Virus record (IMG/VR): IMGVR_UViG_3300013285_000083
Span: 1 to 23,031 of that record
Source: a virus
Strand: one strand, 5' to 3'
DNA length: 23,031 nucleotides
The notes beneath the pieces are model-generated. The model ran no database searches. It was not told the DNA's origin and worked only from the letters and a program-made list of their open reading frames with translations. Made by a program: the position numbers and the translations under genes. Shown here in pieces: positions 1 to 23,031 of this stretch. Positions within the stretch are counted from its first letter, which is position 1. Each line of letters opens with the position of its first letter.

Positions 1-999
1 CCAGTACCGTATACATTAAGAATCACCGTAGACTTTTGGACTACTAACTATCAGCAAAAATTAGAACTACTTGAGCAGATTGGTGTATTGTTTAATCCTT
101 CATTGGAAATTCAAAGTACTGACAACTTTATCGACTGGGGAAGTTTAAGCGTGGTCTATCAAGATGGTCTTACTTTCAGTAGCAGAAGTATTCCGCAGGG
201 TAGCGGCAACCCAATTGACATTATGAGTTGGAAGTTCTATATGCCTATCTGGATTAGCGGCCCTGCTAAAGTTAGAAAATTAGGTATCATTCATAAAATC
301 ATTGCTAGTATCTTTCAAGGCAATGCATTAACTGACATGCAAGATGATGCTCTATTACTTGGTACTAGACAGAAGATCACTCCATATGGATACAAGCTAC
401 TATTAATCGGCAATTCATTGCAGATTCTTCCGGCTACTCACATCTTATCCCCTAGTAACAGTTCAACTGATGTTCCTGAAAATCCAGACACACATGTATA
501 CTGGACACCGGTGTTAAGTATGTACGGAGCAGTTAAGTCAGGCGTCAGTCAGATGTGGCTACAGAATCCGTTTATGGATACAGAAATTGTAGGTACGATT
601 ACGTACAACCCCAATGATGATCGATTATTAATAATTGATATCGATCCCGATACATTACCGCAGAACACACTGAATCCAGTTAACAGTGTCATCAACCCAC
701 AGAGCAAGGGCCCAAATTTTGGATTGCCTGCCGCGGCAAATGGTCAACGATATTTAATAGTAGAAGAAATATCTGATTCATCTGATGCATGGGGAGTAGT
801 AGATGCAAAAGCTAATGACATTATTCAGTACTCGTCTAGTACAGGATTATGGTCAGTGAGTTTTGATAGCGTGACTACAACTACTACCCAGTATGTTACT
901 AACTTGACTAGTCAAATACAATACCGATATGCTGATGGCGTATGGGTCAAGGCATTCGAAGGATTTTACGATCAGGGAAGTTATTCTATCGTCATCTAA
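1..999 (+). CDS. Tail sheath stabiliser, gp15-like (5' truncated)
   Basis: The frame is open from the first base, so the N-terminus lies outside the window; 332 codons remain before TAA. The first ~90 residues follow the C-terminal half of T4 gp15 as I remember it: a PYTLRITVDFWT segment (T4: KMIYELSIFTRY), then LEQIGVLFNPSLEI, then a strand pair ending in SWKFYMPIWISGP (T4: EWSLTFEVNGWMYPP). In T4 gp15 caps the tail tube and sheath and joins tail to neck. After this core the protein continues for some 200 residues of polar sequence that T4 gp15 lacks, so it may carry an extra neck or whisker-like domain, or be a fusion. It is followed by a Nudix gene 19 bases downstream on the same strand. 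The fold assignment rests on pattern resemblance only. Confidence 0.62.
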   Translation, partial: PVPYTLRITVDFWTTNYQQKLELLEQIGVLFNPSLEIQSTDNFIDWGSLSVVYQDGLTFSSRSIPQGSGNPIDIMSWKFYMPIWISGPAKVRKLGIIHKIIASIFQGNALTDMQDDALLLGTRQKITPYGYKLLLIGNSLQILPATHILSPSNSSTDVPENPDTHVYWTPVLSMYGAVKSGVSQMWLQNPFMDTEIVGTITYNPNDDRLLIIDIDPDTLPQNTLNPVNSVINPQSKGPNFGLPAAANGQRYLIVEEISDSSDAWGVVDAKANDIIQYSSSTGLWSVSFDSVTTTTTQYVTNLTSQIQYRYADGVWVKAFEGFYDQGSYSIVI

Positions 1000-1018
1000 A
1001 ACTGTGATAAATCATAGT

Positions 1019-1438
1019 ATGAGAGACAATATAGCAGCCGGCATCTTCTTCTACGCCAGTGACACTAATAGATTTTTGTACTTGCTTAGAAATGATAGTC
1101 GTAATCCAGGTAATTGGGGTATACCCGGTGGTAAAATAGAAATAGATGAAACACTTTTTGAAGGTGCCGCGAGAGAATGCATGGAAGAAATTGCGTACTT
1201 CCCTGATAATGCTAAACTAATCCCCATACAAAAATTCATCAACAATACTTTCGTATACCACACCTTCTTTTGCAAGGTAGAGAAAGAATTCATCCCGATT
1301 CTAAATGACGAACACTGCGGCTATGCGTGGACTGATTACGAACATTATCCCAAACCAATGCATCCGGGATTATTTAACACCGTCAACTTTGATGTAGTTA
1401 AAGACAAGATAGTCAAGCTCATAAAAAAAGCCGCTTAA
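1019..1438 (+). CDS. Nudix hydrolase
   Basis: The 139-residue protein contains a Nudix box at residues 38-60: G38, five residues, E44, seven residues, then R52-E53 and E56-E57. The usual Gly after EE is Ala here. Residues 31-38 read GNWGIPGG, the classic lead-in to the box. Nudix enzymes hydrolyse nucleoside diphosphates linked to another group (X); GDP-mannose-type or mutT-type substrates are both possible, and T4 itself has the unrelated-position NudE. The start chosen is ATG 1019, because the longer open frame from 929 would overlap the upstream gene by 71 bases and adds residues unlike the family. No clear Shine-Dalgarno precedes it, so it may be translated by coupling. The stop codon lies inside the loop of the terminator hairpin. 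Confidence 0.85.
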   Translation: MRDNIAAGIFFYASDTNRFLYLLRNDSRNPGNWGIPGGKIEIDETLFEGAARECMEEIAYFPDNAKLIPIQKFINNTFVYHTFFCKVEKEFIPILNDEHCGYAWTDYEHYPKPMHPGLFNTVNFDVVKDKIVKLIKKAA

Positions 1439-1450
1439 TGCGGCTTTTTT
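1424..1450. terminator. Bidirectional intrinsic terminator
   Basis: An 11-bp perfect stem (AAAAAAGCCGC at 1424-1434 with GCGGCTTTTTT at 1440-1450) encloses a 5-base loop. The T-run on the right serves the plus-strand genes and the A-run on the left becomes a T-run for the minus-strand structural gene that ends at 1469. The Nudix stop codon (1436-1438) is in the loop. Confidence 0.88.
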
Positions 1451-1468
1451 GTTTAATAGAGTTAACTA

Positions 1469-2167
1469 TTAAGCGTTTGCAACTTTTAGAGTCTGACCTG
1501 CAACGGGAGCAGCGAATGACCACTGCACTGATGTGTCTGATGCAAACTGAGTACCGGTACCCTGTGTCACAGTGATACGGTGAGCAGAGATTTTAGTAAC
1601 AAAGTATGTTCCACCATCGCTATCAGTAGCAGTAATAGTCATCTGACCTTGACCAGAAACTGCGCTACCTTTTAATGTACAATTAGCAACACCGTCTGCT
1701 GTACGAACTTTGAAACGACGAGCACCAACTTGGCGAACGATGTCACCTAATTTTGCACCAGCACCAGTCGTGTTAGCACTAACTAGTATAGCATTTTCTT
1801 GGTTAGTTGATGAACCAACCGGGCCCGAATCAGTAGTTAAGACTGCTACTGCGGTACCAGTCGTTTCTGCACCGATATCAGTGTCAACGATAGTTACTGA
1901 AGGTGCGGTTGTATATCCAGAACCCTTGTTAGTAATAGTGACGCTAGTAACCGCATCGCCAGTAAGAACGGCCGTACCAGTTGCAGTTACACCAGTTGGT
2001 AGTTGCGGAGCTGAGAATGTAACAGTGGTTGTTCCAGCTGTGAAGCCAGACCATGAACCGCCGATAGTTACTCTTGCTACGCCTTCGCCACCGATACCGT
2101 TATCAGTAGTTGCTGCGGTACCGACATTGCGGTTACCGAAATATTTTTTGTTTAGACTTCTTGCCAT
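1469..2167 (-). CDS. Virion structural protein (putative)
   Basis: This 232-residue protein is rich in Thr, Val, Gly and Ala, has almost no Cys, and is predicted from composition to be mostly beta. It starts MARSLNKKYFGNRNVGT, an N-terminus I associate with virion structural proteins of aquatic T4-like phages, and contains a KGSGYTTAPSVTI segment (about residues 79-93), a short motif that recurs in phage adhesin and decoration proteins. Start ATG 2167 is preceded by an AAAGGA Shine-Dalgarno. A GATAAATA box lies about 75 bases upstream, consistent with late expression, and the gene ends in the strong shared terminator at 1424-1450, fitting a highly expressed single gene. The exact position in the virion cannot be told. 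Confidence 0.6.
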   Translation of the reverse strand: MARSLNKKYFGNRNVGTAATTDNGIGGEGVARVTIGGSWSGFTAGTTTVTFSAPQLPTGVTATGTAVLTGDAVTSVTITNKGSGYTTAPSVTIVDTDIGAETTGTAVAVLTTDSGPVGSSTNQENAILVSANTTGAGAKLGDIVRQVGARRFKVRTADGVANCTLKGSAVSGQGQMTITATDSDGGTYFVTKISAHRITVTQGTGTQFASDTSVQWSFAAPVAGQTLKVANA

Positions 2168-2240
2168 TTGGTTTTTCCTTTAGTAATGACCGTTCTAGGG
2201 ACTACGCTGTGGAAGTACAGCATAAGTTAATTGAACAATG

Positions 2241-2248
2241 TATTTATC
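2241..2248 (-). promoter_or_regulatory. T4-type late promoter box (GATAAATA)
   Basis: On the minus strand the sequence reads GATAAATA, one base from the T4 late consensus TATAAATA. It lies in the gap between the fibre-like gene and the structural gene that starts at 2167. Confidence 0.55.
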
Positions 2249-3355
2249 TTAGAATGAAGATAATGCAATACGTTTCCATACACCAGTTGACGTACAAACA
2301 TATATATAATTGGCATCCCAGCAGATTTGACCTTGCGTACCAGTACTAGTACCTGTTTGAGTAGCCAGGTTAGACTTGAATAGTGTACCCACTTCGATGG
2401 CACCTACTGTCACTAATTTACCGATATTTAGTGTGTTAGTGCTAGCATTGTAAGTGAAGTCGCTTTCTGATGAGACTAGATTTCCAGATGGTGAAGTATA
2501 TAGTACTGCATTAGCAACTAAGGTATTCAGAGTCAAGTTAGAACCAGTGATACTATCAAACATAACATTAGCCGTGCTAGAAACATCTTGCCCTATGCTG
2601 ATCTGTCCGTTAGCATAATTGACACCGGTGCCCGCGCTGAAGTGCGACCTAGCTTCAGTAGCATTAGGGCCGGTATATCTAATAACGCCGGTTGTATTCG
2701 AATATGTTAAGCTACCGTCACCCCCTGCATCAGTGACGCTGATATTAGCCTTGATAGCATTACCGAGTCTACTATCGGCATATACATTGGCCCAGCTTGA
2801 CGTGGTTCCGTTAGTAGTTAAAAATTTACCACTTGCGCCGTTTGCGCTAGGAAGCCCGCTTGTACCACCGGATGATGGTACATCCCAAATTAAGTTTCCA
2901 GATCCATCAGTAGTTAACACGCCACCACTCATTCCACCGGTTATCATTATGTTGCCGGCATCGCCTAACTTAAGTTTAGTGTTACTACCATTACCAATGA
3001 GATTGCCGGTCCAATTAACTAATGCATTAGCTGAAATTCCATCGCCATTACCAACAATAAGTTGACCAGTGCGAATGTTCGTTAAATTGAACACCGTATT
3101 GGCCGCACCCGCAATAGGAGCAAAAATAGTGGTCACATCCCCTGAAACCACCCGCTGATTAATCAACGACATTTCAGTTAAAACTTCAGTCTGGGTAGTT
3201 GAACTGACACCTTCTATCGGAACTAATACAGGATCATTTCCAATGAAAACTTGCTGAGTATCAGTTGAGAAACCGATTTCTCCGATATCAAGCTGTGGCA
3301 AATCAATGTTTGCTCCAGAACGGTGAATGATTTTACTTATTTGTACAATAGCCAT
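2249..3355 (-). CDS. Tail fibre or adhesin-like structural protein
   Basis: The 368-residue protein has three parts. Residues 1-45 (MAIVQISKIIHRSG, then LPQLDIGEIGFSTDTQQVFIG) match the N-terminal module seen on many phage fibre and receptor-binding proteins, related to the Mtd-N type attachment domain. The middle is a low-complexity beta-rich stretch with many Asn, Gly, Ser and Thr, as in trimeric shafts. The last 35 residues (GTQGQICWDANYIYVCT, then WKRIALSSF) match a C-terminal cap I recall from short fibres of marine phages. Start ATG 3355 is preceded by an AAGAG-type ribosome site and a GATAAATA late box 25 bases upstream. It probably contributes to host binding or virion decoration; the receptor is unknown. 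Confidence 0.65.
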   Translation of the reverse strand: MAIVQISKIIHRSGANIDLPQLDIGEIGFSTDTQQVFIGNDPVLVPIEGVSSTTQTEVLTEMSLINQRVVSGDVTTIFAPIAGAANTVFNLTNIRTGQLIVGNGDGISANALVNWTGNLIGNGSNTKLKLGDAGNIMITGGMSGGVLTTDGSGNLIWDVPSSGGTSGLPSANGASGKFLTTNGTTSSWANVYADSRLGNAIKANISVTDAGGDGSLTYSNTTGVIRYTGPNATEARSHFSAGTGVNYANGQISIGQDVSSTANVMFDSITGSNLTLNTLVANAVLYTSPSGNLVSSESDFTYNASTNTLNIGKLVTVGAIEVGTLFKSNLATQTGTSTGTQGQICWDANYIYVCTSTGVWKRIALSSF

Positions 3356-3379
3356 AGTATACTCTTTATGTGAATATAC

Positions 3380-3387
3380 TATTTATC
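3380..3387 (-). promoter_or_regulatory. T4-type late promoter box (GATAAATA)
   Basis: GATAAATA on the minus strand, 24 bases upstream of the fibre-like start codon at 3355. The short leader contains AAAGAG as a ribosome site. Confidence 0.6.
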
Positions 3388-3392
3388 TTGTG

Positions 3393-4079
3393 CTACAGGA
3401 ACTTTGTATAGTATTCTTCAACTCGCTTGAACCACATGTCAGTGTACTTCGTAAATTCTGCGCCTTCAACGATGAATTCTTGGTAAAAACAATTAGGATC
3501 ACACATGAAAATAACGCCTTTTTGAATCTTCGTCCCGTGTACTTCATTGTGTGCGTTAGCATACGCTGCTAATTGAACAAAGTAGTCATCAATCCATTCA
3601 CGTTTTTTTGGCTTGTTTGTTTGCTTATGATCCATGATAGCTTCACTACCATAATGCACTCCGCACAAGTCTGTTGTTCCTGCATAAATCTTAGGGTAGT
3701 ACAACGGTACTTCTGTTCCCCAGTATTCGGTACAGTTGACCATGCCCTGTGCAATGATAGACTTGGCCATTGCATTGCTTTGGATACTATATGGATTAGA
3801 TCCGGGGTCACCTACTACACCCGTTTTAACATAGTCTTCAAGCCACTTGTGCATACGAGTACCCCTACCTGCTGCTTCAGTTGAAATCTCTTGTGCTTTG
3901 GCAACTCCGACTCTTTTGCGCCAATTCTGTAATGCCGCTTTAGCTTCTTCTGATTTGGTTGCGTCTAGAATAGTAGTGACGCTTGGGAGCTTTTCGCCGT
4001 CAGGTGTTGCATATCTGCGTACCCCGTCGATAGTCTGGCGGGGGATTGCTACGTAATTATATTTGTTTGGGATGTACAT
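3393..4079 (-). CDS. PD-(D/E)XK exonuclease, RecB/Cas4-like
   Basis: This 228-residue protein carries the RecB-type nuclease pattern: a helix with GRGTRMHKWLEDY (His77), Glu123 on a strand before the core, Asp137 in AGTTDLCG, then the D150-H151-K152 triad following a strand (EAIMDHK), and a Q169-LAAYA helix that corresponds to the QxxxY motif. All metal ligands of the fold appear present. Such enzymes process DNA ends and in phages serve recombination or degradation of host DNA. The gene is alone in its transcription unit: an exact-consensus sigma-70 promoter lies directly upstream, leaving at most one or two bases before ATG 4079, so its mRNA should be leaderless. It is an early-type gene embedded among late-type ones. 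Confidence 0.85.
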   Translation of the reverse strand: MYIPNKYNYVAIPRQTIDGVRRYATPDGEKLPSVTTILDATKSEEAKAALQNWRKRVGVAKAQEISTEAAGRGTRMHKWLEDYVKTGVVGDPGSNPYSIQSNAMAKSIIAQGMVNCTEYWGTEVPLYYPKIYAGTTDLCGVHYGSEAIMDHKQTNKPKKREWIDDYFVQLAAYANAHNEVHGTKIQKGVIFMCDPNCFYQEFIVEGAEFTKYTDMWFKRVEEYYTKFL

Positions 4080-4087
4080 TATAGTCG

Positions 4088-4116
4088 ATTATAGACGACT
4101 ATAGCACGAGTGTCAA
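4088..4116 (-). promoter_or_regulatory. Consensus sigma-70 promoter for the nuclease gene
   Basis: On the minus strand TTGACA (4116-4111), exactly 17 bases, then TATAAT (4093-4088). Only 8 bases separate the -10 box from ATG 4079, which predicts transcription starting at or next to the start codon. Confidence 0.85.
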
Positions 4117-4125
4117 CCTATTTGG

Positions 4126-4446
4126 TTACTTACCGGTTTGTTTTCTTGCCATTTGCTGACGAATCTTTTCATTTTCGTCCTGTGATTGATCTACGGCTGA
4201 GTCTAAATCACCTTCTTGACCCTTGAATGTAACAGTATCATCATTGACATCAGCAATTATATTTACCAATGGATCTTTTTGAACCATATCGAACAGATCA
4301 GCCTTGTCTAAGCTGATTCCGTTCTTGTTTAATACAGTTAAGAATTCGTCAGTTGACATAGGTTCATTCTGCGATTTAAGTTGGTTCGTTACCGCAACCA
4401 ACTTAACCCGCAATGGATCCGCATCACTGAATTCAAATAAACGCAT
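4126..4446 (-). CDS. Conserved phage protein of unknown function
   Basis: A 106-residue acidic protein, not recognised. It begins MRLFEFSDADPLRVKLVAV, then has a helical region (residues 15-65) that looks like a small winged or EF-like helix pair, a short beta strand (DDTVTFKG, about 70-77) and a charged tail with DQSQDENEKIRQQMARKQ that is likely a helix. It starts 2 bases after the stop of the preceding gene (TAA-AC-ATG), so it is translationally coupled to the repeat-containing protein at 4449-5177 and shares its late promoter. The M-R-x-x-E-F start resembles those of neighbouring late genes. A role in head assembly or as a packaged protein is possible but unproven. Confidence 0.6.
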   Translation of the reverse strand: MRLFEFSDADPLRVKLVAVTNQLKSQNEPMSTDEFLTVLNKNGISLDKADLFDMVQKDPLVNIIADVNDDTVTFKGQEGDLDSAVDQSQDENEKIRQQMARKQTGK

Positions 4447-4448
4447 GT

Positions 4449-5177
4449 TTAACGCTTTGCGCGTCCAACTGCTGGCATCGGCTCTTCTGGCTCTTCTGCG
4501 GGCATTTCTTCAGCACCCATTTCAGATCCCATTTCTTCAGCACCCATTTCAGATCCCATTTCTTCAGCACCCATTTCAGATCCCATTTCAGCACCATCCA
4601 TTTCGCCGCCCATCTCATCACCACCGAATGCTGCGCCGCCCTGACCAGTAATAACGCCCAATGCGCCTAGTAGTCCGGTTTTAGATTGAGCAATAGCTGC
4701 TTGCAATGAAGTCAATGCTTCTGATACTTGGCTACTAAACTGTTCACCTTCACTTGAACCAAACTCGCTGTTGACACCGTCAACTACTGCAGGTAGCTCT
4801 TTGACTAGCATGTCAGAAACTTGCTCAACCATCTTCTGCATTGTATCAACCATCTCTTGTGCAGCTAAAACGACTTGTGATTTCTCAACTTCTTCGTTCT
4901 CAACTACGATGCGAGTATTGTACAACGGGGTAGTTTTTAGATCACCGTAGTGATGGCTAAGTGCTTGTTCCATGAACACCAGTTTCAAGTAAGCAGGATT
5001 TTGCTCCCCACTCATTGATCTACCTTTAGTCTCGGCTATTAAGCCTTTAACTTTGATAAGCATTTTTTTAGTCTCATATAGACCTAATTTATCAACATTA
5101 AATGTTGTATTGAAATGCTCTTTTAGGGCTCTGACAGCGACTGTCGTTTTTTTGTTGTTGAATTCGTTAAGTTTCAT
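4449..5177 (-). CDS. Late protein with acidic Met-rich C-terminal repeats
   Basis: I chose ATG 5177 (MKLNEFNNKK) over the longer open frame because AGGAA sits 6 bases upstream and a GATAAATA late box 25 bases upstream. The 242-residue product has a basic N-terminal part, a helical central region (about residues 25-180, with QEMVDTMQKMVEQVSDMLV likely a coiled coil), a Gly-Gln-Gly linker, and a C-terminal tail of acidic repeats built on EEMGSEMGA, repeated three times exactly. Function not recognised. Acidic helical late proteins of this size occur among T4-type prohead core components, and the N-terminus followed by R-A-L-K-E could be a prohead-protease-type site (L-x-E), but this is inference. 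It is followed 2 bases later by the gene at 4126-4446. Confidence 0.6.
   Translation of the reverse strand: MKLNEFNNKKTTVAVRALKEHFNTTFNVDKLGLYETKKMLIKVKGLIAETKGRSMSGEQNPAYLKLVFMEQALSHHYGDLKTTPLYNTRIVVENEEVEKSQVVLAAQEMVDTMQKMVEQVSDMLVKELPAVVDGVNSEFGSSEGEQFSSQVSEALTSLQAAIAQSKTGLLGALGVITGQGGAAFGGDEMGGEMDGAEMGSEMGAEEMGSEMGAEEMGSEMGAEEMPAEEPEEPMPAVGRAKR
4507..4587. repeat. Three perfect 27-bp tandem repeats inside a gene
   Basis: Three adjacent 27-base copies (4507-4533, 4534-4560, 4561-4587) encode a nine-residue unit on the minus strand, M-G-S-E-M-G-A-E-E. They keep frame, so slippage would change the tail length without breaking the gene. No spacers, so not CRISPR. Confidence 0.92.
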
Positions 5178-5202
5178 AGTTGTTCCTAGATTACTAATAA
5201 AG

Positions 5203-5210
5203 TATTTATC
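5203..5210 (-). promoter_or_regulatory. T4-type late promoter box (GATAAATA)
   Basis: GATAAATA on the minus strand, 25 bases upstream of ATG 5177 with an AGGAA ribosome site between. It lies just beyond the 3' end of the upstream gene (stop at 5221). Confidence 0.6.
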
Positions 5211-5220
5211 ATTTTCTAAT

Positions 5221-5706
5221 TTATTTTGCGGAGTTCTGAGCAAATTGCTTGTACTGCCATTCCTTGCAGCGCTCCGTGTACCGAGCTAATTCGGCTGATG
5301 CAGATTGTCTTTTTACTCTACCCTCAGTTAATTTGGTTGTATATAATGCTAGTTGATCGTAATCTTTAGTTCTCTTGCACAAATTTTCGTGCACCTTCAT
5401 GTTTTGAATAATACCAGAGAGTAATTGATCTAGGTACAATACTCGTGCTGCACCGTTTATATTACCGCACAAATCAAGCGTGGCCCAAGTCACTGCTATT
5501 TTTAGATCAGTAAAGGCATGTGAAGTAAACGTATGCTTCTTTTCCACTACGAACTCTAGTACATCCTTCGATATAAGGTACGTACCGAATAAGTTATAGT
5601 TTCCGTCACTGTCTTGAAAAATTATCTGTTTCTCTAACGCTGATAACTTCTCTTTACCGAGAAGTTTGTTAAGGATATCAAACATTTTAGGTTCAGTTAG
5701 TTTCAT
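5221..5706 (-). CDS. Conserved phage protein of unknown function
   Basis: The start taken is ATG 5706 (MKLTEPKMFDILNKLLG), 161 residues, because a GAGGT ribosome site lies 8 bases upstream and the longer frame would run far into the preceding gene. With this start it overlaps the upstream gene by 14 bases. The protein is mainly helical from its composition; the middle part (FGTYLISKDVLEFVVEKK, then LKIAVTWATLDLCGNINGAA) looks like a compact alpha-beta domain and the end (about residues 105-161) a charged helical pair. I do not recognise the family. It is in a late-type unit with the gene at 5693-6148. Low homology information limits any functional claim. Confidence 0.6.
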   Translation of the reverse strand: MKLTEPKMFDILNKLLGKEKLSALEKQIIFQDSDGNYNLFGTYLISKDVLEFVVEKKHTFTSHAFTDLKIAVTWATLDLCGNINGAARVLYLDQLLSGIIQNMKVHENLCKRTKDYDQLALYTTKLTEGRVKRQSASAELARYTERCKEWQYKQFAQNSAK

Positions 5707-6148
5707 CTGGTAATACCTCAAAGTAAATATTTCGTAATTCAGCACTTGCATCAATAAACGTCGGAAGTTTTTCCCATTCAGTACCTATTATTATCATAGG
5801 TACGCCGTCACAGTCAGTATATAGGTGGCCAAATTCATGTATGCCGTCATCAAACACACTATGAAAATTGACAGTGAAGTCAAATGACCAGCATGGATGA
5901 GGTTCTGTTTCATTTTCAAATAGAAAGCCAAACTTATCAAATTCTGAGAAAATTACAGGGGAAAGTACAGGGTCAGTGACGTTTTCAGGTTGGCTTCTCA
6001 GTGAAGCGACTTGCAATATAGTATCAAAGTTACATTGGGTGTTACGTTGCTTTTGCCACTTAGAGTCGAGATTGATGGAATTTCTTCGGTTGGTTACACC
6101 GGTTTTCGTAATATCGAAAAGCGTGTAGCATCTAATTTGTAATGACAT
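5693..6148 (-). CDS. Conserved T4-like phage protein, unknown function
   Basis: This 151-residue protein has the block RCYTLFDITKTGVTNRR near the start, QRNTQCNFDTILQVASLRSQP in the middle region and a C-terminal part ending ELRNIYFEVLPDE; I recall closely similar uncharacterised proteins in T4-like phages of cyanobacteria and other marine hosts. The strand-rich central part (FGFLFENE, CWSFDFTVNF) suggests a beta sandwich. A perfect TATAAATA late box ends only 4 bases before ATG 6148, so either the late mRNA is leaderless or translation begins at a later codon; no other in-frame ATG is near. Its 3' end overlaps the next gene by 14 bases. Its role is unknown; late expression points to virion assembly. 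Confidence 0.7.
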   Translation of the reverse strand: MSLQIRCYTLFDITKTGVTNRRNSINLDSKWQKQRNTQCNFDTILQVASLRSQPENVTDPVLSPVIFSEFDKFGFLFENETEPHPCWSFDFTVNFHSVFDDGIHEFGHLYTDCDGVPMIIIGTEWEKLPTFIDASAELRNIYFEVLPDETN

Positions 6149-6152
6149 ACAC

Positions 6153-6160
6153 TATTTATA
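6153..6160 (-). promoter_or_regulatory. T4-type late promoter box (TATAAATA)
   Basis: An exact TATAAATA on the minus strand. Only GTGT lies between it and ATG 6148, so transcription should start at about the start codon. Confidence 0.65.
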
Positions 6161-6168
6161 GAGGTAAA

Positions 6169-6193
6169 AAAGCCCCTAATATTTAGGGGCTTT
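6169..6193 (-). terminator. Intrinsic terminator of the structural gene at 6212
   Basis: Stem AAAGCCCCTAA / TTAGGGGCTTT (6169-6179 with 6183-6193), 3-base loop, followed on the minus strand by a run of T (6170-6165). It lies 19 bases beyond the stop of the gene at 6212-6604 and just ahead of the next late promoter. Confidence 0.85.
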
Positions 6194-6211
6194 GTCAATC
6201 AAGTTAATTGA

Positions 6212-6604
6212 TTAAGATGCTGCTAGCTTGAAACCAACGTTAGTAACAGTAGCACCTGACAAGTCGTAACCTGCAACTGTACCTAAAGCACGAACTGCAA
6301 CTTGCAATACTGATGGTGTCCATGCTGCTACTGGATAGATAGCGATAGACATTACACCAGTAGAGGCTTCCACTTGGTAGAAGTGAGTTGTTGCCAACTG
6401 AGTGATACATGTGATAACTGCTTCTACCGCTTCGTTTGTATCCATCTCGCCAGCTACGTCAGCACCTAGATCAATACCGAAGAACTCTAATTTAGGACCA
6501 GAGAACATTACTGGTACGCCAGTAGTTGCTGAACCTGACCCGTTTAATGTGTCGATTGCGAATACTGGCTTTGTGTCGCCGTGAACTTTAATTTGTTTTG
6601 CCAT
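6212..6604 (-). CDS. Small virion structural protein (putative)
   Basis: The 130-residue protein is Ala, Thr, Val and Gly rich with one Cys, starting MAKQIKVHGDTKPVFAIDT. The pattern of alternating hydrophobic residues (VMFSGPKLEFFGIDLG, then TGVMSIAIYPVAAW) suggests a beta barrel such as those of capsid decoration or head-vertex proteins. It forms its own unit: a CATAAATA late-type box about 46 bases upstream, an AAGGA ribosome site, and a strong terminator right after its stop, an arrangement typical of abundant virion proteins and the same as for the gene at 1469-2167. I do not recognise a named family. Confidence 0.6.
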   Translation of the reverse strand: MAKQIKVHGDTKPVFAIDTLNGSGSATTGVPVMFSGPKLEFFGIDLGADVAGEMDTNEAVEAVITCITQLATTHFYQVEASTGVMSIAIYPVAAWTPSVLQVAVRALGTVAGYDLSGATVTNVGFKLAAS

Positions 6605-6649
6605 GATATATTTTCCTTTTGAAGTGTGAATCTTATAGATTCATATACT

Positions 6650-6657
6650 TATTTATG
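6650..6657 (-). promoter_or_regulatory. Late promoter box variant (CATAAATA)
   Basis: CATAAATA on the minus strand between the ligase-like gene and the small structural gene at 6212-6604; leader about 45 bases with AAGGA. Confidence 0.45.
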
Positions 6658-6671
6658 CTAGGTAGAAAAAA

Positions 6672-7835
6672 TTAGTTCCTACCCGCTAGATTTTGGCGAC
6701 TAAAACCCATTCGGTTGACGATTTTTACACCGTGAGCAACGAATCCTTCTTGACTTTGAGTGCCGTCAGCTAGATAACCCTTCACCGGGCTCTGTTCTGC
6801 TGCTTTAGCTAATTGAGGCTCAATCTGCATTTTTAGCGTATATAGTGCAACCCATATAGCAAATGCCCCTTGAATCCCTGCTTCGTTCTGTTGAAAGTGC
6901 TCTGTTAGCTTGGCACGAATAGGTTCTGACATGGGACGAGTTTTGAAGAACTCATAGAAATCACCGACCAAGTTGTTTAAGTTACCTGAAACAATTTTTT
7001 TGTTTATGTAGACTGTACACATCAAAGGGAATACAGTTTTTGTTCCTGCCGGGGCTTGCAGTAACCATTTATCTGCGGCTGGTCCGTTCTGATTGATTAC
7101 TTGCTGTACCTTAGCTATATCTGCTTTGTTAAGTTTTAACTTAGGAACACTAGGCATCGCTGCCGGTACGATAGCAACATTGCCGCTATTCTTTAACTGG
7201 CCAATAGTCCCGTTCAATAACTGAGCATATTGTACGTTAGTAGCTTCAGGCGGGATATATTGATGTACCGCAATTCCACCAACTTTGTTTTTGATCAAAC
7301 TACCTATTTCGCTGTTAGCTTCAATAGTGTATGCAATTCCGTTAGGATTAGCTTTGAACTTAAATAGTCCATCTTGTTCATGTAATGGCTGACTGAACAG
7401 TAAATCACCCCAGTAGTAACCTTTACCGGCATATGCTTTTTGCAGTCCGGGCCAGATTCTAGCAATGATGTTAACTAGATCGCCACGAACGATGCCACGT
7501 GCCTTGTCATACTCTGCGAATGCTTGGGGGCTAGTAACACGGCCTGATCCGTCTTTCTTGTTGAACATGTGCTTGTCGCAAACAACAAATTGACCATCTA
7601 ATCCGTTACCAAATATCAATGCAGGATATCCATCCCACTTGATAGTGATAGCAGCCGGTGACTTGACTGTTTCGACAATAGCTTGTAGACCACGATTAGC
7701 GCCTACCGTGCCGTTATGAAATACCAAGTCTTCTGGATGCTCTACGTGAGCTTTTGTTAGTTCATCTGCTTCAACGATAGTATTGATAGCAGTAATCTTG
7801 TTAGTGAGTGCTCTTAGTGATTCGGAGAAATTCAT
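6672..7835 (-). CDS. Ligase/nucleotidyltransferase-like protein of marine phages
   Basis: This 387-residue protein resembles an uncharacterised family of aquatic T4-like phages (I believe DUF6267, from memory). Its motifs match those of the covalent nucleotidyltransferases (DNA and RNA ligases, capping enzymes) in order: K66-W-D-G69 (motif I, with the lysine that would carry AMP), YYWGDLLF at 140-147 (position of motif III), E363-G-F-V366 (motif IV, compare EGYV of T4 Rnl1) and VKIVNR at 370-375 (motif V position). A long insert, including a Pro-Lys rich linker (about 221-240), separates III and IV. The N-terminal 25 residues end in I-V-E followed by A, a possible prohead-protease site. It abuts the preceding gene (TAA-ATG). 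Enzyme activity is inferred, not shown. Confidence 0.7.
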   Translation of the reverse strand: MNFSESLRALTNKITAINTIVEADELTKAHVEHPEDLVFHNGTVGANRGLQAIVETVKSPAAITIKWDGYPALIFGNGLDGQFVVCDKHMFNKKDGSGRVTSPQAFAEYDKARGIVRGDLVNIIARIWPGLQKAYAGKGYYWGDLLFSQPLHEQDGLFKFKANPNGIAYTIEANSEIGSLIKNKVGGIAVHQYIPPEATNVQYAQLLNGTIGQLKNSGNVAIVPAAMPSVPKLKLNKADIAKVQQVINQNGPAADKWLLQAPAGTKTVFPLMCTVYINKKIVSGNLNNLVGDFYEFFKTRPMSEPIRAKLTEHFQQNEAGIQGAFAIWVALYTLKMQIEPQLAKAAEQSPVKGYLADGTQSQEGFVAHGVKIVNRMGFSRQNLAGRN

Positions 7836-8759
7836 TTATATTTTACCCTGTCGTGTTAATATTGCTATCATTCTAGCATCAGCCGGGTCAGATGGATCTA
7901 GTTTTTTGCCGCCAAAACTTATTGGTTCAGTAGTAGAAGTAGTTGATGCTGGTGCTTTTGTTAGCTGTGAAGCCATTTGCCCAAACGGGTTTGCTGCTGG
8001 TTGTGTTGTAGGTTGCAGGGTTGCAGCTGGTTTAGTTAGCTGAGATGCCATTTGTCCCATTGCCCCCGCACCTCCCTGTGAACCTGCCATTGGTTTACCT
8101 AATTGAGTAGCCATTTGACCCATAGCCTTGTTACCGCTAACAGCAGCTTGGTCGCCAGCGGCTTTTGCTCTCATAGTTGAGCCTAAATTATTATATTTTC
8201 CAATTGCGGCCATTGCTTTAGCAATAGCTTTTTTATTATTTGCGGCAATTGCGTTATCAAGAATCTCTTGTTGATCTCCTGCATCCCAATTATTTTTCGT
8301 AAGATAGTCGCTAACCCAAGTCTTGGGGTCAAACTTATCCCCCCTGAGACCAGTAGTGGTTTGTTCTGCTGTCTTCATATCCTTAAGAAATTTGTCCATA
8401 AATAATTGCTCTGTACGTGAAGCAACCTTACCCTGCGTAGTAAATCGATTAGCTACTCCTTTGCCAGCAGAATACATTTTTTGTTTAATTTTGTCAAGAT
8501 ATGAAGATCCAGCTTGAGGTTGATTTGGGGCCATAGCTTGATTTAGGCCTGCCCAATCAGTACGCTGCGGAGCAGTCTGTGCAGCTACCGGTGCTGGTTG
8601 AGTAGGTGCTACTGCGGGTGTGCTAGTTCCACTAGACACCGGAGGTTGAACCGCTGTTGCAGGTACTTGGGTATTGGCTGAGCGGGCCCGAGCGTTCATA
8701 ATAGCTTGCTTACGTCTACTAGCGGCGCTCTCAACCAATGCAAATTCATTCGCTCTCAT
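7836..8759 (-). CDS. Late low-complexity protein with GQMASQL repeats
   Basis: The 307-residue protein has an N-terminus MRANEFALVESAASRRKQ, a long Pro-Ala-Thr-Gln linker (about 28-85), a helical domain (about 90-205, with KIKQKMYSAGKGVANRF and EQLFMDKFLKDMK) and a C-terminal part with three spaced copies of a GQMASQLTKP-like repeat, then FGGKKLDPSDPADARMIAIL. I do not recognise a function. L-V-E followed by S at residues 8-11 fits the T4 prohead-protease pattern (L/I-x-E before a small residue), so it may be an internal head protein. A GAGGAA ribosome site precedes ATG 8759; the gene overlaps the upstream gene by 14 bases and abuts the ligase-like gene downstream. Confidence 0.65.
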   Translation of the reverse strand: MRANEFALVESAASRRKQAIMNARARSANTQVPATAVQPPVSSGTSTPAVAPTQPAPVAAQTAPQRTDWAGLNQAMAPNQPQAGSSYLDKIKQKMYSAGKGVANRFTTQGKVASRTEQLFMDKFLKDMKTAEQTTTGLRGDKFDPKTWVSDYLTKNNWDAGDQQEILDNAIAANNKKAIAKAMAAIGKYNNLGSTMRAKAAGDQAAVSGNKAMGQMATQLGKPMAGSQGGAGAMGQMASQLTKPAATLQPTTQPAANPFGQMASQLTKAPASTTSTTEPISFGGKKLDPSDPADARMIAILTRQGKI

Positions 8760-8997
8760 TATCGTTTTTCCTCAAACTTTTTGAGAATCTACCTTGATCG
8801 CGGGCTTTGATAGCACTTAGTAACTTTCGCTCTAAGATTTGAGCTTTTTCAGAGTCATAGTGCTTGCTAATCATTTCTAATAGGTTTATAGCACTAGTAA
8901 TGATATTATGGGCGCGGCTTTCGATGACATGTTTAGTGTCACGATTTTGACCGACCGCTTCTAATTCTTCTAACAGACTGCGTGTTTTTCTTTGCAT
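8746..8997 (-). CDS. Small helical protein, first gene of a late operon
   Basis: An 83-residue, highly charged and almost wholly helical protein (KTRSLLEELEAVGQN at the start, then INLLEMISKHYDSEKAQILE and a basic end). No known family recognised. An AGGA ribosome site and a GATAAATA late box lie just upstream, so this gene heads the operon that goes on to the genes at 7836-8759 and 6672-7835. The short coiled-coil type structure could serve as an assembly partner of those proteins, which is a guess from gene order only. Confidence 0.6.
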   Translation of the reverse strand: MQRKTRSLLEELEAVGQNRDTKHVIESRAHNIITSAINLLEMISKHYDSEKAQILERKLLSAIKARDQGRFSKSLRKNDNESE

Positions 8998-9014
8998 AGT
9001 ATAGATCCTACTTG

Positions 9015-9022
9015 TATTTATC
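9015..9022 (-). promoter_or_regulatory. T4-type late promoter box (GATAAATA)
   Basis: GATAAATA on the minus strand, 17 bases upstream of ATG 8997, directly after the 3' end of the helicase gene. It separates the early replication unit from a late operon. Confidence 0.6.
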
Positions 9023-9025
9023 TAA

Positions 9026-10489
9026 TTAAATGTTATTCTTCTGAATGTCACGCAACATCGATTTTAGCTTACTTCCTTGCACATCTCCTACTACCTTCTT
9101 ATTATCAGTCCCGCCATATGAGTCATCACTGGTGTATGCGCCACCGCCGGAAGATACATTAGAAGTAGTCTTCAACCTACTCATAATATCAGTTGCCGCC
9201 GGCTGCGGATTACTTGGTCTATAACTAGATTCACCCTCAACACCCTCATCTGTAATACGCATTGTTTCTACATTATATTCCAGGTCAACCTTAGCACCGA
9301 CCCCGGTAGAACTACGACTTTTCATACATTGAATTTGATACTTGCCGCGTTCACGCATACTGCGATTAGTAAAGATACCAAACACGTTATCCGCTGTGTT
9401 AATCTTAGAGATACCACCCGCAATGTGACTATGGTCAAATTCAATTTCATCAACTGCTGAACGATTCAACTGTGATGCAGTTACCAACAAGATACCTAAT
9501 TCTTTACTCAGATTACGTAATTCTTCCGCAACATACTTGTCTTTAATGAACTGATCATTTGGGCTTACTTTGACACTGACTGGCATAACTAAGTCAAGGT
9601 AATCGACCATCACAAAGTCAATTTTGATGCCTGTTTGAATCTGTACTTCTTTCAAGTATGCTCTGATATCATTGACGTTGCTTTGTGCAGGTAACCCCTT
9701 AACACGATACTTGCCAGTCTTCATACCGATCATCTTAACTTTCAAGCCAGTATTATCAATATCCTTGCGAATTTCTTTCGTGCCCATGCTAGTCAACATA
9801 GCATCAGTTCTAAGTGATGTTAGTTCTTCGGAGAGTTCTAGCGAGATATACACCCCGCTTAGTCCTACTTGCAACCAGTTCAATGCAAGGTTCATCATCA
9901 CAAGTGACTTACCTGATCCTGAACCACCCGCAAAGATATTCAATTCTCCGCGACTCATGCCACCGTATAAAATACGATCCATCTGTGGCCAGCCAGTTGA
10001 TACTTGCCCGCCTGAGTTGAAGTACTTATTGATACGTGCTGCAGGGTCGTGAAAGTAATCTGTACCCATGTCTTTTTGCAAACTGATTTGAACTGCATCT
10101 TTAATTAGTTTTTCAACCGGTGCAAAGTCGCCCTTCTCCAGTAAGTCGGCGGCCGAAAGAATTGCTCGTTCAAGTTCTTGTCGTTTAGTGAATGATTCAA
10201 ATTCATCGAAGAACCATTCATAATGACCTTCGCTCAATTCAGGCACAGGTTCAATATCGATACCTGTTGTTGCTTTGATTTGAGTAGAGTCGGGGAGAAT
10301 TCTGTACTTGTCGGTATGCTCTTTGTACATCTCTGCTACGGGTCGTAGTGACCTATCAAAGTTAGCACTATTCATAATGTTCATAACGCGAGTATAAAGT
10401 TCTGCGTTGGTGATCATCATGCGCAGAAACAATTTCTGCACATCTACTGTATACTCTAGTTGCTTTTTAGAATCCGTTGCTTTTGCCAA
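9026..10489 (-). CDS. Replicative DNA helicase, gp41/DnaB-like
   Basis: This 487-residue protein has the layout of a hexameric replicative helicase: a helical N-terminal domain (about 1-150), then a RecA-like ATPase with Walker A GGSGSGKS at 188-195, ISLELSEE at 215-222 (catalytic Glu region), Walker B VMVDYLDL at 293-300, and TASQLNR at 337-343 (sensor Gln). A Gly-Ser rich C-terminal tail ends in KLKSMLRDIQKNN, the kind of tail that contacts a loader or primase in T4 gp41. It unwinds the fork as part of the primosome with the overlapping primase gene upstream (23 bases overlap). The start is TTG at 10489, supported by AAGGA 7 bases upstream. Expression should come from the early promoter before the primase. 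Confidence 0.93.
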   Translation of the reverse strand: MAKATDSKKQLEYTVDVQKLFLRMMITNAELYTRVMNIMNSANFDRSLRPVAEMYKEHTDKYRILPDSTQIKATTGIDIEPVPELSEGHYEWFFDEFESFTKRQELERAILSAADLLEKGDFAPVEKLIKDAVQISLQKDMGTDYFHDPAARINKYFNSGGQVSTGWPQMDRILYGGMSRGELNIFAGGSGSGKSLVMMNLALNWLQVGLSGVYISLELSEELTSLRTDAMLTSMGTKEIRKDIDNTGLKVKMIGMKTGKYRVKGLPAQSNVNDIRAYLKEVQIQTGIKIDFVMVDYLDLVMPVSVKVSPNDQFIKDKYVAEELRNLSKELGILLVTASQLNRSAVDEIEFDHSHIAGGISKINTADNVFGIFTNRSMRERGKYQIQCMKSRSSTGVGAKVDLEYNVETMRITDEGVEGESSYRPSNPQPAATDIMSRLKTTSNVSSGGGAYTSDDSYGGTDNKKVVGDVQGSKLKSMLRDIQKNNI

Positions 10490-11450
10490 TTTTTTTCCTT
10501 TGAATTTCTAATTTTATCTTGCTCAATGTAGCATTTTGTAATATACTAAGCAATGTAGGGAGCTTACCGTATTTCTTTACTGCATCATTGACATCCTTGA
10601 CACCAGGTGCCCAGTTTGGTAAACTCACACTATATCCTAATTCTAATGCTCTGTCAATCAGTTTGAAACCTGTCTTATCAAAGTCGGGTACTACAATTAC
10701 TCTGCGATTAAGTTGAGCGATTAATCGTGCTTGTTCTGAACTGATATCATCATGCATTACTGCTACTCCGTCGATTGCAAGCGCATCAAATATACCTTCT
10801 GTCACAATGCACACTTGCCAATCATTCTCTTGCTTGTCGATGTTGAATACGTATCCTTGAGGCTGATCGTTGAGGTACTTTGGAATTCTATCATCTAAGA
10901 ATCTACTAGTGTTACCTACTATCTTACCTCGATAGGTGTAAGGTACGATTACTCTAAACTGATTGCGGCCCCTATCATCAGGAGTGACAGTGAATGAATA
11001 TTTAGTAAGATCAATCTTACGCTTATTCAAGTATTCAGTGTATATTTTATGTCTAGGGTTAGCAGTGTCTAGTACTTCACCTGCAGGTAACTGCTTAGAC
11101 TTAAAAGTAATTGCTTGCTCCTGCTTCTTTTGCTCTTGTGAGAAATCCAACAAATCTTTATTTTGTAGACTCTCTAAACTCCAACGCTGTACCTGTTCTC
11201 CGTCCGCACCGCACCAAACTAAGAATTGATGAGTTTTGGGACTGATACTTTTGCCCAGGGTGAAGCTGCAACTGAAGCTGCAATTAAAGCAGTGCATTAC
11301 CCAATTAGTACTACCGTCAAATTTCACACCGCCTCTACTACGTCGGTCTGCTTTGTGGCCGCGGTGCCCACAACAAATAGCGTTGAAGCTAGTCCATCCG
11401 CTACTTGTTTGTTTCTTTTTACCGGGAATTACTGAGAGAATATCAAACAT
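10467..11450 (-). CDS. DNA primase, gp61-like (zinc finger plus Toprim)
   Basis: The 327-residue protein starts with a zinc-binding region of the primase type: C26, C27 and H29/H32 on one side and H53-C54 with C57 on the other, with a basic stretch between. The Toprim catalytic part follows: VTEGIFDA at 216-223 (Glu218) and VVPDFDKTG at 253-261 (Asp256, Asp258), then KDVNDA at 285-290, a motif often seen near the end of Toprim primases. It makes RNA primers for lagging-strand synthesis and would act with the gp41-like helicase encoded just downstream. The promoter (TTGCTT-N18-TATACT) lies so close to ATG 11450 that the mRNA should be leaderless. Confidence 0.92.
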   Translation of the reverse strand: MFDILSVIPGKKKQTSSGWTSFNAICCGHRGHKADRRSRGGVKFDGSTNWVMHCFNCSFSCSFTLGKSISPKTHQFLVWCGADGEQVQRWSLESLQNKDLLDFSQEQKKQEQAITFKSKQLPAGEVLDTANPRHKIYTEYLNKRKIDLTKYSFTVTPDDRGRNQFRVIVPYTYRGKIVGNTSRFLDDRIPKYLNDQPQGYVFNIDKQENDWQVCIVTEGIFDALAIDGVAVMHDDISSEQARLIAQLNRRVIVVPDFDKTGFKLIDRALELGYSVSLPNWAPGVKDVNDAVKKYGKLPTLLSILQNATLSKIKLEIQRKKIGKSNGF

Positions 11451-11457
11451 CTGTACT

Positions 11458-11487
11458 AGTATAGCACAAATGCTTGCGTAAAAGCAA
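11458..11487 (-). promoter_or_regulatory. Sigma-70-type promoter of the primase-helicase unit
   Basis: Minus strand: TTGCTT (11487-11482), 18 bases, TATACT (11463-11458). The -10 box is 7 bases from ATG 11450. Weaker than the other early promoters but in the same position relative to the start codon. Confidence 0.55.
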
Positions 11488-11500
11488 CAGTCTTGGTCAA

Positions 11501-12253
11501 TTACCTAAACAATATCTTACCTATTGTACCACCAGAGCTTACCATCTGCACTCTTATGAATGCATGGCATCCATCGATGTTAAAATAATCGGTACCGACA
11601 TAATCTGTATAGGTAGAAGGATTTGTGATATCATACCATTCATCTGCTGCACTACTAATCGAGCCCTGAATGTTGATTGTGCCGATAAATCCATCGAACA
11701 CCAATTGAACTGTATAGTTCGATGCATCCTTACCACGGTATGTTTCACTGAAGTAGGTTACTGGCATCTCGATAGTAGGAGCAGAGTGTGCGAGAAAGCC
11801 GAGGTCCATTGATTTTACATATTTGGGTAAAATACTGTCAGTGATATTAATTATGCCACGACCACCGGAATTGTCATCTACGAACACAGGATACTCAAAC
11901 GCACCGTCTGGGATAGAGATTGAATAGTAACATAATGCGGTATCCATACCCAATGTTTCATTCGTCGTTACTTCAAGTGTAGCGATTCCTGTAACAGGTA
12001 ATAAAGGGGTTAGTGATTTTTGCAGAAGAATTTCTGAACCGTCATAGCTCATTAGTCTGCAAGTCAGTGTCTTACCGGTGATATTGACCGGTTTTTGATC
12101 CTGATTGATGAATTGGAATTGAAGTTGATTGTCAACTCCCTTATGAATTTTTAGATTTCTAGAATACACGGTTTGATATCTCCTGTTGGATGCTCCCGAG
12201 TACAAAACTACAGTTTGTCTGGGAATGAAGTAATTTACTGTTGTAGCGTACAC
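11501..12253 (-). CDS. Virion/baseplate-type structural protein (putative)
   Basis: The 250-residue protein starts at GTG 12253, with AAAGGAG eight bases upstream. It reads MYATTVNYFIPRQTVVLY, then a core with LQFQFINQDQKPVNITGKTL, LMSYDGSEILLQKSL and GIATLEVTTNE, the pattern of a BppU-like or immunoglobulin-like domain found in phage baseplate and fibre-holding proteins. The second half (about 150-250) is also beta rich and ends in GGTIGKILFR. I recall near-identical N-termini in structural proteins of T4-like marine phages. The upstream ACTAAATA element sits where late boxes of other genes lie. It is probably a virion component; the location is not known. Confidence 0.65.
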   Translation of the reverse strand: MYATTVNYFIPRQTVVLYSGASNRRYQTVYSRNLKIHKGVDNQLQFQFINQDQKPVNITGKTLTCRLMSYDGSEILLQKSLTPLLPVTGIATLEVTTNETLGMDTALCYYSISIPDGAFEYPVFVDDNSGGRGIINITDSILPKYVKSMDLGFLAHSAPTIEMPVTYFSETYRGKDASNYTVQLVFDGFIGTINIQGSISSAADEWYDITNPSTYTDYVGTDYFNIDGCHAFIRVQMVSSGGTIGKILFR

Positions 12254-12271
12254 AAAGTGGCTCCTTTACTA

Positions 12272-12279
12272 TATTTAGT
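12272..12279 (-). promoter_or_regulatory. Possible late promoter variant (ACTAAATA)
   Basis: ACTAAATA on the minus strand, 18 bases before GTG 12253; six of eight bases match TATAAATA and the spacing equals that of the other late boxes. Confidence 0.35.
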
Positions 12280-12308
12280 TAAAAATAATATAATAGTTAA
12301 CCGAATCT

Positions 12309-12316
12309 GATAAATA
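12309..12316 (+). promoter_or_regulatory. T4-type late promoter box (GATAAATA)
   Basis: GATAAATA on the plus strand, 20 bases upstream of ATG 12337. It is back to back with the variant box for the minus-strand gene at 11501-12253. Confidence 0.55.
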
Positions 12317-12336
12317 TCCATAGACAACAAAAAACA

Positions 12337-12717
12337 ATGATTCCAACCGAATTCTTCAACAAACTAACACAAAACCACCCGTTTATCACCATCTGCTCCT
12401 ACGCAGGTCAGGACTACGTTGGAATTGTACAAAATAGGGATGATATTGTAACTACGATATATGATTACGGTGCCATAGTCGATCAAATACTACGTGATCG
12501 GTTCTTAGAACTAGGTGATGTATGGTGGTGGGAGTCGAACAGACTAGTACCAATCAATATGTTCTTAAAAGACGATTGGTCTATGTTTAGACCATATTTA
12601 CGAACGTTCAATAACAAGAGTCTTACTGTGGTTCACGGGCCAATATGCAGTATGCTAGAGTTAGCAAAGCGCAAGAGTAAGCGCAAATCAATCACTCTCG
12701 TCAAGCGTCTTAGCTGA
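12337..12717 (+). CDS. Conserved phage protein of unknown function
   Basis: A 126-residue protein on the plus strand, against the direction of its neighbours. It begins MIPTEFFNKLTQNHPFITIC, has VGIVQNRDDIVTTIYDYG (a small beta domain resembling an SH3-like fold), then GDVWWWESNRLVPINMFL and ends in a very basic tail (LAKRKSKRKSITLVKR). I remember similar short proteins in T4-like marine phages but no function. The basic tail may bind nucleic acid. A GATAAATA late box is 20 bases upstream; no clear Shine-Dalgarno is seen before ATG. Its 3' end overlaps the convergent DnaE-like gene by 30 bases and no terminator lies between them. Confidence 0.7.
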   Translation: MIPTEFFNKLTQNHPFITICSYAGQDYVGIVQNRDDIVTTIYDYGAIVDQILRDRFLELGDVWWWESNRLVPINMFLKDDWSMFRPYLRTFNNKSLTVVHGPICSMLELAKRKSKRKSITLVKRLS

Positions 12718-13281
12718 TTCCTCTAATAAGTTCATATGAACTGCAACTAGGTGTGAATAGGAAATACTATGCGACTTCTTGAATGTGTACCCGGTATCAT
12801 CTTTATCCCACACTGTTTTAGCAACTTCTTTCCAAGGTAATCCAATCAAATGCTTCTTAGAGGGGCGAATGACAGCTAGAAACATCGCTAGTCTGGGAAT
12901 GCTATCAATAGGCTCTGGCATCTTCTGCATACTATTATAATGATTCGCCAAGTGAATGAGTTTTTCTACAAACACTATATCATTCAATTTCTTCCAATCA
13001 GGTTCAGCCATCAAACTGATTAAATGTTGCTCATCACGGATCTTATCATACACATGAACATTCAAAAAGTCTAATTTGATATAGCCACGCTTCTCTGCGA
13101 CTGTGTAGTCGAGATTGGCCATTACGTTGATAGCATCAAGTGGCACATCAGTGACATATATACCAGTAGAGTGTTTGCGAATAGGATTTACCTTACGCAT
13201 CGCTGCCGGAATGTGTTTTATGTGTTGTAAGATATTGTCTCTGTTGCCAAAGTCAATATCAATGTCTGAGTTAAATCTCAT
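12688..13281 (-). CDS. Miniature DnaE-like protein (Pol III alpha palm/fingers)
   Basis: This 197-residue protein reads like a condensed C-family polymerase core. SDIDIDFGNRDNILQHI (5-21) matches DnaE PDFDVDFCMEKRDQVI, so D8 and D10 align with E. coli catalytic D401 and D403. KHSTGIYVTDVP (36-47) matches the region where DnaE has a conserved His-Ala-Gly strand. GYIKLDFLNV (66-75) matches VKFDFLGL, D71 aligning with D555. LAVIRP (135-140) matches ALYRPGP and FKKSHSISY (167-175) matches the FNKSHSAAYA motif of the fingers. DnaE itself is over 1000 residues, so the PHP, thumb and beta-binding parts are missing. It overlaps the upstream exonuclease gene by ATGA. Polymerase activity is uncertain; it may be a clamp- or DNA-binding remnant. 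Confidence 0.7.
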   Translation of the reverse strand: MRFNSDIDIDFGNRDNILQHIKHIPAAMRKVNPIRKHSTGIYVTDVPLDAINVMANLDYTVAEKRGYIKLDFLNVHVYDKIRDEQHLISLMAEPDWKKLNDIVFVEKLIHLANHYNSMQKMPEPIDSIPRLAMFLAVIRPSKKHLIGLPWKEVAKTVWDKDDTGYTFKKSHSISYSHLVAVHMNLLEESAKTLDESD

Positions 13282-13826
13282 TTAGATTGCACTAGTCCCG
13301 CTTTAATTAATTTCAAGTAACCCTTCTGTAGTATTATAGCTTGGCGTTCAGCGTCTTCAACAGCTTTGTGGGTTGTTTTATAACTACCGTCTTTCAAACT
13401 TACATTGGTGACTTCATAGATAGTTCTAGTGTCTCTGACTTTCCAGAACTGCCATGGTGCAAGTTGACCAAGTTGTCGCCATGCATGTTCCATAACTACA
13501 ACGTCAAACGATGCACCATTACTCCACACGTTATTGTGATTCCAACAAAACTTATAAAGCGTATCCATAGCATCAGCAAAACTAACTCTGCCTTGATCAC
13601 CCATAGCTTCTTCAATAGCTGCAGGGTTTTGAGTACTCCACCAACGCAATGTATCTTCATTGATGCTACGATCATAGATTTCAGTTTGATCTTCAATCGT
13701 AGGTCTAATTTCAATTTTGTCAATGATACCCTGACCACGCGGGTCAAACAACACTGCACCAATCGTAAGAATCACACAATCTGGTGTTGTATCTAAACTC
13801 TCAATATCTATCATTATGTCGGACAC
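13278..13826 (-). CDS. DEDDh 3'-5' exonuclease, DexA-like
   Basis: I start this at GTG 13826 because AGGAG lies 6 bases upstream; a frame from ATG 13853 would have that site inside the gene. The 182-residue product has the DEDDh set: D7 and E9 in MIDIESL, D108 in NGASFDVVVM, H153 and D158 in THKAVEDAE. NEDTLRWWSTQNPAA (56-70) and FWKVRDTRT (127-135) match T4 DexA (STIEWWKNQSPEA, FWNQRDIRT). DexA-type enzymes remove single-stranded 3' ends. The ATGA overlap with the mini-DnaE gene means the two are translated together, which suggests a joint role, much as a polymerase and a proofreading subunit. No convincing minus-strand promoter is visible upstream, where the homing endonuclease gene lies. 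Confidence 0.88.
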   Translation of the reverse strand: MSDIMIDIESLDTTPDCVILTIGAVLFDPRGQGIIDKIEIRPTIEDQTEIYDRSINEDTLRWWSTQNPAAIEEAMGDQGRVSFADAMDTLYKFCWNHNNVWSNGASFDVVVMEHAWRQLGQLAPWQFWKVRDTRTIYEVTNVSLKDGSYKTTHKAVEDAERQAIILQKGYLKLIKAGLVQSK

Positions 13827-13842
13827 TTTTTTCTCCTGTAAG

Positions 13843-13850
13843 TATAAATA
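13843..13850 (+). promoter_or_regulatory. T4-type late promoter box (TATAAATA)
   Basis: Exact TATAAATA on the plus strand, 20 bases before the homing endonuclease start; AAGGAG follows at 13859-13864, six bases before ATG 13871. Confidence 0.55.
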
Positions 13851-13870
13851 CATGTATCAAGGAGATAATC

Positions 13871-14656
13871 ATGTATTTGCAAAATAAATATTCTAGATGG
13901 TATTATAACATAATAAATTCAGCAAGAGCAAGAGTTTTGGTAAGTAACACTTATTATGAAAAACATCATATTATTCCCAAAAGTTTGGGCGGAACAGCCA
14001 ATAGTGAAAATTTAGTTAAACTTACTGCAAAGGAACATTTTATATGTCACTTGTTATTACCTAAGATTACAACCGGCAATAACAAACATAAAATGATACA
14101 TGCATTTTGGTTTATGTCTAATCCTAAAAAATTAGGACTCAGGTACAAGCCCTCTTCAAAGATTTATGAACTTGCAAAATTAGAAAAATCAAAATTACTC
14201 AAGTCTATTCGAGGCAAAGATCATCCAAATTTTGGAAAAAAACACCCCGAACGGACCAGTGATATTTTTACTGACCAGTGGAGAGCTAGCATATCTGAAT
14301 CTAAAAAAGGTAAGGTAGCTTGGAATAAAGGAATACCAAGAACTCAAGAAGTTAAAAATGCGGTCAGTATGGCCAACATTGGAAAAGTACCATGGAATAA
14401 AGGTGTCGCTCATAATTCAAGCACTATACAAAAAATAAAAGATGCTAACACGGGAAAACGATGGGTCCACAATGATACCGGAAATATTCTTTCTGTCAGT
14501 GAAAGTCAATTAGCTGGTCTATTATCTGAAGGATGGCGATTAGGGCAAGGTGCTAGAAAAATAATCAGTTACATCACATGTCAATATTGCGAAAAACAAA
14601 TAACTGCATCTTCGCATACCCGCTGGCACGGTGATAACTGTAAGAGAAAATCATAA
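13871..14656 (+). CDS. HNH homing endonuclease with NUMOD3-like repeats
   Basis: The 261-residue protein starts at ATG 13871 behind AAGGAG. Residues 29-60 form an HNH nuclease (YEKHHIIPKSLGG with H32-H33, N47, H56). Two NUMOD3-type DNA-binding units follow, GKVAWNKG (147-154) and GKVPWNKG (171-178), then a third basic stretch around GKRWVHND. The end has a zinc-finger layout: C237, C240, H253 and C257. Free-standing HNH genes of this type cut intron-less or invaded alleles and spread by repair. It is on the plus strand within a minus-strand block, is more A+T rich than its neighbours, and sits between the DexA-like gene and the end of the mini-gene array, as expected of a recent insertion. 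It has its own late-type promoter. Confidence 0.9.
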   Translation: MYLQNKYSRWYYNIINSARARVLVSNTYYEKHHIIPKSLGGTANSENLVKLTAKEHFICHLLLPKITTGNNKHKMIHAFWFMSNPKKLGLRYKPSSKIYELAKLEKSKLLKSIRGKDHPNFGKKHPERTSDIFTDQWRASISESKKGKVAWNKGIPRTQEVKNAVSMANIGKVPWNKGVAHNSSTIQKIKDANTGKRWVHNDTGNILSVSESQLAGLLSEGWRLGQGARKIISYITCQYCEKQITASSHTRWHGDNCKRKS

Positions 14657-14704
14657 TTATCCTTTTTTATTTTTAGTATAGGGTGAGTATACCCTAGGCA
14701 TACC

Positions 14705-14878
14705 TCACTTAGCACAGTAGCACGTTGCCTGTTGCACTACCCCCTTTGCCCAGCCCTCTTCCCATATTTCCCAATTAGTCCATAGATGCCAATTCAATCT
14801 ACACCTAAGTGATTGCACTGGCTCTAAGTCCTTGAGTACTCGCCAAGTGTTTATCTTCTCATGCTTTTCAAGTTTCAT
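14705..14878 (-). CDS. Small Trp/Cys-rich protein at the array end
   Basis: A 57-residue protein (MKLEKHEKINTWRVLKDLEP at the start) with RCRLNWHLWTNWEIWEEGW in the middle and CYCAK at the end. I recall short phage proteins with the same C-R-L-x-W-H-x-W-T-x-W-E block followed by a Cys-x-Cys knuckle, so this may be a small metal-binding protein cut short before its last cysteine pair. It does not share the L-R-W ending of the genes upstream. Its ATG overlaps the preceding stop as TAATG, so it is the last gene of that operon. No terminator with a T-run is seen after it. Confidence 0.6.
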   Translation of the reverse strand: MKLEKHEKINTWRVLKDLEPVQSLRCRLNWHLWTNWEIWEEGWAKGVVQQATCYCAK

Positions 14879-15162
14879 TATGTCTTCCACATTTCATACA
14901 TAAATTTTAACTTGGAATCCCATATCTCTATAGTGATATTTCCTCCGGTCAGCATAAAATCCCAACCATTGCCTCTATCACCAAAGTTTCTTCTGCACCA
15001 TTTTACAATTGTGCTAGGATCTTGGTTCTTTAGTCGGCAGTCGTATACATATGTTCTTTTATTAGCTCTATTGCCAGCAGATTTATCGGCAATTACAACC
15101 TCGTACTGTATTTGCTCAGTGAAAGGTCTGAACTGTCCTAGCGGTTGATTTTGTATTGCCAT
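14878..15162 (-). CDS. Array mini-gene, diverged L-R-W family member
   Basis: A 94-residue protein beginning MAIQNQPLGQ (ATG 15162, joined to the upstream stop as TAATG behind GAGGTGG). It has the family's central motif IVKWCRRNFGDRGNGW (about 54-69) but the C-terminal signature has decayed to KLKFMYEMWKT. The N-terminal 45 residues are an extra basic region (NRANKRTYVYDCR) not seen in the shorter members. Its own end codes E-M-W, without AGG, and the next gene lacks a good ribosome site. Function unknown; belongs to the tandem array 14878-17635. Confidence 0.7.
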   Translation of the reverse strand: MAIQNQPLGQFRPFTEQIQYEVVIADKSAGNRANKRTYVYDCRLKNQDPSTIVKWCRRNFGDRGNGWDFMLTGGNITIEIWDSKLKFMYEMWKT

Positions 15163-15365
15163 TATGACCACCTCAATATAAACATCATCAAATCTTTCTC
15201 AGAATCAAACTCTACTGTCATTCCAACCTGAGTAGTACCTAACTGAGTATCACACCAATCTTTGAGTTCTTCGTAATGTGTGTTCCAGTAATAGATATCA
15301 CATAGTATTACCATGTCTTTTGAGAATTCTAATTCATAGGGTACGATTATAAATCGCCGCTTCAT
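15162..15365 (-). CDS. Array mini-gene, L-R-W family
   Basis: ATG 15365 is preferred (TTAGG about 7 bases upstream and no overlap with the preceding stop at 15380); ATG 15389 would add 8 residues. The 67-residue product has a strand-rich N-terminus (MKRRFIIVPYELEF), the central motif ELKDWCDTQLG (about 33-43) and the end DSEKDLMMFILRWS. The ending SEKD-x-x-x-F-x-L-R-W is shared almost letter for letter with the gene at 17336-17488 (SEKDYAWFILRWH). Function unknown. Confidence 0.72.
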   Translation of the reverse strand: MKRRFIIVPYELEFSKDMVILCDIYYWNTHYEELKDWCDTQLGTTQVGMTVEFDSEKDLMMFILRWS

Positions 15366-15379
15366 ATCAAAGCCTAAAT

Positions 15380-15778
15380 CTAGCCCCATAGCAATAGCGC
15401 TATGGTTGCCCACTTCGCGTGTTTGATTCTAACTTTAATTGTTAGTCGATTGTCTGCTGCATTATTATCTCTAAGACCCCATTGCCAATCCCATCCTTGT
15501 TTGCCCACATTCTTCTCCAGCCAGGGCCTGTAATGATCATTTGGGTCTGCACTTTGCACAGAGGTCGTTGATCCGTCGGGCATCTCGTCTAGAATAACCC
15601 AACCTACCGGCCACTTGACCGTGAAGGTTACCCCGGGCATCCAGCGCCACCATGCAGCATCGTATAGATTACCTGCTCGTTTATGTATTTCCCATTGTGC
15701 CATTTGTATTTGCCAGTCTGTTATGCTATAGTTCTTTGCAATGGGCAGCGGAAACATTCTTGGTGGAACATGTCCCAT
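15380..15778 (-). CDS. Array mini-gene, long diverged member
   Basis: At 132 residues this is the longest of the array. It starts one base after the previous stop (MGHVPPRMFPLPIAKNY), has a Trp-rich first half (AWWRWMPGVTFTVKWPVGW) and then the family core: HYRPWLEKNVGKQGWDWQWG (about 84-103), a beta strand LTIKVRI and an ending HAKWATIALLLWG in which L-L-W replaces L-R-W. Loss of the Arg codon removes the AGG that serves as ribosome site for the next gene elsewhere in the array, and the next gene here starts later with its own weak site. The first half may be a fused second copy of the domain. Function unknown. Confidence 0.68.
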   Translation of the reverse strand: MGHVPPRMFPLPIAKNYSITDWQIQMAQWEIHKRAGNLYDAAWWRWMPGVTFTVKWPVGWVILDEMPDGSTTSVQSADPNDHYRPWLEKNVGKQGWDWQWGLRDNNAADNRLTIKVRIKHAKWATIALLLWG

Positions 15779-15779
15779 A

Positions 15780-16025
15780 TCATGATCCCCATCTTAACTG
15801 ACACATCATCGCATGTTTTGATTCTTTGAACCAAACATCCATGTATCTAGCCTCATGTTGTACTGAGTATGACTCGGGAATCCACTCCACTAACTCATCA
15901 ATCCAGTCTTTTATCTCGTTCCACTGACGGATACGCTCGGTCAAGTTTAGTAGACCCATATACACTATTGGGATGTGTACTTTGAAATTATGGTCATCGC
16001 TTACACCGTTTATTATTTTGCCCAC
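15780..16025 (-). CDS. Array mini-gene, L-R-W family (GTG start proposed)
   Basis: The frame is open back to 16082, but that would overlap the upstream gene by 70 bases and begin with TTG without a ribosome site. GTG 16025 gives 81 residues (MGKIINGVSDDHNFKVHIPI) and a 13-base overlap. The central motif is EIKDWIDELVEWIPES (about 38-53) and the end HAMMCQLRWGS. The upstream gene has M instead of R in its L-R-W, so the usual GAGGTGG site is changed to a form lacking AGG, which makes this the least certain start in the array. Function unknown. Confidence 0.6.
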   Translation of the reverse strand: MGKIINGVSDDHNFKVHIPIVYMGLLNLTERIRQWNEIKDWIDELVEWIPESYSVQHEARYMDVWFKESKHAMMCQLRWGS

Positions 16026-16276
16026 ATTAGTAAAAACATTGTTAGATAGCTTTCCTTTAGGAAGTATATATGACCCGGCCAAGCTGTTCTACTGATTTTC
16101 CAAGAATCGATTGGAAAGGTCTTCTGGCACCATTCTTGTATTGTATCAAGTTCTTTATTGTTATACAAGTCAATTGGGCGTTTGTAAGGTAGGATAACAC
16201 GGTGGAGCCCATAGTCAACTATCAATGCATCTTTGGGTACTTTGACTTTTGGTTTTTTTGGTTTAGGTTTCTTCAT
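16013..16276 (-). CDS. Array mini-gene with Lys-Pro N-terminus
   Basis: ATG 16276 overlaps the previous stop as ATGA and follows GAGATGG by a few bases. The 87-residue product starts with a striking basic run (MKKPKPKKPKVKVPK), then VILPYKRPIDLY, the central motif TIQEWCQKTF (about 46-55), ISRTAWPGHIYF and the ending LTMFLLMWAK, a diverged L-R-W (L-M-W). The Lys-Pro run is unique in the array and may bind nucleic acid or be a flexible extension. Function unknown. Confidence 0.7.
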   Translation of the reverse strand: MKKPKPKKPKVKVPKDALIVDYGLHRVILPYKRPIDLYNNKELDTIQEWCQKTFPIDSWKISRTAWPGHIYFLKESYLTMFLLMWAK

Positions 16277-16482
16277 GCCCATCTCAAAATAAACAGCATA
16301 TACATCTTTGGATCGTGCCACTTTACATTTAGACTAGTGTGCCTCTTGCATTTTCCAAATTCAGCATTGTACTTCCGTAGTTCGACTGCTGCTTCGGCAT
16401 CAGATTTTGTAGTGTCTAAGAACTTGTTAAAGTAGCATACTCCTGTTAGCCCCGGCCATTCATTGTATTGTTTCTTGATCAT
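16273..16482 (-). CDS. Array mini-gene, L-R-W family
   Basis: The 69-residue product starts at ATG 16482 (MIKKQYNEWPGLTG), joined to the previous stop as ATGA behind GAGGTGG. It ends HDPKMYMLFILRWA, a textbook copy of the family ending, but its central region (ELRKYNAEFGKC) lacks the Trp of the other members. The middle (TTKSDAEAAVELRKYNAEF) looks like a single helix. Function unknown. Confidence 0.72.
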   Translation of the reverse strand: MIKKQYNEWPGLTGVCYFNKFLDTTKSDAEAAVELRKYNAEFGKCKRHTSLNVKWHDPKMYMLFILRWA

Positions 16483-16661
16483 GCCCACCTCAACATAAAC
16501 ATCAACGCATCTCGCTCATCGCTGAAATGATAATTAATTTTAGTATGATCATAGGTATTGTATCCGTCCTGATGCATATCGTTAGTGATATAACTATGAC
16601 AATGTGCCTTGGCCCACTCTAAAGGTTCCCAAAAAGGATCGTACGGTATTGTAACTGTCAT
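16479..16661 (-). CDS. Array mini-gene, L-R-W family
   Basis: ATG 16661 (MTVTIPYDPFWEPLEW) is taken over an earlier in-frame start because it forms the same ATGA overlap with the preceding stop as its neighbours, behind GAGGTGG. The 60-residue product has the core PLEWAKAHC (about 13-21), a His-Asp-Tyr rich middle and the ending SDERDALMFMLRWA. It is close to a minimal version of the domain: one strand, one helix with Trp, and a final strand-helix with L-R-W. Function unknown. Confidence 0.74.
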   Translation of the reverse strand: MTVTIPYDPFWEPLEWAKAHCHSYITNDMHQDGYNTYDHTKINYHFSDERDALMFMLRWA

Positions 16662-16906
16662 GAACTCCACCTCAGGGCAAACCAAGTTGCCAACTTGGGA
16701 TCTTTGACTGTGAAAGTGGTCACATATTTGGGTGCCAAGTCACGAGGATCAAACGCTTCATGTCCTTGTGGATAAACACGCTCACGCCGATAGAACCAAG
16801 CATAATCATCGTCATCAACAAAGCCAGTTATATTGCCCTTGCCCACATGCGTGTTTAACCATTCGGTACAGCCTTCGGGCACACCTTGAGGAAACTCTAC
16901 TCTCAT
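16658..16906 (-). CDS. Array mini-gene, L-R-W family
   Basis: ATG 16906 (MRVEFPQGVPEGC) makes an ATGA overlap with the preceding stop. The 82-residue product has the core CTEWLNTHVGKGNITGF (about 13-29), an acidic-aromatic middle (DDDDYAWFYRRERVYP) and the ending DPKLATWFALRWSS. Two extra residues after L-R-W shift the next start codon by one codon, yet the ribosome-site spacing stays workable. Function unknown. Confidence 0.73.
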   Translation of the reverse strand: MRVEFPQGVPEGCTEWLNTHVGKGNITGFVDDDDYAWFYRRERVYPQGHEAFDPRDLAPKYVTTFTVKDPKLATWFALRWSS

Positions 16907-17139
16907 TCCCATCTCAATCTAAAGAACACTGCATCTTTTTCTTCTTTGAAGTAAATCTTAGTGTGCCCAAACGTGCAGGATATTGCCCAATTATTATCAC
17001 CCATTCCATCATAATAATAAACCCACCCACCTTGCCCTAAATTATGTTCGCACCACTTCATCATTTTATGTTGTAGATGATAGTGACCCCGACCGAGGCT
17101 GATAGTGAATATAGGTTCTTTAACACCCATATCGTGCAT
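16903..17139 (-). CDS. Array mini-gene, L-R-W family
   Basis: The 78-residue product (MHDMGVKEPIFTISLGRG from ATG 17139; ATG 17130 is an equally possible start) has the core MMKWCEHNLGQGGWVYYYDG (about 26-45), a strand NWAISCTFGHTKIYF and the ending KEEKDAVFFRLRWE. It is the clearest example of the pattern W-C-x-x-N-L-G followed by K-D-A-x-x-F-x-L-R-W. It overlaps the 3' end of the non-family gene upstream by 20 bases and has no good ribosome site of its own, as expected if only family members carry the motif-embedded site. Function unknown. Confidence 0.72.
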   Translation of the reverse strand: MHDMGVKEPIFTISLGRGHYHLQHKMMKWCEHNLGQGGWVYYYDGMGDNNWAISCTFGHTKIYFKEEKDAVFFRLRWE

Positions 17140-17335
17140 TCACTCGTGATAGAGTTTCTTTGGCAAAGTCTCCGGCCGGAGTATCTTTATACATTCTTGC
17201 AATGTCATCTAAGCTGGTCCACATCAGTTCATGTTCTTGTTGCTGTGTATATACTCTCTCGCGTAGGCTACTAGCATCTAATATGCTAGCAACACCTGCG
17301 ATGATTCGCGGTAATATTCGTGCAACGAATTCCAA
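17120..17335 (-). CDS. Small unknown protein interrupting the array
   Basis: The 71-residue product does not carry the family core or the L-R-W ending. It has a hydrophobic N-terminal half (VARILPRIIAGVASIL, which could be a short amphipathic or membrane helix) and a helical second half (SLDDIARMYKDTPAGDFAKE). The proposed start is TTG 17335, directly after the TGA of the previous gene, with GAGG about 9 bases upstream supplied by that gene's L-R-W codons. No ATG is available near. It is either an unrelated small gene that landed between two array members or a heavily diverged one. Confidence 0.55.
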   Translation of the reverse strand: MEFVARILPRIIAGVASILDASSLRERVYTQQQEHELMWTSLDDIARMYKDTPAGDFAKETLSRVNARYGC

Positions 17336-17488
17336 TCAATGCCACCTCAGTATGAACCAAGCATAATCTTTTTCGCTGTTAAAGTAAATAGTTTCGAATC
17401 CATTCGTATGCCAGCAACCGATAAGATTTTTCTGACACCAGTCGATGATATCTATCCATTTTGCACATCCATTATACTGCCAACTCAT
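17336..17488 (-). CDS. Array mini-gene, shortest intact L-R-W member
   Basis: Only 50 residues (MSWQYNGCAK to FILRWH). The core IIDWCQKNLIGCW (about 14-26) and the ending NSEKDYAWFILRWH follow each other with almost nothing between, so this member shows the minimum domain. ATG 17488 overlaps the stop before it as TAATG and follows GAGGTGG by 6 bases. It is too short for many gene finders. Function unknown. Confidence 0.72.
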   Translation of the reverse strand: MSWQYNGCAKWIDIIDWCQKNLIGCWHTNGFETIYFNSEKDYAWFILRWH

Positions 17489-17635
17489 TATGCCCACCTC
17501 AACAAAAACCATTCATGATTCGCTCTAACTTGAAATACATAGCCGCTGCTACTGCCCGAACTTAATAGAAACGGATCACAATCGTTCTTATACATCCAAT
17601 CAGTAATTTCTCGCCAGTCATCTGTTATAATACAT
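17488..17635 (-). pseudogene. Array mini-gene with a frameshift after its start
   Basis: A reading frame ending SSSGYVFQVRANHEWFLLRWA, with the core EITDWMYKND, clearly belongs to the L-R-W family but has no usable start. An ATG at 17635 is one base out of phase: removing the single T that follows it gives M-I-I-T-D-D-W-R-E and restores the frame. As it stands translation from that ATG stops after five codons. It could instead begin at the rare codon ATT 17631 or internally at ATG 17595 (35 residues). Its end still supplies the GAGGTGG site and TAATG junction for the next gene. Confidence 0.6.
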
Positions 17636-17662
17636 GTATGAAAACAGATTATGGATTAAATG

Positions 17663-18367
17663 TCAATAACCACCTGCACGGAGCAGTCCTTTAACCTGAG
17701 CAACAGCTTCGGGGTCACGTTTGAACTTGATTGCCCATTGTTCCGGATCGATATAATCGATGATCATTTTAACATGATCCGATGTCAGGGTGTCTAAAAA
17801 TTTAGTACCGCTGTCACTTTGATACAACATCCACGGGCTTATCTTACCTGTTGTCACTGCATAACATATCTTGTTTGCATTTCCGTATCGTAACAAATCA
17901 TGTGGCTGAATGCTTGCTTCTTTTGCTAATTTCATAGAATGCTCTATCCCACGATGAATCGCATCTAACGGATCCTCTTTGCGAAGGTAGTCCTTTAAGA
18001 AGGCAGTATAAACCGAATCACTATGCCAGTTATCCAGCTTAGTATTCTCTTTCAACAACCAATCAACAAATCGACTTACGTTGACTACATTCACATCACC
18101 GCAGTAATTGCCAAACTTTACAAAGGCAGTATAGTAAGCACTCTTAATGAATTCTTCATATGTTTTGTTTTTAGTTCGGCTCATGCTGTTCTTAGTATAG
18201 AACTGCAGCCAGCATTGGAATCCAAGTCGGTTACCCTTGATGTCCTTATTCATCCATCGTTGCTTTTGTTCACATAGATGGCTTAGTAGGGTTCTTTCTC
18301 TTACGAACTCACGATTACAAAACTCACAACTATGGTTTGGTTCAACCGTTACCGCTATCTTTTTCAT
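17663..18367 (-). CDS. Zinc-finger protein of T4-like phages, unknown function
   Basis: Starting at ATG 18367 (MKKIAVTVEPNHS) the product has 234 residues; ATG 18385 would add six. The N-terminus has a zinc finger (CEFCNREFVRERTLLSHLCE, about 14-33: two Cys, His, Cys). Then RLGFQCWLQFYTKN, KTYEEFIKSAYYTAFVKFGNYC and ISPWMLYQSDSG follow, blocks I recall from a conserved protein family of T4-like marine phages without known function. The finger and basic surface suggest DNA or RNA binding. It overlaps the gp62-like gene upstream by 26 bases and lies in the early unit that starts at 19438. The L-R-A-G-G-Y end does not match the array family. Confidence 0.75.
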   Translation of the reverse strand: MKKIAVTVEPNHSCEFCNREFVRERTLLSHLCEQKQRWMNKDIKGNRLGFQCWLQFYTKNSMSRTKNKTYEEFIKSAYYTAFVKFGNYCGDVNVVNVSRFVDWLLKENTKLDNWHSDSVYTAFLKDYLRKEDPLDAIHRGIEHSMKLAKEASIQPHDLLRYGNANKICYAVTTGKISPWMLYQSDSGTKFLDTLTSDHVKMIIDYIDPEQWAIKFKRDPEAVAQVKGLLRAGGY

Positions 18368-18938
18368 ATTGTTTAATTTCAGCATCTGTCACTAGTTCCG
18401 ATAATGTTTCAATATCTGTTTGCTTCAGATTAGGGTACTTACTTGCCAAGTATACCTTCTTCTTGTGCTTGATGACGAATTCTTCACTTATAGCACGTAC
18501 ATGAGCTTCACTTGATTTAGGATATATCTTTGTGAAATACTCGCGTACTTCTTTTTCTTTAGGAGTTTCTTTAAGCTGCGTTACTTTGCTAGATAGATGC
18601 GGTATCCATTGATGAAACTGCTTGCCGATGCCCGGACTCGCTGCACACAACATCTGCCACTGTAGCTTAGGATGCTTGCTAACATACTCATTGAACAAGT
18701 GAGTATTTGCATGATAGTTAGTACTCATCAGATAATAGCCTTGTAGATCACCGCTAGACTTGATAGCACTCATCCAATGTGTCATCATATAAGGAACAAA
18801 TTTACGCTGCTGCTCATCAGTCAACTTATCGATGTACGCATAGTCTTTCTTATCCAGTGCAGTTAATGCATTGAATAAGTCAAAGTCTATGTTTTCAAAC
18901 TTTTCTTCAGTGGGTACTGCCGCTTTTCTAGTTGCCAT
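18342..18938 (-). CDS. Clamp loader small subunit, gp62-like
   Basis: ATG 18938 (MATRKAAVPTEEKF, 198 residues) joins the preceding stop as TAATG. Pattern resemblance to gp62 of T4 and cyanophages: an N-terminal LFNALTALDKKDY helix, FVPYMMTHWMSAI, NYHANTHLFNEYVSKHP, then LQWQMLCAASPGIGKQFHQW (T4: [20 protein letters not shown]), and VREYFTKIYPKSSEAHVRAI (cyanophage: VKEYYNYSNEKAKQAL). gp62 with gp44 loads the sliding clamp gp45; the gp44 and gp45 genes are not in the window. A basic C-terminal extension of about 50 residues goes beyond the cyanophage form. The similarity is modest, so a search should confirm it. Confidence 0.6.
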   Translation of the reverse strand: MATRKAAVPTEEKFENIDFDLFNALTALDKKDYAYIDKLTDEQQRKFVPYMMTHWMSAIKSSGDLQGYYLMSTNYHANTHLFNEYVSKHPKLQWQMLCAASPGIGKQFHQWIPHLSSKVTQLKETPKEKEVREYFTKIYPKSSEAHVRAISEEFVIKHKKKVYLASKYPNLKQTDIETLSELVTDAEIKQYEKDSGNG

Positions 18939-19438
18939 TAGAAGCACTGTCCGTAATCAATAATTTCACAGTTGCGACTAATTTCTTTAACAAAGTAAAC
19001 ACATCGAGGTTTGACATCATCATCGATAGGTACACATAGAAATTGTCCATTCTTCAGCCGAGGTGCATACCAAGTCACATCGTGGTAGATATCAACAATC
19101 TCAATATCTTGGAAACTAGGTCTAAATGCAGTGAGTGGATTGAATTCAAATGCTTTGAAGCCTCGATCATTAATACTAGTAAGTGGTAATGTTTCTAAGT
19201 CTCCCATGTCAGGTTCACCGATCAGTATCTGCCAATCTACTGGCATCTTTATTGTCTTGTTACCGATCTTCAATACAAGTGCAGGGCTGTTAAAACTCTC
19301 CAGAAATATTAGAGGAATGTAATGATAGTCTACGTTCTGTGGGTTACTATTGTCTAAGATAGCAAAACGTAAATCATCTACTTCGTCGGGTAGAGTCTCA
19401 AGATTGTAAAATGAATTTTCTAATGTTAGTATCCGCAC
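18938..19438 (-). CDS. Conserved T4-like phage protein, unknown function
   Basis: The 166-residue protein starts at GTG 19438 (MRILTLENSFYNL) and contains the blocks DDLRFAILDNSNPQNVDYHY, MPVDWQILIGEPDMGDLETL, LTSINDRGFKAFEFNPL and CVYFVKEISRNCEIIDYG. I recall this protein well conserved in T4-like phages of aquatic bacteria, commonly beside replication genes, but no function. Composition suggests a mostly beta fold. It is the first gene of the early unit whose promoter (TTGACA-N17-TATAAT) ends about 23 bases before its start. Its stop overlaps the gp62-like start, so it may be a partner in clamp loading or late transcription. Confidence 0.75.
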   Translation of the reverse strand: MRILTLENSFYNLETLPDEVDDLRFAILDNSNPQNVDYHYIPLIFLESFNSPALVLKIGNKTIKMPVDWQILIGEPDMGDLETLPLTSINDRGFKAFEFNPLTAFRPSFQDIEIVDIYHDVTWYAPRLKNGQFLCVPIDDDVKPRCVYFVKEISRNCEIIDYGQCF

Positions 19439-19461
19439 GTGTGTTTTCTTTCAGTTAAGTT

Positions 19462-19490
19462 ATTATATACGATTAGTAGCTGTATGTCAA
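19462..19490 (-). promoter_or_regulatory. Consensus sigma-70 promoter of the 19438-14705 unit
   Basis: Minus strand: TTGACA (19490-19485), 17 bases, TATAAT (19467-19462), both exact. The start point should be near 19455, giving a leader of about 17 bases with a weak GAAAG site before GTG 19438. Confidence 0.88.
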
Positions 19491-19493
19491 GCA

Positions 19494-20972
19494 TTATTTG
19501 TACTTGATTTTTTCAACATCGAATGGATATGAAGCCTCTTTATAGAAGGTCTTCCGTTGTGTCAAATGTCGTTTAGCGAACTTACAACTACTAGTGATAT
19601 CCCAGATATTCACAAAGTTTTTGTCTTCTGCTTTACGAATGCCCCGTCCGATACTTTGAATAACTCGGACGAAACTCTTACCCGGCTCAATCAACACTAC
19701 GTTGAAGATTCGCGGGATATTAATACCAACTGCGGCTACACCGTATGTTGCGATAATAATCTTGTTGGTTGCAGTAGCAATGTCATCGTAGTGATCTGTT
19801 CGGGTGGAAGACTTAGTTCCACCGGATACGAATACAACATCATCCTCAGGCACACCCAATTCTTCTAACTTAAGATGCAGGATCTTGCCAGCTTCAATCC
19901 TATCAACCAGGACTAGTGTGTTACCGGTATCCTTAATCTTGAAGATACGTGATGCAATACAATCCATGCGCTGACTGTTTTCAACCAGATACTTAAGTTC
20001 AGTTTGATAGTTAGGAAACTCTACTCCATCCTGCAGTTGCAAAATGTTTACATGGCAGTTACTCAACACACCTTGTTCCTGCAAGGTACTAGCAGAAAGA
20101 CTTCCAATTACTGGTCCTAAGCTAACAGTCAACGACATTGATTCAAACTTAGCTTTGGGAATAGTACCAGTCAAACCCCAACGTAATGGAATCTGACTCA
20201 TCACGGTAGTAAGTAATGTTTTCAACACATCAGCCTTAGCTTGGTGAACTTCGTCAACGATAATACAGACTACACCTTCAATGAAGTCGCCAATATCAAC
20301 TTCTGCTTCACCTGCTTTAGTATTCTTAAGCATATTACCGAGCGACTGCCAAGTACAAATAGTGTGTGTCTTGTTATATTCTTTGCGTCCACCATAGTAC
20401 ACTCCAACATCAAGTCCCAAATTAATGTAGTCTGCTTCTGTTTGGCCGACTAGACTCACATTGGGTACAATAACAATGCTACGACCATATGGTTCAATCG
20501 CTGAACTAAGTGCAGCCGTTATTAGTGTCTTACCCGCACCTGTCGCAATCTCTTGCAATGCTTGCGGATTCTTGAGGTAGTTATTGATAATCTCAATTTG
20601 ATAGTCACGCAATACAACTTGCTGTCCTGCAATCGGATGATTCTTAGGCCATACTTTATGTTTGAATGTTTCTGATGTAACTTCAGTAAATTCAAATGTA
20701 GTTTTATAGTCTCTAATATCTTCTAATTCAATATCATACCCGGCACGATCAATCACTGGTAGAATCTCGGGGAGTAAATTGATGTAACTTGACCCGCCTA
20801 GACTGAAATAGCTTGTCTTACCGTTCCACCTACCTAATCGGACACTCGGCAGAAACCTTGCACCTGGCACATCGAATTCGAACATCTTCGTTAGAGCTTT
20901 ACGCTCACTGAGTTCTAATCCCTCTATCTTAACATTTACTTCGTCCTTGACGATTATTTTACATTGTTTCAT
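19494..20972 (-). CDS. uvsW: UvsW-like DNA/RNA helicase
   Basis: This 492-residue superfamily 2 helicase has the UvsW N-terminal domain (IVKDEVNVKIEGLELSERKA and PSVRLGRWNGK, about 6-52), motif I ATGAGKT (143-149), motif II DEVH (240-243), motif III LTGT (267-270) and motif VI QSIGRGIRK (439-447). In T4, UvsW unwinds R-loops and branched DNA, drives fork regression and shuts down origin replication late in infection. It is encoded directly after the HARP-like gene with an ATGA overlap (20969-20972). No late box is seen for it, so here it appears to be expressed from the early-type promoter at 22045. The T4 gene is late, so timing may differ. Confidence 0.92.
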   Translation of the reverse strand: MKQCKIIVKDEVNVKIEGLELSERKALTKMFEFDVPGARFLPSVRLGRWNGKTSYFSLGGSSYINLLPEILPVIDRAGYDIELEDIRDYKTTFEFTEVTSETFKHKVWPKNHPIAGQQVVLRDYQIEIINNYLKNPQALQEIATGAGKTLITAALSSAIEPYGRSIVIVPNVSLVGQTEADYINLGLDVGVYYGGRKEYNKTHTICTWQSLGNMLKNTKAGEAEVDIGDFIEGVVCIIVDEVHQAKADVLKTLLTTVMSQIPLRWGLTGTIPKAKFESMSLTVSLGPVIGSLSASTLQEQGVLSNCHVNILQLQDGVEFPNYQTELKYLVENSQRMDCIASRIFKIKDTGNTLVLVDRIEAGKILHLKLEELGVPEDDVVFVSGGTKSSTRTDHYDDIATATNKIIIATYGVAAVGINIPRIFNVVLIEPGKSFVRVIQSIGRGIRKAEDKNFVNIWDITSSCKFAKRHLTQRKTFYKEASYPFDVEKIKYK

Positions 20973-22039
20973 TTATACTCTATATAGATTTCGTTACTGT
21001 TTATCAACTGAATGTTCTTGGCTACGTGTTTAGGGGAGCCACGTGTATTGAACACTCCCATGTTTACTTTCACTGGCATTTCATATGAACGAATATCCAT
21101 ATCACCTGTTTCTGTGTCGGCACTGCGCCTGAAAATAACGTGCTCAATCTTGTTTGCTTTTAGCAAGTTAGCTAGTCCCATGACATAGCTTTTATTTGAT
21201 CCAAACCATTGGTTTAGTATTACCATATCGGCCTTGATGTGTTGAAGATAATCAACTAATTGTTCTTGCTGTGATACTTCTATCTTGGGCTGAGGATCTA
21301 TTGCGAATATCAATAAAGCCATTACCGCATCGGTTCCTCCCAACTCATCATGTATGTCACTGATTAGTCCCGGATCAATTCGTATGCCCATTCTACTTAG
21401 TCGAGCTAATGTACTGTACTCAATATTCAGTGGGATATGTGCTATTGCATCCATCAACGCTGCATTGGCTGCTACAATGAACAAATTGCCATTGATACTG
21501 GTTAGTGTGGGATTCCAATACTGCATTGATTCGTATTCATGCACTATATCTAACGCTAACTGTACGTTAGGGCAATAGTTCACTTTATCATAGTGTTCAA
21601 CTACTACAGCTAACATTTCTCTCAATGTATATTCTGATGCTGCGGCAGACCACAGTTTGTTTTCACGATCCCAGGCAACATATTCAACTTTCTTCAATTC
21701 TTTTACAAAGTCTTTCTTATATGGGCTATGAATTACAATAGTAGTGTCATCTACAATAGACACATGCGCCTCAGTATATTGAGGAGAACTTTCGATCGGC
21801 TGAAGTGACCAGGGTAAGTCAACTAAGTCTATGCTATTCAATTCTGCTTTGGCCAACTGTCGGTGATAACGCAGAATTATTTTATTCAGTAGGGCAGCTT
21901 GATTGGTAGTAGCCGGTTTGCCTACCGCAATGTTAAGCTGCAATAAATTGCTGATGAACTTTTTATCGTAAGTGCCCAAACTTATGTTTTTCAGTAGATA
22001 GTCAACTACATGTTCTTTTGTGCTGGGCTTTTTAGTCAT
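20969..22039 (-). CDS. UvsW-associated protein with HARP-like segment
   Basis: The 356-residue protein begins MTKKPSTKEHVVDYLLKN, with KPATTNQAALLNKIILRYH near residues 41-59, a conserved block of such phage proteins. Residues 98-150 (VIHSPYKKDFVKELKKV, then AWDRENKLWSAAASEY) follow the pattern of the HARP domain of SMARCAL1 (a strand, a helix, then Y-D-x-x-x-x-x-W-x-x-x-x-x-E-Y), which binds branched DNA. The rest (about 160-356) has a TOPRIM- or Rossmann-like feel (ADMVILNQWFG) but no clear motif. An ATGA overlap with UvsW suggests a two-subunit version of a HARP helicase. The start ATG 22039 lies exactly where the promoter predicts transcription to begin. Function is inferred. Confidence 0.65.
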   Translation of the reverse strand: MTKKPSTKEHVVDYLLKNISLGTYDKKFISNLLQLNIAVGKPATTNQAALLNKIILRYHRQLAKAELNSIDLVDLPWSLQPIESSPQYTEAHVSIVDDTTIVIHSPYKKDFVKELKKVEYVAWDRENKLWSAAASEYTLREMLAVVVEHYDKVNYCPNVQLALDIVHEYESMQYWNPTLTSINGNLFIVAANAALMDAIAHIPLNIEYSTLARLSRMGIRIDPGLISDIHDELGGTDAVMALLIFAIDPQPKIEVSQQEQLVDYLQHIKADMVILNQWFGSNKSYVMGLANLLKANKIEHVIFRRSADTETGDMDIRSYEMPVKVNMGVFNTRGSPKHVAKNIQLINSNEIYIEYK

Positions 22040-22044
22040 CAGTT

Positions 22045-22073
22045 ATTATATACTTAATTAGTCATTAGCGCAA
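22045..22073 (-). promoter_or_regulatory. Sigma-70-type promoter of the UvsW unit
   Basis: Minus strand: TTGCGC (22073-22068), 17 bases, TATAAT (22050-22045). Five bases separate the -10 box from ATG 22039, predicting a leaderless mRNA. Confidence 0.75.
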
Positions 22074-22089
22074 TAGATAGTGGCGAAAA

Positions 22090-22107
22090 AGGGGACCTAA
22101 GTCCCCT
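22090..22107 (-). terminator. Intrinsic terminator of the small-gene unit
   Basis: Stem AGGGGAC (22090-22096) with GTCCCCT (22101-22107), 4-base loop, followed on the minus strand by a T-run (22090-22086). It ends the 22902-22139 unit just before the UvsW-unit promoter. Confidence 0.82.
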
Positions 22108-22138
22108 AAACTATAATTGCTTATCTGAAAGGGTTGAG

Positions 22139-22359
22139 TCATAATTCAACTCCGAAATGTTGTAGTATACCATTGGCACAATCACTGACAGCATCGTTAT
22201 AGGTTAGTTCATTTGTATCCGCAACCTCTTTGTCAAGCACTTGCCCTTTACAATGTTCATAACATTCTTTGACAATCAACTCGGCGAACTTTTCTTTGTC
22301 AAACAAGATTATTTCGCTGTTGTAGCCTGTTCTATCAGTTCTTTGATTCGTTCGTTCAT
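22139..22359 (-). pseudogene. Frameshifted copy of the small gene at 22511
   Basis: ATG 22359, after a GAGG ribosome site, reads MNERIKELIEQA, almost identical to the start of the gene at 22511-22723, but stops after 16 codons. A different frame then continues YNSEIILFDKEKFAELIVKEC to QHFGVEL, again like the paralogue (KFNKEKFAELIVREC, EHFGVEE). The break lies at about 22325. The likely original Glu-Gln-Ala-Gly-Tyr would be encoded with AGGC repeated twice, so loss of one 4-base copy explains it. It might instead be a real two-frame gene, or a sequence error. Confidence 0.65.
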
Positions 22360-22361
22360 TC

Positions 22362-22514
22362 TCACACCTCTTTCATCCAGATTGTATTTTGAATAGACTG
22401 TCCAGCATATCCACAACTACCTTTTTTGAAGAACACATATTCAAACAAAAAAGCCCGAGCCTTACCTCCAAACATAGCAGGTGGTAGGATTCGGTATACA
22501 AAATGGTTCATCAT
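22362..22514 (-). CDS. Small basic unknown protein
   Basis: A 50-residue reading frame (MMNHFVYRILPPAMFGGKAR to IWMKEV) starts at ATG 22514 as an ATGA overlap with the stop of the paralogue at 22511; the second ATG (22511) is also possible. The order FVYRILPPAMFGGKARAF, then FFKKGSCGYAGQS, looks like a compact basic protein. It ends two bases before the next ATG and its tail supplies a GAGG ribosome site. I do not recognise the family. The tight joins at both ends are the main support for it being real. Confidence 0.6.
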   Translation of the reverse strand: MMNHFVYRILPPAMFGGKARAFLFEYVFFKKGSCGYAGQSIQNTIWMKEV

Positions 22515-22723
22515 TCTTCAACTCCGAAATGTTCTAAAATCTCGCGACCGTCGATATATTGCGGTGAGTTATCTGCTAATCGAGCACATTCGCGCACAAT
22601 CAACTCGGCGAACTTTTCCTTATTAAACTTATAGTGTTTAACAATCTTGTGATTATAATCATCAAAAGTTTGGTAATCAAGTTCATTAGCCTGTTCGGCA
22701 AGTTCTTTAATTCGTTCGTTCAT
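22511..22723 (-). CDS. Small helical phage protein, intact paralogue
   Basis: A 70-residue protein with MNERIKELAEQAN, KFNKEKFAELIVRECARLAD and ILEHFGVEE. I recall short proteins of T4-like phages with the same M-N-x-x-I-x-E-L-A-E-Q-A start, K-F-A-E-L-I-V-x-E-C middle and H-F-G-V-E end, of unknown function. An AAGGA ribosome site lies 7 bases before ATG 22723. A second, frameshifted copy lies downstream at 22139-22359, separated by one small gene. Early expression is likely from the promoter at 22933. Confidence 0.75.
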   Translation of the reverse strand: MNERIKELAEQANELDYQTFDDYNHKIVKHYKFNKEKFAELIVRECARLADNSPQYIDGREILEHFGVEE

Positions 22724-22791
22724 TTATATTCCTTATCGAAACGGACTTATTGACATTGCCGTTACGCACACTGCAGGGGTTAACCTTTTAT

Positions 22792-22902
22792 TTAAGATTC
22801 ATCTTCGCACGGTGCTGTCCAACCACATAGTTGGCAATGACGACCACCCAAAGATCCAAGATACACACCGCAATCTTCGTTTTGGCAATACAGATAACTC
22901 AT
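22792..22902 (-). CDS. Tiny zinc-ribbon-like protein
   Basis: A 36-residue frame from ATG 22902 (MSYLYCQNEDCGVYLG) with cysteines in the pattern C-x4-C, eleven residues, C-x2-C (C6, C11, C23, C26) and GGRHCQLCGW between; this suits a single zinc ribbon. AAGGTG lies about 7 bases upstream, and the exact-consensus promoter at 22933-22961 gives a leader of roughly 24 bases. It is the first gene of a small early operon that continues with the genes at 22511, 22362 and 22139. It may bind nucleic acid or a host protein such as RNA polymerase, but no function is known to me. Confidence 0.65.
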   Translation of the reverse strand: MSYLYCQNEDCGVYLGSLGGRHCQLCGWTAPCEDES

Positions 22903-22932
22903 TACAGCACCTTTTAGTGATTCAATACAAGT

Positions 22933-22961
22933 ATTATAGCACTATATCCATTTATTGTCAA
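22933..22961 (-). promoter_or_regulatory. Consensus sigma-70 promoter of the small-gene unit
   Basis: Minus strand: TTGACA (22961-22956), 17 bases, TATAAT (22938-22933), both exact. Confidence 0.88.
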
Positions 22962-22968
22962 GTTTTTA

Positions 22969-22976
22969 GATAAATA
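22969..22976 (+). promoter_or_regulatory. T4-type late promoter box (GATAAATA)
   Basis: GATAAATA on the plus strand, back to back with the early promoter on the other strand. It should drive the gene that begins just beyond the window. Confidence 0.65.
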
Positions 22977-22981
22977 AAAGT

Positions 22982-23028
22982 GAGGGTCACGATGCGTCAA
23001 CATCTACCCTCTCTAATGCTACAAGGAG
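22982..23028 (+). promoter_or_regulatory. Structured 5' leader and ribosome site of a downstream gene
   Basis: GAGGGT (22982-22987) pairs with ACCCTC (23006-23011), and inside it GATG (22991-22994) pairs with CATC (23001-23004). AAGGAG at 23023-23028 then sits at the right distance for a start codon just after 23031. An ATG at 22992 opens a short frame, but the ribosome site at the very end favours a start outside the window. Confidence 0.5.
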
Positions 23029-23031
23029 CAA

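Follow-up and report, generated by a model that had tools for sequence, protein, structure and literature searches.

The array and its surroundings

The DNA analyzed here (the window) is a 23,031-nucleotide stretch from a virus, IMG/VR record IMGVR_UViG_3300013285_000083. Its minus strand carries twelve consecutive genes at positions 14878 to 17655, eleven of which encode copies of one domain of about 70 amino acids (Table 1). The domain is missing from the gene between copies 1 and 3, which is unrelated to the others, and from another gene that follows copy 11. Because the true starts are mostly overlapping ATGs located at or just inside the previous stop codon, several proteins are shorter than the listed open reading frames (ORFs), whose lengths an earlier note on this DNA gave as 50 to 132 residues. 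Copy 0 is probably 5′-truncated, with no ATG, GTG, or TTG preceding the conserved region; its orthologue in the related locus L213 is 68% identical and has a longer N terminus. In L260, no family match was found between the orthologues of copies 7 and 9, where copy 8 would be expected.

Table 1. Genes and joint of the mini-gene array in the window (SD, Shine-Dalgarno; id, identity)
Feature	Position	Strand	Length	Sequence	Remarks
Copy 0	17488..17655	-		...DWREITDWMYKN...HEWFLLRWA	Probably 5′-truncated; last codons carry SD of copy 1
Copy 1	17336..17488	-	50 aa	...IDWCQKNL...KDYAWFILRWH	ATG start overlaps copy-0 TAA; SD dG -10.1
Interposed gene, no domain	17120..17335	-	71 aa		TTG start
Copy 3	16903..17130	-	75 aa	MKWCEHNLGQGGW...KDAVFFRLRWE	AlphaFold mean pLDDT 85
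Copy 4	16658..16906	-	82 aa	...KDPKLATWFALRWSS	Orthologues in L034, L035, L041 at 72-74% id
Copy 5	16479..16661	-	60 aa	MTVTIPYDPFWEPLEWAK...RDALMFMLRWA	SD dG -10.1
Copy 6	16273..16482	-	69 aa	...KWHDPKMYMLFILRWA	SD dG -8.8
Copy 7	16013..16276	-	87 aa	...IQEWCQKTF...YLTMFLLMWAK	L260 orthologue 82% id
Copy 8	15780..16025	-	81 aa	...AMMCQLRWGS	Inferred GTG start
Copy 9	15380..15778	-	132 aa	...ADPNDHYRPWLEKNVG...ALLLWG	
Copy 10	15162..15389	-	75 aa	...LKDWCDTQLG...KDLMMFILRWS	L260 orthologue 74% id
Copy 11	14878..15162	-	94 aa	...IVKWCRRNFG...MYEMWKT	Subfamily 7; SD dG -10.1
Last small gene of unit, no domain	14705..14878	-			Starts on copy-11 stop; kept in L034, L035, L027, L193
Joint example	15159..15180	-		TATATTGAGGTGGTCATAATGG	...ILRWS stop / SD and ATG of next gene

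No separate promoter that would support the early-type unit of the earlier note was evident before the array, and the region from 13200 to 19000 contains two terminator-like sites, fewer than in shuffled sequences, neither of which is at an array joint. In the freshwater clade to which the window belongs, the array is located between genes on the UvsW side and a DexA-like exonuclease, a polymerase fragment, a primase, and a helicase. In several relatives, the upstream gene and the first cassette overlap; the exonuclease lies closely downstream of the last cassette in relatives. This position within a replication block would suit accessory factors that act with the recombination machinery or replisome of the phage. 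However, arrays were also found at sites with none of these replication neighbors in the fetched stretch, the copies in the cultured Sinorhizobium phage Phosso are scattered, and array content varies while the replication genes stay conserved; a replisome role is thus unlikely.

One family of diverged mini-proteins

In six random trials, HMMs were built from 6 copies and used to search 608 ORFs of the window. Held-out copies ranked at the top, mostly with E values of 1e-9 to 1e-1, and non-members usually scored E > 0.1. The signal is thus not due to chance: the half-built HMM proposed as a check in the earlier note recovered most held-out copies but missed those at 15380 and 14878 (copies 9 and 11), which are brought into the family by the iterated HMM and by orthologues (in L041, L213, and L260 for copy 9). 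The HMM of all eleven copies yielded 183 matches (E < 1e-3) in 80 independently fetched related phage loci, rising to 302 after iteration, and tblastn (E < 1e-5) matched each copy to further phage contigs. A replicate set added 144 new sequences, with no match on the minus strand. The description of twelve successive minus-strand genes, eleven with one domain, was therefore confirmed, and the diverged ends LLMWAK, ALLLWG, and YEMWKT belong to true members; the last of these marks subfamily 7, a conserved type found as the last or near-last cassette of relatives' arrays.

In total, the family splits into 52 subfamilies, and the arrays of freshwater giant phages reach up to about 18 tiny related genes. 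Gene order is common across phages and is interrupted by the gain or loss of single genes; an old, diverged paralogous family with ongoing turnover bears out this part of the earlier view. Profile searches of whole phage records found about 41 dispersed copies in Phosso and 4 in Agrobacterium phage Atu_ph07. Copies were not detectable in the known T4-type jumbo phages RaK2, CBB, PBECO4, and XacN1. Neither blastn of the array nor tblastn of seven concatenated clade members matched any of 50,697 phage records, and seven concatenated Phosso and Atu_ph07 members matched only these two phages themselves. No relative turned up when bacterial genomes were scanned with a single subfamily or when the PDB was searched by profile and by fold. 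Pfam, PHROG, and NCBIfam searches with single copies and 51 members gave scattered weak matches, none of them consistent, and PADLOC gave no convincing match (best isolated E value 0.0095, for a single member, with no consistent family). The sole significant match of Phosso members in the family-library searches, to phrog_138, was rejected as evidence of a major head protein because a fused gp23 C-terminal fragment precedes the mini-domain in that member.

AlphaFold predicts the order beta-alpha-beta-beta-alpha for copy 3, and a separate alignment of subfamily 7 led, less confidently, to an identical succession of elements. Both models match common BFVD entries (A0A6J5P0U4, A0A6J5TB89, and A0A6J5LU99). 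BFVD entries such as A0A6J5L980, which are uncharacterized proteins from uncultured Caudovirales phages, have the same predicted fold, with TM scores of about 0.6 to 0.77 for the best matches; they carry no assigned family or function and are probably members as well. The residues kept are a W in helix 1, an F-x-F strand, and D-A-x-x-F-x-L-x-W in helix 2, while the remainder diverges; the family profile contains no conserved cysteine pairs. Charge was rejected as a hint of DNA mimicry or binding, as subfamily net charge ranges from -8 to +7 with no trend.

Dual coding at the joint and turnover of cassettes

The next start lies within -8 to +12 nt of the stop codon in 246/264 members, mostly as ATGA, and in 126/143 members of the replicate set. 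The C-terminal F-x-L-R-W is dual-coded: in the freshwater clade, L-R-W is written TTG/TTA AGG/AGA TGG, and TTG-AGG-TGG reads as a Shine-Dalgarno (SD) sequence for the next gene. The R codon is AGG in 45% of L-R-W members versus 7% in gene bodies, and the L codon is TTG in 61% versus 21%. The SD pairing energy of L-R-W members is -5.5 kcal/mol, compared to -2.4 after synonymous recoding, whereas members lacking L-R-W show -2.5 versus -2.2; in the replicate set, L-R-W joints reached -6.3, against -2.0 at random positions and -2.7 at other phage ORF starts. These values indicate synonymous selection for SD pairing at L-R-W joints. About a third of the coupled members have neither L-R-W nor SD enrichment, and SD pairing is therefore not needed at every joint. 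The 21-nt joint pattern (TTYNNNTTGAGGTGGNNATGA) alone gave 184 matches, 167 of which end a family ORF (125 strongly, 42 weakly), and is sufficient to find arrays at many other phage sites.

F-x-L-R-W could instead be purely a protein motif, either the core of the C-terminal helix or a docking peptide, with a coincidental likeness to an SD sequence. Its W and F are core-like in the predicted model, and Phosso members, which end in F-K-L-T/R-W, keep F, L, and W without SD codons or overlapping starts. Set against this are the strong skew of synonymous L and R codons toward TTG and AGG/AGA and the restriction of pairing above recoded controls to L-R-W members, so that this explanation is already disfavored and quite improbable. 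Since about half of the Phosso domains are uncoupled and rarely use SD codons, the dual-coded joint is a clade-specific feature of an older protein motif. The earlier note had described F-x-L-R-W, the strongest element of the pattern, at the protein level but missed that it is partly an mRNA signal.

Ten single-cassette gains or losses could be resolved, and all of their breakpoints lie within -15 to +4 nt of a stop codon. Breakpoints at gene ends are also expected if selection removes broken genes, so these positions do not prove that recombination uses the joint. Array overlap between phages drops as UvsW divergence rises; L005/L006 have one subfamily of eleven in common with the window, at 94% UvsW identity.

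The earlier note attributed this diversity to an arms race, a proposal taken here as continuing positive selection on the proteins. Fast turnover of content and the small, accessory, multi-copy nature of the genes agree with that proposal, but the median dN/dS within subfamilies is 0.12 to 0.56 (0.04 for uvsW) with almost no pair above 1, by a gene-wide rather than site-level measure. These ratios point to purifying selection in each testable subfamily and lend no support to gene-wide positive selection; turnover appears to proceed via cassette exchange, and the arms-race proposal in that form is rather unlikely. Purifying selection also argues against non-functional or selfish small ORFs riding on a coupled operon, as do the predicted fold and gene order kept over many phages. 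High turnover and the first copy of the window, with its missing canonical start, would be compatible with such ORFs, which nevertheless are a highly implausible explanation.

A probable portable set of coupled cassettes

We favor, with a probability of roughly two in three, the view that jumbo phages carry here an array of mini-gene cassettes that are portable, coupled in translation, and quickly turned over. The sequences themselves show one family and its coupling architecture, purifying selection on the proteins, synonymous selection that favors SD pairing, rapid turnover, and breakpoints located at joints. Each cassette would encode one small beta-alpha-beta-beta-alpha protein with a preserved core. 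Because the terminal L-R-W codons double as the SD site of the next gene in the freshwater clade and the next start overlaps or abuts the stop, translation could be relayed from gene to gene along the array through termination-reinitiation. Since this joint is common to the ends of most cassettes, the gain or loss of a cassette there would leave its neighbors translatable, and whole genes appear to be cleanly added or lost. The shared joint would also offer a short stretch of homology on which recombination could act; reinitiation presumably occurs, and recombination presumably uses the joint.

The most likely function we infer, at slightly below even odds, is that of accessory host-takeover or counter-defense factors forming an interchangeable set. 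More tentatively, the array may be a recombinase-free cassette platform in which one coding element serves as C terminus, next ribosome-binding site, and exchange homology, so that sets of host-targeting mini-proteins could be swapped without breaking expression. Hundreds of unnamed jumbo-phage genes gain a family identity, and a joint inside genes suggests a way for a phage to maintain expression of an accessory gene set that is long and changing. The joint pattern can be used to find such arrays in metagenomes, and Phosso and Atu_ph07 are cultured relatives in which the protein family is testable. As the earlier note had supposed, no previous account of such an array was found, here in a limited literature search.

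Integron gene cassettes form an ordered array in which small genes share a joint and can be exchanged, and the array resembles them by analogy only. An attC-like intergenic site is impossible in overlapping genes, and most array genes overlap and leave no such site, as judged by gene layout; no integrase was recognized in the window. Bacillus phage G carries a comparable in-genome expansion of one tiny domain, with about 35 zinc-ribbon copies as a lineage-specific small-protein expansion; the present domain differs in having no zinc ribbon, and that account (PMC7824862), in the passages considered here, describes neither a dual-coded joint nor tandem cassettes with coupling. The promoter-stem-loop cassettes (PeSLs) of T4-type phages are likewise short repeats between small accessory genes and are proposed to mediate modular shuffling (Arbiol 2010 and Comeau 2014, as cited in PMC4503421). 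As described there, PeSLs combine an early promoter and a stem-loop terminator between modules; this arrangement was not found at the present joints, where the repeat is itself part of the coding sequence and no space is left between genes. The array also resembles overlapping ATGA/TAATG gene pairs with an intragenic SD, which undergo termination-reinitiation (PMC6728339). It shares their stop/start overlap and, in L-R-W members only, the SD within the end of the upstream gene. Those pairs are ordinary genes, whereas the array repeats its joint up to about 18 times within a single paralogous family, whose conserved C-terminal tripeptide is at the same time the SD. The array also cautions that, where genes overlap, peptide conservation may stem from an mRNA signal.

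Gene neighborhood and a single protein family

The 23,031-base IMG/VR contig derives from a T4-type jumbo phage, whose UvsW-like helicase shares 49 to 53% identity with its counterparts in Phosso (Sinorhizobium), Atu_ph07 (Agrobacterium), and Asteriusvirus-type phages. On the minus strand, UvsW is followed by three conserved genes of unknown function (phrog_11279, phrog_11758, and phrog_11058), the array, a DexA-like exonuclease, a polymerase fragment, a primase, and a helicase-like gene. Within the array, one small domain occurs eleven times; an unrelated gene follows copy 1 and another follows copy 11. In relatives, the exonuclease comes closely after the last cassette (one mini-gene of the array).

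The copies share 16 to 34% identity with the first copy in a multiple alignment. Hidden Markov models (HMMs) built from random sets of six copies ranked held-out copies above nearly all else in the window, missing only those at 15380 and 14878; this recovery of most held-out copies upholds the earlier note's claim of a single family. The eleven-copy HMM detected 183 ORFs in 80 relatives that had been retrieved by UvsW, and 302 after iteration. The family profile runs from a beta strand through helix 1 (W-(C/L/I)-x-x-N-x-G) and two strands (F-x-F) to a final helix, D-A-x-x-F-x-L-R-W; no match to it was found in family libraries or among solved structures. An AlphaFold model of copy 3 reached a pLDDT of 85. 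The diverged subfamily 7, which includes copy 11 and was modelled solely from its own alignment, gave the same element order at lower confidence (pLDDT 61 overall, ∼70 to 75 in most of the domain) rather than an unrelated fold, and three BFVD structures were matched by both models.

Features of the window and of a Phosso locus
Position	Strand	Feature
4449-5243	-	Protein with near-identical repeats of EMGAEEMGSEMGAEE
12688-13281	-	Stretch of 197 aa with a match to phage DNA polymerase families (phrog_11778, 4e-50); the polymerase gene looks divided into separate genes, and DnaE-like pieces occur at two sites in Phosso
13784-14656	+	NUMOD3/HNH homing endonuclease gene between array and DexA-like exonuclease, overlapping the 5′ end of the latter
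14878-17655	-	Array
22142-22306, 22511-22723	-	Second small paralogous pair of short genes, common KFAELIV(K/R)EC...HFGVE, no Pfam match
L088:23927-24304 (Phosso 113923-114303)		Gene in which a C-terminal segment of Gp23, the T4-type major head protein (Pfam 9e-6, PHROG 5.6e-6), is fused with the mini-domain

The joint between cassettes

In the DNA between copies, TTG-AGG-TGG (L-R-W), a candidate Shine-Dalgarno (SD) site, lies a few nucleotides ahead of an ATG overlapping or abutting the stop. The next start falls within -8 to +12 nt of the stop in 246/264 nonredundant members, most commonly as ATGA. The arginine is encoded by AGG in 45% of cases versus 7% within the bodies of these genes, and the leucine by TTG in 61% versus 21%. 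The predicted energy of pairing to the 16S tail is -5.5 kcal/mol versus -2.4 after synonymous recoding of the last ten codons, with no excess over recoded sequences in members lacking LRW. In a second, independent set of 144 new sequences from 61 loci, 126/143 were coupled and pairing was -6.3 kcal/mol, compared to averages of -2.7 for other phage ORF starts and -2.0 for random positions. Several joints in the window reach -8.8 to -10.1 kcal/mol, which is stronger than at the replication-gene starts examined. Phosso members usually end in F-K-L-T-W or F-K-L-R-W, and they show far less coupling and far fewer AGG codons. Accordingly, F, L, and W of the motif look like a protein constraint, whereas R and its codon look like an mRNA constraint added in the freshwater clade.

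Distribution, turnover, and selection

IMG/VR was scanned with a 21-nt joint pattern, TTYNNNTTGAGGTGGNNATGA, using no protein model. Among the matches listed (184 in 117 stretches), 125 end an ORF accepted by the HMM at E<1e-3 and a further 42 end one accepted more weakly. At least 67 of the 117 stretches hold three or more family members (up to 18 among those listed), many stretches lack the window's neighbor genes, and a 344-kb contig has several array sites. A profile search of named phages found ∼41 dispersed copies in Phosso and 4 in Atu_ph07, and none in T4, S-PM2, HTVC008M, phiM9, Cr30, RaK2, CBB, XacN1, or PBECO4.

The members sort into 52 subfamilies at 45% identity, and array content turns over fast: its mean Jaccard overlap is 0.81 at UvsW identity >98% and 0.28 at 75 to 80%. 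The window has one subfamily in common with two relatives of 94% UvsW identity, L005 and L006, whose arrays reach the contig ends. Arrays follow a common order (1-2/4-8-3-11-13-9-10-5-7) and differ by the presence of individual genes. Ten contexts pair a locus reading A-C-B with a close relative reading A-B; in these, the inferred breakpoint lies within -15 to +4 nt of the stop. Recombination at the joint may account for this, although selection against broken genes also predicts clean gene ends. Four loci (L036, L037, L041, and L044) carry two adjacent, diverged copies of subfamily 8, apparently an older tandem duplication.

Median dN/dS within subfamilies is 0.12 to 0.56 versus 0.04 for uvsW, which argues that the array genes encode real proteins under looser constraint than the core enzyme; these values gave no sign of gene-wide positive selection. 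The arms race proposed in the earlier note may instead operate through cassette exchange.

Proposed mechanism and known systems

The array mRNA would most likely be translated gene after gene by termination-reinitiation, which has been demonstrated experimentally elsewhere at overlapping pairs with an intragenic SD (PMC6728339). Each mini-gene would carry the landing site for its follower, and cassettes could therefore enter or exit without silencing the rest of the array. The products, which are small proteins with a conserved core and a free surface, most likely act as accessory factors aimed at host or competing functions. In the open literature, we found no description of the mini-domain family, nor of an array in which a single joint combines the end of the protein, a ribosome site, and a point of exchange. 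Coupled overlapping genes are already known, as are lineage-specific expansions in jumbo phages, reported for phage G (PMC7824862), and shuffling cassettes in T4-type phages, reported as PeSL (cited in PMC4503421).
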